64,000 nt of DNA, from contig JAJPHL010000037.1 of NCBI GenBank assembly GCA_021325275.1, positions 124,001 through 188,000 of the forward strand, read 5' to 3'. Source of the DNA: Terriglobia bacterium (lineage in GTDB: Bacteria > Acidobacteriota > Terriglobia > JAJPHL01). Below are positions 1 to 64,000 of this stretch, in pieces (the stretch's first letter is position 1; the number at the start of each line of letters is the position of its first letter). A model generated the notes under the pieces. The model was given only the letters and a program-made list of their open reading frames with translations, was not told the origin of the DNA and did no database searches. The position numbers and the translations under genes were made by a program.

Positions 1-1
1 A

Positions 2-640
2 CTGGAGCAGCAGGCGCCAAAAGTGCTGGTGTGGCGCTATATCACCGGGACTTTCCTGTTCCAGATTCCGATCCAAAAGGAAAGTCTGATTCTGCCGGTC
101 GACGAGAACCTGCTGGCGATCTTCAAGTGGCGGCTCGGCTTGATTGGTCCACACAACCGCTGGACGCCGGTGCTCGAACGGTTCATCGCCTATCTCGTGG
201 CACGAATCCTGGCGATGGGAGGAAATCCGGCACTGATTCCGCCTTCGGCCAACGGCTACTACAACCCCAGCCATGGAGGTCACGGCGGCGGACATCCGGG
301 CGGTCACGGTGGTGGGCATCCTGGACACCCCGGCGGACATGGCGGTGGCTTGGGCGGCGGACATGGCGGTCATCCTGGCGCTCACGGTTGTGAGTTGCAC
401 GCGTACACGGGCAAAGTCTCCGACATGGTCTTCGACCGCTTCGGCGACTTTGAAGGCTTCGGACTCCACACCGAGACCTGCGAGGAGCGCCGCTTCCACG
501 CTCACGAATCGGAGATGCAGGCGTTGATCTATCGCGCCTGGACCGAGCGTTTCGTGATCACCGTGTTCGTGGAGCACGAGGAATCGCATGAAGTGGCATC
601 GGTAGTCCTGCGGCGCGCGCCACGCGCGCTGGGGGATTAA
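2..640 (+). CDS. Gly/His-rich protein, 3' portion (truncated by window edge)
   Basis: The frame is open to the left edge, so only the last ~212 codons are visible; the first in-window GTG (23) is probably not the real start. About 80 residues of ordinary sequence (VWRYITGTFLFQIP, RFIAYLVARILAMGG) precede a low-complexity block of about 40 residues made of GGH, GHP and HPGG units, encoded at about 269-395. The last ~80 residues are acidic and ordinary. I do not recognise the family. Histidine-rich glycine linkers often bind Ni or Zn, so metal storage or binding is a possibility from composition only. A perfect 11-bp hairpin lies 10 bases after the stop. The 3' end overlaps the convergent gene at 558-1628 by 83 bases. 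Confidence 0.6.
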   Translation: MEQQAPKVLVWRYITGTFLFQIPIQKESLILPVDENLLAIFKWRLGLIGPHNRWTPVLERFIAYLVARILAMGGNPALIPPSANGYYNPSHGGHGGGHPGGHGGGHPGHPGGHGGGLGGGHGGHPGAHGCELHAYTGKVSDMVFDRFGDFEGFGLHTETCEERRFHAHESEMQALIYRAWTERFVITVFVEHEESHEVASVVLRRAPRALGD

Positions 641-1628
641 CGAGTGAGGCAGGTTGGGCGTCGACTCCGGCGCCCAACCTGAAATTGTTGTACCAACGCA
701 GGACGCGGAGCGCGCGCAGCGTATTCCAACGGCTTGCGCTGCCGATCTTGGTCTCCATCTCTAACGGAATACGTTCGGGATGAAGAAGGTTCAGCGGCCA
801 GCGCCCGTTCTGATGACGGCGCGCAATCACGATGTGGATGGCTTCACGGACGCGGCTATCCGGTTTGATCCCGGCCTTCCGTAGATAGTCGAGTCCGCGC
901 AACACGTCGTAATGCCAAAACGTCGGGAACGAGAATCGTAACCAGCGCTCGTCGATGACTTGGCCGGTGCGAAGCGAGCGGAACATGCGGCGTTCCAGGA
1001 GATAATTTTCGGCGCGTCGGCGAGCCCTTGTGACAGCCGCCGATTTGCGTCCTGTTCGTTCGTAATCGAGCAATCCTTCGAGCACACAGATGGTGGTGTG
1101 AAACGAAGAGCGCCGGCTAGGAGGACGTTTCGGCGACAAGAAGGGCCATGCTTCGCAGTTCCAGCCGCCATCGTCTAGCTGTTCGCTGAGGAGTCGATTT
1201 GCGAGTGCATCGTTGGGTTCCGTGAAATACGCACCAAGGCCGAGGATTCTGCCGTTGATGCAGGGCTCGGTTTCGCCGTTAAAGTAAGGCCGGTTGTCGA
1301 GCCACTTAAACACCAGCCGCTTCTCGATGCGGTCGATCATTTTGCGGGCCTGCTTGCTGGCGGGGTCCAGACCGAGGTCCTTCAAAGCGATGAGACTATT
1401 GAGCGTAACCAGGTCCCACTTCCGCGGCTCGCCCCAGTAGCCGCCAGGAGACTGAGCGGCGAGAAGTTGGGCTCCCCAGCCGTCGGTGGCAATGCGCGAA
1501 CGCTCGGCTGCAATGGCGTCGGGAGCGTCATCGGTCAGGTCGCTCATGACCTGCCAACGGATGGCGGGGTCGGTATCGAGGAGCCATTTGATGTGTGCGG
1601 GCCGGGGTGGATAATCGCGTCGCGGCAT
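558..1628 (-). CDS. Squalene-cyclase/prenyltransferase-fold protein
   Basis: The 356-residue protein begins with the pattern MPRRDYPPRPAHIKWLLD and continues with repeated helical Trp/Gln-type segments (QSPGGYWGEP, LNSLIALKDLGLDP, LDDGGWNCEAWP, HYDVLRGLDYL). This is the alpha/alpha-toroid fold shared by squalene cyclases and prenyltransferases. At about half the length of a true cyclase, and with no DxDD motif visible, it is not expected to cyclise squalene; its substrate is unknown. The recognisable domain ends at RWNTLRALRVLRWYNNFR. The last ~38 residues are rich in Ala and Pro, run through the hairpin 650-681 and lie antisense to the neighbouring gene, so they look like a stop-loss extension. 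No signal peptide is evident. Confidence 0.7.
   Translation of the reverse strand: MPRRDYPPRPAHIKWLLDTDPAIRWQVMSDLTDDAPDAIAAERSRIATDGWGAQLLAAQSPGGYWGEPRKWDLVTLNSLIALKDLGLDPASKQARKMIDRIEKRLVFKWLDNRPYFNGETEPCINGRILGLGAYFTEPNDALANRLLSEQLDDGGWNCEAWPFLSPKRPPSRRSSFHTTICVLEGLLDYERTGRKSAAVTRARRRAENYLLERRMFRSLRTGQVIDERWLRFSFPTFWHYDVLRGLDYLRKAGIKPDSRVREAIHIVIARRHQNGRWPLNLLHPERIPLEMETKIGSASRWNTLRALRVLRWYNNFRLGAGVDAQPASLVNPPARVARAAGLPMPLHAIPRAPRTR
650..681. terminator. Perfect 11-bp hairpin after the Gly/His-rich gene
   Basis: CAGGTTGGGCG (650-660) and its exact complement (671-681) flank a 10-nt loop. It sits just after the stop at 640 and is a good terminator stem, but there is no strong T-run on the plus side (TTGTTG only). 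It lies inside the 3' tail of the opposite-strand reading frame 558-1628, which argues that this tail is a late addition. Confidence 0.5.
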
Positions 1629-1755
1629 TGGTCCGTTATAGCACGTGCTCTCGCCCTGTTTGATGGCCTACAATTGGGCAGGAACCGCGAGCGGGATCCT
1701 AAAGCGACGGCGTGACTGCGGGTTCGATCCCGTCTCGTGCTCCATCCTTTGAAAC

Positions 1756-2232
1756 ATGCTTTCGAATCCGATTTCAGCGAAGATCGTCGACTTCATCGAA
1801 CGAATCGGACTGCCGGTGTGGTACCGCGCCATCGATGATCCCACGGTGCTGCCTGGGATCGATACGCGAGACGGTGGTTTGGTGATCGATGAAACGAGAA
1901 TGCTCTATCCCGGCGATTTGCTGCACGAGGCCGGGCATCTCGCCGTGCTCACGCCCGAGGAGCGTAACGTGAGTCGTCCCGATCTCTCCCAGCCCGCTGG
2001 CGAACTGGGCGCGATCGCCTGGTCGTGGGCGGCCGCTGTTCATTTGCAGATCGATCCGCGCATCGTGTTTCACCCGCACGGTTATCGCGGCGGATCGGAC
2101 GCCCTCATCGAGAACTTCGAGGCCGGCCGTTTCATTGGCGTGCCGTTCTTGGGTTGGATCGGATTGACCAGCGTTCCAACGTATCCGCAGATGCGGATGT
2201 GGTTGCGTGCGTCACCGCACAGCCAACTCTGA
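1756..2232 (+). CDS. Conserved hypothetical protein with HExxH metallopeptidase-like motif
   Basis: The 158-residue protein has no signal peptide and no membrane segment. Residues around 57-61 read HEAGH, inside the string GDLLHEAGHLAVL, which matches the zinc-binding HExxH helix of gluzincin-type peptidases. Further histidines (HLQ, FHPHGY) could supply a third ligand. The C-terminal half (IAWSWAAAVHLQIDP, GVPFLGWIG) is hydrophobic but not clearly transmembrane. I cannot assign a substrate, and a purely structural zinc site is equally possible. It stands alone between a minus-strand gene and marC. The start ATG has no clear Shine-Dalgarno sequence. Confidence 0.6.
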   Translation: MLSNPISAKIVDFIERIGLPVWYRAIDDPTVLPGIDTRDGGLVIDETRMLYPGDLLHEAGHLAVLTPEERNVSRPDLSQPAGELGAIAWSWAAAVHLQIDPRIVFHPHGYRGGSDALIENFEAGRFIGVPFLGWIGLTSVPTYPQMRMWLRASPHSQL

Positions 2233-2263
2233 TCGCATGGTCCAACCGATTACATCAACGTGG

Positions 2264-2920
2264 TCAATGTGCGAGAACCGATCCTAGCAGTACGCGCAGT
2301 CCATTCCAAAGAATCTGCACTCCGATGCAGACCAAAAGAAAAGACGATAAGCGCAGAATCACGTTCATTCCGCTCGGTCCCACGGCGCGCGCCAAGCGAT
2401 CCGCAAAGGCATAACAAAGGAAGACGCTCAGCGCGATCAACACGGATCCGATGACCGCAGCAATCAGAGTGAGGGGATGAAAGCCCGAATGGTCGGGTGC
2501 GTTCGCTCCCAACGTGATCGCCACGGAAATCGAACCCGGCCCAACCGTCAATGGCAATGTCAGCGGATAGAAAGCCTTTCGCAGCGGATCTTCGGCGCTC
2601 GTGTCGCGCCGCACATCACGGCGCTCGTCTTGGTCCGGACGTTTTAACATGGCCCAGCCGGTGGAGATCACGATCAATCCGCCGCCGACCTGCACGACCG
2701 GTATCGAAATGCCGAAGAAGGAGAGCACATGCGTCCCAATGAAATACGATCCCAGCAAAAGAATCCAACTATTGATCGCGATTTGCCAAGACAGTGCGCG
2801 GCGCGCCTGCGCGGGATAGTCGCTCGTGAGAGCCAGGAACATGGGGCTGCCGCCCAGCGGATTCACAATCGGAAACAACGCGCTGACAATCAGGATGACG
2901 CTCTTGGCGATTTCGGTCAC
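2264..2920 (-). CDS. marC: MarC-family integral membrane protein
   Basis: The 218-residue protein has about six hydrophobic segments and the MarC hallmarks: an N-terminal helix with FPIVNPLGGSPMFLALT, GGGLIVISTGWAML, then PLTLPLTVGPGSISVAI after a charged cytoplasmic loop (RPDQDERRDVRRDTSAED). Length and arrangement are typical of the family. MarC was once linked to multiple antibiotic resistance, but its substrate and function are unknown. It is transcribed alone, converging on the HExxH gene and divergent from the FAD monooxygenase. Confidence 0.88.
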   Translation of the reverse strand: MTEIAKSVILIVSALFPIVNPLGGSPMFLALTSDYPAQARRALSWQIAINSWILLLGSYFIGTHVLSFFGISIPVVQVGGGLIVISTGWAMLKRPDQDERRDVRRDTSAEDPLRKAFYPLTLPLTVGPGSISVAITLGANAPDHSGFHPLTLIAAVIGSVLIALSVFLCYAFADRLARAVGPSGMNVILRLSSFLLVCIGVQILWNGLRVLLGSVLAH

Positions 2921-2988
2921 GGTTTCTTCAAGATATCACCTCTCGAAAACCGGCAACGGTTCGCGCGAAACGGGCGTCACAAGAGCGT

Positions 2989-4521
2989 ATGGCCGATGGG
3001 CGAGTCCTCGTTGTCGGAGCCGGGCCAACCGGTTTGAATTTGGCGCTGAGTTTGGCGCGGCGCGGCGTTGCGGTCCGGTTGATTTCCGACGCCAGCGGTC
3101 CAGGTGAACACTCCCGCGCGATGGTCGTGCAGGCGCGCACGCTCGAATTCTACGACCAATTCGGTTTCGCCGACGAAGTCGTGCGAGCCGGAATCCCGGG
3201 CGCGAACGTTCATTGGAGAGAAGGCGGCCCGGGCGGTCACGAGATTCGCTCGGTCAGTTTCAAGGATTTAGGCGAAGGCCTCAGCCCATTCCCGTTCCCG
3301 CTGAATTATCCGCAAGACGATCACGAGCGATTTCTCGTCGACAAGCTGCGCGAGTCGGGCGTCAACGTCGAATGGGGATCGCGCCTCGCGGGCTTTGAGC
3401 AACTTCCTCGCGGAATCATTGCCGCCATCGCGTACGAGGGCCGCACCGAGCACGCCGAGTTCGCCTACCTTGGCGGCTGCGACGGCGCGCACAGCGCGGT
3501 GCGCGAGACGTTGGGTATCGGATTTCAAGGCGGCACGTACGAGCAGCTCTTCTATGTCGCCGACGTTAAGATTAATCGGGGATTCGATCAGGATTTGTAC
3601 TTCAACATCGGTGAACACATTCTCACTTTGATGTTCCCGGTACGGTCGAGCGGAATGCAGCGTTTGATCGGTCTCGTGCCGCCGGAGCTTTCCACGCGCG
3701 ACGATTTGAAGTTCGAGGACATTCGCGCGCAGCAAGAACAACTGTTGGATGTGAAGGTGACCGAGGTGAATTGGTTCTCGGCGTATCGCGTGCATCATCG
3801 CGTGGCCGAGCATTTTCGCGCCGGCCGGGCGTTTCTGCTGGGCGACGCCGCGCACATTCACAGCCCCGTGGGCGGGCAGGGAATGAACACGGGGATCGGC
3901 GACGCGATCAACCTGGGATGGAAACTCGCGCAGGTGTTGCAAGGCCGTGCCGCGGATTCACTGCTTGATACTTACGAGCCCGAGCGCATGGGTTTTGCGC
4001 AAACATTGGTCGCCACGACCGATCGCGCCTTCACGCCGATCGTCGCCGAAGGACTCAAGGGTGAGATTACGCGAAAAATCCTGGGGCCGCTTTTCGTGAC
4101 CGCTGCCACGCGATTCGCGCTAGGACGACACGCGATGTTTCGCCTCGTGTCGCAAACGCGGATTCATTACGCGGATAGTCCGCTGAGCGAAGGACGCGCC
4201 GGCGAAGTGCTTGGCGGCGACCGCCTGCCGTGGTTTCGCATGGACGGCACAAGCAATTTCGCGCCGCTGCGATCGCTCGACTGGCAGGTGCACGTTTACG
4301 GAAAGATCCACGACGCGCTGGTCGCCGCTTGTCGCGAGATGAGTCTGGCGGTTCACGAATTCCTCTGGACCGACGCAGCCGCCGACTGCGGACTTCAGCG
4401 CGACGCAATGTATTTGATCCGCCCCGACGGTCACGTCGCGCTCGCTGCGTCATTGCAAAGCGCCGAGATCGTGAAGAATTTCGCGGACCGTTTCGGTCTC
4501 CGGTTCACGAATCTCCCGTGA
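2989..4521 (+). CDS. FAD-dependent aromatic-type monooxygenase (PHBH/UbiH-like)
   Basis: The 510-residue flavoprotein starts with a Rossmann GxGxxG (VLVVGAGPTGLNLAL, residues ~5-19). It also has the second FAD motif of group A monooxygenases, FLLGDAAHIHSPVGGQGMN at about residues 281-299, and a C-terminal thioredoxin-like domain as in phenol and tetracycline hydroxylases. It is expected to hydroxylate an aromatic or polyketide substrate using NAD(P)H and O2; the substrate cannot be read from the sequence. No pathway genes flank it. The 3' end overlaps the convergent glycosyltransferase by 17 bases. Confidence 0.85.
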   Translation: MADGRVLVVGAGPTGLNLALSLARRGVAVRLISDASGPGEHSRAMVVQARTLEFYDQFGFADEVVRAGIPGANVHWREGGPGGHEIRSVSFKDLGEGLSPFPFPLNYPQDDHERFLVDKLRESGVNVEWGSRLAGFEQLPRGIIAAIAYEGRTEHAEFAYLGGCDGAHSAVRETLGIGFQGGTYEQLFYVADVKINRGFDQDLYFNIGEHILTLMFPVRSSGMQRLIGLVPPELSTRDDLKFEDIRAQQEQLLDVKVTEVNWFSAYRVHHRVAEHFRAGRAFLLGDAAHIHSPVGGQGMNTGIGDAINLGWKLAQVLQGRAADSLLDTYEPERMGFAQTLVATTDRAFTPIVAEGLKGEITRKILGPLFVTAATRFALGRHAMFRLVSQTRIHYADSPLSEGRAGEVLGGDRLPWFRMDGTSNFAPLRSLDWQVHVYGKIHDALVAACREMSLAVHEFLWTDAAADCGLQRDAMYLIRPDGHVALAASLQSAEIVKNFADRFGLRFTNLP

Positions 4522-5350
4522 TCCGTCCCGCTTCATAGGCGATCGTCGCCGCGACGCTCATGAGTCCGAGCACGGCGACGCGCAGCGGTCCGTAGCGGGC
4601 ATCTCTCGCGGTTCGCCGCACGATTTCCCAGCGTTGGCCGAAACCGAGCGGACGCGTCTGACTGAGCGTTTGAAAAACCGCGTAGCTGCGGCCGTACGTC
4701 CACATCTTTCCCAGCCAGTCGCGCGCGCGTTCGATCTCCAGGTGACGAATCGCCATAGTTGGAATGTAGCGCACCGCCGCGCCGCCGTACGCTTGCACGA
4801 CTTTGCTGACGAAAACTGTGTCGCCGCCGCGCTTGAGTTCGTGGAATGGTCCGATGCGGTCGAATACTTCGCGCCGCGTCGCCAGGTTGTTCGTGTATCC
4901 GTACCAGCAGTCGTGCGCGCCGCCTGAAAAAACGTAGAGCGCGCGTTGATGTTCATAATCGGCGGCAATCGCCAGCGCAAAACTCTCGTGCGCGAAGCGG
5001 CGTCCGCCCTGCGCTACCGCCACCGATTGACCGGAGAGAGTCTCGGCGATTCGTGCCAGCCAATCCGGCGCGACTTGGCAATCGGAATCGGTAAACGCCA
5101 GAATCGCGCCGCGTGACGCGCGGACGCCGGCGTTGCGCGCCGCGTAGGATCCGCGCTTTGTCTCGGTGAGCACTACGACGCCGGGAAAACGCCGGGCCAC
5201 CGCGGCGGAATCGTCCTCCGAGGCGTTGTCCACCACGATCACTTCATAGCGATCGCGCGGGAACGACTGTGCCGTCAAGCTCTCCAGGCATTTCGCTAAA
5301 AAGCCAGCCTGATTGAAGCACGGCACGATTACGGAAATGTCCAGCGGCAT
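4505..5350 (-). CDS. Family 2 glycosyltransferase
   Basis: From the ATG at 5350 the protein is 281 residues and opens directly with the GT2 fold: ISVIVPCFNQAGFL, VIVVDNASEDDS, and the DxD-like AFTDSDCQVAPDW that binds metal and nucleotide sugar. A longer frame reaches 5437, but it only adds a basic string lying inside the preceding gene, so I reject it. The C-terminal region has one or two hydrophobic stretches (LRVAVLGLMSVAATIAYEAG), suggesting membrane association. It overlaps the radical SAM gene by 22 bases and is the last gene of a three-gene minus-strand operon. Confidence 0.85.
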   Translation of the reverse strand: MPLDISVIVPCFNQAGFLAKCLESLTAQSFPRDRYEVIVVDNASEDDSAAVARRFPGVVVLTETKRGSYAARNAGVRASRGAILAFTDSDCQVAPDWLARIAETLSGQSVAVAQGGRRFAHESFALAIAADYEHQRALYVFSGGAHDCWYGYTNNLATRREVFDRIGPFHELKRGGDTVFVSKVVQAYGGAAVRYIPTMAIRHLEIERARDWLGKMWTYGRSYAVFQTLSQTRPLGFGQRWEIVRRTARDARYGPLRVAVLGLMSVAATIAYEAGRITGDS

Positions 5351-6405
5351 CGGAAGGCCAACTCCTCGACGGCGCGGCACACGGCGCCTACGCACCATAA
5401 GACGAAACGATTCGCGAGACCCGCGCGGTATAGCCAATCGAGCACCGCGCCGGGAATATCGACTTCATGCGGCGTGAGCCAGCGTCCGGACTTTTCCATG
5501 TCGAGATACAGGCTGCATGTAGTACACGGAATATCGTCGCGCGACGGTTCGTGACCCTGCAGCATGCCGCGCGCGTAGCGCATCTTTTCCGAATTTGCTA
5601 CCACGGTAAGTTCTTCGGTGAACGCATTGCCGCCGAACTCGCCCCAAAAGTTTCGACAGCAGCCCAGCACGCGGCCGTCCCAATTCACTTGCGGGAAGTG
5701 CCAAAGCTGGCGGCAGATCGATCGCATGTAGTCGACGCCGTATTTCTCGCGATAGTCGTTGCGGCCCTGAATTGTACCAAGTTCGATTTGCACGAGGTCA
5801 TTGGCTTCGTTCCACGCAAGTTTCACGCGAAAGCGCATGCCGAGACTTTGCGCCATTGCGCGCGCTGCCGCGATCTCTTGCTGGTTGTGCGGAAACGAAA
5901 TGAATTGCCAAGTGAGTCGCGGATACGGCGAGCGATAGCGCGCCTTGAACGATTGAATCTTGCGAATGTTCGAGATCACGGTGTCGAAGTCGCCGCCCAC
6001 GCGATAGCGTGAGTAAGTCTCCGCGCTTGCGCCGTCGATGGAGCAGGTGATCCGGCGGAAGCGAAACTTGGCGAGCGCCTCGAGCGCTTCGTCGGACGCG
6101 GTGTTCAAGTTCGCGCCGTTTTCAGCGGTCAAATGCACGCCGCGCTCGAACGCGCATTGCATGATCTTCGGTAGTTGCGGATTCAAGAACAACTCGCCGT
6201 AGTTGCTGAGTTCGATGTGTCGCAAGGACGGATTGCGATCGAGCAACTGTTCGAACGCTTCCAACTTTAAGTGGCCCGTTCCGATGACTGGGCCCGTTTC
6301 GCCCGTGGCCGTGGGACACTCCGGGCAGCGAAGCTGGCAGGCCGACGTCGCTTCCAAGCGCAGTCTTCTCGGTCGGACGGGCGGCCGGACTGTCGCATCG
6401 CTCAT
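5329..6405 (-). CDS. Radical SAM protein with SPASM-like C-terminal cysteines
   Basis: The N-terminal motif CQLRCPEC (CX3CX2C) binds the [4Fe-4S] cluster that cleaves S-adenosylmethionine. ELSNYGELFLNP and the ITCSIDGAS segment are usual for the radical SAM barrel. A C-terminal region with SIC, VLGCCRNFWGE and IPCTTC resembles a SPASM/twitch extension that holds auxiliary clusters. Such enzymes modify peptides or sugars; no precursor peptide is visible nearby. I chose the ATG at 6405 because it forms an ATGA overlap with the AAA gene stop; the ATG at 6414 is the alternative. The last ~25 residues are hydrophobic, so the enzyme may be peripheral to the membrane. Confidence 0.82.
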   Translation of the reverse strand: MSDATVRPPVRPRRLRLEATSACQLRCPECPTATGETGPVIGTGHLKLEAFEQLLDRNPSLRHIELSNYGELFLNPQLPKIMQCAFERGVHLTAENGANLNTASDEALEALAKFRFRRITCSIDGASAETYSRYRVGGDFDTVISNIRKIQSFKARYRSPYPRLTWQFISFPHNQQEIAAARAMAQSLGMRFRVKLAWNEANDLVQIELGTIQGRNDYREKYGVDYMRSICRQLWHFPQVNWDGRVLGCCRNFWGEFGGNAFTEELTVVANSEKMRYARGMLQGHEPSRDDIPCTTCSLYLDMEKSGRWLTPHEVDIPGAVLDWLYRAGLANRFVLWCVGAVCRAVEELAFRCRWTFP

Positions 6406-7652
6406 GCCCGACATTGTATCGGCTCTTCTGATCGCGTGCGGCGACCATTCGATTGTTCGAGCGCCAGCAGCAAGCCTTGCACTTCGGCCATCGTCTCCGC
6501 GGATTGCGCCGCTTCGAGGAACGCGAGTTCATCCATCTCGTCCGCCTGCGGAAAGAAGCGGCGATACAAGTCCAGCTTTTGTTGTTCGCACGCTTGGCCG
6601 AGGTACAGTTTGTAGTCGATTCGCCCCGGACGCAGCAACGCAGCGTCGAGTTGCTCGATGCGATTGGTGGTCATCGCGAACATCACGCCGGCCGGCGCGA
6701 GAAAACCGTCGAGTACGTTGAGCAGGCCGGAGAGCGTCACGCCTTTGTCCGGCGTGGTGCTCTCCTTGTCGGCTTCCGGCGTTTCCGCGCGCGGTGCACG
6801 CGCCTTGCTGCCGCCCATGCAATCGATGTCTTCAAACAGCACGACCGAGTGTCCCGGCACTTGACCGACGGCATGCGCCAAGCTGCGATCGTTGAACTCG
6901 GAAAGATTCACGATGTAAATCGACATTCCGAAGTGCGCGCCCACCGCCGACACCAGTGACGTTTTTCCGGTTCCCGGAGGGCCGTAGAGCAAATAGCCGC
7001 GATGATACGGCACGCCGAGCAACTCGTAGCGCTTCTTCGAGCGGCGAAAGCGCGCCATGTCTTCCAGCAGCAATTCTTTATCGTCGTCGCGCAGAACTAC
7101 CGAATCGATCAGCCGTGGCGCATAACCTTCCAGCCAATCCCAGCCGTCGTTGTAGACGTACAAAAGCGACCGCGGACCATTGCGCTTCTCGTGAGATCGC
7201 ACGACGTCCTCAACGAATCGTTGAAGCACGATGCGGTCGCGTCCTAGCGTACGAAACGTCAGGGACTCCAGTCGACGCATAACCGCGAAGCCTTCACCGG
7301 ACTTTTCGGTCCGCGAGAACCATACTTCAAACGGGCGTCCCGCGAACCAGAACCAATGCTTGCCCGGCGCGGGAATCATCGCAATGCGATCGTTGCGGAG
7401 TTTCGTATCGAGGTCCACGCGACGCACGCGCTTGGTGAACGCTTGATCGAGAAACCACTCCTTCACCCACACGAAGGCCGCGTCATCGTCGGAGACGGTG
7501 ACCGTCATGGTTGTTTGGCGAACAAACCAATCCCAAACGATTTCAGGAATGGCGCGGAGCCACATGCTCACGGCTCCCACGATCATCAACACCAAGCCGC
7601 CGGACGCAAATTCGTTCCGGCTGCTCAAAACACTTTTGAGAATTTGCCACAT
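6402..7652 (-). CDS. BCS1-like AAA ATPase with N-terminal membrane helix
   Basis: The protein is 416 residues from the ATG at 7652 (MWQILKSV). A transmembrane helix (GGLVLMIVGAVSMWL, ~residues 17-32) is followed by a BCS1-type middle region (MTVTVSDDDAAFVWVKEW) and a C-terminal AAA module: Walker A GPPGTGKT, Walker B VVLFEDIDC, sensor TTNR, and LLRPGRIDYKLYLG. Mitochondrial BCS1 is a membrane AAA that translocates the folded Rieske protein; bacterial relatives are poorly understood. It heads the operon with the radical SAM enzyme and glycosyltransferase. An upstream GTG/ATG extension to 7763 is basic and cysteine-rich and unlikely to be translated. Confidence 0.85.
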   Translation of the reverse strand: MWQILKSVLSSRNEFASGGLVLMIVGAVSMWLRAIPEIVWDWFVRQTTMTVTVSDDDAAFVWVKEWFLDQAFTKRVRRVDLDTKLRNDRIAMIPAPGKHWFWFAGRPFEVWFSRTEKSGEGFAVMRRLESLTFRTLGRDRIVLQRFVEDVVRSHEKRNGPRSLLYVYNDGWDWLEGYAPRLIDSVVLRDDDKELLLEDMARFRRSKKRYELLGVPYHRGYLLYGPPGTGKTSLVSAVGAHFGMSIYIVNLSEFNDRSLAHAVGQVPGHSVVLFEDIDCMGGSKARAPRAETPEADKESTTPDKGVTLSGLLNVLDGFLAPAGVMFAMTTNRIEQLDAALLRPGRIDYKLYLGQACEQQKLDLYRRFFPQADEMDELAFLEAAQSAETMAEVQGLLLALEQSNGRRTRSEEPIQCRA

Positions 7653-7934
7653 ACTCGCTTTTTCACCTGTGCGTCGACACACGCATTGCGTCGACAGTAA
7701 CGTTGTAGGTGTGCAGGAGCGAAAGCGGCGAGTGTTTACTTCAGGACAAACGACGCCCAGCAACTGCTACCTATTCGCGGCGGTTTGAGATTCGCGAGTT
7801 GGATGCGAACAAACATAGGGACGTCTCCAAATTTGATCCGGCCGAAGGTTAGCGGGCGAGAAGAAACGATACCACAAGTGGATTCCAGAGGCAAGTGTAC
7901 GGCAGCAGGAAACGAGTGTGGCGCGCTGATCGCT

Positions 7935-8972
7935 TCAGTTTTCCGTTGGCGTCCGCTCGATGTGGTCGATCACCAGGATTTCCACCGGCAACTTTTCCGC
8001 CTGCAAGCGCAATCCTAACTGCTCTTGCAACGCGGTGAAGATGGTCGGTCCCGCGTTATCCGGTGGAGGCGCCGCGTCAGGATTTGCCGCGGCGTTTTCT
8101 TCGATCGGTGACCACTCCAGCTTGATGTCGTAAGCGCCTTTCAGTCCGGTTTGGTCCTGCACCGGATGATCCATGCGCGTGGAGAGCCAATCCGCGAACT
8201 GCCGCATCGATGTTCTGGTTGACGTCACTGAGCCGCGTCCGCCGGTCGTCGAGCCCGGCCCGGGCTCCACCTCTTTGAGCTTTGCGCCGGTCTTAACCAC
8301 GACCAAGGCGTATGCGGAAAGGGTTTTGGTCTCGCGGTGCGACGCCAGTTTGAAGCGGTCCACGAGCAGCGCCTGCAACATGTTTCGCATTTCCTCGCGT
8401 GAGCCCTGCGCGGGTAACTGGGCTTCAATGTCGAAGCGAACGGTATCGAGCCAGTCAGGTCCGGATAGTGAGAAATCCTTCACTTGGTAAGCTTGCTCGA
8501 TGATCGCTTTCAATGGCACGTTGGTCATCACTAGCATGCCCGGACGGCCACTGGTGCGCGAGCTTCGATCGCCGGATGTATTCAACTTGATCGACGCTAC
8601 TTCGAATGTCGCCGGTGCGGACGCCGCGGACGCGTTGGGGTCCAGGCGTTTCAGGTGGACCGGCATGGTCCGCTCGGGATCGCGGCCCTCGGCGGGCATT
8701 CGAAACGTGCCGTCGAGCTCGCCGGACGAATCGACGTGCAGTTCGAGCTCGAACTTGCCCATGTGCAGCGCCACGTGATCGCCATCGATTTTGCCGGTGA
8801 ACGGCCATTGTTCGTTCTTGTCAGGACCGCCCGTGCCGGTGAGTTTGTCGCCGTCTTGTCTTAAAACCACATAGAGCGGTCCGCCGGTCCAGGTGCCCGA
8901 GAGGTCCACGGCCGGCAAAAGCGCGCCGACGACGAGACTGAAGGCCAAGACAATGGTTGTCATGACCGGCAT
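7935..8972 (-). CDS. TIGR03435 family protein (Solibacter-type)
   Basis: From the ATG at 8972 the product is 345 residues with a signal-like start (TTIVLAFSLVVGALL). An N-terminal beta-rich part of about 110 residues (LSGTWTGGPLYVVLRQDG) precedes the TIGR03435 core: FEVASIKLN, VPLKAIIEQAYQV, LVDRFKLASHRETK, ALVVVKTGAKLKE, FADWLSTRM, GLKGAYDIKLEW and a final LPVEILVIDHIERTPTEN. The family is greatly expanded in Solibacter-like acidobacteria and has no established function. A TTG at 8987 is an alternative start. The 282-base gap to the left (7653-7934) holds no gene that I can see, only the upstream region of the AAA operon. Confidence 0.85.
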   Translation of the reverse strand: MPVMTTIVLAFSLVVGALLPAVDLSGTWTGGPLYVVLRQDGDKLTGTGGPDKNEQWPFTGKIDGDHVALHMGKFELELHVDSSGELDGTFRMPAEGRDPERTMPVHLKRLDPNASAASAPATFEVASIKLNTSGDRSSRTSGRPGMLVMTNVPLKAIIEQAYQVKDFSLSGPDWLDTVRFDIEAQLPAQGSREEMRNMLQALLVDRFKLASHRETKTLSAYALVVVKTGAKLKEVEPGPGSTTGGRGSVTSTRTSMRQFADWLSTRMDHPVQDQTGLKGAYDIKLEWSPIEENAAANPDAAPPPDNAGPTIFTALQEQLGLRLQAEKLPVEILVIDHIERTPTEN

Positions 8973-9017
8973 AACGTAGCCGGACAAGAAATGTTGCCGC
9001 CAATCGCGCGCTGACTT

Positions 9018-12000
9018 CTACTGCACCGCGATCGTGACCACATTCGATGTCATGCCGCCGACGGAAATTGTAAGCTGCACCGCGCTGCCCGCGGCCACGC
9101 CCGAGGGAATCTGCGCGTTCACCTGACACAGCCCGACGAACCCGGGCGCGAGCCCCGAGAACGACGCGGGCACGCTCACGCCGCCGACGGTCACCGTGAC
9201 CGCTTGCGTTGTGTTCGCGAGGGGATTCGATGGTCCCGCAGCGCCCGACGCCGGAGCGTTCGTGACCGGGCCGAGACCGTTCGCGTAAATCGTGATGAAG
9301 TCGCCGACATGCACGGGCGCGGCCGCCGCGCCGGGGATCGATCCTGTGGGAGCGGCGAATGCGCCGGTGACGGCGTTGGTGATCGCGCCTTGTCCGGTGC
9401 CTTGTCCGTTGATTGCGAAGATGCCGGGACCCACCGGCCCCAGTGTCAACGGTTGCGCGGTGCTCGATTGCGTGCCGGTCGTGACGGTGACCGTCGTCGT
9501 CGTTTGTCCGGCGACCTCCCAGGGAAGCTGGAAATTGATTTGTCCGGGTGATACGAAGAAGAGCGGCGCGTTGATCGATTTGCCAGCGCTTGTCGTTAAC
9601 GAAACAGATGCGCCTAGCAGCGAAGTGGGCAAGGGAATCGAGCTGGCCACCATAGTGTCGGGCGCGAGATTTGTTCCAAACGTCGAGGCGATTCCACCGG
9701 GCGATGGGGACGCGTTCGGGTTGAACGAACCGTTGACCGTGCTGTTCGGTGGGAGAGCCGGTGGGGCTTGCTGAGTAATCACGAACAATCCCCCGGTGAC
9801 GTAAACCCCGGAGAGCCTCGCTATCGGGTTCGCTGCACCAATGACTACGTTGGCTGTTCCCGAACCCGTACCGCTGGTAGGGCTGACAGTCACGCCGCTC
9901 GAGGGCGAGCCGAATACGACTCCGGCAGACGCTGTCCATGTGCACCCCGGTTGGGTCGTGACCTTCAATAACTGGTCTCCGCCGGCGAGGCCCAGGTCGA
10001 TACTAGTATCGTCCGGCGTCCAAGCGTAGGTACAACCTGCTGCCTCCTGCGTAACCGCGATCGTGGCGGAGCCACCGTTGCCATTGACATTAACGGTCGC
10101 GCCTCGGATCTGACCATTGCCGTTGTCTTTGACGGTTTTTATTACAAAGTTGGAAGGCCCACTCCCTGCGGGATTGACTAAAGTCAGCCAATCCGGAGGC
10201 GTGCCGCCAATCGGCGCGACGCTTGCGCTCCAAGCGCAGTTGGCCTGCGTGGCGACCGCGATGTTCACCGAACCACTTATGGTGAATCCCCCGCTGTTGA
10301 TCAGTGAGGTCGGCGGGAGCGTGGCCGAATCCGGTGTGACGGTCAAAGAACTGCAACCCAAAAGCGGTCCCGATTTCGCCGGTGTATTATTCTTCCCACT
10401 GCCTTGCGTCGTGGCATTTCCTAGATTGAACGTCGCAATGCCGGCGGGCGAGCGGAATGCTTGTGCAGACATCAGCGGTCCCACCCCGCTTACGTTGAAT
10501 GCCGTCGCGAAATTTGTGGTACAAGGCTGACTCGGGCACGCCGTACCGAGCGCGGGTTGCACAGGATTGCTCAGCGGCAAGTTCGTCGAGTTCGTCGTGC
10601 CGCTGACGATCGCGGTCACGTTGCCCGAGGGCGTCGAGAAGAATCCGTCGATTCTCACGAGCGACACGCTGTTGTTGCTATTGGGCGGCGGTCCCGCGCC
10701 GGCGAGCGTTCCACCTTCATTTCCCGCGAGAATAATCCCGCCCGTGCCGTTGACCAGTGCCAAATCGGTGGCGATTTCGTCGCCGTTGCCGCCGTAGAAA
10801 GTGGACGCAAGGAGTCCCGAGCCGTCGGGTTTCACGATCGTAAGAAACGCATCGTTCTTGCCGGCGTTTTTCGCTTGCAGCGGATTCAGCGTCGGAAAAT
10901 TCGCCGACGTCGTGTTGCCCGCGACGAAGACATTACCGACGGAATCCAGCGCCACACAGCAGGGAAAGTCGCCGCCGCTGCCGCCGAGAAACGTCGACCA
11001 CACGAGCGCGGATCCCGCCGGATTGATCTTCGAGACGAATCCCGGCGTCGGCCCGGGCGGGGTGGTCATGAACGCGCCAGCGGTCACCGGAAATTTGCTC
11101 GACGGCGTTTCGCCGACGACATATGCATTGCCGGAAGCGTCCACGGTGATGCCACCCATCTGCTCGTTGCCGAAACCCATCAGCGACGCGTAGACGACGC
11201 TGCCGGTGGCGCTGAACTTGGTCACGAATCCGACGAAAGTGGAATTGGATGGTGTGGCGCCGGTTTCAAAAGGTCCTTTGACGGGGAAATTCGCCGAGCG
11301 GGTGATGCCGATCAGATACGCGCTGCCGTCGCTGCCTACCGCGATTTTGTCGAAGAAGTCCGTGCCGCTTCCGCCGAAGTACGTCGAGAACATTAAGCCC
11401 GATCCATCCGGCTTCAAGCGCGAGAGGAATCCGCTGCTGCCGCCGGACTGCGTCGTCGGCAGCGTCGCTTGATTCGCGTTCACTACCGGAAAATCCTTGG
11501 ACGCCGTGACGCCGGCGACGTAAATGCTGCCGTCGGAGCCGATCGCGAGGTCGGAACCGAACTCATCGGCGCTGCCACCCAGGTACGTAGAGAAAGTCAC
11601 GGTTTTTCCATCCGGCGCGAGCTTAGTGACGAACGCGTCGCGACCTCCTGCGGCGGTTGTGCGAAGGGCGCCGGCGCTGGTGGGAAAATTGGTGGAATTC
11701 GTCGTGCCGGTCACGTAGATGTTGCCGGCGGAATCCACTTGCATGCTGGAGAAGAAATCCGTTCCGTTGCCGCCAAGATAGGTGGAGAACGATATGCTGG
11801 GATCGATGATCAGGGGACGGGTGCGGTCGTACGCCGCAACGCGAAAACGCACGCGATGGCCGCGGACTACGTACCCGCCGGCGATTGGCCGACGCCCGCC
11901 GTTGCTTTCCTGGTAGATCACCGGGCGATGCAGGCGAATCGCGCCGAGAATCAAATCACCTTGTGGCGTGATCTTCATCTTGCGCGCGCCTTCTAGCGAA

Positions 12001-12449
12001 AACGCGATGACGCGCGGATCGGCGCCGGGCGCCACGATGAAGTCGTATTCGAGGTCGCACGGATTGCCGTAATAAACCAAATCGATGCCCGGGTAGACGC
12101 CCGTGTATTTCACTTTGGCAAATCGCGCGACGCCCGTGTGCCAGCGCGACGGATCGCTGCCGATCAAGTAGTGGCTCGCGCCCGCCAGAGGATCAATGCC
12201 GGATAGTTTTGCTCGTGGACTTGCGCCGTCCAGGACGAAGCGCACGCTCGACGTGCCCGTCTCGAGCACGTGTTCGCGCGGCGTGAGGAACACTGTGTAT
12301 CCTGGGCCGCGGGAAAGGAATTTCACATCGGCGCCGGTCTGGCCTTGATTGGCTTCGAAGGCCGATGGCAGCGCGATTTGCGCATGGACGGAAGCGAGCA
12401 TCAAGACGCTCGCGGTGGCGGTGAATCCCCGAACGATACCGAAGGACAT
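9018..12449 (-). CDS. Large secreted SBBP-repeat protein with BACON-like and TIGR03437 domains
   Basis: The protein is 1143 residues from the ATG at 12449, which has GGAGGAGA a few bases upstream. Order: signal peptide; an N-terminal region (FEANQGQ, GIDLVYYGN) typical of SBBP proteins; about seven SBBP repeats (FSTYLGG...D...GNIYVTG, residues ~225-640); two BACON-like beta domains with CxW patterns (ANCAWSAS, PGCTWTAS); and a C-terminal TIGR03437 domain (PLFFVSPGQINFQLP, VHVGDFITIYANGLGP, LCQVNAQIP). It is probably exported and forms a long beta-propeller plus beta-sandwich stalk. The function is unknown; surface adhesion or polymer binding is a guess. The sister gene at 12629 shares the C-terminal domain. 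Confidence 0.85.
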   Translation of the reverse strand: MSFGIVRGFTATASVLMLASVHAQIALPSAFEANQGQTGADVKFLSRGPGYTVFLTPREHVLETGTSSVRFVLDGASPRAKLSGIDPLAGASHYLIGSDPSRWHTGVARFAKVKYTGVYPGIDLVYYGNPCDLEYDFIVAPGADPRVIAFSLEGARKMKITPQGDLILGAIRLHRPVIYQESNGGRRPIAGGYVVRGHRVRFRVAAYDRTRPLIIDPSISFSTYLGGNGTDFFSSMQVDSAGNIYVTGTTNSTNFPTSAGALRTTAAGGRDAFVTKLAPDGKTVTFSTYLGGSADEFGSDLAIGSDGSIYVAGVTASKDFPVVNANQATLPTTQSGGSSGFLSRLKPDGSGLMFSTYFGGSGTDFFDKIAVGSDGSAYLIGITRSANFPVKGPFETGATPSNSTFVGFVTKFSATGSVVYASLMGFGNEQMGGITVDASGNAYVVGETPSSKFPVTAGAFMTTPPGPTPGFVSKINPAGSALVWSTFLGGSGGDFPCCVALDSVGNVFVAGNTTSANFPTLNPLQAKNAGKNDAFLTIVKPDGSGLLASTFYGGNGDEIATDLALVNGTGGIILAGNEGGTLAGAGPPPNSNNSVSLVRIDGFFSTPSGNVTAIVSGTTNSTNLPLSNPVQPALGTACPSQPCTTNFATAFNVSGVGPLMSAQAFRSPAGIATFNLGNATTQGSGKNNTPAKSGPLLGCSSLTVTPDSATLPPTSLINSGGFTISGSVNIAVATQANCAWSASVAPIGGTPPDWLTLVNPAGSGPSNFVIKTVKDNGNGQIRGATVNVNGNGGSATIAVTQEAAGCTYAWTPDDTSIDLGLAGGDQLLKVTTQPGCTWTASAGVVFGSPSSGVTVSPTSGTGSGTANVVIGAANPIARLSGVYVTGGLFVITQQAPPALPPNSTVNGSFNPNASPSPGGIASTFGTNLAPDTMVASSIPLPTSLLGASVSLTTSAGKSINAPLFFVSPGQINFQLPWEVAGQTTTTVTVTTGTQSSTAQPLTLGPVGPGIFAINGQGTGQGAITNAVTGAFAAPTGSIPGAAAAPVHVGDFITIYANGLGPVTNAPASGAAGPSNPLANTTQAVTVTVGGVSVPASFSGLAPGFVGLCQVNAQIPSGVAAGSAVQLTISVGGMTSNVVTIAVQ

Positions 12450-12572
12450 GGCATCTCCTCCCCGTAGCGGAGTTGAATCGGCAGAAATTTGGGGGGACGC
12501 TTTCACCCTAGCCGATCCTGGTGAAAGATGAAATAGGACCGAGGCGGGCCCCCCGGCGTCGACTCGCGTCTG

Positions 12573-12602
12573 TGCAAATCTGGAATCTCATCCAGATTTG
12601 CA
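12573..12602. terminator. Perfect 12-bp hairpin between the two giant secreted-protein genes
   Basis: TGCAAATCTGGA (12573-12584) and its exact complement (12591-12602) flank a 6-nt loop. It lies 27 bases after the stop of the NHL gene and upstream of the SBBP gene, both on the minus strand. No T-run follows on the minus strand, so it may be an mRNA 3'-end stabiliser or a partial terminator. Confidence 0.4.
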
Positions 12603-12628
12603 GAATTCCTAGCGGTCCGACTCAGAAA

Positions 12629-15600
12629 TCATTTCACCGCGATCGTCGCCTGATTGCTGGCCACGCCGTTTTGCGTGATCACCACCGGCACCGTCGACCC
12701 TGTCGGTACGCCAGTCGGAACTGTCGCGTTGATTTGGTAGAGTCCCACGTAGCCGGGCGCAGGACCCGCGTACGCCACGTTCGCTGCCGGAACAGCCACT
12801 CCGCCGATTGTGACGCTCACCGCATTCGCCACTTGCCCCGCGACTCCTGCTTGCCCCGTCGCTCCCGGCGGCGTAGTCGCACCGAGACCCGTGGCGAAAA
12901 TCACGATCACGCCGCCGGCGGAAATCGGATTTGTGGAATCGACCACCGCGTTGGCGGCGTTCAGAATCGCGCCTTGATTCGGCGCGCCGTTTTCGGCGGC
13001 GATGAAAATTCCCGGATGCGCCGCGCCGATCGCGATGGTTTCCGGCACGCCATCCACTTCCACGCCCGTGGACGAAATCGCGCGCGGCACAAGTTGCGCG
13101 GTCGATCCCGGCGTTACTTCGAACGGAACTTGCGCGTTCACTTGTCCCGTTCCGGCGTAGAACAACGGCGCATCGATTCCGCCGATGCTCAGTTTGATTC
13201 CGCCGAGCAGCGTTGGCAGCGGGAATCCGCTCGGTTGATTTCCGTTGCTCGAAGCCAGGCTGCTTCCGAATACGGAAATGATCGAGCCCGGCGCCAAATC
13301 CGCTCCCGACGCGAAACTTGCGCCATTCACCACCCCTCCTTGCGCAACCAAGGGAGGAGGCAACGGATTCGACGTCACTTGTCCGTTGATCGTGGTGATC
13401 GCCGACGCGAGCGGCGGATTTAGCGCTTGAATCGTTACGCCAACTGTCGCCGCAGGAGTGCCCGGTTTCCACGTAGCTGAGAAAATGCCGCTTCCGACGT
13501 CGGCCAGCGCGAGGGGCGCGTCGCCGTTCGAGAAAGTGGCCACTACGGTGGCTCGGTCCAGAGGATTTCCGCAATCGTCGGCCACTTGCGCTTCCAAACT
13601 CACGGGCCACGCGGCATTGGAAGTGAAATTACTGTTGAGTTCGCGCACCACCATCAAGGCCGTCGATGGCGTGCACGACGCACCGGCAGGCGCCCGCACC
13701 GATTGCGGTTCGTTGGAAGACCCGAAGGCGAGGAACAAAATCGTGACGTCTTGAGCGGGCGATCCATCACTCGGAACAAAGGTGACTTTGCCGATATGAA
13801 GGCCCGGCGTCAGTCCCGCGGGATTCATGGTAATCGTGACCACCGCGACTGGCGCGAGCGTCACGGAACTCGGGCTCACTGATAGCCAACTCGCTCCCGC
13901 GGTTGGTCCGAACACCTGCGTGCTGACGTTTGCTTGCACGGCGAAAGGCGACGACGTGTACGCCGTCACCGACGCTTGCGCCGGGGCGCCAAATCCCGCG
14001 AGAATCAATCCCTGCGGATAAACCGCTGTGATCTTTGGCGCGGTCGCGACATTGAACACCACGCTGACGTACTGCGGCGAATTCGTTGCGCCGCTCGCGG
14101 AAACCTGAATCAGTCCATAGTAGACGCCGACGGCGAGCCCCGCGCCGTTCGCCTGCACTTGCAGCGTGGGAGGAGCTCCCGAATGCGCGCCGGTGAAACC
14201 GGACTTCGGCGAAATATTCAGCCAGCTGCCCGATACGACGTTGGCGGTCCAGTTGAGCGTGGCGGAACCGGAGTTCTCCACAAAGACGCCGTTACTCAGA
14301 GCGAGCCCGCCCGAGTATCCATTGATTTGCAGGCCGGTTTGACTCAGCGTGAGCACCGCGCCGCTTGCTTCCACCACGAACTGCACGCTCGTTGTGAGCA
14401 CGCTGCCGGTTGGCGGTGTGACGGTGATTGTGCCCGTGTACACGCCGGCGGACAAACCTTGTGGATTCGCGGTGACGTTCACCGTCGATGCCGTGGCCAT
14501 CGTTGCGGTGCCCGATGTTGCGCCGAGAGTCAGCCAATTTCCGCCGGTCGTAGTCGTCGCCGCGGCCGTCCACGCCAGGCTGGTTCCTCCCGTGTTGCCG
14601 ATCGAAATCGCTTGCGTGATCGACAACGTTGATGACGCTTGGAATGTCAATTTCGCCGGCAGCAGCGTCAGGTGGCCCGCCGGCGCCGCCGTCACGGTGA
14701 GCGATACGTTCACTGTGGACGTGGTCGTGCCCACTTGCACCGTTACCGTTCCCTGATACGATCCCGCCGCCAGACCTTGCGTGTTTGCCGCGACCGTCAG
14801 TGTCACGGGCACTTGTCCGGCGGAGGGCGTGACGCTCAACCATGATCCGCCCGACACCGTGGCCGCGGAAGCTTGCACTACGATTCCCGCGGTGCCGGAA
14901 ACTTGAATCGACGACGAAGGCGCCGCTCCTTGGGGTACCGAGAAGTTGAGCACACCCGGTGAAACCGCAACCGTCGCGGCGATCGCGCTGATCTTGCGGA
15001 CGCGCATGTTGTCGGTATCGGCCAGCAGCAAGTTACCGCCGCCATCCACGGTGAGGCCGGAGCATCGCGCTTGCGCGTTGAAAGCGGGGCCGCCATCGCC
15101 GGAGAATCCCGTAGGATTGTCGTGCACGATCGCGGTGAGCGCGCCGGCGGGCGATAATTGGGCGACGCCTGCGTAGCTCGCGCCGGAATCATTGCCGCGG
15201 AAACAAGTGTACAAGTTACCGGCGGCGTCCAGCGCCAGGCCCTCTGGCTTTCGGTTGAGTGAAGCGATCGAGAGCAGCGTGGTGATCGTACCGCTGGCTG
15301 ATACTTGGCGAATCGACTGCGCGCTGCTGTCGGCGACGTAGATCGTACCGTTTGAACTGATCGCAATTCCTGTAGGCGACATTCCCGCGTTGGTGGCCGC
15401 TCCGTTGTCGCCGGAACTTTTGCCCTGGCCGTTGCCGGCGACCGTGGAAATCACACCGGACGTGTTAATTTTGCGGACGCGATTGCCCGCGTAGTCGATG
15501 AAGTATAGATTGCCCTGCGCATCGCTGATGAGGTACGCGGGAAAATTCACCGTCGCCGACGTTGCGGCGCCGCCATCGCCGGTGGAACCGGCCGTGCCGT

Positions 15601-17074
15601 TGCCGGCGATGGTAGAGATCGTTCCATCCAGCGCGATCTTGCGGATCCGCTGCCCGAGATCGCTGACGTAGAGATTGCCCGCCGGATCGAGCGCCACTGA
15701 AGTCGGCGCGCGAAGCGTCGCGTTGACCGCCGGTCCGCCGTCGCCGGTGGAGGTGGCCGCGCCAGTGCCGGCGATGGTGGAAATGTTGCCGTTGGTGTCG
15801 ACTTTGCGGACTCGGTTATTGCCGAAATCCGGGATGTAGAGATTGCCGGCCGCATCCGTGACCACAGAGATGGGGCTATTAATGTACGCCGACGTCGCTG
15901 GACCGCCGTCGCCGCCAAATGAGAACGCGCCGCTGCCCGCCACGCGGTTGATCGCGCCGTTGCTGATCGCGCGCAAGAGTTGAGCGTCAGCCAGGTAGAG
16001 CTTGCCGCTCGAGTCGACCGCGAGATCGGTGAGTCCCGCGAAGCCCGCCGCGCTGGCCGGACCGCCGTCACCGAAATCGACATTGATGGGAATGCCGCCG
16101 GACAGTGTGTTGATCGTGCCCGCGGCGGTAATCTCGCGAATCGCATTATTACCGCTATCGACGAAGAACACGTTTCCCGATGCGTCTACCCAAATCCCCG
16201 TGGGACCACTGATTTGCGCGCTGGCCGCCGGGCCTCCATCGCCAGAGTAGCCGTTGGTTCCCGTTCCGGCGAAGACCGTTGCTGCGCCGTTCTGCTTGAA
16301 TCGCCAGATCTGATTGTTCGCTTGGTCCGAAGCGTAGATGTAACCGGTGGTGTTGTCGTAGGCGATCCCGGAGAGGAAACCGAAATTGATGACGGTGGGA
16401 AATTGGATCTTGCAAACCGGGCAGTTGGGACCGGCGATGGTGATCACCATGTTCGCGGTCGCGCCGTTGTTGTTGAAAATCTTTCGGATCGAGTTGCCGT
16501 CGGCGAAATAGAGCGCGCCGCTGCTATCGAACGTCATGCCGTTGACGTTGTTAATCGACGCCGCCACGGCCGGTCCACCGTCGCCGTTGCCGCCCGTGCC
16601 GGGACGCGCGCCGTTACCGATGACCGTGCTGATGACGTTGTTGGCCACCACTCGAATGCGGAAATTCCCGGAGTCGGCGATAAACACCGGTCCTTTCGGA
16701 CTGACGCGAACCCAGGTCGGTTGATTCAACTGCGCATTCTGCGGCAGTCCACCGTCGCCTGTGTATCCGGCGATTCCGTTGCCCGCCACGACGCTCAGAC
16801 TTCCGCTGGAAAGGTTGAGGGCCAACAGCAAATGGAAGTACGAGTCGACGAAAAAGATGTTATTCGAACTGGTGTCCACCGACTGGATGGAGCCCAGCGG
16901 CGCGTTCAGCGGATCGGTGCCCAGAGGCCGGTAGGTCGGCGTGCTGCCGGCGATCGTTGTGATGATGCCTTGCGATGAAACGGCCCCGCCAGTGCCTTGC
17001 GCGTCCAGCGAACTTGGAATCACTGCGAGAACGACGAACGCGATGGCGATCGCCCGTATGGCAGGACTGAACAT
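12629..17074 (-). CDS. Giant secreted NHL-repeat protein with TIGR03437 C-terminus
   Basis: The protein is 1481 residues from the ATG at 17074 (Shine-Dalgarno GGAGG). A signal peptide (AIAIAFVVLAVIPSSLDA) precedes about ten NHL repeats with the pattern IAGxGxxGxxGDGGPAxxA, then LYxADxxNxRIRKV, giving one or two beta-propellers over roughly the first 700 residues. Several Ig/BACON-like beta modules follow (GSWLSVTPSAGQVPV, GNWLTLGATSG, SWLNISPKSG). The last ~230 residues are a TIGR03437 domain (APLFYAGTGQVNAQVP, VIFATGLGATTPPG, GLYQINATVP). It is exported; the function is unknown. It lies upstream of the SBBP protein on the same strand with a 179-base gap. Confidence 0.85.
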   Translation of the reverse strand: MFSPAIRAIAIAFVVLAVIPSSLDAQGTGGAVSSQGIITTIAGSTPTYRPLGTDPLNAPLGSIQSVDTSSNNIFFVDSYFHLLLALNLSSGSLSVVAGNGIAGYTGDGGLPQNAQLNQPTWVRVSPKGPVFIADSGNFRIRVVANNVISTVIGNGARPGTGGNGDGGPAVAASINNVNGMTFDSSGALYFADGNSIRKIFNNNGATANMVITIAGPNCPVCKIQFPTVINFGFLSGIAYDNTTGYIYASDQANNQIWRFKQNGAATVFAGTGTNGYSGDGGPAASAQISGPTGIWVDASGNVFFVDSGNNAIREITAAGTINTLSGGIPINVDFGDGGPASAAGFAGLTDLAVDSSGKLYLADAQLLRAISNGAINRVAGSGAFSFGGDGGPATSAYINSPISVVTDAAGNLYIPDFGNNRVRKVDTNGNISTIAGTGAATSTGDGGPAVNATLRAPTSVALDPAGNLYVSDLGQRIRKIALDGTISTIAGNGTAGSTGDGGAATSATVNFPAYLISDAQGNLYFIDYAGNRVRKINTSGVISTVAGNGQGKSSGDNGAATNAGMSPTGIAISSNGTIYVADSSAQSIRQVSASGTITTLLSIASLNRKPEGLALDAAGNLYTCFRGNDSGASYAGVAQLSPAGALTAIVHDNPTGFSGDGGPAFNAQARCSGLTVDGGGNLLLADTDNMRVRKISAIAATVAVSPGVLNFSVPQGAAPSSSIQVSGTAGIVVQASAATVSGGSWLSVTPSAGQVPVTLTVAANTQGLAAGSYQGTVTVQVGTTTSTVNVSLTVTAAPAGHLTLLPAKLTFQASSTLSITQAISIGNTGGTSLAWTAAATTTTGGNWLTLGATSGTATMATASTVNVTANPQGLSAGVYTGTITVTPPTGSVLTTSVQFVVEASGAVLTLSQTGLQINGYSGGLALSNGVFVENSGSATLNWTANVVSGSWLNISPKSGFTGAHSGAPPTLQVQANGAGLAVGVYYGLIQVSASGATNSPQYVSVVFNVATAPKITAVYPQGLILAGFGAPAQASVTAYTSSPFAVQANVSTQVFGPTAGASWLSVSPSSVTLAPVAVVTITMNPAGLTPGLHIGKVTFVPSDGSPAQDVTILFLAFGSSNEPQSVRAPAGASCTPSTALMVVRELNSNFTSNAAWPVSLEAQVADDCGNPLDRATVVATFSNGDAPLALADVGSGIFSATWKPGTPAATVGVTIQALNPPLASAITTINGQVTSNPLPPPLVAQGGVVNGASFASGADLAPGSIISVFGSSLASSNGNQPSGFPLPTLLGGIKLSIGGIDAPLFYAGTGQVNAQVPFEVTPGSTAQLVPRAISSTGVEVDGVPETIAIGAAHPGIFIAAENGAPNQGAILNAANAVVDSTNPISAGGVIVIFATGLGATTPPGATGQAGVAGQVANAVSVTIGGVAVPAANVAYAGPAPGYVGLYQINATVPTGVPTGSTVPVVITQNGVASNQATIAVK

Positions 17075-17212
17075 GCGAACCCCCTCCACCTCCATGAATG
17101 CACGGCATCATGGCACACGGGTTAGTTGGAGTCAATAAGGTGGCCGATCAGGTGCGGCGAATCATTCCCGATTGCTTGCGACCATCGTGTAGTGGGTGAG
17201 CATCTTGCCCTT

Positions 17213-19837
17213 CTACATCCGAAGCGCCCGCAGGGGATCTACGCGCGACGCGCGTAGCGCCGGCAGGAAGCACGCCACCAGCGCCGTCACGGCCATCACC
17301 ACGAACGCCGCCGTGAACGCCAGCGGATCGCGCGGACTCACGCGGTACAGCAAGTATCCGAGCAAGCGCGTTGTTGCGATCGCCACGCCCGCGCCCACGG
17401 TGATCCCCACGCCGGTAAGCACCGCGCCCTTCGACATCACTAGGCGAATCAGCGTCCGCGCGTCGGCGCCCAGCGCCATGCGCAATCCCAACTCGCGCGT
17501 ACTTTGAGACACGGAGTAGGACATCACGCCGTACAGTCCGATCCCCGCCAGCACCAGCGCGATCGCGCCGAAAATCATGATCAGCCACAGCGCGACTTGC
17601 TGTGAGGACGCTTTTCGATGCACCTGCTCGGACATCGGAATCACTTCATACGCCGCCAAGTCCACGTCGAGCGCGTGAATCTCGCGTGCCAGCATGGGCC
17701 CGAGCGATTCCACGCTCTGGCGCGTGTCGAGGTACACGGCGAAGGTGGACGAAAAGTTCTGGCGCAGCGGCACGTAGAAAAACGGTTTGCGCGTTTCCAG
17801 AATGCTGTTGTAGTGGACGGCCTTGGCCACGCCGACGATCTGCATCCATTGATCCTTCACTTGCAAGCGTTGGCCCACCGGATCACGCCCGTGCCAATAA
17901 GTATCGGCCATGGTCTCGTCGATGATCGCCACTCGCGGGGATTTTTCGTCGTCGGTGCGCAGAAACTCACGGCCGGAAACGATCGGAATGTGAAGCGTCT
18001 TGAAATATCCTTCACCGATCTCGCTGTAAGACTCGGAAATCTGCACGCCGGGCGGCGGTTGATACGTATCCATCGCCAGACGCGCTTGCGAGAACGAGGA
18101 GTAGGCAAAAGGCCGGGTGCGCGAAAACGCCGCTGACTCCACGCCCGGCAGCGCGGCGAGGCGTTCGAGTAAGTTGTCTTGGAACGCCCGGGCGCGCGCC
18201 GTGTCATAGGTGGTGGGCGGCAGCGCCATACCCGTACTCAAGACGCTGGTCGAGAATCCCGGATCGGTGCCGCGAATTTCCATCACGCTCTCCATCAACA
18301 GTGCCGCGCCGACCAGCAACATGAAACTCAGCGAAACCTGCACGACCACCAGCGTCGAGCGCACCCACGAGCGTCCGCCGGCCCCGACCACGCCGCCCGA
18401 TTCCGATTTCAACGCGCCCGCCAGATCGACGCGGCTCGCCTCGAACGCCGGGAACAATCCAAAGATCAGCGTGGAAATCACGCATACGCCGGCGGACATC
18501 GCCAGGACGCGCCAGTCGATTTCACCGGAAATGCGCAGCGGCACGCCGCGAAACGGAATGAACGCCAGAAGCAGGTCGCGCGATAAGTACGCCACCGCCA
18601 GTCCGCCGAGAGCCGCGATACCGGAGAGCATCAGGCTTTCTGTCACCAGTTGGCGGATCAGGCGCGCGCGTCCCGCGCCGATGGCCAATCGCACCGTCAT
18701 TTCATGACGCCGCGACAAACACTTCACCAACACGAGATTTCCGACATTCGCGCAAGCGATCAGCAGCAAAACCAGTGCCACGCCCATGGAAATCCGCAGC
18801 GTGGGCAGCAGGCTGCTGGCGTTGTTGAAAGGCGCTTGCCACAGCGGCAGAATTCGCAATTCGCGCCCGCGATTCGAGTCGGGAAAGTCATGCTCCAGGC
18901 GCGCCGCTTCCGCGGAGACCGCGGTTTGCGCTTGTTCCAGCGTCACGCCGGGTTTCAAACGAAAGAATCCTTCGATCCAGTGCGCGCTGCGGTCCTCCAA
19001 CTTGTAGCCACCCTGCTCGAAACGCTCCTGCATCGAAACCGGAACCCAAAACTTGAAGGCGTATCCGACGAATGTTCCGTAAAAGTCTTCGGGCGTCACG
19101 CCGATAATGGTGTGCTGCACTCCGTTGAGCATTTGCGTCTTGCCAACGATCGCGGGATCGCCGTGAAAGCGGATTTTCCAGGTGTCATAACTGATGATCG
19201 CGACAGGGTGTCCGTTGCGTCCGGTTTCTTCGGCCGGCTCGAAGACGCGCCCGAGCACGGGGTGCACGCCCATGGAATCGAAATAATTCGAGGACACCAC
19301 GCTACCAGGCACACGCTCTGCGCGATCGCCAATGCTGAGCGTGCTCCCGCTAATCTTCTCCGCGATGAAGTCGCCGACGTTCGCGCAATCGCGGCGGTAA
19401 TCCTGAAAATCGAGCCAGGAGAGCGGTTCGTATCCCGCGGCGCCGCGATTTTTCACCGCCAGCATGTACAACGTCTCCTGATGCTCGACACCAGAGTACG
19501 GCCGCAAGAGATTTCCTTCGATCCAACTGAAGACGGCGGCGTTGGCGCCGATGCCGAGGGTCAGACAGAGAATCGCCAACAGCGAAACCCCGGGACTGCG
19601 CCGCAGCATGCGGAATCCAAAGCGAATGTCTTCCCACGTTGTCTCAATCACTGGCAGCCTCCCTTGGTCGCGAACCTTTTCCGTGGCTTGCTCCACGCCG
19701 CCGAGATCGAGTCGCGCGGCGCGGCGCGCTTCGGCTTCGCTCATGCCGTTGCGCCTGTGTCGCTCGACGGCCATCTCGATGTGCGCTTCGAGCTCGGTGG
19801 CGATCTCGCGTTCGGATCGCTTGACTCCCCAATTCAT
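17213..19837 (-). CDS. ADOP-family ABC transporter permease (MacB/FtsX type)
   Basis: The protein is 874 residues from the ATG at 19837. The N-terminal ADOP prefix (EIATELEAHIEMAVERHRRNGMSEAEARRAAR) is followed by a helix (LLAILCLTLGIGANAAVFSW), a MacB periplasmic domain, an FtsX block with three helices, a second periplasmic domain and a second FtsX block ending in CFLPALRASRVDPLRALRM. This duplicated architecture is characteristic of Acidobacteria, where ADOP permeases commonly pair with a PadR regulator; the ATPase is usually elsewhere. Its ATG overlaps the PadR stop as ATGA, so the two are translationally coupled. The substrate is unknown; MacB relatives move peptides, macrolides or lipoproteins. 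Confidence 0.9.
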   Translation of the reverse strand: MNWGVKRSEREIATELEAHIEMAVERHRRNGMSEAEARRAARLDLGGVEQATEKVRDQGRLPVIETTWEDIRFGFRMLRRSPGVSLLAILCLTLGIGANAAVFSWIEGNLLRPYSGVEHQETLYMLAVKNRGAAGYEPLSWLDFQDYRRDCANVGDFIAEKISGSTLSIGDRAERVPGSVVSSNYFDSMGVHPVLGRVFEPAEETGRNGHPVAIISYDTWKIRFHGDPAIVGKTQMLNGVQHTIIGVTPEDFYGTFVGYAFKFWVPVSMQERFEQGGYKLEDRSAHWIEGFFRLKPGVTLEQAQTAVSAEAARLEHDFPDSNRGRELRILPLWQAPFNNASSLLPTLRISMGVALVLLLIACANVGNLVLVKCLSRRHEMTVRLAIGAGRARLIRQLVTESLMLSGIAALGGLAVAYLSRDLLLAFIPFRGVPLRISGEIDWRVLAMSAGVCVISTLIFGLFPAFEASRVDLAGALKSESGGVVGAGGRSWVRSTLVVVQVSLSFMLLVGAALLMESVMEIRGTDPGFSTSVLSTGMALPPTTYDTARARAFQDNLLERLAALPGVESAAFSRTRPFAYSSFSQARLAMDTYQPPPGVQISESYSEIGEGYFKTLHIPIVSGREFLRTDDEKSPRVAIIDETMADTYWHGRDPVGQRLQVKDQWMQIVGVAKAVHYNSILETRKPFFYVPLRQNFSSTFAVYLDTRQSVESLGPMLAREIHALDVDLAAYEVIPMSEQVHRKASSQQVALWLIMIFGAIALVLAGIGLYGVMSYSVSQSTRELGLRMALGADARTLIRLVMSKGAVLTGVGITVGAGVAIATTRLLGYLLYRVSPRDPLAFTAAFVVMAVTALVACFLPALRASRVDPLRALRM

Positions 19838-20169
19838 GCGGCGCCTTTCAATACGCGATTGATCACCGCCGACATTTTTTTCCACTCATCTGCTTCTTCC
19901 TGCAATCGGCGGCGGCCTTTTTCCGTGAGCGAATAGAAACGGGCTTTCCGATTGTTGTCGGAAACGCCCCACGCCGATGCGATCCAGCGCTTTTGTTCGA
20001 GGCGCAGCAGGGCGGGGTAGAGCGTGCCTTGATTCAACTGCAGCGAATCGCGCGAAACTTGCTCGATGCGCATGGCGATGCCGAATCCGTGCATGGTCCC
20101 CATGGTGTCGAGCGTTTTCAACACCAGCATGTCGAGCGTTCCTTGCAGGACTTCCGACTTCTTGCCCAT
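19834..20169 (-). CDS. PadR-family transcriptional regulator
   Basis: The protein is 111 residues from the ATG at 20169, chosen because AGGAG lies at the right distance upstream; the longer frame to 20220 has no such site. The PadR winged helix is clear: EVLQGTLDMLVLKTLDTMG, HGFGIAMRIEQVS, LNQGTLYPALLRLEQKRWI, then the wing ARFYSLTEKGRRRLQEE. It probably represses the downstream permease and itself and responds to a small molecule, as is usual for PadR/ADOP pairs. Confidence 0.92.
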   Translation of the reverse strand: MGKKSEVLQGTLDMLVLKTLDTMGTMHGFGIAMRIEQVSRDSLQLNQGTLYPALLRLEQKRWIASAWGVSDNNRKARFYSLTEKGRRRLQEEADEWKKMSAVINRVLKGAA

Positions 20170-20263
20170 CGCGCACTCCTTTAGACCGTCAACAGGAAGG
20201 ATAGCGCATCGACGGCGCATGCAGGCGTCGAAACGTGTGAAATGTTGTCAGGGAAAAATGCCC

Positions 20264-20292
20264 TTGAACTCATGCCTGAACAGGCATAGACT
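20264..20292 (+). promoter_or_regulatory. Promoter of the toxin-antitoxin pair with operator palindrome in the spacer
   Basis: TTGAAC (20264-20269), 17 bases, then TAGACT (20287-20292). The spacer holds a perfect 16-bp inverted repeat, ATGCCTG-AA-CAGGCAT at 20272-20287. The predicted +1 coincides with a GTG at 20299, so the mRNA may be leaderless. The palindrome is the likely binding site for the HTH antitoxin. Confidence 0.5.
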
Positions 20293-20298
20293 TTGGGC

Positions 20299-20700
20299 GT
20301 GGCAGCTTGGACCCGGAATGACGTTGTGCCGAAGCCGGTCCGGTGGATCGGTTCCAGCCGAGAGGATCTCAAGCGATTTCCCGACGAAGTTCGGAGGAGA
20401 GCCGGCGGAGCGCTCTGGGATGCGCAAATCGGCGAGAAGTCGCCGTTCGCCAAACCGCTAAAAGGCTTCGGCGGAGCAGGCGTACTCGAGATCGTGGACG
20501 ACTTCGACGGCGACACGTTTCGCGCGGTCTACACGGTTCGTTTCGGAGGAGTGATTTATGTGCTGCACGCTTTCCAGAAAAAATCGAAGCGTGCCATCAC
20601 CACACCGAAGCCGGATATCGATCTCATCAAGCGGCGTTTGCAACGGGCTGAGGAGGATTACAACCTATGGATGCGAAACGTAAGACCCATATCCCGGTGA
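20299..20700 (+). CDS. RelE/HigB-like toxin (phage Gp49-like family)
   Basis: The protein is about 133 residues from the GTG at 20299 (a TTG at 20293 is the alternative). The Gp49/HigB pattern is visible: VRWIGSSREDLKRFPDEVRRRAGGALWDAQ, PLKGFGGAGVLEIVDDFDGDTFRAVYTVRFGGVIYVLHAFQKKSKRAITTPKPDIDLIKRRL. Proteins of this kind cut mRNA on the ribosome. It overlaps the downstream HTH gene by 34 bases. Toxin-first order is usual for higBA modules. It shows no frameshift and appears intact. Confidence 0.85.
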   Translation: MAAWTRNDVVPKPVRWIGSSREDLKRFPDEVRRRAGGALWDAQIGEKSPFAKPLKGFGGAGVLEIVDDFDGDTFRAVYTVRFGGVIYVLHAFQKKSKRAITTPKPDIDLIKRRLQRAEEDYNLWMRNVRPISR

Positions 20701-21017
20701 CGGCCGGCAGCGGGAATGTATTTGCCGATCTCGGATTCGCGGAGCCAGAGGAAGAGTTGACCAAAGCTCAACTGGCCGGACACATCCGCCGTATTTTGAA
20801 ACATCGTCGACTCACGCAGGTACGTGCCGCGGCGTTGATGGGTATCGATCAACCTAAGGTTTCCGCTCTATTGAACGGCCGTCTCGCGAATTTTTCGAGC
20901 GGCCGATTGATGCGCCTCCTGACCGCGCTGGGCCAGGACGTCGACATTGTTGTACGGCCGGCCCGCCGCCAGCCGAAATCTGTTGCTCGCGGGCGAATCC
21001 AAGCCCTGGCAGGTTAA
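20667..21017 (+). CDS. XRE-family HTH antitoxin (HigA-like)
   Basis: The 116-residue protein has an N-terminal extension (GSGNVFADLGFAEPEEELTKAQL) and a lambda-repressor-type helix-turn-helix (LTQVRAAALMGIDQPKVSALLNGRL, ~residues 48-72). An AGGAGG ribosome site at 20651-20656 lies inside the toxin gene, giving the antitoxin its own strong translation signal. It should neutralise the overlapping toxin and, through the palindrome at 20272-20287, repress the pair. The basic C-terminus (RPARRQPKSVARGR) is unlike the rest and may be disordered. Confidence 0.87.
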   Translation: MDAKRKTHIPVTAGSGNVFADLGFAEPEEELTKAQLAGHIRRILKHRRLTQVRAAALMGIDQPKVSALLNGRLANFSSGRLMRLLTALGQDVDIVVRPARRQPKSVARGRIQALAG

Positions 21018-21060
21018 TCCCTGCCAGAACACACGAAGATAAATTGCTCTCACAAAACGA

Positions 21061-22494
21061 ATGAAACCCGCCGCCCATCTCACGCCTGCTTCGCTCACGC
21101 CGCAAATCGAAAAGCTTTTTTCTCTCGCCGCCCAAAAGACAATGGCGCTCGACCGCCGCTGGCGCACGCGCGACGGCGCGCCCGTGTTCACCGCCACCGG
21201 AAAATACACCGCGCGTGGGTGGACGCAATGGACGCAGGGATTTCAGTACGGCAATGCGCTGATCGCGTACGACGTCACCGGCGACGCCGATCTCTTTAAC
21301 GTCGGGCTGCAACACACCGTCAACGACATGCCCGAGCATCTCACGCACATGGGCGTGCACGACCACGGATTCAACACGCTTTCCACCTATGGTCAGCTCT
21401 ATCGCCTGTTCCGCGAGAAGAGACTTCCCCCCGATCGCGTGAAGGTCGACCGCATTCTGGCCGACGTTTGGGAGCGCCGCTTCCTCGAACTGGCGTTGAA
21501 AGTCAGCGGAGCCGTGCAGGCGTCGCGATGGACCACACTGCCCGACGGTCCAGCTTCTGAACCAATGGGCTATATCTATTCCTTCAACGGCCCGCATTCG
21601 CTCTTCATCGACACGATTCGCACGGTACGCATTTGCGCCGTGGCGCATCTGCTTGGACACACGCTGCTCGGCGAGCAGGATCGCGCGATCAATCTGCTCG
21701 AGCGCGCCATCATCCACGCTAGAACGTCCGCGCGATTCAATGTGTTCTTCGGCGCCGGCCGCGACGCCTTTGACACGCCCGCCACGCGCGGACGCACCTG
21801 TCACGAGGCGTTGTTCAACGTCACCAGCGGGGCATTTCGCGCGCCGTCGACGCAGCAGGGCTATTCGCCCTTCTCCACTTGGACCCGCGGACTGGCCTGG
21901 GCGATCCTGGGGTTCGCCGAGGAACTCGAGTTGATTCAGGCGCTTCCGGCCGACGCCTTCGGTGCGACGTTTCCGCGCGCCGAAACCATCGCCATGTTGG
22001 AAGAAACGGCGCGCGCCACCGCGGACTTTTACATCGAGAACGCCACCGCCGCCGACGGCATTTGCTACTGGGATACCGGCGCGCCGGGACTCGACAACAT
22101 AGGTGACTGGCGGCACACCCCGGCCGATCCCTTCAATTCCTACGAGCCGGTGGACTCCTCAGCCAGCGCGATCGCCGCGCAAGGGCTGATCCGCCTGGGG
22201 CGGACGCTCGGGGCCGCCGGCACGCGCTACTTCACCTGCGGGCTGGCCGTGGCGAGCGTGCTCATGAACGCACCGTACCTCTCCACGTCGCCGGATCACG
22301 AAGGAATCTTGCTGCATTCCATCTACCATCGGCCGAACGGCTGGGATTACGTGCCGCCCGGCGCAAAGATCGCCCGCGGAGAGTCATGCATGTGGGGCGA
22401 CTATCATTTGTTGGAGCTTGGTTTGTTGATCCACCGCATGGCGCAGGGCGGATACTACACGTTTTTCGATGCTGCCCTAATGCCCAAGACATAA
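21061..22494 (+). CDS. GH88-type unsaturated glucuronyl hydrolase-like protein
   Basis: The 477-residue protein has the alpha6/alpha6-barrel signatures of family GH88: RWRTRDGAPVF, GWTQWTQGFQYGNALIAYD, HDHGFNTLSTYGQLYRL, GYSPFSTWTRGLAWAILGFAEEL, PVDSSASAIAAQGLIRLG and SCMWGDYHLLELGLLIHRM. GH88 enzymes hydrate the 4,5-unsaturated uronic acid left by polysaccharide lyases. No lyase is adjacent here and no signal peptide is visible, so it is probably cytoplasmic and acts on imported oligosaccharides. It precedes a TonB-dependent receptor by 172 bases, which might be its importer. Confidence 0.8.
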   Translation: MKPAAHLTPASLTPQIEKLFSLAAQKTMALDRRWRTRDGAPVFTATGKYTARGWTQWTQGFQYGNALIAYDVTGDADLFNVGLQHTVNDMPEHLTHMGVHDHGFNTLSTYGQLYRLFREKRLPPDRVKVDRILADVWERRFLELALKVSGAVQASRWTTLPDGPASEPMGYIYSFNGPHSLFIDTIRTVRICAVAHLLGHTLLGEQDRAINLLERAIIHARTSARFNVFFGAGRDAFDTPATRGRTCHEALFNVTSGAFRAPSTQQGYSPFSTWTRGLAWAILGFAEELELIQALPADAFGATFPRAETIAMLEETARATADFYIENATAADGICYWDTGAPGLDNIGDWRHTPADPFNSYEPVDSSASAIAAQGLIRLGRTLGAAGTRYFTCGLAVASVLMNAPYLSTSPDHEGILLHSIYHRPNGWDYVPPGAKIARGESCMWGDYHLLELGLLIHRMAQGGYYTFFDAALMPKT

Positions 22495-22539
22495 TCGCGC
22501 CCGTACCTTGGTCTATCAATATCTTGACGCTTTTTTCAG

Positions 22540-22567
22540 TTGACTCAACGAACCGCAAGCGTAACAA
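22540..22567 (+). promoter_or_regulatory. Possible promoter for the TonB-dependent receptor gene
   Basis: TTGACT (22540-22545), a 16-base spacer and TAACAA (22562-22567) lie about 100 bases before the receptor ATG, in the 172-base gap after the GH88-like gene. This is a match by eye only. Confidence 0.3.
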
Positions 22568-22666
22568 TCCTGAAGACAGCGGCTGGCGAGGGCCGCACCC
22601 CGGCAAAGGGTTGGCCGGATCACAAAGTTTTAGGGGTATTCGAACACGTCTGGGAGGGTAGCAAAA

Positions 22667-25600
22667 ATGAGGAAAGTACTTGCGATTCTGTCCTTGTGCG
22701 GCCTGATGGCCATTCTGACTTGTCCCGCCATGGGACAAGGTGTCACTGGCAGCATTTCCGGCGTGGTCACCGACGAACAAGGCGCCGTGATTCCCAACGC
22801 CAAGATCACCGTCACCAATCGCGACACCAGCTTTGCGCGCGAATTGACAAGCGGCGCCAACGGTTCCTACTCGGTGCTGGCGCTGGAAGCGGGCAATTAC
22901 GGTATCCGCGTGGAAGCCGCAGGCTTTGCAGCTCGCGAGCGCGGCGCGACGGTGCAAGTCGGCTCGTCCACGCGCGTCGATTTCCTGATGCACGTCGGCA
23001 CGCAGAAGGACGTGGTGCAGGTGGAAGAAGCCGCGCCGCAAATGAACTATGAGTCGAGCGCGGTGGCCGGCGTGGTCACGCGCACGCAGATCCAAGATTT
23101 GCCGTTGAATGGACGCAGCTTCCTGAACCTGGCGGGAATCGAGCCGGGCGTTTCGGTATCCACCGGCGGCACGTCGCAGTACAACGCGCAGTTCTCGGTC
23201 TCGATCCTGGGTGGCTCGAGCGGCCGCACGGCATACACGGTAGACGGCGGCAACGTTCGCGACGACATCGAGAACACCGGCCCCAGCCAGAATTTTTCGC
23301 AAGAAGTCGTGCAGGAATTTCAAGTGAACGCCGTGAATTGGGACCTCTCCACCGGCATTTCTTCTGTGGGATCGATCAATATCGTTACGCGCTCTGGGAC
23401 GAATCAGTACCACGGCAGCGGATACTTCTATTTCCGCGATCACAATATGGCGGCGTATCCCAGCTTGCAGCGCAGCCTTGCCGATCCGAATCCGTTTTTC
23501 GCGCGCCGCAATCCCGGCTTTTGGGTCGGCGGTCCGGTGAAGAAAGACAAGTTTTTCTTCTTCTTTAACCTGGAATCTCAGAATCAAGCTTCGGCGGTGG
23601 TCTTCGTGCCATCGACGGCGTTTCCGTCGGTTTCGGGATTGGGCGGCAACTTCCTCAATCCCTACCGCGATAAGACGCTGAGCGCCAAGTTCGACTATCG
23701 CATCAACGACAAGCACACCGCCTTCGCGCGCTACTCGCACGATGGAAACTCGGCCTTTGGACCGGCCGGCGGCGCGGTTCCGGAGTCGAATTGGCTCGTG
23801 AACTCCAACTGGAGCGATTTGACCACTTTCGGTTTGACAAGCACGTTCACGCCGCAGTTGATCAATGACTTCCGTTTCAACTATCAGTATTGGCACAACC
23901 GCAATCTCTTCCCCACCAGTTCCGATTGCGGTGGTTGCATCGGTCTGGAAGGTTTGGCGCCGCAAATCCAGGTTTACCAGACCAACGTTTACCTGGGTCA
24001 CACGTCGAACGCCACACAAGGCCGCGATCTGCGCCAGTTCCAATTCAACGATACGCTTTCGTGGATTCACGGCAACCACCGCGTGCGCGGCGGTTTTGAA
24101 ATTCAGCCGACGCCGGGCACCGGATTCTGGGGATACTGCGATCCGTTCTGCGCGGTGACGGCTTCGCCGGAGCTGATCCATGCGAGCCTCACGGGCCCGC
24201 TGGCCGCGGCGATTCCGCTGTACTTCCCGACGCTGCCGTCGAGGATCAATTCGATCGCCGACGTGAACAACCTGCCGTTCCTGGGCGCCAGCATCGGCAT
24301 CGGCGATCCGTCGCAGCCTCCGCCGTACAACATCGACAAGGCGAAGAGCAACGATCGCTACCACTTGTTCATTCAAGACACCTGGAAGCTGCGGCCGAAC
24401 TTCACGGTGAATTACGGATTGGCGTGGAGCTACGAGTCGAACCTGCTGAACTTCGACTTGCCGCGTCCGGCGTACCTCGCGCCCCTCTACGGCAGCGATT
24501 TGACGCCGCCGACCAACAACACTCACAACTTCTCGCCGTCGCTGGGCTTCAACTGGAGTCCGTGGAAGAACAATAAGACCACCATCCACGGCGGCTTCGG
24601 TATTTACTACGATACGGCACAACTCTATCAGCGCTTGCAGGAGCGCTCCGAAATCGGCCCGCTCGGCAACGGCCGCATTCTGCAATCGAGCACCTCGATC
24701 ACCAACACGTTCCCGGGCATCATCGACTTGACCGCCGGCGGCAAGCCGGTAGCCGTGGGCGCCTCGATTCCTTCGGGCGATCTGATCAACATGACGCTTG
24801 GTCAATTCGAAACCGATTTCACGCAGCAAATCGCTGCACTCACCGCAGCCTTGCAAAGCAGCGTGGGCGGCGCCGCCGGATTGACAACGATCAACCTCGC
24901 CAAGGACGGCACCGACCTCTACGCGCACAAGTATCCGATGCTCCACAGCATTCAGATGAATCTGGGCGCGCAGCGCGAGATTCGCCACGACTTGGTGTTG
25001 ACCGTCGACTACGTTCGCCGCGTTTCGCTGAACGTGGATCTCGGTGCGTACGACTTCAACCGCTACAACCGCTACATCAACGGCGTGCGTACGCCGGTGA
25101 TTCCGCTTTGCACGGGCTCGGGCGCCACCGGCGCGCTCTCCGCGTCGAATCCGGCAGCGGAATGCTCGGTCGGCGGGATCACGTTCTGGAATCCGGGCGG
25201 ACGCAATGTCTACCAGGGCATCCTGGCCAAGTTGGACAAGCGTTTCGCCAACCGCTACCAGTTCACCGCTTCTTATTCGTTGACGCGGAACTCAGGTTAC
25301 GACTCGCTCTACAACATGGACAACTGGAATTCCAGCTTCACGGCCGGAAAGTGGGGCCAAAACCTGAACGTGGTGGCCACTTACAATATGAAGTGGGGCT
25401 TCACGCTGGCCGGCATCACGACACTGGGCGGCCGCGGCTCTGGCGATGTCACCGTTGGCGGCGTCGATCTTACGGGTTCGGGCAACACCACGACTCCGCT
25501 GCCCGGCTTGTCGCTCCAATGCATCAATAACGGCTGCTCGTCGTCGGATATCGTGAATGCGGTGAACAATTGGAACAGCACGTACGCCGGCAAGCCGGAC

Positions 25601-25930
25601 GCGCGCTGCCCCAATCCCACGGTCGCGACGAACAGTTGCACCAAGAACCCGACGTTGCAGGTGCCGACGCACTTCTACTTCGGCCGTCCGTTCTTCTCGC
25701 AGGATATCCGCTTGACCAAGAGCTTCGACCTCTTCTCCGAGAAGTACAAGCTGGCGATCTTCGGCGAAGCGTTCAACTTGTTCAATTACGCGAATCGGAC
25801 GGGACAGTCCTACCAGCTCGATACTGTGGGATCGGGCGTGGGCTTCGGCGTTCCGAACAACCTAGCCGGTCAGCAGTTCGGTTCGGGCGGTTCGCGCGCC
25901 TTCCAGGTGGGATCGCGGTTTAGCTTTTAA
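22667..25930 (+). CDS. TonB-dependent receptor (Oar-like, carboxypeptidase-regulatory N-terminus)
   Basis: The 1087-residue outer-membrane protein has a signal peptide (VLAILSLCGLMAILTCPAMG), a carboxypeptidase D regulatory-like domain (GSISGVVTDEQGAVIPNAKITVTN, residues ~28-110), and a plug domain (TRTQIQDLPLNGRSFLNLAGIEPGV, YTVDGGNVRD). A long beta-barrel ends in the aromatic F-S-F terminus used by the BAM machinery. This architecture is greatly expanded in Acidobacteria and is thought to import oligosaccharides or peptides. The neighbouring GH88-like hydrolase hints at sugar oligomers. A bidirectional hairpin terminator follows 10 bases after the stop. Confidence 0.9.
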   Translation: MRKVLAILSLCGLMAILTCPAMGQGVTGSISGVVTDEQGAVIPNAKITVTNRDTSFARELTSGANGSYSVLALEAGNYGIRVEAAGFAARERGATVQVGSSTRVDFLMHVGTQKDVVQVEEAAPQMNYESSAVAGVVTRTQIQDLPLNGRSFLNLAGIEPGVSVSTGGTSQYNAQFSVSILGGSSGRTAYTVDGGNVRDDIENTGPSQNFSQEVVQEFQVNAVNWDLSTGISSVGSINIVTRSGTNQYHGSGYFYFRDHNMAAYPSLQRSLADPNPFFARRNPGFWVGGPVKKDKFFFFFNLESQNQASAVVFVPSTAFPSVSGLGGNFLNPYRDKTLSAKFDYRINDKHTAFARYSHDGNSAFGPAGGAVPESNWLVNSNWSDLTTFGLTSTFTPQLINDFRFNYQYWHNRNLFPTSSDCGGCIGLEGLAPQIQVYQTNVYLGHTSNATQGRDLRQFQFNDTLSWIHGNHRVRGGFEIQPTPGTGFWGYCDPFCAVTASPELIHASLTGPLAAAIPLYFPTLPSRINSIADVNNLPFLGASIGIGDPSQPPPYNIDKAKSNDRYHLFIQDTWKLRPNFTVNYGLAWSYESNLLNFDLPRPAYLAPLYGSDLTPPTNNTHNFSPSLGFNWSPWKNNKTTIHGGFGIYYDTAQLYQRLQERSEIGPLGNGRILQSSTSITNTFPGIIDLTAGGKPVAVGASIPSGDLINMTLGQFETDFTQQIAALTAALQSSVGGAAGLTTINLAKDGTDLYAHKYPMLHSIQMNLGAQREIRHDLVLTVDYVRRVSLNVDLGAYDFNRYNRYINGVRTPVIPLCTGSGATGALSASNPAAECSVGGITFWNPGGRNVYQGILAKLDKRFANRYQFTASYSLTRNSGYDSLYNMDNWNSSFTAGKWGQNLNVVATYNMKWGFTLAGITTLGGRGSGDVTVGGVDLTGSGNTTTPLPGLSLQCINNGCSSSDIVNAVNNWNSTYAGKPDARCPNPTVATNSCTKNPTLQVPTHFYFGRPFFSQDIRLTKSFDLFSEKYKLAIFGEAFNLFNYANRTGQSYQLDTVGSGVGFGVPNNLAGQQFGSGGSRAFQVGSRFSF

Positions 25931-25939
25931 AAACACCCT

Positions 25940-26013
25940 ACCGCAGATAAACGCAGATGAACGCAGATGAGGACTAACCCTCCCATCTGCGTTCATCTGC
26001 GTTTATCTGCGGT
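25940..26013. terminator. Perfect 30-bp hairpin built of 10-bp word repeats; bidirectional terminator
   Basis: The left arm at 25940-25969 is exactly complementary to 25984-26013 with a 14-nt loop. Each arm is three near-identical 10-bp words (CCGCAGATAA, ACGCAGATGA, ACGCAGATG). T-runs follow on both strands (26016-26020 on plus; A-run 25929-25933 for minus). It lies between the convergent receptor and PQQ dehydrogenase genes and overlaps the latter's stop codon by one base. Confidence 0.8.
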
Positions 26014-27950
26014 TAGTTTTTCTTCTGGTCTGTCGTTTCGGGCAAAGCAAAAGCAACTACTGAATCGCCTTGCTTCGATCCCAGCTTCCCGTGACCGCCG
26101 GCGGCGATCACGATGTACTGCTTCCCCTTCAATCGATACGTCATCGGGGTGGCCTGCGCCGCCGCCGGCAGGTCGCCTTGCCAAAGCAGTTTGCCGGTAT
26201 CCACGTCGAACGCCCGCAGCACGTTTTCGCTGCGCGCCGCGCCTACGAAAACCAGTCCGCCCCCGGTGATCATCGGTCCGCCGAGATTGATGTCACCCTG
26301 GATTTCGGTGCCGTCGGGCAATTTGATTTTTCCCAGCGGCGATTCCCATTTCTTCTTGCCGGTATCGAGATCGATCGCCACCAGCGCTCCCCACGGCGGC
26401 GCATTGCAGGGCAGGCCTTTGGGCGACGTCAGCATTTCGCGATACATTCCGTACGCCGTGCCGGCTTGCGTGGCAAATTCTCCGCCGAGGCGATTGTCCA
26501 GATTTCCCTTGGCGCTGCGTTCCTGCAGAAACTTGTCGCGCGGAATCAAACGCACAACGGTCGCAAGGCGATTGGTGGCCGCGACGAGCACGCGATTGCG
26601 TGGATCGAACGCCGCGCTTCCCCAATTCACTCCGCCGACGTTGCCGGGGAAGAGCAAACTGCCCGTTACACTCGGCGGCGTGAACATTCCTTCGGCGCGC
26701 AGATTGTCGATTTGCTCTTTGCACGCCGCTTTCTCCTCGGGCGTCAGGCCCCACGCGTCGCGACTGCGCATACTTTGCGGATTGAGCGGCGCGGTGGTCG
26801 GATACGGCTGCGTCGGCGAACTCACCTCGCCGGGGACGTCGCTTTTCGGCACACTGCGCTCCTCCACAGGGAAAATCGGCCGCCCGTTCACGCGATCGAG
26901 CAGGAACAAGTTACCCATCTTCGTCGTCACGGCGACAGCCGGCTGATCGCGCCCGTTGTTACGCACGGTGATGAGCGACGGCTGCGATGCGACGTCGTAA
27001 TCCCACAGGTCGTGATGCACCACTTGGAATTTCCAAACGACTTTGCCGCTGCCGGCATCGAGCGCGACCACCGAATTCGCGTCGGCGTCATTACCCAGCC
27101 GCCGCGCGCCGTAGAAATCGGGACTGGCGCTGCCGGTGGGAACGAAAACCAAATTGCGCGCGGGATCGACCGACAAGATCGACCACGCGTTGGCCGCGCC
27201 GGTCGCTTGTTCGGCGGGAATCGGATCCCAACTCCATTCCAGTTTGCCGGAGCGCGCGTTGAACGCCCGCACGGTGCCGCGCTCGGAATCGTAGCGGCGG
27301 CCGTCGCCGATCGACGAGCCGACGATCACGAGATTCTGCACTACCACGGGCGGGGAAGTCACTTGGTATTGCCCCAGGGTCTTCAGTTGAATGCCCACGG
27401 TCAGATCGACCACGCCATGGACGCCGAAATCGCTGCACAACGCGCCGTCCGACGCCGAGAGCGCGATCAATCGCGCGTCGATGGTCGCGACATAAATGCG
27501 TCGCAGGCATCCGCCCTTCAGCACCGACGGCGACGCCTGATCGTCGAGCCAGGTCGCCACGCCGCGCGACGTCACTTCGGAATAGTCTTTGGAGCGATCG
27601 ACCTGCGGATCGTACTTCCAGATTTCCTCGCCGTTCTCCGGGTTCAGCGCGATTACCTGATCGAACGGCGTGCTCACGTACATGATGCCTTCCACCACGA
27701 TCGGCGTCGCTTCAAACGCCGCCTTGCGATTCAGCGGTGTCGCGGGCTCGAGTGCGCCTGTGTGATAGACCCACGCCTGCTGAAGCTTCGTGACGTTGGA
27801 GCGATTCACCAAAGCGAGCGGCGAGTAGCGCGTGCCGCCGGCATCGTTGCCGTAAGTAGGCCAATCGGTGTTGGTGCGCTCTTGCGCGATTGCGAGCAGC
27901 GCGAGCAACACCAAGGCCGCCGAAAGACTCGGAAGCAGGACTCTTCTCAT
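26013..27950 (-). CDS. PQQ-dependent dehydrogenase (quinoprotein beta-propeller)
   Basis: The 645-residue protein has a signal peptide (LLPSLSAALVLLALLAIAQ), so it is probably periplasmic. The first propeller blade, DWPTYGNDAGGTRYSPLALVN, is diagnostic of the glucose/quinate/alcohol quinoprotein family. PQQ-propeller motifs recur (GEEIWKYDP, GKLEWSWDPIP, GKVVWKFQVVHHDLWDYD). The C-terminal blade reads GDLPAAAQATPMTYRLKGKQY and AAGGHGKLG. No cytochrome c CxxCH motif is present. The substrate (glucose, polyol or quinate) cannot be told. It requires pyrroloquinoline quinone; no pqq biosynthesis genes are in the window. Confidence 0.87.
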   Translation of the reverse strand: MRRVLLPSLSAALVLLALLAIAQERTNTDWPTYGNDAGGTRYSPLALVNRSNVTKLQQAWVYHTGALEPATPLNRKAAFEATPIVVEGIMYVSTPFDQVIALNPENGEEIWKYDPQVDRSKDYSEVTSRGVATWLDDQASPSVLKGGCLRRIYVATIDARLIALSASDGALCSDFGVHGVVDLTVGIQLKTLGQYQVTSPPVVVQNLVIVGSSIGDGRRYDSERGTVRAFNARSGKLEWSWDPIPAEQATGAANAWSILSVDPARNLVFVPTGSASPDFYGARRLGNDADANSVVALDAGSGKVVWKFQVVHHDLWDYDVASQPSLITVRNNGRDQPAVAVTTKMGNLFLLDRVNGRPIFPVEERSVPKSDVPGEVSSPTQPYPTTAPLNPQSMRSRDAWGLTPEEKAACKEQIDNLRAEGMFTPPSVTGSLLFPGNVGGVNWGSAAFDPRNRVLVAATNRLATVVRLIPRDKFLQERSAKGNLDNRLGGEFATQAGTAYGMYREMLTSPKGLPCNAPPWGALVAIDLDTGKKKWESPLGKIKLPDGTEIQGDINLGGPMITGGGLVFVGAARSENVLRAFDVDTGKLLWQGDLPAAAQATPMTYRLKGKQYIVIAAGGHGKLGSKQGDSVVAFALPETTDQKKN

Positions 27951-27974
27951 GGACTTATCTTACCGGGCTTTTTC

Positions 27975-28736
27975 TCAGCGAGCGCGCATCTCCGGCACGG
28001 AAGTAAAACTATCGCGCAAGCTGCGGAACAAATTGAAATAGACGATGTACCAAATCGCGGCGATGCCGTCCTTCAAGCCGATCTTCTTGCCTTCTTCGTA
28101 CGTTCGTCCGTAATAACTGATGGGAACCTCGTAAATCGCGCAGCCGAGCTTCGACACTTTGGCCGCCACCTCGATCTCGAAGCCGAAGCCGCTCGATTCG
28201 ATCCGCATTTTGCGCAAAATGTCGCCGCGAAACGCCTTGTAGCCGGTCTCCACGTCGGTGAGGTTGATGTTGGTGAGCAAATTCGAGAACGTGGTGAGCA
28301 TTTTGTTGGCGAGAAAATGATAGTAGTACAGCACGCGCGCGGCTTTTCTCACCAGGAAACGCGATCCGAAGCAGACGTCGGCGCGTCCCTCGAGGATCGG
28401 TTGAATCACCACGGGGATTTCTTCGGGACTATATTCCAGGTCGGCGTCCTGGATGATCAGAATGTCGCCATGCGTCTCGGCGATTCCCGTGCGCAGCGCG
28501 CCCGTCTTGCCTTGATTGCGGACGTGACGCAGCACGCGCATGCGGGGATAGATCGCCGCGAGCCGTTGCGCTTCTTCCTGCGTACCGTCGGTGGAGCAAT
28601 CGTCGACCACCACGATTTCCAGCAGTCCCGGGACGCGATGCAGCGCTTCGATCACCGTTCCCAATGTTTTTCTTTCGTTGAAAACCGGCACAATCACCGA
28701 GAGAACTTCGGGAGTCACCGGGGGCGTTTCGCTCAT
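27975..28736 (-). CDS. Family 2 glycosyltransferase (dolichol-phosphate mannosyltransferase-like)
   Basis: The 253-residue protein has the DPM1-type GT2 motifs: LSVIVPVFNERKTL, EIVVVDDCSTDGT, GKTGALRTGIAETHGDILIIQDADLEYSPEEI (DAD metal site), and VETGYKAFRGDIL. It likely transfers a sugar from a nucleotide donor to a polyprenyl phosphate at the inner face of the membrane. No transmembrane helix is evident; the segment IAAIWYIVYFNLFRSL near the C-terminus may be an amphipathic anchor. It is divergent from the O-antigen ligase-like gene with only 34-70 bases between them. Confidence 0.88.
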   Translation of the reverse strand: MSETPPVTPEVLSVIVPVFNERKTLGTVIEALHRVPGLLEIVVVDDCSTDGTQEEAQRLAAIYPRMRVLRHVRNQGKTGALRTGIAETHGDILIIQDADLEYSPEEIPVVIQPILEGRADVCFGSRFLVRKAARVLYYYHFLANKMLTTFSNLLTNINLTDVETGYKAFRGDILRKMRIESSGFGFEIEVAAKVSKLGCAIYEVPISYYGRTYEEGKKIGLKDGIAAIWYIVYFNLFRSLRDSFTSVPEMRAR

Positions 28737-28770
28737 AGAACAGGGTTCATGCTAGCATAACCGATAGGCG

Positions 28771-30126
28771 TTGTCCTCAAGAGCGCCGGTATCGAGCAAA
28801 CCAGCGATGGGCTTTTTTCTCACCTGCGTCTACATCTTCTTCTCGTTTGTACGGGTCTTCGACTTGTATCCGGAGCTGGCAGACGTGCGCGCGATGTTGA
28901 TCCTGGCGATTATCACGTTGACCGTCAGCATCGGCGAGTGGTCGTCGAGCCCGCGGAAGAAGCGTTCCTCTTTGCGGCAGGTGCAGATTGCGCTCACCGT
29001 GGTGTTCTTCGGCTTGGGTGTTTTCGGCTGGCTCAGGATCGGGTGGTGGGAAGAAGCGCAAAATGCCTTCAACAGCCTGAACATCATTCTAGGCGGATTC
29101 GTCATGCTGGTGATGAACCTCACTACGCTCAAGCGCGTCAAGACCATCGTCTGTTTGTTGATCGGATGCTGCGTGATCATGACCATCCAGGGCATGGCGG
29201 CCTACTACTACGATTGGCAGCGCGATTTGTTCGTGCTGGAATGGCATCCTCCCGAGGACGAACCCGACTTGGTGCGCGATCCCGACGATCCCGACATTCC
29301 GCGCATGCGCAACATTGGCTTCCTGAACGATCCCAACGATCTCGCGCAGACGCTGGCCATGTGCTTGCCGTTCCTGGGGATTTATTGGCGGAAGAAAAAA
29401 CATTTCCAAAACTGGCTGGTCGTGGCGCCGATCGCCGCGTACCTGGGATGGGGTATTTTTCTGACGCACTCGCGCGGTGGCCTCGTCGCCGTCGGCGTCA
29501 TGGTCTTGATGGCGCTGCGAGAACGAATAGGACGCATCAAGGCCGGGATCCTCACGACCTTGATGGTGATTGTAGCGGTGGCGTTCAACGCAACCGGAGG
29601 ACGCGCGATGAAGGATGACTCGTCAGAAGCGCGCGTGGAAGCGTGGGCGTCCGGCATCATCATGCTGGAACGAAACCCGTTGTTCGGCGTGAACTACGGG
29701 AATTTTTCCGAAGCGCACAGCCGCGGCCTTACCGCGCACAATTCGTTCGTCTTGTGTTTCGCCGAAGCGGGGCTGATCGGTTACTTTGTCTGGATGTCGC
29801 TCTTGACAACGAGTTACATCGAGCTGCAGAGGCTCATGAAGTTGCCCGCGGCGGACGAAGAAGACCTCGAAATCCGAAGGTGGGCCCAAGGCACACGTTT
29901 GGCGTTGACCACGTTTCTCGCGGCAGCGTTTTTCCTTTCGCGAACGTATATCCTGACGCTCTACATGCTCGTCGCGATTGTTGTCGCGCTGGAAGACATC
30001 GTCAAGCGAAAATACCCGGTTTACCGGCCCAAGCCCGTCAACATTTGGGCCAAGTACACCGTCGCTTGGCAGGCGATCACCATTTTCATGGTTTGGATGG
30101 CCGTGAAGGTTAACGGGATCACCTAG
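28771..30126 (+). CDS. O-antigen ligase/polymerase-like membrane protein (Wzy_C type)
   Basis: The ~450-residue protein has about ten hydrophobic segments and a central periplasmic loop rich in Asp and Pro (EWHPPEDEPDLVRDPDDPD). The Wzy_C/WaaL signature region is ILTHSRGG-like (GIFLTHSRGGLVAVGVMVLM), followed by NPLFGVNYGNF and TAHNSFVLCFAEAGLIGYFVW. Such proteins polymerise or ligate polysaccharide repeat units on undecaprenyl diphosphate. The start is uncertain: TTG at 28771 or ATG at 28807, with neither having a clear ribosome site; the ATG leaves more room for the divergent promoter. Confidence 0.82.
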   Translation: MSSRAPVSSKPAMGFFLTCVYIFFSFVRVFDLYPELADVRAMLILAIITLTVSIGEWSSSPRKKRSSLRQVQIALTVVFFGLGVFGWLRIGWWEEAQNAFNSLNIILGGFVMLVMNLTTLKRVKTIVCLLIGCCVIMTIQGMAAYYYDWQRDLFVLEWHPPEDEPDLVRDPDDPDIPRMRNIGFLNDPNDLAQTLAMCLPFLGIYWRKKKHFQNWLVVAPIAAYLGWGIFLTHSRGGLVAVGVMVLMALRERIGRIKAGILTTLMVIVAVAFNATGGRAMKDDSSEARVEAWASGIIMLERNPLFGVNYGNFSEAHSRGLTAHNSFVLCFAEAGLIGYFVWMSLLTTSYIELQRLMKLPAADEEDLEIRRWAQGTRLALTTFLAAAFFLSRTYILTLYMLVAIVVALEDIVKRKYPVYRPKPVNIWAKYTVAWQAITIFMVWMAVKVNGIT

Positions 30127-30175
30127 TAGGCGCGACTCGCGCGAACGTGCTGCGGAGCCCGTGACGACGACTCCC

Positions 30176-32863
30176 TTAGGCTAATAGGTTTGCCGTCAAA
30201 TGCGCCGAAGTCTGCATTGCCACAACTTCTTTCGCCGGTTTTCCCGTAGCGCGTTGCCATGCCGCCAGCGCGAGCAGCGGAAAATAATGCCGGTACAAGT
30301 GATACGAGAGATAAAACACGTTCGGAAATCCCGTGCCGGTCATTAATTCCTCATCCCACGTTCCCAGCGCGTTTTGATGTTCCACCAGCCACTGGACCCC
30401 GCGGCGCGCGGCTTCACCGGCGCTTTCTCCCGCCGCGTCGAGACCAAGCAGGGCCCACGCGGTTTGCGACGGAGTGCTCTCCGCGCGCACGAAATGATGC
30501 AATTGGTAGCCGGCGCAGCTTTCACCCCATCCACCGTCCGAGTTTTGCACAGACCGCAGCCACGAGGCACCGGCGCGAATTTGCTCGCCGCATTCCGCGC
30601 CGCTGGCGCGCAAGCCTCGCATCGCCAGAAACGTCCCGTAGGTATAGTTGACACCCCAACGTCCATACCAACTGCCGTCGTGACGCTGATGCGTTTGCAA
30701 ATAACGCACGCCCCGCGCGATCGCCGGATTCTCATGCGTATATCCGCGCCGGCACAGCGCTTCGATCACGCGTCCGGTGATATCGGGACACGTGGGATCG
30801 AGCATGGCGTTGTGATCCGCGAACGGAACTTTGCTCAGCACTTGCCAGTTGTTGTCCACGTCGAACGCGGCCCATCCGCCGTCGGATGATTGCATGCCCA
30901 GCAGCCACGTGATCGCCCGGCGCTCGGCGCGCGTTTGCCGCTCGAGGTCGGAAGCGTTGGCGTGTTGCAGCGCCAGCAGCACCATCGCCGTGTCGTCGAT
31001 GTCGGGATAGAACTCGTTGGCAAATTCGAACGCCCAACCGCTCGGCGGTAGATTCGGCCGCTTCACCGACCAATCTCCCTTGCGGCGCACTTCGCGATCG
31101 AGCAACCAATCCGCGGCCGCGCGCATCGCGTTCGGTTCGCCCGCGCCGAGTTCGCCAAGTGCGAACATCGAGATCGCCGTGTCCCACACCGGCGACAAGC
31201 TCGGTTGAAACTCCATGCGGCCGCCGGCGCGAATCGTTTGGGTAAAATCGCCGGGCGTCTCAACGGCCACGCTCCCCGCCGATGCCGCATGTGCAGCTTC
31301 GCGAAACAGCATCAAACCTTCGAATTGCCGCAGCGTCTCCACAAAATCGGGATGATCGCGTTCGTAGCCGAGCGCGTCCATGGCCATCAGCGCGTACATC
31401 ATCGAGGGATAGATCGCGCCGACGCCGTCCGACGACCGCATGTGATCGACGGTCCACTGCTCGGCGGCGCGAATCGCTTTAGCGCGAATTTCCTTGAGTC
31501 CACGGCGCTCCCACAGTTTCAGCACGCGATCCGCTTGGTTGAACACCGCGGAAATGCGATCGCGCTTCGGCAGCGCCAATTTTTTCCCCGGCAAATACAA
31601 TTCGTCGACGTTCATTCCGCCAGGAGTCGGCCGCTGAGCGCCCAGCGCCTGGATGATCGAGAGCGGCATGATGATCACGCGGCTCCACGACGACATTTCG
31701 TAGAGCAAATTACCGGGCATCAGCACCAACTCGGGCGGAATACTCGGCGCGGCGTGCCGTGGAAACATTCCAAACAAACTGAGATTGATCCGCGTGTAGC
31801 TGTTGGCCGCCTGCAATCCGCCCAGCGCCAGCACGCGGCGCCGCGCGCGCTGCATTTCCGGCTGCGACGGGTCGCATCCACCCATCTTCAGCGCCGTATA
31901 GGCGCGTGCGGTCGCGCTGACTTCCGATGGTCCACCGGGATATAAGTTCCATCCGCCATCCGGCAGTTGGCGATCGAGCAACGTCGCCAGCGCCATATCG
32001 ATTTTCGCGCGCCACGGCGGATTCCAGTGCGCGCCCTCGGGGGGGTAGAGCCACATGGCCAGAAAAATAAAATCCGATTCGAGCGTAGTGTCGGCGGTGA
32101 GATGCCCGTGCCAGTATCCCGCACGATGCTGCCAACGCAAGAGTGTGTGCGCGGCGGCTTGCGCGGCTTGCTGGGCTTGCGGCGCGAGTTCGCCAAAATC
32201 TTCTTGCGACGATGCCAGAATCGCGGCGACGTCGGCGAAGGGAATTTGCTGAACGATTTGCCGGGCGTCCGCCGGCTCGCCGCCTTGTTCGATCAAGGCA
32301 TGGATTTCGCGGACGATCGACGCACGGCGCTCCGGGGGCGGCGGCGCGAGACCCAGCGCTTCGCTGAACCACAAGCCTTCCGCCGCCAGGCGCGCGATCA
32401 AGGCGCGCGACGGGTCGATGCCGTCGTGATCCAAATTGTTTTGCCAATCGCGGTAGACTTCGCGCAAGGGGTCAAGCAGGGCGGGCGCGCTGGTCATCGC
32501 CACCATCAGAATCGCGGCGATTTCGTGGCCTTGCAGCGGCCGCAGCTCGCCGGATTCGTCGTCGGTGGAATCGGTTTCGCCCGGGCGGGCGTGGTTTTCA
32601 AGCGCCGCCGCAACAAATGATCGCGTATGGGAACCGGGTCCGGCGGAACGCGCTCGAACCACGCTCGTGTCGCGACTGAGCCGCATCATTAAGAGACCCA
32701 CCAGTCCCTCGATCAGCTGTTCCTTACCGGCGTAGTGGTACAGTAGACCACCCTTAGAGACACCGGCTTCGCGGGCTACTCGATCTAGGGTTAAGGAATC
32801 GACACCTTCTCGTATGATTAGGTCGATGGCGGCTTGGAGAACGGCTTCCCGTGTACTGGCCAT
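30176..32863 (-). CDS. shc: TetR-family regulator fused to squalene-hopene cyclase
   Basis: One uninterrupted frame of 895 residues from the ATG at 32863. Residues ~1-62 are a TetR DNA-binding domain (REAVLQAAIDLIIREG, LTLDRVAREAGVSKGGLLYHY, KEQLIEGLV); residues ~63-215 are an all-helical TetR-type ligand domain ending ASIVREIHALIEQ. From about residue 230 it is a full squalene-hopene cyclase: LRWQHRAGYWHGHLTADTT, PDGGWNLYPGG, catalytic DIDD at 621-624 in the DxDD context PDIDDTA, and QW motifs (QSSDGGWAAFD, QNSDGGWGE). The cyclase part (~665 residues) matches free-standing enzymes in length. It should convert squalene to hopene or diplopterol at the membrane, and may repress its own promoter. 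No squalene-synthesis genes are adjacent. The longer frame to 32899 would place the operator in coding sequence and is rejected. Confidence 0.88.
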   Translation of the reverse strand: MASTREAVLQAAIDLIIREGVDSLTLDRVAREAGVSKGGLLYHYAGKEQLIEGLVGLLMMRLSRDTSVVRARSAGPGSHTRSFVAAALENHARPGETDSTDDESGELRPLQGHEIAAILMVAMTSAPALLDPLREVYRDWQNNLDHDGIDPSRALIARLAAEGLWFSEALGLAPPPPERRASIVREIHALIEQGGEPADARQIVQQIPFADVAAILASSQEDFGELAPQAQQAAQAAAHTLLRWQHRAGYWHGHLTADTTLESDFIFLAMWLYPPEGAHWNPPWRAKIDMALATLLDRQLPDGGWNLYPGGPSEVSATARAYTALKMGGCDPSQPEMQRARRRVLALGGLQAANSYTRINLSLFGMFPRHAAPSIPPELVLMPGNLLYEMSSWSRVIIMPLSIIQALGAQRPTPGGMNVDELYLPGKKLALPKRDRISAVFNQADRVLKLWERRGLKEIRAKAIRAAEQWTVDHMRSSDGVGAIYPSMMYALMAMDALGYERDHPDFVETLRQFEGLMLFREAAHAASAGSVAVETPGDFTQTIRAGGRMEFQPSLSPVWDTAISMFALGELGAGEPNAMRAAADWLLDREVRRKGDWSVKRPNLPPSGWAFEFANEFYPDIDDTAMVLLALQHANASDLERQTRAERRAITWLLGMQSSDGGWAAFDVDNNWQVLSKVPFADHNAMLDPTCPDITGRVIEALCRRGYTHENPAIARGVRYLQTHQRHDGSWYGRWGVNYTYGTFLAMRGLRASGAECGEQIRAGASWLRSVQNSDGGWGESCAGYQLHHFVRAESTPSQTAWALLGLDAAGESAGEAARRGVQWLVEHQNALGTWDEELMTGTGFPNVFYLSYHLYRHYFPLLALAAWQRATGKPAKEVVAMQTSAHLTANLLA

Positions 32864-32870
32864 GCCGGGC

Positions 32871-32899
32871 AGTGTACCGTCCGGACGGTAACTTGTCAA
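32871..32899 (-). promoter_or_regulatory. Promoter with TetR-type operator upstream of the TetR-cyclase fusion
   Basis: On the minus strand: TTGACA (32899-32894), 17 bases, TACACT (32876-32871), then 7 bases to the ATG at 32863. The spacer and first two bases of the -10 form a perfect 16-bp palindrome, TACCGTCCGGACGGTA (32875-32890), the usual type of TetR operator. Bound repressor would block both boxes. With +1 at or next to the ATG, the mRNA would be leaderless, and no Shine-Dalgarno is present. Confidence 0.7.
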
Positions 32900-32993
32900 C
32901 GGGATACTTATTCGAGTGGCACCAGCCTACTTTCAGGTCCATTTTCGACTTGGAGAACCCCGGCAGCTTGGTGTTAACTGTAACGGACACATT

Positions 32994-34012
32994 ATGAAAC
33001 GTGCGTTGATAACGGGCATCACCGGACAAGACGGGTCTTATTTGGCGGAGTTTCTGATCGAAAAGGGCTATGAAGTTCACGGCGTGATCCGCCGCGCCAG
33101 TTCCTTCAACACCGAGCGGCTGGAGCATCTCTATCAGGACCCGCACACGCGCGGGGCTCGCATGAAACTGCACTACGGCGACCTCAGCGACTCGGTGAAT
33201 CTGGTCAAACTGCTGCACAACTTGAAGCCCGACGAAATCTATAACCTCGGCGCGCAGAGTCACGTGCGCGTCAGCTTCGATATCCCCGAGTACACGGCCG
33301 ATATCGGAGGACTCGGCACGATCCGCATTCTGGAGGCGATCCGCGAAGCGCAGGTGCGGCCGCGTTTCTATCAAGCGTCGTCGAGCGAAATGTTCGGGAA
33401 GGTCGCCGAGATTCCGCAGCGCGAGACCACGCCGTTTCATCCGCGCAGTCCTTACGCGGTGGCCAAAGTTTTTTCGTATTGGGCCACGGTGAATTATCGC
33501 GAAAGCTACAATCTGCACGCGTGCAACGGAATCTTGTTCAATCACGAATCGCCGCGGCGCGGCGACACCTTTGTGACGCGCAAGATTACGCGAGCGGTCG
33601 CGTACATCAAAGCGGGATTGCAGGACAAACTGTTTCTCGGCAATCTTGACGCCAAGCGCGATTGGGGATACGCCAAGGAATACGTGGAAGCGATGTGGCT
33701 GATGCTGCAACAAGACCAGCCCGACGACTACGTCATCGCGACGGGTGAGACGCACTCGGTGAAGGAGTTTTGCGAAGAGGCATTCGGTCACGTGGATCTC
33801 GACTGGAGCAAGTATGTGGAGATCGACGAGCGCTATTTTCGTCCCGCCGAGGTGGACCTTCTCATTGGCGATGCGTCGAAGGCGAAAAACGTTCTCGGCT
33901 GGGAGCCGAAAGTGAAGTTTAAGGAACTGGTGCGCCTGATGGTCGACGCGGATGTGGAACACTTGGAAGGCAAACTCGCCGGCCGCGTGAAGCGCGCCGA
34001 TGGTCGCCACAC

Positions 34013-34016
<4 letters not shown>
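32994..34016 (+). CDS. gmd: GDP-mannose 4,6-dehydratase
   Basis: The protein is 340 residues from the ATG at 32994. The N-terminal NAD(P) motif [18 protein letters not shown], the [18 protein letters not shown] segment, active-site SSSEMFG, and YAVAK (SDR Tyr/Lys pair, YxxxK) are all typical, as are [19 protein letters not shown] and [16 protein letters not shown]. It makes GDP-4-keto-6-deoxymannose, the precursor of GDP-L-fucose and related sugars. The 78-base upstream in-frame extension to 32916 has no family match. The stop codon shares bases with the stop of the convergent methyltransferase-GT2 gene. Confidence 0.95.
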
Positions 34017-37767
<3,751 letters not shown>

Positions 37768-37770
37768 CAC

Positions 37771-39603
37771 ATGTTTCTGTTCGATCTATTCCGGTCCTTC
37801 ATTCCCCGCCAGAATCCCATTGGATTCGGCGCCGCCGATTTCGTGGAATTCGTGTGGTTGGCGTTGGTGTTCGCAGGCGTTCTGCTGTGGCGTCCTTTCA
37901 TCGAGCCGGCCGTCCGCCGATGGGCGCCGCGTACAATTCCGTGCATGGCGTTCCTCTTCGCCTTGCCGATCGCGCTGCGATCGTTGCTGCTGACGAATCA
38001 TCCTGTACCCGCGCCCCAGGTCTACGACGAAGCGAGTCACTTGTTGGTCGCGGACACACTGAGCCATTTTCGGATGGCCAATCCACCGAACGCGGATCCG
38101 CAATTCTTCGAGACGGCGTTCACGCTGCAAGATCCCAAGTATGCGTCGATCTATCCACTCGGGCAGGGAGCGCTGCTCGAACTCGGCCGCGCGATTTTCA
38201 ATTCTTATTGGATCGCGGTGATCCTGGCGACGGCGCTGTTTTGCGCGCTCTGCTATTGGATGCTGCGCGCGTACGTGTCGCCGGAGTGGGCGCTCGCCGG
38301 CGGATTACTGGCGGTGATCGAGTTTGGTCCGCTGTGTTATTGGATGAGCAGCTATTGGGGCGGATCGCTGGCCGGATGCGCCGGATGTCTGGTGTTTGGA
38401 TCATTACCGCGATTGCGTAGTTCGTGGCGAGCAGGTGACGCAGTGCTGCTAGGCGCGGGCCTCGGGATTCATTGGCTCGCACGTCCTTACGAAACGTTTT
38501 TTCTCTGCGCGGGAGTGATGCTTTTCTTCGCGCCGCTGGCGAAGGCTTTGCCGAGCGCCTGGCGGCCGCTCGGTCGCGCGGCGCTCATCGCGACACTCGC
38601 GGCACTGCCGGCGATCGGCGCCACTCTGGCACAAGATCGTGCGGTAACGGGGCAGTGGTTCAAAACACCCGAGATGCTGAGCCAGGAGCAATACGGAATC
38701 CCGGCGGCGCTGACGTTTATGGCCGATCCGGTACCGCATCGCGTGTTGACCGCCGATCAAGAGGACGAATACCGAATTCAAATGCTCTTCAAGGGCGCCA
38801 AGACGGAGACCGTCGAGAATTACATGCGCCGCTTGCGCGACAACGCGCATTACTATCGTTTCTTTTTTCTTCCGCCGGTGTATTTGGCGCTGCCCCTTGT
38901 CTTCACGGCGCTCGGAGAATGGACGATCGCGTGGACCGTGCTGACCCTCGCGATCTTTGCGTTGGGAACCAACTTCTTCCCGGCGTTTCAATATCACTAT
39001 CTCGGAGGCGTGGCGTGTTTGCTGCTGCTCGTGGGAATTGTGGCGCTGCGGCAACTGTCGCGTTTCGCGCCGCGCGGTCTTCCCGCGGGCGCGGCGGCTG
39101 CGGGATTGCTCGCGGCGATGTGCGGCGCGCATTTTTTGTTTTGGTATGACGCGCACTTGCTCGAATCGTCGGAGCCGGTACGCGAGCTGCTGCCTCATGA
39201 GGCGTCGATGGGATGGTGGATGTCGATCGATCAAGTGCATCCCAACAAACACGAGTCGGTGCGGGCGCGTTTGGCGGGTATTCCCGGAAAGCAGCTTGTC
39301 TTTGTGCACTACTACCGGCCGCGTCACTTATTCGAGGACGAATTTGTGTACAACGAAGCCGACATCAGTGGCGCGCGGATCGTGTGGGCGCGCGATTTAG
39401 GTGGGGCGGAAAACGAGAAGCTGATGCGTTCGTATTCCGATCGCAAAGTGTGGTTACTGGAACCGGAGTTCCGCCCCCCGCGATTGAGGGAGTACGCGAC
39501 GCCTATTGGGGTCGGCGCAACTGCGCCAGGGCTTGCACGCCCGACTTCCGATACGCCTCGAGCAGTTTTGCCGTTTCCTGCGGCACCGGCAAAAACTCAT
39601 TGA
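37771..39603 (+). CDS. Multi-pass membrane protein, probable GT-C-type glycosyltransferase
   Basis: The 610-residue protein has about ten transmembrane segments. A first periplasmic loop (VPAPQVYDEASHLLVADTLSHFRMANPP) containing acidic residues resembles GT-C catalytic loops, and YWGGSLAGCAGCLVFGSLPRL and HWLARPYETFFL resemble acidobacterial GT39-like proteins. A soluble C-terminal domain (~res 480-590) includes KQLVFVHYYRPRHLFEDEFVYNEADI. It follows the GT39-like gene by 3 bases in an operon. The recognisable protein ends near WLLEPEFRPPRLREY; the last ~35 residues are low-complexity and antisense to the anti-sigma gene (101-base overlap), suggesting a stop-loss tail. Confidence 0.75.
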   Translation: MFLFDLFRSFIPRQNPIGFGAADFVEFVWLALVFAGVLLWRPFIEPAVRRWAPRTIPCMAFLFALPIALRSLLLTNHPVPAPQVYDEASHLLVADTLSHFRMANPPNADPQFFETAFTLQDPKYASIYPLGQGALLELGRAIFNSYWIAVILATALFCALCYWMLRAYVSPEWALAGGLLAVIEFGPLCYWMSSYWGGSLAGCAGCLVFGSLPRLRSSWRAGDAVLLGAGLGIHWLARPYETFFLCAGVMLFFAPLAKALPSAWRPLGRAALIATLAALPAIGATLAQDRAVTGQWFKTPEMLSQEQYGIPAALTFMADPVPHRVLTADQEDEYRIQMLFKGAKTETVENYMRRLRDNAHYYRFFFLPPVYLALPLVFTALGEWTIAWTVLTLAIFALGTNFFPAFQYHYLGGVACLLLLVGIVALRQLSRFAPRGLPAGAAAAGLLAAMCGAHFLFWYDAHLLESSEPVRELLPHEASMGWWMSIDQVHPNKHESVRARLAGIPGKQLVFVHYYRPRHLFEDEFVYNEADISGARIVWARDLGGAENEKLMRSYSDRKVWLLEPEFRPPRLREYATPIGVGATAPGLARPTSDTPRAVLPFPAAPAKTH

Positions 39604-40603
39604 GGTGTTTCGCTGCGAGCGTAGCGCGATCCGGCACCCACACTGAATCGCTCGTGGTTGCGGAGCGCACAAAGACACGCGCGGCGACCAACGCCGCTTC
39701 CGGCGCTTTCTTTTTCTCCGGCTCCAGCACGATCGTGTCGCTCAGCTGCGCGCGTGCGCCCGGCGCCAAAACCTTGCCGGCGCCTGCCGCCATCATGCGT
39801 CCGCGAAACTCCGCGCCCGACGCGTCGCGGAATACGCAAACGATCTGATAGTCGCGGATCGGGCGATTCGAAACGTTACGCACCGTCACCGTCGGATCGA
39901 TCAAGCGTCCTTCGGCAAACAATGCTTCGGCCGAGACAATTTCTACGGGCGAGCCGGGCAGTGCCACCACGTCCAACTTTGCGGGCAGCGCGTGACTGCG
40001 CAGCATTTCCGCCGGCAATCCGATCACAGGGAGGGGAACACGGCGCCTCTGCGTGCGCACGCCTTCCTCCCACGCGTCCAGCGCGGGGTCCTTGCGCTGT
40101 CTGCCGTCGAAATTGGCGGCGAAACTTGAAAGATAACGTTGATCGCGATCCTTTTCAGCGTCGGCGACTGTGGTGAACTTCGCAACCGGCGCGGGAGGGG
40201 GAAGTTCCGGCGTAGGCACCATCAAAACCACAAGCGGCTGTGGCGGTTTGATCGGCGTGCCCGCGAATTTCGGAGGCGCGATTTTATCGCTCGGCAAAAC
40301 CAAAACTGTCACGACACCAGCCGCGGCCAGCGCTGCGGCCGCGGTCAACGGGACAAAGAAACGGAACGGCGAGGGCGCAGTTCCGTTGTCACGGGGAACA
40401 CCGGCCAAAACTTGTGCGGACAAATGCGCGGGCGCATCGGGCGTGGGCAACGACGACAATCCGACGCGTAGATTCGCGAAACTCTCCACCGTCTCCCGGC
40501 ACTCGGCACATTGACGCAAGTGGCGGCGCACGGTGAATCCGCTCCAGAACGGCAAATCGCCGCCGGCCGCGAGAGCCAGCAATTCTTCCTTCGGATGAGA
40601 CAT
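39503..40603 (-). CDS. Anti-sigma factor with zf-HC2-like zinc finger
   Basis: The 366-residue protein has a ZAS/zf-HC2 motif HLRQCAEC (HxxxCxxC, ~residues 28-35), a transmembrane helix (FFVPLTAAAALAAAGVVTVLVLP, ~82-104) and a long extracytoplasmic region with a beta-sandwich-like C-terminus (DPTVTVRNVSNRPIRDYQIVC, FRGRMMAAGAGKV). The arrangement fits a membrane anti-sigma factor that holds the ECF sigma factor through the N-terminal zinc domain. Its ATG follows the sigma stop after a single base (TAAGATG), so the two are co-translated. The 3' end overlaps the convergent membrane protein by 101 bases. Confidence 0.85.
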   Translation of the reverse strand: MSHPKEELLALAAGGDLPFWSGFTVRRHLRQCAECRETVESFANLRVGLSSLPTPDAPAHLSAQVLAGVPRDNGTAPSPFRFFVPLTAAAALAAAGVVTVLVLPSDKIAPPKFAGTPIKPPQPLVVLMVPTPELPPPAPVAKFTTVADAEKDRDQRYLSSFAANFDGRQRKDPALDAWEEGVRTQRRRVPLPVIGLPAEMLRSHALPAKLDVVALPGSPVEIVSAEALFAEGRLIDPTVTVRNVSNRPIRDYQIVCVFRDASGAEFRGRMMAAGAGKVLAPGARAQLSDTIVLEPEKKKAPEAALVAARVFVRSATTSDSVWVPDRATLAAKHLNEFLPVPQETAKLLEAYRKSGVQALAQLRRPQ

Positions 40604-40604
40604 C

Positions 40605-41237
40605 TTAGCTTTTCACCTTCTTACGCAACAAATGCTTGCGCATTTTCACTCGCGCGCTCGCGATGTGCGTGCGCACCGTGATCATCGAACAACCGAGGGC
40701 CGCCGCCACTTCGCGATTGGGACATCCTTCGATGTCTCGCATCACGATGGCCGCGCGTTCCTTGGGCGACAGCACTTCTAACGCCGCCCACAACCGCCGT
40801 TCGCTCTCTCCGCGCAGGCTGGCGTCTTCGGGCGTCAGATCGCCCGTCGCCAAACCGTCGCGTAGCGCGCCCTGGTTCTCGTCGTCGAGCGACGGCGCCA
40901 TCGGCGAGCCGGGACGTTGCGAGGCGCGCGAGCGCTGAAAATCGATCGCGCAATTCGCGGCGATCCGCAACAGCCACGGTGCGGGGCGCCCGGCGTCGCG
41001 CAACTGCGTGCGATTCTGCCAGGCCTTTAAGAACGCTTCTTGCGAGAGATCCTGCGCATCGCCCGCGTTGCCGGTCATGCGATAGAGCAACGCAAACACG
41101 CGCCGGGTGTGCGTTCGCACCAAATCGGCGAACCACAGTTCGGCGTTTTCGCCTGCGCCGCCGCCGGATTCCTCGCGCGGGGGCACACCCGGATTTCCGG
41201 GCGCGTCGCCGCTCGGGGGAACTGGAGGCGCTGGCAT
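40605..41237 (-). CDS. ECF-type RNA polymerase sigma-70 factor
   Basis: The protein is 210 residues from the ATG at 41237; the frame continues upstream antisense of the receptor gene, which I reject. Region 2 reads RRVFALLYRMTGNAGDAQDLSQEAFLKAW with PWLLRIAANCAIDFQRSR. Region 4 reads LEVLSPKERAAIVMRDIEGCPNREVAAALGCSMITVRTHIASARVKMRKHL, including the recognition helix for -35. A Pro/Gly-rich 30-residue leader precedes region 2. An AGGGAG sequence abuts the ATG. It is the first gene of the sigma/anti-sigma pair and lies 116 bases downstream of the TonB receptor on the same strand. Confidence 0.92.
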   Translation of the reverse strand: MPAPPVPPSGDAPGNPGVPPREESGGGAGENAELWFADLVRTHTRRVFALLYRMTGNAGDAQDLSQEAFLKAWQNRTQLRDAGRPAPWLLRIAANCAIDFQRSRASQRPGSPMAPSLDDENQGALRDGLATGDLTPEDASLRGESERRLWAALEVLSPKERAAIVMRDIEGCPNREVAAALGCSMITVRTHIASARVKMRKHLLRKKVKS

Positions 41238-41289
41238 CTCCCTTAGTTTAGGACGATTCGTAACAGGAAAGCGTTGGGCGGGAAAAGCG

Positions 41290-41339
41290 GTTCCGAGTAC
41301 CGAGTTAACTGCTTCTACTCGGAACTCGATACTCGGAAC
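41290..41339. repeat. Hairpin of CTCGGA-type words between TonB receptor and sigma factor
   Basis: A 17-base arm at 41291-41307 and 41323-41339 pairs with one mismatch around a 15-nt loop; the word ACTCGGA recurs downstream to about 41345. It lies after the receptor stop (minus strand) and before the sigma factor gene, so it is a candidate terminator or processing hairpin between the two. Confidence 0.5.
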
Positions 41340-41353
41340 TCGGTATTTTGCCC

Positions 41354-44300
41354 TTAGAACGAAAAACGCAGCGACAAGTCGATGCGCCGGTTGGCGGTTT
41401 GTCCGCCGCCGAAACCGCCGCCGCCGAGCGCCACCGATTGTCCAAACTCCGGCGACGCCAAGTTGGCGATGGGCGCGCCCGGATTCGTGTGATTGAACAA
41501 GTTGCGCGCGTTCGCCGAGAGCGTCAGGTTGTAGCGGCCCGGCGAGCTGTCGCCGCCGCCCATTCCACCGCCGCCCGGACCACCGCCGCCGCCGCGAGGA
41601 CCACCGCCGCCACCACCGCCGCGAGGACCACCGCCACCGCCGCCAGGCCCACCTGGACCGCCGGGTCCGCCCATGCCGGGCATGCGGCGACCCTGGCCGC
41701 CTTGATCGCCGGGTTGCGGCTGGGGCGCGGTGTTCTTCTCTCCGAATCCCCAAGTGCGGCTCACGCGCAGGTTGATCGAGAAGTTGCCCGGGCCCACTCC
41801 GTAGTTGCGCGGGATGATCGTTTCGCCCGGCAGCGGCACGATGTTGAACGTTCCGAACTGCGTCACTCGAACGGTCGAAGCCGGGTCGGCCGCCGTCGCG
41901 AACGACGGCCGCGCGTTGATGATGCTGTCGCCGTTGAAAGCGACCCCGTCGGTGATGTTGAAGGGCGATCCCGACGCCATGGTGATGAACGGATTGAAAT
42001 GCACACCATACTTGGCATTGATCGTGCCACTGATCAATCCGCGGTTGCGTACGTTGAACGACGCGCGCCCCCACTCGGTGCTTTCGTCATACTGATTCGC
42101 CGGGAACGTGTTGGCGCCATCCGTGTTCGAGTTCGCCACGCCGTAGGCGTAGTAACCAAACAAACTCATCGCCGGATTGAAGCGCGTGTTCACGCTGACC
42201 ACCACCTGCTCTTGCTGAAATATTCCCGATGATTCGAATTCCTCGATCGGTCCCTTGCCGGGGTACGGGTAAACGCCTTGAGCCGGCGTGGTGGACGTGC
42301 CAGGAACGTAGGTGCCCGGCAACGGCGCGTTGATGTTGCGCGATCTCAGTTCATGCACGCCGCGCGAGTCTAGGAACTGCACCGAGAGCGTGGTGTTCTT
42401 CGGCAACTGGCGCTCCAGGGTGGCCACCGCCTGCATGATGTAGGGAGCGCGCAACAGGCCGGAGATTTCGCGGATGGTGGAAGTGGTGTTCGCCAGCGCG
42501 TTGCTGATCGGCGGAATCGCGTTGGGCGAAAAGAACGTCGGGTTTTGCAGCGTGTACACCAACTGGCTCACGCCATTCTGGCGCTCCGCCAACAGCGTGT
42601 CGCCCACCGGCAAGCGATCGTAGAACATTCCGAATCCACCGCGGATCACCGTTTTCGGCGTGCGCGAGCGCGAGTTGGCTCCGCCGATGCCCCACGCGAA
42701 CGCCACGCGCGGTGCGAAATCTTTGTGATCGGAAATGTTGCCTTGCGTCTCGTAACGCAGTCCCAGGTTCACGGAGAAATTCTGGCGCAGCCGCCAATCG
42801 TCTTGCACGAATCCACCCAAGTCGTACTGCGATGCGCCGGCTTCGTTTTGTCCCGCATAGATATAGAACTGGCTGGGACCGCCGCCGCAAACCGGAATGC
42901 CTTGATACACCGGCGCCGAGCTGGTGCACGGCGCAGTGATCTGCGGATTCAGCGGTCCTGCCGAGGGGAATAGCGCCAAGCCGGCCAGCGTGGCCTGATA
43001 CGTGTTGATCGAAGTGAACACGTATTGGCCGTTGTAGTTCTGCTGCGTGAAGCTGATGTCGTTGTTGGTACGGACGCGCAGGCCGAACTTGAGGAAGTGT
43101 TTGCCGTTGGTGATCGACGTGAAGTTGCTGAACTCGTTGTTGACGTTATTGGCGAAGTTGAAGCCCTCGCCCGCACCGCCGGTCTGAAACGCCTGGTTCA
43201 CTTGGACCGTCGGCGCGCCCGTGCCGCCGAAATCGCCGACGCGATTCATGTCGAACTGCACCCGCGTTTCGTTCACGATCTTGGGATTCACGATCCACGT
43301 CTCGACGATGTTGGCGGTCTGCTGCTTCGAGCGTTGGTTGTACGCCTGCGAGGGCAGCGAAAATCCGTTGACGCCCAAGTTGTCCTGCGCATTCTCCGAG
43401 TAGCTGTAGCGCAGCGTGAGCGTGTTGTTGGAGTTGATCGCGTAGTCCAGGCGCGGGCCGATCGTGGTGCGATGGCTCGGCGTGGGATACGACTGGTTGT
43501 ACGGCGTGATGGCCAATGCGGGCGTCAACACGAAGCCATTGATCAGTGTTCCCTCGGCCGTGTCGCGGCGTTCGAAATCGAGGAAGAACGATGCTTTGTG
43601 GTTGTGCCCGATCGGACCGCCGAGTGTCCCGCCGTACTGCTTGTGGTTGGCGCTCGGTTTCACTTGAGCGAAGGGATTGCGCGCATTCCAAATATTGTCG
43701 CCGAAGCTCAAGCTGATCGATCCGCGCAAGCGATCGTAGCCCGGCTTGGTGAGAATCTCGATGCGGCCGAATCCCAGGCGATCGTACTCCGCCGAAAACG
43801 GATTGGAGTTGATGCGAATTTCGCGAATCGATTCCTTGGGAGGCATGCGTCCGCCCGTGAAACCGTCAACGTAGATTTGTCCGCCGTTGGGACCGGAGGT
43901 GGGACCGGCGAGCGCCTGCAAGTCGGCTTGCAAATCGTCGGGATCGTCGGGCAGCGACTCCAGATCTTCGCCCTTCATCACGATCGCGCCGACGTTGGAG
44001 GAGGAATCCACGCTCAACTGCGCCAAATTCGTTTCTTCCACCTTCACTTCTTCCACGCGCGCGGCGATCACCAGGTTCATGTCGAATGCTTTGTCCTGGC
44101 CCGCGGTGACTTGCACGGAACTGGTTTGCAGCGTCGCGAAACCGGTGGCGAACGCGGTCATCGTGTAGCTGCCGGGCGGAATGCCGCGAAAACTATACTG
44201 GCCGAAATCGTTGCACGTCATGTCCTTGCTCACGTCCGCGCTCAGGATCGCGACGGTCGCGCCGGGAATCACCGCGCCGGTTTGATCCATCACTTGCCCG

Positions 44301-44509
44301 TGGATGCCGCCGGTGCCGGGAGGCATCGGAGTCTGCGGCAGCGCGGGAGCCGGACCTTTCGCCGGCGCCTGCGCGGCCGGCTTCTTTGTTTGCTGTGGGG
44401 CAGGCTGCTGCGCGCCTGGCGCCGGCGCTTGCCCAAAAGCGGCAAGCGAGAACAACAGCAGGCCGGCGATGACCACTACAACGACGCGCGAGGGAAAAAC
44501 AGATTTCAT
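41354..44509 (-). CDS. TonB-dependent receptor with glycine-rich insert near the C-terminus
   Basis: The protein is 1051 residues from the ATG at 44509 (GGAG upstream). Signal peptide (VVVVVIAGLLLFSLAAFG), a Pro/Ala/Gln-rich linker, a carboxypeptidase-regulatory-like domain (GGIHGQVMDQTGAVIPGATVAI), a plug (YVDGFTGGRMPPKESIREIRIN), and a long barrel ending RIDLSLRFSF. The unusual part is a block at about 41555-41690 coding for roughly 45 residues almost entirely Gly, with Pro, Arg and Met, inserted between the last barrel strands. It shares a strand and close spacing (61 bases) with two upstream genes that carry similar Gly-rich blocks. Confidence 0.9.
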   Translation of the reverse strand: MKSVFPSRVVVVVIAGLLLFSLAAFGQAPAPGAQQPAPQQTKKPAAQAPAKGPAPALPQTPMPPGTGGIHGQVMDQTGAVIPGATVAILSADVSKDMTCNDFGQYSFRGIPPGSYTMTAFATGFATLQTSSVQVTAGQDKAFDMNLVIAARVEEVKVEETNLAQLSVDSSSNVGAIVMKGEDLESLPDDPDDLQADLQALAGPTSGPNGGQIYVDGFTGGRMPPKESIREIRINSNPFSAEYDRLGFGRIEILTKPGYDRLRGSISLSFGDNIWNARNPFAQVKPSANHKQYGGTLGGPIGHNHKASFFLDFERRDTAEGTLINGFVLTPALAITPYNQSYPTPSHRTTIGPRLDYAINSNNTLTLRYSYSENAQDNLGVNGFSLPSQAYNQRSKQQTANIVETWIVNPKIVNETRVQFDMNRVGDFGGTGAPTVQVNQAFQTGGAGEGFNFANNVNNEFSNFTSITNGKHFLKFGLRVRTNNDISFTQQNYNGQYVFTSINTYQATLAGLALFPSAGPLNPQITAPCTSSAPVYQGIPVCGGGPSQFYIYAGQNEAGASQYDLGGFVQDDWRLRQNFSVNLGLRYETQGNISDHKDFAPRVAFAWGIGGANSRSRTPKTVIRGGFGMFYDRLPVGDTLLAERQNGVSQLVYTLQNPTFFSPNAIPPISNALANTTSTIREISGLLRAPYIMQAVATLERQLPKNTTLSVQFLDSRGVHELRSRNINAPLPGTYVPGTSTTPAQGVYPYPGKGPIEEFESSGIFQQEQVVVSVNTRFNPAMSLFGYYAYGVANSNTDGANTFPANQYDESTEWGRASFNVRNRGLISGTINAKYGVHFNPFITMASGSPFNITDGVAFNGDSIINARPSFATAADPASTVRVTQFGTFNIVPLPGETIIPRNYGVGPGNFSINLRVSRTWGFGEKNTAPQPQPGDQGGQGRRMPGMGGPGGPGGPGGGGGGPRGGGGGGGPRGGGGGPGGGGMGGGDSSPGRYNLTLSANARNLFNHTNPGAPIANLASPEFGQSVALGGGGFGGGQTANRRIDLSLRFSF

Positions 44510-44570
44510 AGCTGCTCCAGTCGGAATATTCAAAACTTTTAGTTCAGCTTGTTATGAGAACGCGAACGGT

Positions 44571-45806
44571 TTATGGAACGCCGCCGCCACCACCGCCCAT
44601 ATCGATCGACCAATTACCCAACATCATCGGGCGTTGGCTGGCCGGCGTCGCCGAGAAAACCGCATCCACTCCGGCGAGCACGGTGATCGCCGTGAGTTTC
44701 GCGGGATCCGAGCCCTTCGCGGCGAGAATCATCAGCGCGTCGCCAGGTTTCAACTCTGCGAGCGTGAACGTGGGCATGGTCTGCATCATTTGCTGAATGT
44801 CGGCGCCACGACCGCCGCGACCACCGCGTCCTTCGCCGGGCGCTCCACCGGGCGCTCCGCCGCGTCCACCCGCCGCACCGTCAGCACCGCGTCCCGCGGC
44901 GCCGCCGGCACTATCACGCCCACCACCGCCCGCGCCGCCGCGCCCTGCCGTGCCATCGGCCATCGCCGTGTAGCGCGCGGCCATCATCTGGGCGGTCTGA
45001 GCCGGCATCTTCTTGAGTTCCGAATCCGGCTTCACCTGCACGGTGACGTGCGTTTTGTTCTTGTCGAGATCGGCGACCACCAGCGAATTCGTCGCCGCGT
45101 CGATCGAGATCACGGTCACCGCCAGGTTGCGGAATCCGCCCGAGACAATTTGTTCGGCCGCGTAGCTCGACCCATCGGGGCTGCGCGTGCCGAGCGCGCG
45201 CACTTGATCGCCCACTTCGATGTCCGAGAATTTTCCGGGCTTGGCGTCGTCGAACTTGATCGAATCCTGCGCGTAGCGGCGCAAAACCGTCTTCGGCGAC
45301 ACTTGGACCGCCAGCGGCTTGGGCTGACCATCCGGGCCGCGCGAGTTGATCGTGATGGTGTTGGCGCTCGCGTCGAGAGAAACCACCGGGCCCGACACGC
45401 CGCGCCGCTGCCACTCTTGTTGATCGGCTTGCTGCTTGGCGGCGATGTCTTTCTGCGTCATCAGCAGCACGCGCGCCGCCGACACTTCCTTGCCGTCGTC
45501 GCTGGTGCGTCCGGTGCACGCCACGCGATCGCCTACGGCGAGATCGGTGAAGGCGATCGCCACTGCCTTGGTGATATCCGTTGTACCCGACGGAAGGTGC
45601 AGGTAATTCGTGTTGTCGCGCATGGTGACCGTGGCCACCAGCCCGGTGTCGCTTTTCACCTTCAGGATTTTTTTCGCGGCGTCGATTTCGGTGATCACGC
45701 CGATCGCCCCGCGCGGAGGCGCTTGCGGAGCAGGCGCGGCTTGTGCCGCCACTCCCGCGGCTGCCAACGCGATAACTGCAATCGTGGAAAAAAACTTGCG
45801 ACTCAT
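44571..45806 (-). CDS. Secreted protein with repeated DUF5666-like domains and Gly-rich block
   Basis: The 411-residue protein has a signal peptide (FFSTIAVIALAAAGVAAQA). Two or three beta-barrel-like modules follow, of the kind GVITEIDAAKKILKVKSDTG, GPVVSLDASANTITINSRG and TVISIDAATNSLVVADLD, each with a companion strand such as DLAVGDRVACTG or DIEVGDQVRALGT. This is the DUF5666 pattern. Residues ~290-345 are Gly/Arg/Ala-rich (GGRGGAPGGAPGEGRGG). The function is unknown; it is probably periplasmic or outer-membrane associated. Its ATG overlaps the upstream gene's stop as ATGA, and the TonB receptor starts 61 bases further on. Confidence 0.75.
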   Translation of the reverse strand: MSRKFFSTIAVIALAAAGVAAQAAPAPQAPPRGAIGVITEIDAAKKILKVKSDTGLVATVTMRDNTNYLHLPSGTTDITKAVAIAFTDLAVGDRVACTGRTSDDGKEVSAARVLLMTQKDIAAKQQADQQEWQRRGVSGPVVSLDASANTITINSRGPDGQPKPLAVQVSPKTVLRRYAQDSIKFDDAKPGKFSDIEVGDQVRALGTRSPDGSSYAAEQIVSGGFRNLAVTVISIDAATNSLVVADLDKNKTHVTVQVKPDSELKKMPAQTAQMMAARYTAMADGTAGRGGAGGGGRDSAGGAAGRGADGAAGGRGGAPGGAPGEGRGGRGGRGADIQQMMQTMPTFTLAELKPGDALMILAAKGSDPAKLTAITVLAGVDAVFSATPASQRPMMLGNWSIDMGGGGGGVP

Positions 45807-46669
45807 GTGTACAACTCCAACTTCCCGTTGTAGGCCATGTCCTTGGGATGGAACTTGGCCTTCAGTTCAATGTTGCCCATCGGCGTGCCAATCTTGCATT
45901 CGAACTCGACGTCTTTGTCGTCCGCGCCGATTTTCGTATCGCGCGGGAACATCACCACCACCGTGCGCACGCCGTTGCGCACGATCACGTCGGCTTTCAC
46001 TGCTTGAATGTCTGGTTTGTTCTTGACCTTCAGTTTCGTTCCCTGAACCAGCATGGCCACGGCGCGTTGCACGCGTTCCTGATCGTCACCGCCTTCCGCG
46101 CCTCTACGTCCGCCGCCCATCATTCCGAGTCCGGTGAGCGAAATCGCATAGTAATCGTCGTTGTGTCCGAGCGCGTCGGGACCATACGTCTTGGCGATCG
46201 CCAGTTTCGCGGCGTTCGAGCTTTCCCACACCAACGTCACTTCAGGCGCTTGCATCGGTTGTCCGCCGGCTCTTTCTCCACCGCCGTTGCGACGTCCACC
46301 GCCGCCGCCCATGCCACCGCCGCCGCCCATACCACCGCCGCCGCCCATGCCGCCGCCACCGCCCATGCCACCGCCGCCACCCATGCCACCGCCGCCACCC
46401 ATGCCACCGCCACCGCCCATGCCACCGCCGCCGGGTCCACCCATACCGCCGCCACCGCCACCCATGTCCTGCTGCGGGCGGCTCGGCATATTCACTTTCG
46501 CTTTCTGCGACCACGCGGAGCCTTCATGCAGAATGCGCGTGGCTTCCGTTTGGTCGATTCCGGGAGCCGCGGCATCTTGCCCGAACATCAGTGCGGAAAA
46601 AAGCGCGGCGCTGGAGACTGCCGTCGCCGCCCCAATAAATGCCGAAAATGTTCTCTGAAATTTCATCAC
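45803..46669 (-). CDS. Secreted protein with (MGGGGG)n tandem repeat, unknown function
   Basis: The 288-residue protein begins with a signal peptide (FSAFIGAATAVSSAALFSALMFG). Residues ~68-125 are a run of MGGGGG hexapeptides (seven consecutive copies plus two degenerate ones). The C-terminal ~150 residues are an ordinary domain (VTLVWESSNAAKLAIAKTYGPDALG, YYAISLTGLG, KADVIVRNGVRTVVVMFPRDT, VEFECKIGTPMGNIELKAKFHPKDM). I do not recognise it. It is the first gene of the operon with the DUF5666-like protein and TonB receptor, and is divergent from the response regulator at 46850. Confidence 0.75.
   Translation of the reverse strand: MMKFQRTFSAFIGAATAVSSAALFSALMFGQDAAAPGIDQTEATRILHEGSAWSQKAKVNMPSRPQQDMGGGGGGMGGPGGGGMGGGGGMGGGGGMGGGGGMGGGGGMGGGGGMGGGGGMGGGGGRRNGGGERAGGQPMQAPEVTLVWESSNAAKLAIAKTYGPDALGHNDDYYAISLTGLGMMGGGRRGAEGGDDQERVQRAVAMLVQGTKLKVKNKPDIQAVKADVIVRNGVRTVVVMFPRDTKIGADDKDVEFECKIGTPMGNIELKAKFHPKDMAYNGKLELYT
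46302..46430. repeat. 18-bp tandem repeat (VNTR) encoding MGGGGG units
   Basis: A CAT codon complement recurs exactly every 18 bases at 46311, 46329, 46347, 46365, 46383, 46401 and 46419, then at 46443 and 46464 with altered spacing. Units differ by synonymous third-base changes, so the array is old enough to have drifted but is length-variable in principle. The array is in frame, so copy-number change alters only the linker length. Confidence 0.85.
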
Positions 46670-46849
46670 GATCCACCCTCACCTCCGGAGCGATTTGGCC
46701 CCGCCCTCGACTCTTTCACAGTACCGTGGAATTCCCGCTAACGCATTGATTTCAACGTTAAGAATGGTTAATGGGAGAATGGAGTAGTGATCTTTTTCCC
46801 GGATAGTTCTAACATGAGAAAAGTGAGTTGAAAGACGGTTGAAATCACA

Positions 46850-47569
46850 ATGAGTGCCACAGTCGGTTCCCGCGATACGACAACGCTTCTCCTGGTGGAC
46901 GACGACACGGAGTTGTGTTCACTGATGGGCGATTTTTTCACGCAGCGCGGTTTCCGCTTGGAAGCCGTGCACGACGGACGCCGCGGACTGGCGCGCGCGC
47001 TCGACGGAAATTTCAATCTCATCCTGCTCGACGTGATGATGCCGGGTCTCGACGGCTTCGAATTGCTGCGCCAATTGCGGCGCCGCAGCTCCACGCCGGT
47101 GATCATGCTCACCGCGCGCACCGAACCCGCCGATCGCGTGATGGGATTGAACTCCGGCGCCGACGACTATTTGCCCAAACCGTTCGGTCCCGAAGAATTG
47201 CTGGCGCGCATTCAAGCCGTGCTGCGGCGTACCCAGAAAGCCGCGTATCAGCCCGACATCCTTGAAGTGAACGGCGTGCGCATCAATCCCGGAACGCGCG
47301 AAGTGTGGCTCGATCGTGCGCCGGTGGAAGTGACATCGATCGAATACGACATTCTCGATCTGTTGATGCGCTCGGCGGGACGCCCCGTGTCGCGCGATCA
47401 GCTTTCCGCCGTGCTTTATCAGCGTGAAGCGTCGCCGTTCGATCGCTCCGTGGACGTGCATGTGAGCCACTTGCGCAAGAAACTCGAGCAAAAAGACCGC
47501 GCGCTCATCAAGACGGTCCGCGGCGTCGGATATTTGTTCTGCTCCGAGAAGGAGAGTCCCGAGTCATGA
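46850..47569 (+). CDS. OmpR-family response regulator (CpxR-like)
   Basis: The 239-residue protein has a receiver domain (TTLLLVDDDTELC, phospho-acceptor in LILLDVMMPGLDG, ADDYLPKPFGPEELLARI) and a winged-helix OmpR/PhoB output domain (VEVTSIEYDILDLLMRSAGRPVSRDQLSAVLY, SVDVHVSHLRKKLEQ, IKTVRGVGYLF). It overlaps the downstream sensor kinase by 4 bases (ATGA). The gene is divergent from the Gly-rich operon with a 180-base shared upstream region, so it may regulate that operon. Confidence 0.94.
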   Translation: MSATVGSRDTTTLLLVDDDTELCSLMGDFFTQRGFRLEAVHDGRRGLARALDGNFNLILLDVMMPGLDGFELLRQLRRRSSTPVIMLTARTEPADRVMGLNSGADDYLPKPFGPEELLARIQAVLRRTQKAAYQPDILEVNGVRINPGTREVWLDRAPVEVTSIEYDILDLLMRSAGRPVSRDQLSAVLYQREASPFDRSVDVHVSHLRKKLEQKDRALIKTVRGVGYLFCSEKESPES

Positions 47570-48894
47570 GATCCCTGTTTGCGAAAATGACGGTGTGGTC
47601 GCTGGTGGTGATCGCGCTGGCGTTGATCGGCGTGCGCCAAATCGGCGGCTTTGTGCAGCGCAGCGCCACGCGGCGCAGCGGGACGTTTGGGCGCTTTCCG
47701 AATCGCAGACCGAACGCGTCGATGCAGCTTGACGACGCGCGCGCCGCGTTCGAGTCTGGTGGTCCGCAAAAGTTGCAGGCGTATCTCGACCGCTTGAAGC
47801 ACTACACACAGGATTCCCATTATTTGCTCGACGCGACCGGAAAGGATTTGCTCGACGGCGCCGATCGCTCCGAACTGATGACCCAGGCAGGCACGCCGCC
47901 CAGCGAGTTTTTCCGCTCCGCCGACGATCCGATCGTTTTCATGCGCACGTCCGAAGACGGGAAATTCCATTTCATCGGTGTGGTCCACGTACCGGTGCCG
48001 TTTACCGACACGCTGCCTTACTATTTGCTGATTCTGGCCGTGGTGGTGATCTTTGGGTTCCTGCTGGCGGTGTATATCGGGTCGCCGCTTCGTGCGCTGC
48101 GCGACGCGGTCGATCGCTTCGGCCGCGGCGATCTGACGGCGCGCGTGAACTCGCGCCGCGGCGACGAATTCGGCGTGCTCGCGAAGTCTTTCGACCAAAT
48201 GGCCGGCCGCATCGAAACATTGATGACTGCCGAGCGCCGCTTGCTCCAGGACATCTCGCATGAACTCCGCTCGCCGCTGGCGCGCTTGAGTTTCTGCGTG
48301 GAACTGGCGCGCACCGCCGAGGATCGCGAAGCGGCCGTGGCGCGCATCAAGAAGGAAGTGGATCGCTTGAGCAGTCTGGTGGGTGCGCTGTTGCAGGTGA
48401 CGCGCGCCGAAGGGGACTTGACGCAGCGCGAGATGGAAGATGTGGATCTCCGCGCGCTGCTCACCGAACTGGCCGACGATTGTTCCATCGAAGCCGACAA
48501 GCGCCACTGCGAAGTCACGGTCGACGCGCCGGAGGCGGTGATCTTGCGCGGCGATCGCGAACTGTTGCGCCGGGCCATCGAGAACGTGCTGCGGAATGCC
48601 ATCCGCTACGCGCCCGAAGGCACGCCGATTGAAGTGAAGCTCGATCCCAATCCCGAATTCGCGGAAATCTCCATTCGCGATTACGGCGACGGCGTTCCCG
48701 AAGACATGCTCACGCAAATCTTCAAGCCGTTCTTCCGCGTCGCCGAAGCGCGCGACACCGCGTCGGGCGGCGTGGGACTCGGCTTGGCCATCGCGCAGCG
48801 CGCCGTAGCGTTGCATCAAGGAACAATGGAAGCACGCAACATGAAGCCGGGATTGCTCGTGGCGGTGGAATTGCCTTTGCACGTGGCGGTCTAA
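47566..48894 (+). CDS. CpxA-like sensor histidine kinase
   Basis: The 442-residue protein has two membrane helices (MTVWSLVVIALALIGV near the N-terminus and LPYYLLILAVVVIFGFLLAVYIG at ~146-168) with a ~110-residue periplasmic sensor between. HAMP follows (PLRALRDAVDRFGRGDLTARV), then HisKA with the phospho-acceptor His in LQDISHELRSPLARL, and a GHKL ATPase (ENVLRNAIRYAPEG, DYGDGVPEDM, GGVGLGLAIAQR). It is the partner of the OmpR-type regulator. The 48894 stop is followed by a hairpin and then by a broken second two-component pair. Confidence 0.94.
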   Translation: MRSLFAKMTVWSLVVIALALIGVRQIGGFVQRSATRRSGTFGRFPNRRPNASMQLDDARAAFESGGPQKLQAYLDRLKHYTQDSHYLLDATGKDLLDGADRSELMTQAGTPPSEFFRSADDPIVFMRTSEDGKFHFIGVVHVPVPFTDTLPYYLLILAVVVIFGFLLAVYIGSPLRALRDAVDRFGRGDLTARVNSRRGDEFGVLAKSFDQMAGRIETLMTAERRLLQDISHELRSPLARLSFCVELARTAEDREAAVARIKKEVDRLSSLVGALLQVTRAEGDLTQREMEDVDLRALLTELADDCSIEADKRHCEVTVDAPEAVILRGDRELLRRAIENVLRNAIRYAPEGTPIEVKLDPNPEFAEISIRDYGDGVPEDMLTQIFKPFFRVAEARDTASGGVGLGLAIAQRAVALHQGTMEARNMKPGLLVAVELPLHVAV

Positions 48895-48900
48895 AGGCAA

Positions 48901-48952
48901 GTGCTGAGTCCTGAGTGCTGAGTGCTGAGTGGAAAACCCAACACTCGGCGCT
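48901..48952. repeat. CTGAGTG word repeat with 11-bp hairpin, likely terminator
   Basis: GTGCTGAGT-type words are repeated from 48901 to 48931. The last copy, 48921-48931, pairs with 48942-48952 (11 pairs, two of them G-U) around a 10-nt loop. It lies between the convergent kinase gene (+) and the kinase fragment (-). Confidence 0.45.
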
Positions 48953-48956
48953 GACG

Positions 48957-49264
48957 CTACTCTTTCAACGGCACATCGACGATCACGTTGGTTCCTTTCC
49001 CAAGCGTCGATTGCACGGTCACTTTTCCCTCGACTAAACGGGCGCGCTCGATGATGCTGACGAAGCCCAAGCCCAGTTTCGATTCCGCGGCGTCGAATCC
49101 GACGCCGAAGTCGCGAACTTCCAGACGCAGTCCCGTTTCGGTGGCGTCGAGGATCACCTTCACATGCGTCTTGCCGGCGTGCTTGGCGACGTTGCGCAGC
49201 GATTCCTGCGTAATTCGATAAAGGCACGCCGCCACCTCCTTGGGAATGTTCTCCGGCACGCCGC
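48957..49264 (-). pseudogene. Fragment of a NarL-type sensor kinase (C-terminal ATPase only)
   Basis: The ~100 residues start at about VPENIPKEVAACLYRITQESLRNVAKHAGKTH and contain GLRLEVRDFGVGFD and GLGFVSIIERARLVEGKVTVQSTLGKGT. These are the N, G1 and G2 boxes of the GHKL ATPase of a NarX/LiaS-like kinase. The dimerisation domain with the phospho-acceptor His and all sensor parts are missing. The first usable start is a GTG at 49259, immediately next to a palindrome (49261-49278) that joins it to a response-regulator fragment on the other strand. It cannot autophosphorylate as it stands. Confidence 0.8.
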
Positions 49265-49279
49265 CGCATTGGCGGCGGT

Positions 49280-49486
49280 TTGACGGAGCGGCAGCGCGAG
49301 GTCTTGCAACTTGTGGCGTAAGGAAAATCGGTGAAGGAAATTTCTAAAATCCTCGATATTTCGCCGCGCACCGTGGAATTCCACAAGAGCGGCATCATGA
49401 GCGAATTGGGATTGCGCACCACCGCCGAATTGACGCGCTACGCCATCGCGCATCACTTGATCGCCGAGACGCCGGCCCATAGCTGA
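49280..49486 (+). pseudogene. Fragment of a LuxR/NarL-type response regulator with in-frame stop
   Basis: The frame reads LTERQREVLQLVA, stop TAA (49319-49321), GKSVKEISKILDISPRTVEFHKSGIMSELGLRT and ends at 49486. This is the LuxR-type HTH of a NarL-family regulator; the usual sequence at the stop is VAEGKS, so a GAA-to-TAA change is the likely nonsense mutation. The receiver domain is absent. Together with the kinase fragment on the other strand this is the remains of a divergently arranged two-component pair. Confidence 0.8.
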
Positions 49487-49514
49487 TGGCAGAACTCCTG
49501 ATATACTCGCTCGC

Positions 49515-50921
49515 GTGAACGACACGAGCGCCTCGCCACCGCCCGTCACCGCGCGCACCGATTTCGTGCGCGGCTTGGGCCTCGTCAGCTCCACCACGCT
49601 CGTGGCCGGAGGTATGATCGGCTCCGGCATCTTCATTGTCTCGGCCGACATCGCGCGCACCGTCCATACATCCGGCCTTTTGCTCACCACTTGGGTGATC
49701 GCCACCGTGATGACGCTGATCGCGGCTCTCAGCTACGGCGAATTGGCCGCGGCGATGCCGCAAGCCGGCGGTCAGTATGTTTACTTGCGTGAGGCGTTTT
49801 CTCCGCTCTACGGATTCCTCTACGGATGGGCGCTGTTCCTGGTGATCCAAACGGGAACGGTCGCCGCGGTGTGCGTGGGATTCGCGAAATTTCTTGCGGT
49901 GTTCATTCCCTTCACGCCGGGCGAACAACAAGTCGTGGCGATCCTCTGCATCGCGTTGCTCACGGGCATCAACTGCTTCGGCCTGAAGACCGGCGCGCTG
50001 GTGCAGAACGTTTTTACCTTCACGAAAACGGGCGCGTTGCTAGGATTGATCGTGCTGGGATACTTGTTCGGTCACTCGGCCGCCGCGGCTCACGCAAATT
50101 TCGGCGCGAATCTGTGGACGGGCTCCGGATCTGATGCCGGATTTGCCGCCGGATTCAATTTCGAAACGCTGCGGCTTGTCGCCGTGGGCATGGTGGGATC
50201 GCTCTTTGCCGCCGATGCGTGGAACAACATCACGTTCACGGCGGGCGAAGTGCGGAATCCGCGGCGCAATATTCCGTTGTCGCTGCTGCTCGGCGCGGGC
50301 GGCGTGATGGTGTTGTATCTCGCCGCGAATGTGACCTATCTCAGTGTGCTCCCCATCGCCGCCATCCAGCACGCGCCCAACGATCGCGTGGGAACGGCGG
50401 CCGCCGCGGTAATCCTGGGTGCGAGCGCGGAAAAATTGATGGCCGCGTTCATCGTGATTTCCACCTTCGGCTGCGCCAACGGATTGATTCTCGCCGGAGC
50501 CCGCGTGTATCACGCCATGGCCCGCGACGGCTTGTTCCTTCCGGCGGCGGCCCGCTTGCATCCCAAGACTCACGTGCCGGTCGCCGCGCTTGTCGCGCAG
50601 GGAATTTGGGCGTCGCTGCTGACGGTCAGTGGAACGTACAACGAGTTGAACCAGTATGTCGTGTTCGCGGTGCTGCTGTTCTATATCCTCACTCTCGCGG
50701 GACTCTTTGCGTTGCGCATCAAGCGTCCGGACATGCCGCGGCCGTATCGCGCGTTTGGCTATCCCGTATTGCCGGCGCTTTATATCGTTCTTGCGATCGG
50801 CATTGAAGCGGCGCTTCTCGTCTACAAAACGCGTTTCACGCTCTCTGGCTTGCTCATTGTTCTGCTCGGGATTCCGGTGTACTTCTGGGCGGAACGGCGA
50901 AATCAAAAATCAAAAGTTTAG
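49515..50921 (+). CDS. APC-family amino acid permease
   Basis: The 468-residue protein starts at a GTG and has about twelve transmembrane helices. The first carries the APC consensus GLVSSTTLVAGGMIGSGIFIVSADI; then YGELAAAMPQAGGQYVYLREAFSPLYGFLYGW and FAADAWNNITFTAGEVRNPRRNIPLSL follow. The substrate is an amino acid or related amine, not determinable here. The final residues ERRNQKSKV are encoded by the left arm of an inverted repeat (50892-51033), so the C-terminus has been captured by or evolved from that element. It is a separate unit from the second APC gene at 51104. Confidence 0.9.
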   Translation: MNDTSASPPPVTARTDFVRGLGLVSSTTLVAGGMIGSGIFIVSADIARTVHTSGLLLTTWVIATVMTLIAALSYGELAAAMPQAGGQYVYLREAFSPLYGFLYGWALFLVIQTGTVAAVCVGFAKFLAVFIPFTPGEQQVVAILCIALLTGINCFGLKTGALVQNVFTFTKTGALLGLIVLGYLFGHSAAAAHANFGANLWTGSGSDAGFAAGFNFETLRLVAVGMVGSLFAADAWNNITFTAGEVRNPRRNIPLSLLLGAGGVMVLYLAANVTYLSVLPIAAIQHAPNDRVGTAAAAVILGASAEKLMAAFIVISTFGCANGLILAGARVYHAMARDGLFLPAAARLHPKTHVPVAALVAQGIWASLLTVSGTYNELNQYVVFAVLLFYILTLAGLFALRIKRPDMPRPYRAFGYPVLPALYIVLAIGIEAALLVYKTRFTLSGLLIVLLGIPVYFWAERRNQKSKV

Positions 50922-51033
50922 GACCTTGGAACCTTGGACCATTGGAGCCGCCGCACGCTCGGAAAGGGCTTGCCCGCTTCGTCCGAACTTTTGATTTTTG
51001 ACTTTTGATTTTTGATTTTTGATTTCGCCGTTC
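50892..51033. repeat. Perfect 24-bp inverted repeat of ATCAAAA words, 94-nt loop
   Basis: The arm at 50892-50915 is the exact complement of 51010-51033. Both are tandem ATCAAAA-type words, with extra copies from about 50990 on the right side. The left arm is inside the 3' end of the APC gene and the loop includes its stop and an ACCTTGGA duplication. Probable terminator or mRNA-end hairpin. Confidence 0.75.
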
Positions 51034-51103
51034 TGCCCTTGCAGTTCCCCTAGGAACCTCCTATACTCTTGAAGCGGAAGCGAGAAGCGGAGAAAAAACA
51101 CAC

Positions 51104-52597
51104 TTGGCAAACTCACTCTTTCGGAGAATCTCCATTGAAGGCTTAATGGCCGACGTTTCAGAGGCCAGCGCCCACGGCGGCGGACTGAAACGAACCTTGG
51201 GACCTTGGTCGCTGGTGGCGTTGGGCATCGGCGCGATCATCGGCGCGGGCATTTTCGTGCGCACCGCGGCGGCGATCGCCGAACGCGCGGGCCCCTCGGT
51301 GACGCTGGCGTTCGTGGTGGCCGGCATCGGCTGCGCCTTCGCGGGACTCTGCTACGCGGAGTTCGCTTCCATGATTCCGGTAGCGGGCAGCGCGTTCACC
51401 TACTCCTACGCCACGATGGGTGAACTTGTCGCCTGGATCATCGGCTGGGATCTCGTGCTGGAGTACGCCGTGGGCGCCGCCACCGTCGCGATCGCCTGGA
51501 GCGAGTACTTCAACAAAGTGCTGGAATACTTCGGCGTGCAAGTTCCGTATCAATGGTGCCATTCGCCCTTCGAGAAAGCCATGGGCTCGGGCGTCGCCGG
51601 CATCATGAACCTTCCCGCGCTGGCGATTCTCCTGGTGCTTTCGTTGTTGCTAGTGCGCGGCACGCAAGAATCGGCGATGGTCAACGCGGTGATCGTAGTG
51701 GTCAAGCTGGCGATTGTGGTGATGGTGATTGTCATCGGCTGGGGCTTCATGAATCCCGCCAATCACACGCCGTACATTCCCGCGCCGACAACCTACACCA
51801 CGCCCGAGGGCGTCGTGCATCCCTATGGCGGCATCATGGGAATCTTGGGCGCCGCCGGCGTGGTCTTCTTCGCGTTCATCGGATTCGACGCCGTGTCGAC
51901 CGCCGCGCAGGAAACCAAGAATCCGGCGCGTGACATGCCGTTTGGCATTTTGGGATCGTTGGTGGTCTGCACGATTCTCTACGTGCTGTTCTCGCACGTG
52001 TTGAGCGGTGTCGCGACCGTCGAAGACTTCCGTACGTTCGGCAAGGAAGCGTCGGTGACGTTCGCGATTCAAAAATACATGACCGGCTACTCGTGGCTCG
52101 GCAAATTGGTCACGGTGGCGATTCTCGCCGGATTCTCCTCGGTAATCCTGGTGATGTTGCTCGGTCAATCGCGCGTCTTCTTCTCCATGAGCGAAGCGGG
52201 ATTGGTGCCGAAGATTTTCGCCGACGTGCATCCGAAGTTCCATACGCCTTGGAAATCGAACTTGCTGTTCTTCGTTTTCACCGGGATTTTCGGCGCGTTC
52301 ATTCCTGGCGACATCGTCGGTGAGATGACGAGCATCGGAACACTCTTCGCGTTCATCTTAGTTTGCGCCGGCGCGTGGATCATTCGCGTGCGCCAGCCGG
52401 AATTGCCGCGCGGCTTCAAGGTGCCCGCGCTGCCCGTGGTCTCGATCCTCGGCATCGGCGTGTGCGGCGCGATGATCTACGGACTCGGCTGGACCAACTG
52501 GCTGCGTCTCGCAGTGTGGCTGGTGATCGGCCTGGTGTTCTACTTCACCTATGGCATTCATCACAGCAAGCTGAATCCGGCCAACGCGAAGAAGTAG
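51104..52597 (+). CDS. APC-family amino acid transporter (YfnA/CAT-like)
   Basis: The 497-residue protein begins at TTG 51104. I chose it over the ATG at 51146 because relatives share the N-terminal pattern MANSLFRRISIEGLMAD. The core is LKRTLGPWSLVALGIGAIIGAGIFVRTAAAI, then CYAEFASMIPVAGSAFTYSYATMGELVAWIIGWDLVLEYAVGAATVA, FFAFIGFDAVSTAAQETKNPARDMP, and VMLLGQSRVFFSMS. These are hallmarks of the cationic amino acid transporter branch, with 12-14 helices. The substrate is unknown. Confidence 0.9.
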   Translation: MANSLFRRISIEGLMADVSEASAHGGGLKRTLGPWSLVALGIGAIIGAGIFVRTAAAIAERAGPSVTLAFVVAGIGCAFAGLCYAEFASMIPVAGSAFTYSYATMGELVAWIIGWDLVLEYAVGAATVAIAWSEYFNKVLEYFGVQVPYQWCHSPFEKAMGSGVAGIMNLPALAILLVLSLLLVRGTQESAMVNAVIVVVKLAIVVMVIVIGWGFMNPANHTPYIPAPTTYTTPEGVVHPYGGIMGILGAAGVVFFAFIGFDAVSTAAQETKNPARDMPFGILGSLVVCTILYVLFSHVLSGVATVEDFRTFGKEASVTFAIQKYMTGYSWLGKLVTVAILAGFSSVILVMLLGQSRVFFSMSEAGLVPKIFADVHPKFHTPWKSNLLFFVFTGIFGAFIPGDIVGEMTSIGTLFAFILVCAGAWIIRVRQPELPRGFKVPALPVVSILGIGVCGAMIYGLGWTNWLRLAVWLVIGLVFYFTYGIHHSKLNPANAKK

Positions 52598-52655
52598 CAG
52601 ACGTTCTCACAGGCTAGCGATGGACCGGGGAAACGCCTTCCGATAGACTGAAGAC

Positions 52656-54692
52656 ATGGCCGCGGCCGGCACAGACCAAATCACGTCCGGAGGGTTCGGC
52701 TCGCGGCGCCGGCCCCCGGGCTTTTGGCGGAATCGCTCGCGTCTCGAAAAAGCGGCCATCGCGGTTCTGGCGATCTCCCTCGTTACCAACGCTTTTCTCG
52801 GCGATGCTCATCCCACCGCGGCGCTCCTGCTGAATTTCGCCGTCGCCGGATGTTTCATCGCGCTGCTGTTCCGTTACGTGCGGAAACTGCTTTCGATGGC
52901 CATCTGGCGATTGCGCCATCGCTTGTTGATCGCGTACCTCTTCATCGCCGTCGTTCCGATCGTGCTGATCGTGGCCATGGCGGGCGTCTCCACCTACATC
53001 TTCTACGGCATGACGGCGACGTACATGGCGTCGCGGGAAGTGAATCGCCTGGAAGAAGAACTCGCGGTGGCCGGCAACGCCGCGGCCGTCGACGTGGAGC
53101 AAGGCGGTGTGCGCGACGACAAACTCGAGGACTTTCTTACGGCGCACCTGACGTCCAATTTAAAGAACGTGCAGCCGGAAGCGCATTTGTTCGGTCCCGG
53201 CCAAATCGCGCCGTGGTTCACGCAACCGAAGGGTGAGAATTGTCTCGTGCGCACCGCGGACGGCTTCGAAGTCCGCTCCGTGAAGCACGCGGGTAAGCGA
53301 TTCCTGGTCCTGGCCACGGGACTCGAGCGAACCATCTCGTCGTGGATGCCGGGAAACATCGGCGTGATGACGCTCGCAACCGAGTTGCGCCGCGCCGAAA
53401 ATCCGAAGCAAGTTTTCCGCCTGCAAAACAAGAGCTATCGCACGGTGGCCCTCGCACGCCCCACGCTTCCTCCCGCGGCGAGTTGGTGGGATATCGAAAT
53501 TACCTGGGCCTTCACCGAACCCGTCTACAACTGGGAAACGGGCGATCGCGAGGAGGGATTGCTGATCGTCCATTCGCGCCCGTCGCTGTTGAACGATCGC
53601 CTCCGGAGCCACTTGAGCGCGTCGGCGGCGGGCAACGCTTCGACCGACGGCAGCGATCTTTCGCAATTGCCGTTTACACTGCTGAAAGCCGTGGGCGTGC
53701 TGTTTCTTTCCATCGAAATTGGTTCCCTGATCGTGGGCGTTCACTTGACGCGCACCATCACCGGCGCGGTCGATGATCTCTACGAAGGAACGCAGCGCGT
53801 GAATCGCGGCGACTTTTCGTATCGCATTCCGGTGCGCGCGCGCGATCAGTTGAGCGGCTTGGCGGAATCGTTCAATACCATGACCGTTTCGCTGGAACGG
53901 CTGGTGCGCGAGTCGAAGGAGAGCCAGAGACTGCAATCGGAATTGGAAATCGCCAGCCAAGTGCAGCGGCAACTTTTTCCGAAGCAACTTCCCAATCTTT
54001 CAGGACTCGAGTTGACCGGGGTTTGCCGTCCCGCGCGCGTGGTCAGCGGCGATTATTACGATTATGTCGAGTTCGACGAACCACGCCTGGCGATGGCCAT
54101 CGGCGACATCGCGGGCAAGGGCATTTCCGCCGCGCTCGTGATGGCCGGAGTGCAATCCGCTTTGCACGCGCAGTTGTATCAAGGGCAGCAAAAGGCGGTC
54201 GGTTCCGGCGTCGCCGTGGCGGCCACGATTTCGCCCGACAAACTTGTGCGCCAACTGAATCGCCAACTTTACGACAGCACGTCGGCGAGCACGTTCGCGA
54301 CGTTTTGTTATCTTGTCTACGACGACGCCGAGGGACGCTTGACGTATTGCAACGCGGGGCACTTGCCGCCGCTGATCATCGGTCACGACGGGACGCGCCG
54401 GCTCACGCGCGGCGGAATCGTGCTGGGCATTTTGCCGGACGCTGAGTACGAAGCGGAATCGGTGATCTTGCGGCGCGGCGACCTCTTGGTGTGCTACACC
54501 GACGGAATCACGGAACCCGAAAATTCCTACGGCGGCGAATTCGGCGAGGATCGCTTGATCCAGGTGGTGCAAAAGGTGCATGACCGCTCGCCGCGCGAGA
54601 TCGCCAACGCCGTGCTGCAAGCGGTGGAAGAGTGGAGCGATTCGCCGGAAGCCGCCGATGATATGACCTTGTTAGTCGCGCGACGCTTGTAG
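52656..54692 (+). CDS. Membrane SpoIIE/RsbU-type serine phosphatase with HAMP domain
   Basis: The 678-residue protein has two N-terminal helices (LNFAVAGCFIALLFRYV, LIAYLFIAVVPIVLIVAMAGVSTYIFY), a large extracytoplasmic sensor region, a third helix (LLKAVGVLFLSIEIGSLIVGVHL), a HAMP domain (RVNRGDFSYRIPVRARDQLSGL) and a PP2C-type phosphatase domain. The last has VSGDYYDYVEF, MAIGDIAGKGISAALVMA, CNAGHLPPLII and LVCYTDGITEPEN, which carry the metal-binding acidic residues. It likely dephosphorylates an anti-sigma-factor antagonist in a partner-switching pathway; no such protein is adjacent. Confidence 0.9.
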   Translation: MAAAGTDQITSGGFGSRRRPPGFWRNRSRLEKAAIAVLAISLVTNAFLGDAHPTAALLLNFAVAGCFIALLFRYVRKLLSMAIWRLRHRLLIAYLFIAVVPIVLIVAMAGVSTYIFYGMTATYMASREVNRLEEELAVAGNAAAVDVEQGGVRDDKLEDFLTAHLTSNLKNVQPEAHLFGPGQIAPWFTQPKGENCLVRTADGFEVRSVKHAGKRFLVLATGLERTISSWMPGNIGVMTLATELRRAENPKQVFRLQNKSYRTVALARPTLPPAASWWDIEITWAFTEPVYNWETGDREEGLLIVHSRPSLLNDRLRSHLSASAAGNASTDGSDLSQLPFTLLKAVGVLFLSIEIGSLIVGVHLTRTITGAVDDLYEGTQRVNRGDFSYRIPVRARDQLSGLAESFNTMTVSLERLVRESKESQRLQSELEIASQVQRQLFPKQLPNLSGLELTGVCRPARVVSGDYYDYVEFDEPRLAMAIGDIAGKGISAALVMAGVQSALHAQLYQGQQKAVGSGVAVAATISPDKLVRQLNRQLYDSTSASTFATFCYLVYDDAEGRLTYCNAGHLPPLIIGHDGTRRLTRGGIVLGILPDAEYEAESVILRRGDLLVCYTDGITEPENSYGGEFGEDRLIQVVQKVHDRSPREIANAVLQAVEEWSDSPEAADDMTLLVARRL

Positions 54693-54788
54693 CCTCTCGG
54701 ATTTACCGCATTCCCAACAGAATCTTCAAACGCTCTTAACACCGGATTGCTATTGTGACGCGACCGCAAAACTCTGGTGGAGGGTTCA

Positions 54789-57290
54789 ATGAAGAAGCTA
54801 GGCATTCTTGCCGCAACACTCTTAGTGTGGATCGCCGCGTTCGCGGCGCACGCCGCGGCGCAAGATACCGGGACCACGCTCAATGGCATGATTCAAGACG
54901 CTGCGGGTAAAGCCGTTCCGGCGGCGGAAGTTTCCGTAAAGAATAACGCCACAGCGAACGCTCGCAAGGCCACGTGCGACGCAGAAGGAAAGTTTTCCGT
55001 CGCCGGTTTGACGGCGGGCGTCTACACCGTGGAAGTTTCCGCGGCCGGCTTCGCCACGGCGACGCGCAACGACGTGCGCCTCGGCGGCGGTACGATGGAC
55101 ATCACCATTCCGCTGTCCGTCGCGACCGTCGCTGAATCCGTCACGGTCGAGGCGGTGGAATCGGTTGCCGCGGAGATGGCCCCGATGCAGTCGTCGCTGG
55201 AAACGCATTCCGCCCGCTCCGAGATTTCGCAGGCCTTTGTGGAAAACTTCACGTCGCCGATCGGCGACTACAGCGAAGTGCTGCTGATGGCGCCGGGCAC
55301 GTTTAGTGTGAATCCCAACGGCGTAGGTCTCGGCCAAGCCAAGGACTTTTTCCGCGGCTTTCCCGACGGCGATTACACGATGACCTGGGACGGAATTCCG
55401 TTCGAGGACACCAATTCTCCCACGCACCACACCTGGGTGTTCTTCCCCGGCGTTTGGATCGGCGGAACGGAATTCGATCGCAGCCCCGGAACGGCGTCGT
55501 CGATTGGTCCCACGAATTTCGGCGGCACCATCAATTTGCTTTCGCGCGAAGTCCCCAACAGCATGGGAATCCAAGCGTCGATTTCTTACGGTTCCTTCAA
55601 CACCAAGCTGCTCGACCTCGGTATCGACACCGGATTGTTTGGCCCCAACAAAAAGTCGAGCCTGTTGATCGACGTTCACGGACTGAAATCCGACGGATAC
55701 CAGACGTACAATTATCAGAAGCGCGACGGCGGCAACTTGAAGTATCAGTACCGCGTGAGCGACAAAACCACGGTGACGTTCTATACCAACTTTTTGGACC
55801 TTTGGACGAACACGCCGAACTTCAACGGTCCCACGCGCGCGCAGGTGAATCAGTTTGGCGTGAACTTCCTGTTGTCGGGCAATCCCGCCACCAGCGACGG
55901 ATCGTACTGGCCGCTCGATTACTACCACGTGCAGACGAATTTTTCGTACTTCGGTTATCGCTCCGATCTCGGCCACGGTTGGAGCATCGACAACAAGCTC
56001 TATGGTTATCACTATTGGAATAAACAAAATTACAACAACAGCCTCACGACGTACCTGCCGACCACGTCGTCCGATCCCGGCGTCGACAAGCTGAACGGTT
56101 ACACAAAATTCGGCGACACGCTGTCGCTGAACTATGCGAACCGCTTCGGAACCTTCCACACGGGAATGTGGTACGAGTGGGCGTACACGGATCGCTACCA
56201 GGTTCCCTCCAGCCCGTCGCAAAACTACCTCGACGCGATTCTGCCGAATTTCCACGAACACTTCATCACCACGTCGGTGCAGCCGTATGTCGAGTACGAA
56301 TGGCGCGCCACGAGCCGCTTGAGCGTCACGGCCGGCATCCGCTGGTCGTACTACATCATGAACCTGACGCAATATCAGGACAACGGCAAGACGGTTGGCT
56401 GCCTGGGCGGCACGCTCGTGAAGCCCGCCGGAATCGCCGGACCGATCCCGATCGCGCAGCAGGCTATCGAGTTTTGCAACGGCGGCGCGCCGTGGACGAA
56501 GCATGAAGGCCGCTACACGGCGATGGATCCTTCGCTCGACCTCCGTTATCGCCTAGCGCACGGATGGTCGGCGTACGCGCAGTACGCGCGCGGATCCATC
56601 ATTCCGCCGTCGAGCGTGTTCGACGTGTCCAACGGATTGGTGAAGACTCTGCCGAGTCCTTCGATGACCAACACATTTCAGGCCGGTACGGTGTTCAAAA
56701 AGAATCGCGTGACGCTCGATGTGGACGCGTACTACGTTCGCTTCCAGAACGCGTACACGTCGTACACCGATTCGAGCGGTGAACCGGTGTACACGCTGCC
56801 GGGCGATTCCCGCACGCGCGGAATCGAAGCGGAGAGCAACATTTACGCGGGCCATGGATTCAGCGTGTACCTGAACGCCAGCGCCGGCAAAGCGTTCTAC
56901 GTGAACAACGGCTTCTGGGTGGCGAATACGCCGTCGAACATCGAAACCGTCGGCGTGCTCTATCAACACAAGCAGTGGGACTTTGGTGTTTTCAACAAAC
57001 GCGTAGGTCCGATGTGGAACGACAACGGCACGTTCAATCAGTCGGTGCCGATCGATCCGTTCGAACTGACGAACGTGTACGCCAACTACACGATCAAGCA
57101 AGACTCCTGGTTGCGCGGCACCAAGCTGCGCCTGTCTGTGAACAACATTCAAAACAGTCACGCGATCACCGGCATCACCGCGGCGACCGTGAGCCAGGTG
57201 TACACCCCGAATCCCGGCGACACGCTGGTGCTGCTGCCTGCGCGCAGCATCACCATGACGGTCACGCTGGGTTTGGCGCCGAAGCGGTAA
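54789..57290 (+). CDS. TonB-dependent receptor with carboxypeptidase-regulatory-like domain
   Basis: The protein is 833 residues from the ATG at 54789 (GGAGGG upstream). Signal peptide (LGILAATLLVWIAAFAAHAAA), a regulatory-like beta domain (TLNGMIQDAAGKAVPAAEVSV), plug region (DGDYTMTWDGIPFEDTNS, FGGTINLLSREVPNS), then a barrel with aromatic-rich strands (GYQTYNYQKRDGGNLKYQYRVSD, YAQYARGS). It is shorter than the other two receptors in the window and closer to classical TonB receptors. The C-terminal TVTLGLAPKR lacks a terminal Phe. It overlaps the convergent thioredoxin-like gene by 29 bases. Confidence 0.85.
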   Translation: MKKLGILAATLLVWIAAFAAHAAAQDTGTTLNGMIQDAAGKAVPAAEVSVKNNATANARKATCDAEGKFSVAGLTAGVYTVEVSAAGFATATRNDVRLGGGTMDITIPLSVATVAESVTVEAVESVAAEMAPMQSSLETHSARSEISQAFVENFTSPIGDYSEVLLMAPGTFSVNPNGVGLGQAKDFFRGFPDGDYTMTWDGIPFEDTNSPTHHTWVFFPGVWIGGTEFDRSPGTASSIGPTNFGGTINLLSREVPNSMGIQASISYGSFNTKLLDLGIDTGLFGPNKKSSLLIDVHGLKSDGYQTYNYQKRDGGNLKYQYRVSDKTTVTFYTNFLDLWTNTPNFNGPTRAQVNQFGVNFLLSGNPATSDGSYWPLDYYHVQTNFSYFGYRSDLGHGWSIDNKLYGYHYWNKQNYNNSLTTYLPTTSSDPGVDKLNGYTKFGDTLSLNYANRFGTFHTGMWYEWAYTDRYQVPSSPSQNYLDAILPNFHEHFITTSVQPYVEYEWRATSRLSVTAGIRWSYYIMNLTQYQDNGKTVGCLGGTLVKPAGIAGPIPIAQQAIEFCNGGAPWTKHEGRYTAMDPSLDLRYRLAHGWSAYAQYARGSIIPPSSVFDVSNGLVKTLPSPSMTNTFQAGTVFKKNRVTLDVDAYYVRFQNAYTSYTDSSGEPVYTLPGDSRTRGIEAESNIYAGHGFSVYLNASAGKAFYVNNGFWVANTPSNIETVGVLYQHKQWDFGVFNKRVGPMWNDNGTFNQSVPIDPFELTNVYANYTIKQDSWLRGTKLRLSVNNIQNSHAITGITAATVSQVYTPNPGDTLVLLPARSITMTVTLGLAPKR

Positions 57291-57966
57291 CAGGTTGCTG
57301 GATCGCGACGCGGCATAACTCACGAAATGCCGCGTCCGTGATCGCGCCGTCTAATCCTCCGCTTACGGTGGACGGCGCGAGTCCTGTAATGTCCAACTGT
57401 TTTCCGCCGCGGAAGAACAGCGTGAAGGGAATACTACGAAAATTCCATCGCGCGCGCAGTTGTGGTTCGCGATCTACGTCTAACTCGAAAATTTGCACCT
57501 GCGGCCATCCGCCAGCCCGATGAATCCGCGCGAACATCGCTTCCATCTGCCGGCAAGGCGGACACCAACTCGCGCCGAACTTCACGACCAGCAGATCACC
57601 CGGATTCGCGTTATTGATCGCGGCGTCGAAATCCTGCTCGGTGAGCTCGATCGTTCCGCGATCCACGCGCGCGGGTTTGGGCGGCGCGGTGCCGTCCGGC
57701 ACTTCCGCGACAGAGTCCGTGTAGACCAGGAAATTCTCGCCGGTCGCGTATTTGTCCTCCATCATGCGGCGCGCCATGAAGCGGCAGCAGTAAAAGCCTT
57801 GATGCGTCCCGGCGTCGATGCGGCGGAACTTGTCGAGATCGATGACTGAGGACACGACATAGCACTCGGCTTCAAAGCTGTCCTTCCGCCAAATCACGCG
57901 CTTGTCGACGATGTTTTCCCCGCGGAAGATGGCGCGTCCGCAAGTGTTGCAGTGGAAAGTGCTCAT
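57262..57966 (-). CDS. Thioredoxin-fold protein with N-terminal cysteine domain
   Basis: Residues ~125-215 of 234 form a thioredoxin fold with the active site ASWCPPCRQME and the cis-Pro region FRSIPFTLFFRGGKQ. The N-terminal ~110 residues have a CxxC pair (HCNTCGRAIF), another CC pair (GFYCCRFMARRMM) and no signal peptide, so it is a cytoplasmic protein of a mixed type. Its ATG overlaps the HEPN stop as ATGA. It could be a redox partner of the MNT-HEPN pair or a passenger in that operon; I cannot tell. Confidence 0.82.
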   Translation of the reverse strand: MSTFHCNTCGRAIFRGENIVDKRVIWRKDSFEAECYVVSSVIDLDKFRRIDAGTHQGFYCCRFMARRMMEDKYATGENFLVYTDSVAEVPDGTAPPKPARVDRGTIELTEQDFDAAINNANPGDLLVVKFGASWCPPCRQMEAMFARIHRAGGWPQVQIFELDVDREPQLRARWNFRSIPFTLFFRGGKQLDITGLAPSTVSGGLDGAITDAAFRELCRVAIQQPVTASAPNPA

Positions 57967-58385
57967 TGTGCGGGAGCGGCCGCTTTTTGCAATTGCTCCA
58001 CCGCTGCGAGAATCCGGGTGCGGACCCTCGAAGCAGCTTGGACCGCGGCTTCGGCCTCTTCCAACGTAGCATCTTCCGGGTAGTCGTCCGGATACCGCGC
58101 GGGCATGTAGAACTCCTTGAGGAGCGCGACATCGTCGGCCAAGTCCCGAAGTGCATTGTCGATCTCAACACAATCCGTTAACAGCTCATCCCGTTGATGA
58201 ATTCTCTTGAGAGGCCCACGGTGAAAGAGAACGAAGCCCTTTAGATATTTTTCGGCGAGTTGCTGGCAGTGGAAGCAAATCGTGTCCCGCGGGCCTTCAT
58301 GGACCATCAATAGCTGTACCGTTGTCCAATCTTCTTCCGCTTTGTGTTTCCGCGCCGCGAATATGGTTGTATCAAAGTCGCTCAT
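57963..58385 (-). CDS. HEPN-domain protein
   Basis: The 140-residue all-helical protein has the pattern KAEEDWTTVQLLM, RDTICFHCQQLAEKYLKGFVLFH and RIHQRDELLTDC, the pfam05168 HEPN layout. An Arg and His (RDTICFH) sit where HEPN RNases place their catalytic R-x4-6-H motif, so RNase activity is plausible. It is ATGA-coupled to the upstream MNT nucleotidyltransferase, a standard toxin-antitoxin arrangement in which HEPN is the toxin and MNT modifies or neutralises it. It is also ATGA-coupled to the thioredoxin-like gene downstream. Confidence 0.85.
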   Translation of the reverse strand: MSDFDTTIFAARKHKAEEDWTTVQLLMVHEGPRDTICFHCQQLAEKYLKGFVLFHRGPLKRIHQRDELLTDCVEIDNALRDLADDVALLKEFYMPARYPDDYPEDATLEEAEAAVQAASRVRTRILAAVEQLQKAAAPAQ

Positions 58386-58693
58386 GGGCGTTCGTAGATG
58401 ACCTTGCCGGTCGTCAAAATCTCACGAATAAATGGGCCATTCCGTTGCAACCGCATTTCCACTTCGTCGGGCGTCAGAGCAATCAAATCGTATGGTACGT
58501 GGCTGGGGAAGAGCGCCTTTGTATAGCGGATTTGTCGCTGCCGCCGCGGTAGGTCAGACGGGCCGATGACCAGCAAGTCCACGTCACTATCTCTCGTCGC
58601 AGTCCCGTGCGCCTGCGATCCGAAAAGAATGATCTTGTCGGGATTGCCGATCTGCACAATTTTGTCCCGCAACGCAGCGATTCTCGCGTCCAT
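58382..58693 (-). CDS. MNT-type nucleotidyltransferase (antitoxin of MNT-HEPN pair)
   Basis: The protein is 103 residues from the ATG at 58693. The signature is ILFGSQAHGTATRDSDVDLLV, i.e. GS-x10-DxD, of the minimal nucleotidyltransferase family. In MntA-HepT systems this enzyme AMPylates the HEPN toxin. A possible -10, TATATT, ends 6 bases before the ATG (58705-58700 on the minus strand), so the transcript may be leaderless; the -35 is weak. The 8-bp direct repeats CATAGACT at 58691 and 58715 flank this promoter and may be regulator sites. The longer frame to 58717 is possible but unlikely. Confidence 0.87.
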   Translation of the reverse strand: MDARIAALRDKIVQIGNPDKIILFGSQAHGTATRDSDVDLLVIGPSDLPRRQRQIRYTKALFPSHVPYDLIALTPDEVEMRLQRNGPFIREILTTGKVIYERP

Positions 58694-58730
58694 AGACTGA
58701 ATATAGCATGTTCGCATAGACTACGCAGTC

Positions 58731-59225
58731 ATGCGCATTTCGCGTGCCACCGTTTTGGGATTGTTGCTCGCGGCCGTTCCCGTTGCTACGGTCGCGGAAT
58801 CGCCCGCCGACCAAATTGTGATCGTGAAATCGAAACGGACGCTGACGTTGTTGCGCGGCGGTAACGTCCTGAAGACGTACAAGGTCGCGCTCGGCGCACA
58901 GCCCCTTGGCGCTAAAGATCGGCAAGGCGATCACAAAACTCCCGAAGGAAAATACTTCATCGATGCGAAGAAAAATCCTAGCCGGTTCTATCTCGCGCTG
59001 CACATTTCTTATCCTAATGCCGCCGACCGCGCGAATGCGCGAAAACTCGGTTTGAGCGCCGGTGGCGACGTGGAGATTCACGGGCTAGGCAAGGAATTTG
59101 GATATGTTGGCAGCGCACATCGTCTCCGCGATTGGACCGATGGATGTGTCGCCGTCACCAACGAAGAGATTGAGGAGATCTTTCGCCTGGTTCCGGTGGG
59201 GACGCCGGTAGAAATCCGGCCATGA
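58731..59225 (+). CDS. L,D-transpeptidase (YkuD family), exported
   Basis: The 164-residue protein has a signal peptide (ATVLGLLLAAVPVATVA) and a YkuD domain: DQIVIVKSKRTLTLLRGG, GAKDRQGDHKTPEGKYFI, VEIHGLG and the catalytic DWTDGCVAVTNEEIEEI (Cys in DGCVAV). Such enzymes form 3-3 peptidoglycan cross-links or attach lipoproteins. It is divergent from the MNT gene with 37 bases between. The stop codon abuts the stop of the convergent sensor kinase with no gap. Confidence 0.9.
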   Translation: MRISRATVLGLLLAAVPVATVAESPADQIVIVKSKRTLTLLRGGNVLKTYKVALGAQPLGAKDRQGDHKTPEGKYFIDAKKNPSRFYLALHISYPNAADRANARKLGLSAGGDVEIHGLGKEFGYVGSAHRLRDWTDGCVAVTNEEIEEIFRLVPVGTPVEIRP

Positions 59226-60551
59226 TCACAACGGCAAGGTCAAACGCGCCTCGCACCCCGCGTGATCCACGCGATTCTCCACCGTCAGCGTGCCGTCGTG
59301 CGCCTCCGCAATCTTGCGGCAGAGCACCAGGCCAATGCCCGATCCTCCGGGCTTCGTGGTAAAGAACGGCACGAACAAATTCGTCGTGCCGGAAAGTCCC
59401 GGACCTTCGTCCTCCACCACGACCTCTAGGTTTCCGTTGCGCGCGCGCCATCCCACCGTCACTCCGCCGCCGGTTTCCAGCGACGCATCCACGGCGTTAC
59501 GCAACAAGTTGATCAGCAATTGCTCGAGATGATCCTGATCCGCCGTGATCCACATCGTCGGTCCGGGCCGAAGCGCTACAGGCAGGCGCGTTTCCAGTCC
59601 CGAGACACGACGGATCCACGGCGCCACTTCCATCGGCTTCTTGTGCGGCGGCGGCAGCTTGGCGAGCGTCGCATACGCGCCCATGAAACGATTCAGCGAT
59701 TCCGAACGCGATCCGATCACCGCTAAGCCGCGTTGCATGTCGTCCTTCCAGTCGTGCGGCAGCGGATCTTTCTGCAACATGCCGCTCAAACTGCCGGCCA
59801 TCGACTTGATCGGCGTGAGCGAATTGTTCAACTCGTGCCCGATCACGCGAATCAGCCGTTGCCACGCTTGCAATTCTTCTTCGCGCAGCGCGCGCGTCAA
59901 GTCGGCAATCACAACAAGATGATGCGGCAATCCTTGTTCGCGAAATGTGCTGCGGCGCATTCCCCAGCGGCCTTGCCCGCCGGGAAAAACCACATCCAGC
60001 GTGCGCGCCGGTTCACCGTCCAGGCACGCGGCGAGGCCCAGATCGGCGGCACTGCGGCCGAGCAATCGCTCCACCGGCTGCGCCAGCAATTCCGCGCCGG
60101 TGCGATTGACCAATCGAAGCTTTTGATCGCCGTCGAAGGAATAAATACCCACTTCGATTTCCGACATCACCTTGCGCAACAGCGCGCCGGCTTCGAGCGC
60201 GCCCAATCGCTGAACATGCAACGTCGACCCAAGAGCGTTGACCTCGCGAATCAACTCGCCGAGCGCATCGTCGGGATTCGCGCCGCGCGCGCGAATGGAA
60301 TAATCGCCCTCACTAAGCGCGGCCAGCAGATTCGAGAGCGTTTGCAGCGGTTGGACCACTCTCTCGCGCAGGCTAAAGCTGAAGCCCAGCCAACAGCCGA
60401 TGATCCAGACGGTCAGCGTCCACTGAGTTTTTGCGTCGTAAGAGCCCGACCACACGATCCACATCGACGTGGCGACGGCGGGCGCTCCCGCCGCCAGCGC
60501 GTATAAAAAAATACGAAGGTCGTGGGGGACGTGGCGCTTCCGCTTCTTCAT
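59226..60551 (-). CDS. NtrY-like sensor histidine kinase
   Basis: The protein is 441 residues from the ATG at 60551; the frame to 60608 only translates the word repeat. Two helices (LRIFLYALAAGAPAVATSMWIVW, WTLTVWIIGCWLGFSF), a HAMP region (QPLQTLSNLLAALSEGDYSIRA), a PAS-like domain (GIYSFDGDQKLRLVN), HisKA with RVIGHELNNSLTPIKSMAG, and a GHKL ATPase (LINLLRNAVDAS, EDEGPGLSG, PGGSGIGLVLCRKIAEAH). The HELNN His box is typical of the NtrB/NtrY group. It lies downstream of the NtrC-type regulator at a 196-base distance filled by a long inverted repeat. Confidence 0.9.
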   Translation of the reverse strand: MKKRKRHVPHDLRIFLYALAAGAPAVATSMWIVWSGSYDAKTQWTLTVWIIGCWLGFSFSLRERVVQPLQTLSNLLAALSEGDYSIRARGANPDDALGELIREVNALGSTLHVQRLGALEAGALLRKVMSEIEVGIYSFDGDQKLRLVNRTGAELLAQPVERLLGRSAADLGLAACLDGEPARTLDVVFPGGQGRWGMRRSTFREQGLPHHLVVIADLTRALREEELQAWQRLIRVIGHELNNSLTPIKSMAGSLSGMLQKDPLPHDWKDDMQRGLAVIGSRSESLNRFMGAYATLAKLPPPHKKPMEVAPWIRRVSGLETRLPVALRPGPTMWITADQDHLEQLLINLLRNAVDASLETGGGVTVGWRARNGNLEVVVEDEGPGLSGTTNLFVPFFTTKPGGSGIGLVLCRKIAEAHDGTLTVENRVDHAGCEARLTLPL

Positions 60552-60586
60552 GTCCGAACACCAAGGCCGGCGGAAACGACGAGAGC

Positions 60587-60740
60587 GAAGGCAAAAGGCA
60601 AGAGGCAAAAGGCAAAAGGCAAAAGGATCGGAAGAAGGTGAGAGGAGTTCCCAGGTTTATCTCTTCGGGTAGCTAAGCCACCGCAAGTTCGACGCCCTGG
60701 ATTTTTGCCTTTTGCCTTTTGCCTTTTGCCTTTTGCCTTC
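60587..60740. repeat. Near-perfect 40-bp inverted repeat of GCAAAAG words
   Basis: The arm at 60587-60626 is complementary to 60701-60740 at about 37 of 40 positions, with a 74-nt loop. Each arm is five to six copies of the 7-bp word GGCAAAA. It fills most of the gap between the regulator gene and the kinase gene of the same operon. Confidence 0.8.
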
Positions 60741-60747
60741 ACTTTTT

Positions 60748-62121
60748 TCACAACTTGTATCTCTCGATGCGCCTGTAAAGCGCGCTCCGGCTCAGTCCCA
60801 GAGTTTTCGCCGCGTGACTCACGTTGCCGTCGAAACGCGCCAGCGTCTTGCGGATCAAGAACGACTCCACGTCGTCGAGGCTCATTTCTTCCAAGCGTGG
60901 CGCGCTGTCGCGCGCGGGGCGCAGCGACAAATCGGCGGCGCGCACCAAATCGCCCGAGGCCATCAACACCGCGCGCTCCACGGCGTGGTCGAGTTCACGC
61001 ACATTGCCGGGCCAGCTATGTTCCATCAGGGCGCGCATAGCCACCGGATCGAAGCCCGGCAGGTCTTTGCGATACTTCTGCGCCGACAGCCGCAAAAAAT
61101 GTTGCGCGAGTAGCGGAATGTCCTCGCGGCGATCGCGCAGCGGCGGCAAGTGCATCTCGATGGTGTTCAGGCGAAACAGTAAGTCTTGCCTGAACGTGCC
61201 GGCCGCGGCGGCCGCGGCGAGATCGGCGTTGGTGGCGGAGATCAAGCGCACGTCCACTTTGCGCGTGCGCGACGATCCCACGCGTTCCATCTCGCCGGTT
61301 TCCAGAACGCGCAGCAACTTCGCTTGCTGCGACGGCGTGATGTTGGCGATCTCGTCGAGGAAAAGAGTACCGCCGGAGGCCAGCTCAAAGCGTCCCACGC
61401 GGTCGGCCTTAGCGTCGGTGAACGCGCCTTTCACGTGACCGAATAATTCGCTTTCGAAAACGCCTTCCGGTAATCCACCGGTATTCACGGTGACCATCGG
61501 ACGTGGCGCGCGCCGCGATGCCGCATGGAGCGCTTGCGCCGCGACGCCCTTGCCCGTGCCGTGCTCGCCGGTGATCAGTACGTTGGCGTCGGACGGGCCG
61601 ACGCGCGCGATCACTTCGAGCACCGGGCGCATCGCCGGCGATTCCGCGATCAGGTTCACGCCGCTATCGGGCGCCACCTGCCGCAACATGCGATTCTCCG
61701 CTTCCAGCCGTTGCCCGTGCCGCAATGCTTGCCCCAGCGACACCTGCGTGCGCACCACGGAAACGAGTCGCTCGTTCTCCCACGGCTTTTGGATGAAATC
61801 GCGCGCGCCGCGACGCATCGCTTCAACAGCTAACTCCAAGCTGCCCCACGCCGTCATTACGATCACCGGCAGCGTCGCGTCAATGGCCGTGAGCTTTGCA
61901 AGCAGGTCCATGCCCTCCTTGCCGGACGTTGTGTCGCGCGTGTAGTTCAGGTCCATCAACACGGCGTCGTAATCGCGCGATTCCACCGCCGCGAGCACGC
62001 CGGCGGGCGACGACGCGGCGTCGGTAGAAAATCCTTCGCCCTTCATGAGCAGGCGCAGCGCTTCGATCACGTCGGCTTGATCGTCGGCAAGAAGAATGAC
62101 AGGCGGATGGTCCTTGGACAC
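60748..62121 (-). CDS. NtrC-type sigma-54-dependent response regulator with GAFTDA loop
   Basis: The 457-residue protein has a receiver (VILLADDQADVIEALRLLM, phospho-Asp in VLMDLNYTRDTTSG, IVMTAWGS, IQKPWENERL), an AAA+ sigma-54 domain (Walker A GEHGTGKG, ELFGHVKGAFTDA, Walker B GGTLFLDEIANI, RQDLLFRLN, SWPGNVRELDHAVERAV) and a Fis-type HTH (VSHAAKTLGLSRSALYRRI). The sigma-54 contact loop reads GAFTDA, not GAFTGA. It likely controls the ABC transporter genes located just upstream in the same direction. Its partner is the NtrY-like kinase. Confidence 0.93.
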   Translation of the reverse strand: MSKDHPPVILLADDQADVIEALRLLMKGEGFSTDAASSPAGVLAAVESRDYDAVLMDLNYTRDTTSGKEGMDLLAKLTAIDATLPVIVMTAWGSLELAVEAMRRGARDFIQKPWENERLVSVVRTQVSLGQALRHGQRLEAENRMLRQVAPDSGVNLIAESPAMRPVLEVIARVGPSDANVLITGEHGTGKGVAAQALHAASRRAPRPMVTVNTGGLPEGVFESELFGHVKGAFTDAKADRVGRFELASGGTLFLDEIANITPSQQAKLLRVLETGEMERVGSSRTRKVDVRLISATNADLAAAAAAGTFRQDLLFRLNTIEMHLPPLRDRREDIPLLAQHFLRLSAQKYRKDLPGFDPVAMRALMEHSWPGNVRELDHAVERAVLMASGDLVRAADLSLRPARDSAPRLEEMSLDDVESFLIRKTLARFDGNVSHAAKTLGLSRSALYRRIERYKL

Positions 62122-62127
62122 GTCCGG

Positions 62128-62820
62128 CTACGCTCCCGTCTTTTGTTCGCTCACCACCCAGCCGTCCATTAGGTTGATGATGCGCTTTCCGCACGCGGCG
62201 TTGGCTTCCGAGTGCGTCACTTGGATGATGGTGGTTCCCTCGGAGTTGAGTTTCTGGAACAGATCCATAATTTCGCGCCCCTGCGAGGAGTGGAGATTGC
62301 CGGTCGGCTCGTCGGCGAGAATCAGTTTGGGATTCGAGATGACCGCGCGAGCCACCGCGACCAATTGTTGTTGTCCGCCGGAGAGCTGGCTCGGGTACAA
62401 GTCTTTTTTGCCGACGATGTGGAAGCGGTCGAGCGCGTCGGCGACCATCGCGGCGCGTTCCGAGCTCTTGATGTTCTTGTAGCTCAGCGGAACGTCGAGA
62501 TTTTCGGCCACCGTGAGATCGTCGAGCAAATGGTAGCTTTGAAAAACGAAGCCGATGTAATGTTTGGCCAGTTCCGAGCGCTGTTTCAGGTTCATCGAGT
62601 GAACCTTGTGCTCGAAAAGCTGATACTCGCCGGACCATGCGCCGTCGAGCATGCCGAGGATTCCCAGCAGCGTGGATTTTCCTGCGCCGCTTGGCCCCAT
62701 GATGGTGAGAAAGTCGTTGTCGTAAACGTCCAGGTTGCAGCGGCGCAAGACGTAGGTGCGCGTGGGTCCCGTGGGATAGGATTTCTCCACGTCACGCAGT
62801 CGAATGATCGTTTCAGGCAT
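62128..62820 (-). CDS. ABC transporter ATP-binding protein (MacB/LolD type)
   Basis: The 230-residue ATPase has Walker A GPSGAGKST, Q-loop FVFQSYHLLDDLTV, signature LSGGQQQLVAVARA, Walker B KLILADEPTGNL and the His switch VTHSE. The spacing and length match LolD/MacB ATPases that serve FtsX-type permeases. It lies between the permease (62866-) and the regulator gene (6-base gap). It is probably in the same operon as both. Transport substrate unknown. Confidence 0.93.
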   Translation of the reverse strand: MPETIIRLRDVEKSYPTGPTRTYVLRRCNLDVYDNDFLTIMGPSGAGKSTLLGILGMLDGAWSGEYQLFEHKVHSMNLKQRSELAKHYIGFVFQSYHLLDDLTVAENLDVPLSYKNIKSSERAAMVADALDRFHIVGKKDLYPSQLSGGQQQLVAVARAVISNPKLILADEPTGNLHSSQGREIMDLFQKLNSEGTTIIQVTHSEANAACGKRIINLMDGWVVSEQKTGA

Positions 62821-62865
62821 CGTTGTTTTTTTCCAGTCCGGTACTATTATTCATGATTTCGGCGC

Positions 62866-64000
62866 TCATTCATAGCGCAGCGCAGTCAGCGGATCCACCC
62901 GGGTCGCGCGGCGTGCCGGCAAGAATCCAGCGATCACCGAGACAACGGCGAGCGTGACGCTGATCGCCGCGTAGGTTGCGGGGTCCGCCGGGCTGACGTA
63001 CAACAGGCTCGCGATCAAGCGCGTTGCGCCGTACGACGCCGCCAGTCCCACGGCGACGCCGAGCGCCGTCAGTTTCAATCCTTGACGCAAGACCAATTGC
63101 AGCACGGCAGTTTGTTCAGCTCCCAGCGCAATTCGGATTCCGATTTCTTTGGTGCGCCGCGTGACGGTATACGCCATCACGCCGTAGATTCCCACCACCG
63201 TCAATGCCACGGCGAGGACTCCGAAGACGGCCAGGAGCTCGGCGCCGAGGCGTGCGGTCCACAAGTTGTCCGCGATCGCCGAGGTCATGGTCTGCGGTTG
63301 CGGCAGCGGCATCGTGGAGTCGAGACCGCGAATCGTTTGGCGAAACGCCGGGAACAGCGGCGCGGGATCGCCCGACGTGCGAACGCACAGCGTCATCGCG
63401 GGCGCGTAGAACTGCGTTGCCGAAAGGTAGACATGCGGCACGGCGGCGCCGCCGAGCGTGCCGAACTTGGCGTCGGCTGCGATGCCGACGACGCGGAAAA
63501 AGTTGGGATTCAAGCGATGCTTGAAGCGCCGGCCCACGGGGTCCTCGCCGGGCCAAAACATTCGCGCGGTGGTTTCGCTGATGATCGCCACTTGCTCTGC
63601 GCCTTCGCGATCGGCGGCCGAGAAGTCGCGGCCTTTCACGAGCGGAATTCCCACGGTTGAAAAATATCTTGGGAAGACGTCGTTGAAAGGCACAAACAAA
63701 CTGCGCAACTCCGCGGGCAATTCCTTGCCTTCGGGAAAAACGCGCCGCGACACGCCGGCGTTGCCGGCTTGCGGGACGTTTTCGCCCCACGTGGCCGATT
63801 GCACGCCGGGCAGCGCTTGCACACGTTCGATCGCTTGTTTGTAAAACTCGGTAGCGCGCTGCGGCGAGTATCCCTGCGCGGCGGTGTTCATGAACATCAC
63901 CGTGAGTCCCTCGACGCGAAAGCCGGGACTCAGGCGTTGCGCTTGCTGCACGCTGCGCAGGAAGAGTCCCGCGCCGATCAAGGCAACGAGCGATAACGCC
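62866..64000 (-). CDS. MacB/FtsX-type ABC permease, C-terminal part (truncated by window edge)
   Basis: The frame is open to the right edge; ~378 residues are visible. It contains an FtsX-type periplasmic domain (LPGVQSATWGENVPQ, FPRYFSTVGIPLVKGRDFSAADR, VAIISETTARMFWPGEDPVGRRFK) and the C-terminal four-helix FtsX block (LLAVFGVLAVALTVVGIYGVMAYTVTRRTKEIGIRIALGAEQ), ending GFLPARRATRVDPLTALRYE. It resembles the permease at 17213-19837. It is paired with the ATPase downstream. Confidence 0.88.
   Translation of the reverse strand, partial: ALSLVALIGAGLFLRSVQQAQRLSPGFRVEGLTVMFMNTAAQGYSPQRATEFYKQAIERVQALPGVQSATWGENVPQAGNAGVSRRVFPEGKELPAELRSLFVPFNDVFPRYFSTVGIPLVKGRDFSAADREGAEQVAIISETTARMFWPGEDPVGRRFKHRLNPNFFRVVGIAADAKFGTLGGAAVPHVYLSATQFYAPAMTLCVRTSGDPAPLFPAFRQTIRGLDSTMPLPQPQTMTSAIADNLWTARLGAELLAVFGVLAVALTVVGIYGVMAYTVTRRTKEIGIRIALGAEQTAVLQLVLRQGLKLTALGVAVGLAASYGATRLIASLLYVSPADPATYAAISVTLAVVSVIAGFLPARRATRVDPLTALRYE

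Follow-up and report, generated by a model that had tools for sequence, protein, structure and literature searches.

A single open frame in the window, the 64,000-nucleotide stretch of Terriglobia bacterium DNA analysed here, joins a TetR-type repressor to a squalene–hopene cyclase (SHC) and raises the question of whether a lipid enzyme and the control of its own gene can reside in one polypeptide. The gene (30176..32863 (-)) runs from an ATG at 32863-32861 to a stop at 30176-30178, has zero internal stops and encodes 895 amino acids, laid out as a complete TetR repressor (residues 1 to about 200) followed by a complete SHC (residues about 228–875). An earlier note on this DNA had claimed the same arrangement, with a DIDD motif at residues 621–624, and both claims are borne out by the domain assignments given below. 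Its product of about 97 kDa requires a minor correction to a predicted 98.6 kDa, and the interruption it had considered, a stop between the two parts, is absent from the frame. The note knew of no described protein of this kind, and no description of a TetR–SHC protein or operon was found in the open-licence literature searched, although a prior automated annotation is possible. That literature likewise yielded neither a dedicated repressor of a hopanoid cyclase nor a transcription factor fused to any polycyclic-terpene cyclase; one apparent TetR lead (PMC5462960) was discarded, as 'tetr' there stands for tetrafunctionalised.

Domains of the fused frame

All four domains of the fusion scored above the curated Pfam cut-offs. 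The repressor part comprises the TetR_N helix-turn-helix (HTH; PF00440, residues 9–52, 32708..32839 (-)), matched at 7.8e-12 with 45.2 bits against a cut-off of 24, and the TetR_C_28 ligand/dimerisation domain (PF17937, residues 113–192, 32288..32527 (-)), matched at 1.3e-23 with 83.6 bits. The recognition region contains SKGGLLYH at residues 36–43, and S36–H43 is invariant in the fused TetRs and in two aligned TetRs from unfused operons. A linker of low identity (residues about 201–234, 32162..32263 (-)) comprises the former TetR 3′ end and the SHC start region. The SHC part (residues 235–870, 30254..32161 (-)), identified by Pfam, NCBIfam and a Foldseek match to 1sqc, contains SQHop_cyclase_N (residues 235–519, 8.6e-85) and SQHop_cyclase_C (residues 556–870, 4.3e-133) and scores 586 bits, over a cut-off of 431, with the NCBIfam squalene--hopene cyclase equivalog TIGR01507.

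The SHC part aligns over its whole length with the SHC of Alicyclobacillus acidocaldarius and includes the active-site block FPNVFYLSYHLY. Counterparts of F365, F605, Y609 and Y612 (A. acidocaldarius numbering) are present, and the catalytic DIDD and the active-site aromatics are conserved. Domains, DIDD and aromatics together identify the fused part as a predicted squalene–hopene cyclase, the product of which could differ. The AlphaFold2 (AF2) model of the whole chain matched 1sqc with a Foldseek TMt of 0.92, so that fold, DxDD motif, QW-like motifs and active-site residues are shared with the A. acidocaldarius enzyme; the fusion differs in having an N-terminal TetR and in being a second SHC beside an ordinary one. 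The window cyclase also contains an insertion of about 25 residues (residues about 524–548) that is absent from all other aligned fused relatives.

The full-length model is of low confidence in the TetR C-domain and linker, whereas a TetR-only AF2 model reached a pLDDT of 88.6. Foldseek matches of the TetR part include CgmR and MtrR. Multidrug repressors, including MtrR in a structure with steroids, are represented among the fold matches; this likeness suggests that the ligand of the TetR part may be hydrophobic and perhaps polycyclic. With the TetR_C_28-type TetR/AcrR repressors of RND pumps (CgmR and MtrR by fold) the repressor part shares fold, HTH and self-operator. Unlike them, it is joined to an enzyme and would control a cyclase rather than a pump.

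Conservation of the joint

Fused genes were found at 15 further loci in two phyla. In a scan of the genomes of 84,980 species, full-length fused relatives were found in 13 Nitrospirota and two Bryobacterales metagenome-assembled genomes (MAGs), giving 16 fused genes with that of the window. The TetR and SHC parts share one frame in these relatives as far as the contigs reach (L042, L085 and L087 end at a contig edge). Within Nitrospirales, a TetR of the fused type occurs in 16 of 236 genomes, always in a long frame (569–859 amino acids). The fusion is rare and patchy: when 396 genomes were sampled evenly across the window's phylum, none but that of the window contained it whole. The relatives of its SHC indicate that the window's genome is probably acidobacterial.

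Nearly all of the sequences compared come from MAGs and an unfused TetR–SHC state exists, so the joining of two genes by an assembly or sequencing error deserves consideration. The joint is nevertheless common to independent assemblies of two phyla, with two Nitrospirales fused frames lying on contigs of at least 0.68 and at least 2.7 Mb, and codon-level constraint is seen on both of its sides. Pairwise dN/dS was about 0.01–0.16 for the HTH, 0.04–0.09 for the cyclase, 0.08–0.36 for the TetR C-domain and 0.06–0.65 for the linker, the C-domain evolving faster than the HTH and cyclase. These values point to strong purifying selection on HTH and cyclase, such that selection appears to hold both the DNA-binding and the catalytic ends. 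On the independent assemblies and the purifying selection the artefact was rejected, and we give it practically no credence.

The same rates bear on whether the TetR part is a relic, retained only for dimerisation or for placement at the membrane or nucleoid after regulation was lost. The rapid divergence of the C-domain and linker would fit such decay, while an HTH conserved like the catalytic domain, together with an operator (described below) preserved wherever the TetR domain is, makes it very improbable.

A genuine joint in the DNA could still be partly nominal in the cell if an internal start gave rise to free cyclase in addition to, or instead of, the fusion, and here the relatives differ among themselves. 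The former SHC start is recognizable in the linker as M-R-E/D in 9 of the 13 Nitrospirota genes and in both Bryobacterales, which thus retain the ATG too, and as M-K-E in a tenth Nitrospirota gene. In these 10 of 13 Nitrospirota genes the in-frame ATG is the only one with AGGAG or AGGAA in front of it at the spacing of a ribosome site, and it matches the SHC start of unfused operons; the 10 genes may accordingly make free cyclase besides the fusion. The relic MRE start is lost from the window gene, in which neither ATG nor GTG occurs between residue 190 and the cyclase core; the TTG at residue 190 has no evident ribosome site and that at 242 is inside the conserved domain. Separate translation of the cyclase in the window, which the earlier note had named as a possible objection, was therefore rejected for want of a start codon. 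Three Nitrospirota genes (L037, L086 and L087) have likewise lost the relic start and yet retain the fused frame. In these and in the window the start was lost and the fusion kept, so selection there preserves the fusion as such, and we judge it improbable that the family as a whole works as two proteins.

Probable operator and probable origin from an operon

Immediately 5′ of the fused gene is a perfect 16-bp palindrome, TACCGTCCGGACGGTA (32875..32890 (.)), with exactly the sequence that the earlier note had reported. The palindrome takes up the spacer of a sigma70-like promoter and overlaps its -10 box; this promoter consists of TTGACA (-35; 32894..32899 (-)) and TACACT (-10; 32871..32876 (-)) separated by 17 nt. 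This window promoter has 10 of 12 matches, one such promoter being found against 0.2 expected, and the ATG follows 7 nt downstream as a leaderless-type start. A common palindrome of about 16–22 bp lies just 5′ of the ATG in all 16 fused genes, flanked by otherwise unrelated sequence; it takes the form GTTACCGTCCGGACGGTACACT in the window and, for example, TATACCGGCTAGACGGTATAGT elsewhere. A TTGAnn/TAYANT-like promoter surrounds it in nearly all loci. Since the TetR ATG is located 6–9 nt past the -10 box in most loci, leaderless transcription of the TetR–SHC genes is implied. Both Bryobacterales have their nearest ATG 1 nt past the -10 box, and their true start is less certain. L040 and L085 contain a second operator-like copy in tandem (4947-5000 in each), near or over a second -10-like box.

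Whole-genome searches of 12 genomes gave a single exact match to the operator pattern in each, located in every case at the fused gene. The pattern was built from the fused-gene sites, so that finding these is by construction, which the absence of further copies is not. Five unfused TetR–SHC operons that had taken no part in motif building also have the operator at the expected place, directly before the TetR ATG, where the best strand scored 27–34 bits against at most about 9 elsewhere in the loci. A literature search with the exact operator sequence returned nothing relevant. The palindrome is very probably, as judged from sequence, the operator of the fusion protein.

The same searches speak to a wider role, in which the protein would regulate hopanoid or envelope genes beyond its own. 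Several targets are frequent among TetR proteins, sites with one mismatch do exist, and the operator is about 100 bp from a divergent GDP-mannose dehydratase gene, with which the fused gene shares the intergenic region. The one-mismatch sites, however, are about as common as those of a reversed-pattern control, exact sites number one per genome and the neighbouring genes vary among loci. A wider regulon is on this evidence unlikely.

The five operons (L247, L250, L274, L275 and L276) represent an unfused state, in which a stand-alone TetR of the same subfamily is directly followed by the SHC. The two genes overlap as TAATG in L247, TGATG in L250 and L274 and ATGA in L276, and abut as TAGATG in L275. 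TetR subfamily, SHC branch, operator and leaderless-type start are as in the fusion, the difference being two proteins from overlapping or abutting genes. The SHC tree unites the fused genes in one group with a support of 99, which includes one stand-alone SHC (L084); the L276 operon falls just outside this group and the other operons further out. Placing all fused SHCs in one clade was not rejected and fitted better (p-AU 0.884), while a single clade of all fused and operon SHCs was rejected (p-AU 0.004), meaning that stand-alone SHCs are interspersed and that loss or gain of the TetR happened repeatedly. The TetR and SHC trees agree in their order, Bryobacterales and then the window plus Nitrospirota, with the operons outside; the TetR tree has one long branch, L270, that is unreliably placed. 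The simplest reading is a single fusion from an overlapping TetR–SHC operon, followed by transfer between phyla.

The earlier interpretation, an enzyme with its transcriptional control in one molecule, is supported in part, with amendments: the fusion is a conserved family and not a one-off, the family would have begun as an overlapping gene pair, and the genome also contains an ordinary SHC. The surviving unfused state illustrates a stepwise route, in which an efflux-type repressor first came to lie 5′ of a lipid enzyme and later became part of the same protein. TetR kin in L239, L240, L241, L277 and L278 are stand-alone, have ACCGTCYRGACGGT-type self-operators and are located directly 5′ of HlyD/AcrB or outer-membrane efflux genes. 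In L277 the repressor (4269-4916 (-)), with the operator TATACCGTCCGGACGGTACAGT, adjoins an RND pump and may be a surviving relative of the pump regulator that gave rise to the SHC repressor.

The stand-alone SHC of L084 (5001-6881 (+)), within or beside the fused clade, starts in overlap with the 3′ end of an unrelated, non-TetR gene. This state could reflect loss of the repressor or a stage before the TetR was gained. Three-frame reading and tblastn found no pseudogene or relic TetR 5′ of the closest stand-alone SHCs (L084 and L044). An apparent 5′ extension with stops in G301 was dismissed, as a profile search gave no TetR-like open reading frame in its locus (L245), and L246 (G454), which reaches the contig end, was left unclassed.

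Predicted self-control and genomic setting

Given a predicted operator of its own within its own promoter and a fusion preserved in two phyla, we consider it likely that the gene product is a second SHC that represses its own gene, a TetR-based 'trigger enzyme'. The protein would dimerise through its TetR part, and the dimer would bind and block its own promoter, so that the level of enzyme would set its own transcription. TetR proteins occasionally activate. Fusion would fix the ratio of repressor to enzyme at 1:1 and place sensor and enzyme together. Repression could end on binding of a hydrophobic, perhaps polycyclic compound, such as a lipid, squalene, a hopanoid or a membrane-active toxin, in the TetR pocket, or alternatively on transfer of the molecule to the membrane by its cyclase part. 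We give relief of repression by a pocket ligand about an even chance, hold a PutA-like release through engagement of membrane or substrate by the cyclase to be possible but less probable, and think plain concentration feedback without a ligand rather unlikely. Release of DNA through squalene or membrane binding, suggested in the earlier note, is no more likely than the action of a small hydrophobic ligand on the TetR pocket. It is a tentative proposal that the fused repressor responds directly to the substrate, product or membrane state of the cyclase, the enzyme itself thus sensing and controlling hopanoid synthesis; if true, this would be a direct molecular link from hopanoid chemistry to gene control.

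PutA and BirA, which use ribbon-helix-helix or winged-helix domains, offer the nearest parallel. The proline utilisation flavoenzyme PutA is also the put repressor and the biotin ligase BirA the bio repressor, and both are trigger enzymes (PMC6978683). Like them, the fusion is predicted to combine in one polypeptide a metabolic enzyme and a repressor that acts, by binding DNA, on its own gene or pathway; unlike them, it joins a complete TetR, with its own ligand domain, to a terpene cyclase. The likeness is one of principle and not of sequence, and by this analogy the fusion would work as PutA and BirA do, yet with a new pairing of domains. It offers a directly testable system of one gene and one operator.

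At least one stand-alone SHC is encoded in the window's genome and in nearly all fused genomes searched, none being found in G064, and the fused enzyme therefore represents an extra cyclase, predicted to be under separate control and to supplement the ordinary SHC on demand. Of 9 genomes checked for HpnH, 8 gave a match above the cut-off, and some of these have it on one contig with the ordinary SHC. Hopanes count as major biomarkers in geology, and the nitrite-oxidising Nitrospirales are among the marine hopanoid makers, so hopane records would be easier to read if it were known when such a second, self-controlled cyclase is expressed. Marine Nitrospirales have been reported to contain shc and hpnH, with no mention of the fusion (PMC10579370).

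The surroundings of the fused gene (27975-36405) are devoted to surface polysaccharide and are not a hopanoid cluster. The neighbours are a Wzy_C/O-antigen ligase, a family-2 glycosyltransferase (GT2), the divergent GDP-mannose 4,6-dehydratase and an epimerase. Another single-frame fusion is found at 34013-35488 (-), where a SAM methyltransferase (residues about 41–192) precedes a family-2 glycosyltransferase (residues 245–406).

Follow-up and report, generated by a model that had tools for sequence, protein, structure and literature searches.

A triterpene cyclase gene in a 64,000-nt stretch of bacterial DNA (the whole stretch analysed, hereafter the window) encodes a bifunctional protein, a TetR-family regulator joined to a squalene-hopene cyclase (SHC), and the perfect 16-bp palindrome TACCGTCCGGACGGTA in its promoter is very probably the operator through which this protein would regulate its own synthesis. 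Autoregulation through this site is strongly supported by comparative sequence analysis, and the original prediction that the palindrome occupies the position used for TetR autoregulation is borne out at that level, the site being retained in 16/16 fused relatives and following the TetR half of the protein.

The fused gene and its product

The fusion gene (30176..32863, minus strand) encodes 895 aa, in which Pfam and NCBIfam models delimit a TetR_N HTH (residues 9-52; PF00440, 45.2 bits against a Pfam cut-off of 24), a TetR_C_28 ligand/dimer domain (residues 113-192; PF17937, 83.6 bits, cut-off 26.4), a variable linker (residues about 193-228) and a full-length cyclase with both SHC domains (residues 229-872; TIGR01507, 586 bits against an equivalog cut-off of 431). 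The catalytic DXDDTA motif reads DIDDTA in the window's fused cyclase, DIDDT is found in every fusion long enough to reach the motif, and the recognition segment SKGGLLYH in the HTH is invariant across fusions. Pairwise dN/dS among fusions is 0.02-0.11 for the HTH and 0.04-0.06 for the SHC, the linker being looser in most pairs; by these comparisons both halves are under purifying selection and are being maintained, and the gene is, on sequence evidence, a true TetR (TetR_C_28)-SHC fusion that is both real and old. An AlphaFold model of the fusion (8 sequences) reached a mean pLDDT of 54, too poor to judge joint dimerisation of the halves. Among the genomes examined, no conserved neighbours of the fusion hinting at a function or a further target were found. 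Also on the minus strand of the window, a single open reading frame (34013-35455) combines an N-terminal methyltransferase with a C-terminal family 2 glycosyltransferase.

Promoter, palindrome and start codon

Each promoter element that had been claimed for this gene (TTGACA, 17 nt, TACACT, 7 nt, ATG) is present on the minus strand at that spacing: a -35 element TTGACA (32894..32899; sequence and promoter scan), the 17-nt spacer (32893-32877), a -10 element TACACT (32871..32876; promoter scan), the 7-nt gap (32870-32864) and the ATG start codon (32861..32863; sequence and relatives), which is the predicted 5′ end of a leaderless mRNA. A promoter scan of 32500-33100 returned this as the sole sigma-70-like site, with 10/12 matches. 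The 130-nt intergenic region (32864..32993) is common to the fusion gene and a divergent plus-strand gene for GDP-mannose 4,6-dehydratase, whose ATG is at 32994. The palindrome (32875..32890), a predicted TetR operator from its sequence and conservation, was said to cover the spacer; the perfect 16-bp repeat is indeed there, but 14 of the 17 spacer bases lie within it, together with the first two bases of the -10 element.

The window has four perfect 16-bp palindromes against an expectation of about one (64000/4^8), and the other three lie at 8740-8755, 28206-28221 and 55253-55268. Taken alone, the palindrome is not significant, and it is its position and conservation that carry weight. For one to land in a given 130-nt intergenic stretch is a ~0.2% event, and a pattern search of the 6.86-Mb genome to which the window belongs returned a single exact copy of TACCGTCCGGACGGTA. 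The decisive evidence is conservation.

Fusion-bearing relatives and conservation of the site

A scan of named genomes recovered six Nitrospirales loci with 41-47% identity across the TetR half and the junction, and in the class to which one of these Nitrospirales belongs, 15 of the 269 genomes searched carried the fusion, five of them already found. The related set comprises 16 Nitrospirota loci, or 17 fusions when that of the window is counted. Most of the fusion-bearing Nitrospirota genomes also have an ordinary SHC of 720-770 aa. No further fusion besides the window's was found among 399 genomes of its class or among 396 genomes of its phylum, probably Acidobacteriota, its order being represented by only two genomes.

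Aligned upstream regions of the fusions contain ACC..C..GACGGTA.A.T, invariant directly upstream of the gene in 17/17, with flanking bases near background. In the relatives, TTGA of the -35 element is kept in 15/16 (TTGC in L151), the spacing from -35 to -10 is 17-18 nt, and the aligned -10 reads TACAGT, TATAGT or TACATT (TANANT), with its T, A, A and T positions invariant. The distance from GACGGTA to ATG is 17, 18, 19, 32 or 40 nt, and since this offset slips the frame, the upstream element is not conserved coding sequence. A search upstream of the gene in fusion-bearing relatives, suggested as a check on the palindrome, located the site at the same place in 16/16. What did not hold is its perfect symmetry, which only the window and one relative (L044) share; at most Nitrospirota sites the palindrome is imperfect, the fixed half being the one over the -10 element. 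The presumed operator is kept, in other words, but not as a perfect repeat. In three relatives (L154, L156, L160) about 13 or 21 bp are tandemly duplicated upstream of the fusion gene, which places a copy of the -10/operator half next to the ATG.

The operator pattern used in genome-wide searches was drawn from the Nitrospirota fusion sites, and the window's own site has one mismatch to it. Every Nitrospirota genome listed had a single match with 0 mismatches, invariably at the fusion promoter, and two-mismatch sites were as common in those genomes as for a reversed control pattern. The search pattern having been derived from the fusion sites themselves, the informative part is the lack of excess elsewhere: other candidate targets in those genomes were weak matches at background level, and no clear predicted target besides the promoter of the fusion itself emerged in the genomes searched. 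One two-mismatch site (C13:100625, L002) was discarded as it lies inside an open reading frame. Alignments and searches together show an operator-promoter-start module that, as predicted from sequence, is conserved across two phyla.

Association with the TetR half, split operons and origin

The sequence ACCGWCYRGWCGGT occurs within 120 nt upstream of 68 of the 106 related TetR loci, where its frequency in the rest of those loci predicts 0.1, and standalone TetR_C_28 genes with no associated cyclase are among those that have the operator. The nearest standalone relatives of the fused SHCs (L007-L011) had neither a TetR gene nor the operator in their vicinity. By its distribution, the putative operator goes with the TetR half rather than with the cyclase half.

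In five genomes of the window's class (L242-L246), TetR and SHC are encoded in an unfused, ancestor-like form, by overlapping or abutting genes behind the same operator, with offsets between TetR stop and SHC start of -4, -1, -1, 0 and -1 nt and the -10 element 3-9 nt before the ATG; in L245, the SHC ATG comes immediately after the TetR stop codon, TAG, and is in frame with it. Fusion may have come about by loss of the stop codon in such a TetR-SHC operon with overlapping stop and start codons. The trees of both halves agree, with support of 100/99 for the fused SHC and 100/98 for the fused TetR, 99/99 for the clade of TetR-linked SHCs and 94/95 for that of SHC-linked TetRs, and the fused SHC nests among SHCs of the window's class, apart from the ordinary Nitrospirota SHC. 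We infer an origin as an operon in the window's class, then fusion, and then transfer, together with the promoter, between that lineage and Nitrospirota. In three further loci (L253-L255), related TetR genes with the same operator are followed by a gene with a membrane-fusion-type, lipoprotein-like start, a context which suggests an efflux-type regulator as the ancestor of the TetR half.

Leaderless expression

The first T of TACACT lies 13 nt ahead of the ATG in the window, and 14/17 fusions have a similar arrangement, with a gap from -10 to ATG of 6-8 nt. A TANNNT motif ~12 nt upstream of the start marks leaderless genes, and Acidobacteria are among the phyla that have them (PMC3160421). At the window locus, the placement of the -10 element puts the expected transcription start at the start codon, with no Shine-Dalgarno sequence. 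Other TetR genes behind the same operator include a short group, with 3-9 nt between -10 and ATG and Shine-Dalgarno sequences nearly absent, and a longer group whose Bacillota members have 23-39 nt and a clear Shine-Dalgarno. The same switch thus appears leadered where Shine-Dalgarno initiation dominates and leaderless-looking elsewhere. The claim that the short gap implies a leaderless transcript gains support both from the conservation of the 6-8 nt distance and from this comparison with the leadered Bacillota relatives, which favours leaderless translation at the window locus. In the three relatives with duplications or insertions, 21-29 nt separate the main -10 from the ATG; in two of these (L154, L156) a -10-like hexamer recurs 8 nt before the ATG, and in the third (L160) the second copy of the duplication has decayed, so that its mRNA would have a short leader.

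Alternative explanations

Of the readings that compete with autoregulation by a leaderless, bifunctional gene, two treat the palindrome or the fusion as spurious. That the palindrome is a chance occurrence, or a generic GC-rich inverted repeat devoid of function, might be argued from the fourfold count of such palindromes in the window, but it is refuted by conservation, the site recurring at the corresponding position in 16 fusions from another phylum, five split operons and dozens of standalone TetR promoters, and is scarcely credible. Just as implausible is an assembly or frameshift artefact that joined two adjacent genes: related genomes do have two adjacent, overlapping genes of this kind, yet the frame is free of stops in 16 other loci from independent genomes, which refutes it, and the linker is retained in fusions. 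In two genomes (G632, G633) the fusion lies on single contigs of 4.55 and 4.80 Mb, which makes assembly error unlikely.

The remaining two accept the site or the circuit but reassign a part. It is decidedly unlikely that the operator serves another repressor of the TetR family, encoded at a separate locus, and that the fusion's own TetR half is vestigial or binds other DNA. Operators of the ACCGNC..GNCGGT type are common to several TetR branches, so a second protein could bind; against this, the fusion is the only TetR_C_28 protein of its own genome, the site travels with the fusion into Nitrospirota, the HTH of the fusion is under strong purifying selection, and no other site rises above background in the Nitrospirota genomes searched. 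Unlikely, too, is the combination of autoregulation with a leadered mRNA, made from another promoter or translated from an in-frame TTG at 32899 inside the -35 element, even though the longest open reading frame opens at that TTG and two of the relatives with duplications (L154, L160) have the longer distance from main -10 to ATG. A second sigma-70-like site is absent from 32500-33100, and a start inside the -35 element would precede the promoter's own start point. An N-terminal extension from TTG 32899 was rejected on the grounds that the upstream element is out of frame with the ATG in relatives (L150-type promoters), and such an extension is therefore unconserved.

Proposed mechanism

According to the preferred reading, autoregulation from a leaderless transcript, the TetR half would bind between the -35 and -10 elements as a dimer or a pair of dimers, and the bound repressor, covering the spacer and the margin of the -10, would exclude RNA polymerase, so that the enzyme would repress its own synthesis. 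The transcript would begin at the ATG, or one to two bases from it, and be translated without a Shine-Dalgarno sequence. How repression would be lifted is more speculative. A hydrophobic ligand, related to triterpenoids or membrane-active, might occupy the TetR ligand domain, or alternatively the monotopic cyclase half might draw the protein to the membrane; either could release repression, SHC having been described as a monotopic enzyme of the membrane (PMC7232578). Derepression might then, equally speculatively, match the supply of cyclase to demand, as with PutA. We would entertain, at somewhat less than even confidence, the broader proposal that a triterpene cyclase of the hopanoid type is its own transcriptional repressor, its amount being set by partition between membrane and DNA or by binding of squalene or a hopanoid in the TetR pocket, and that it acts as a one-protein lipid homeostat in Nitrospirota and in the window's lineage, beside an ordinary cyclase that has no TetR domain.

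Other triterpene cyclases of the genome

Three triterpene cyclases, the fused enzyme included, are encoded in the genome to which the window belongs. One is an ordinary SHC (L240:619-3611, contig C75) whose gene overlaps ispH/lytB, an arrangement linking MEP isoprenoid supply to hopanoid synthesis. The other is an oxidosqualene cyclase (TIGR03463, above cut-off) arranged in tandem with a P450 and a squalene epoxidase (L241:6118-10834, contig C25), probably a bacterial sterol-type cluster, which the genome carries in addition to its two hopene cyclases.

Significance and comparison with known systems

No description of a TetR-SHC fusion or of a self-repressing cyclase was found in the open-access literature, nor anything relevant on the operator sequence itself, and shc is reported for cultured marine Nitrospirales in a paper in which TetR goes unmentioned; a self-regulating cyclase of the kind proposed here thus appears to be undescribed in that literature. 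The control of hopanoid (sterol-surrogate) synthesis in bacteria is poorly known, and the locus offers a defined circuit, one gene under one predicted operator, that is conserved in two phyla and has unfused two-gene counterparts extant, and in which the path from a regulator-enzyme operon to a single protein can be traced. A single purified protein and a 40-bp DNA fragment should therefore suffice to test for the signal behind hopanoid output. Marine Nitrospirales exist in culture (PMC10579370), and any cultured strain found to have the fusion may therefore permit an in vivo test.

Among relatives of the TetR half with a solved structure, the best is CgmR of C. glutamicum (PDB 2YVE, 2YVH, 2ZOY), the top match over the HTH in a PDB sequence search, a sequence-specific TetR-family repressor that binds its 32-bp operator as a dimer of dimers (PMC4150764). 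Two control genomes had a TetR_C_28 protein, and that of C. glutamicum was among them. CgmR is standalone and multidrug-responsive, whereas in the window a regulator of the same kind has a triterpene cyclase attached to it. Standalone TetR_C_28 regulators with the operator ACCGTCYRGACGGT (L253-L255 and, in Bacillota, L048, L053 and L057) have it at the same spacer position over the -10 element, in an autoregulatory geometry, but they lack an enzyme domain, and the Bacillota members have a 5′ leader and a Shine-Dalgarno, unlike the window. Closer still are the split TetR-SHC operons, which share with the window the operator, the short distance from -10 to ATG and homologous TetR and SHC, but make two proteins from overlapping or abutting genes where the window makes one. 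With SHC in general (TIGR01507) the window's enzyme has in common the full-length domain and the DXDDTA motif; it differs from the ordinary enzyme in its added N-terminal TetR domain and in being a second such cyclase beside the genome's ordinary SHC.

An operator in a TetR gene's own promoter, and TetR autoregulation through it, are textbook features. For an enzyme that is itself the repressor, the parallel is PutA, in which one polypeptide serves as a metabolic enzyme associated with the membrane and also represses its own gene, repression being released by proline and membrane binding. PutA has a ribbon-helix-helix DNA-binding domain, unlike the TetR fold of the window's protein, and the enzymes also differ; the likeness, as predicted from sequence, lies in the union of an enzyme and a DNA-binding domain in one polypeptide with a putative operator at its own gene.
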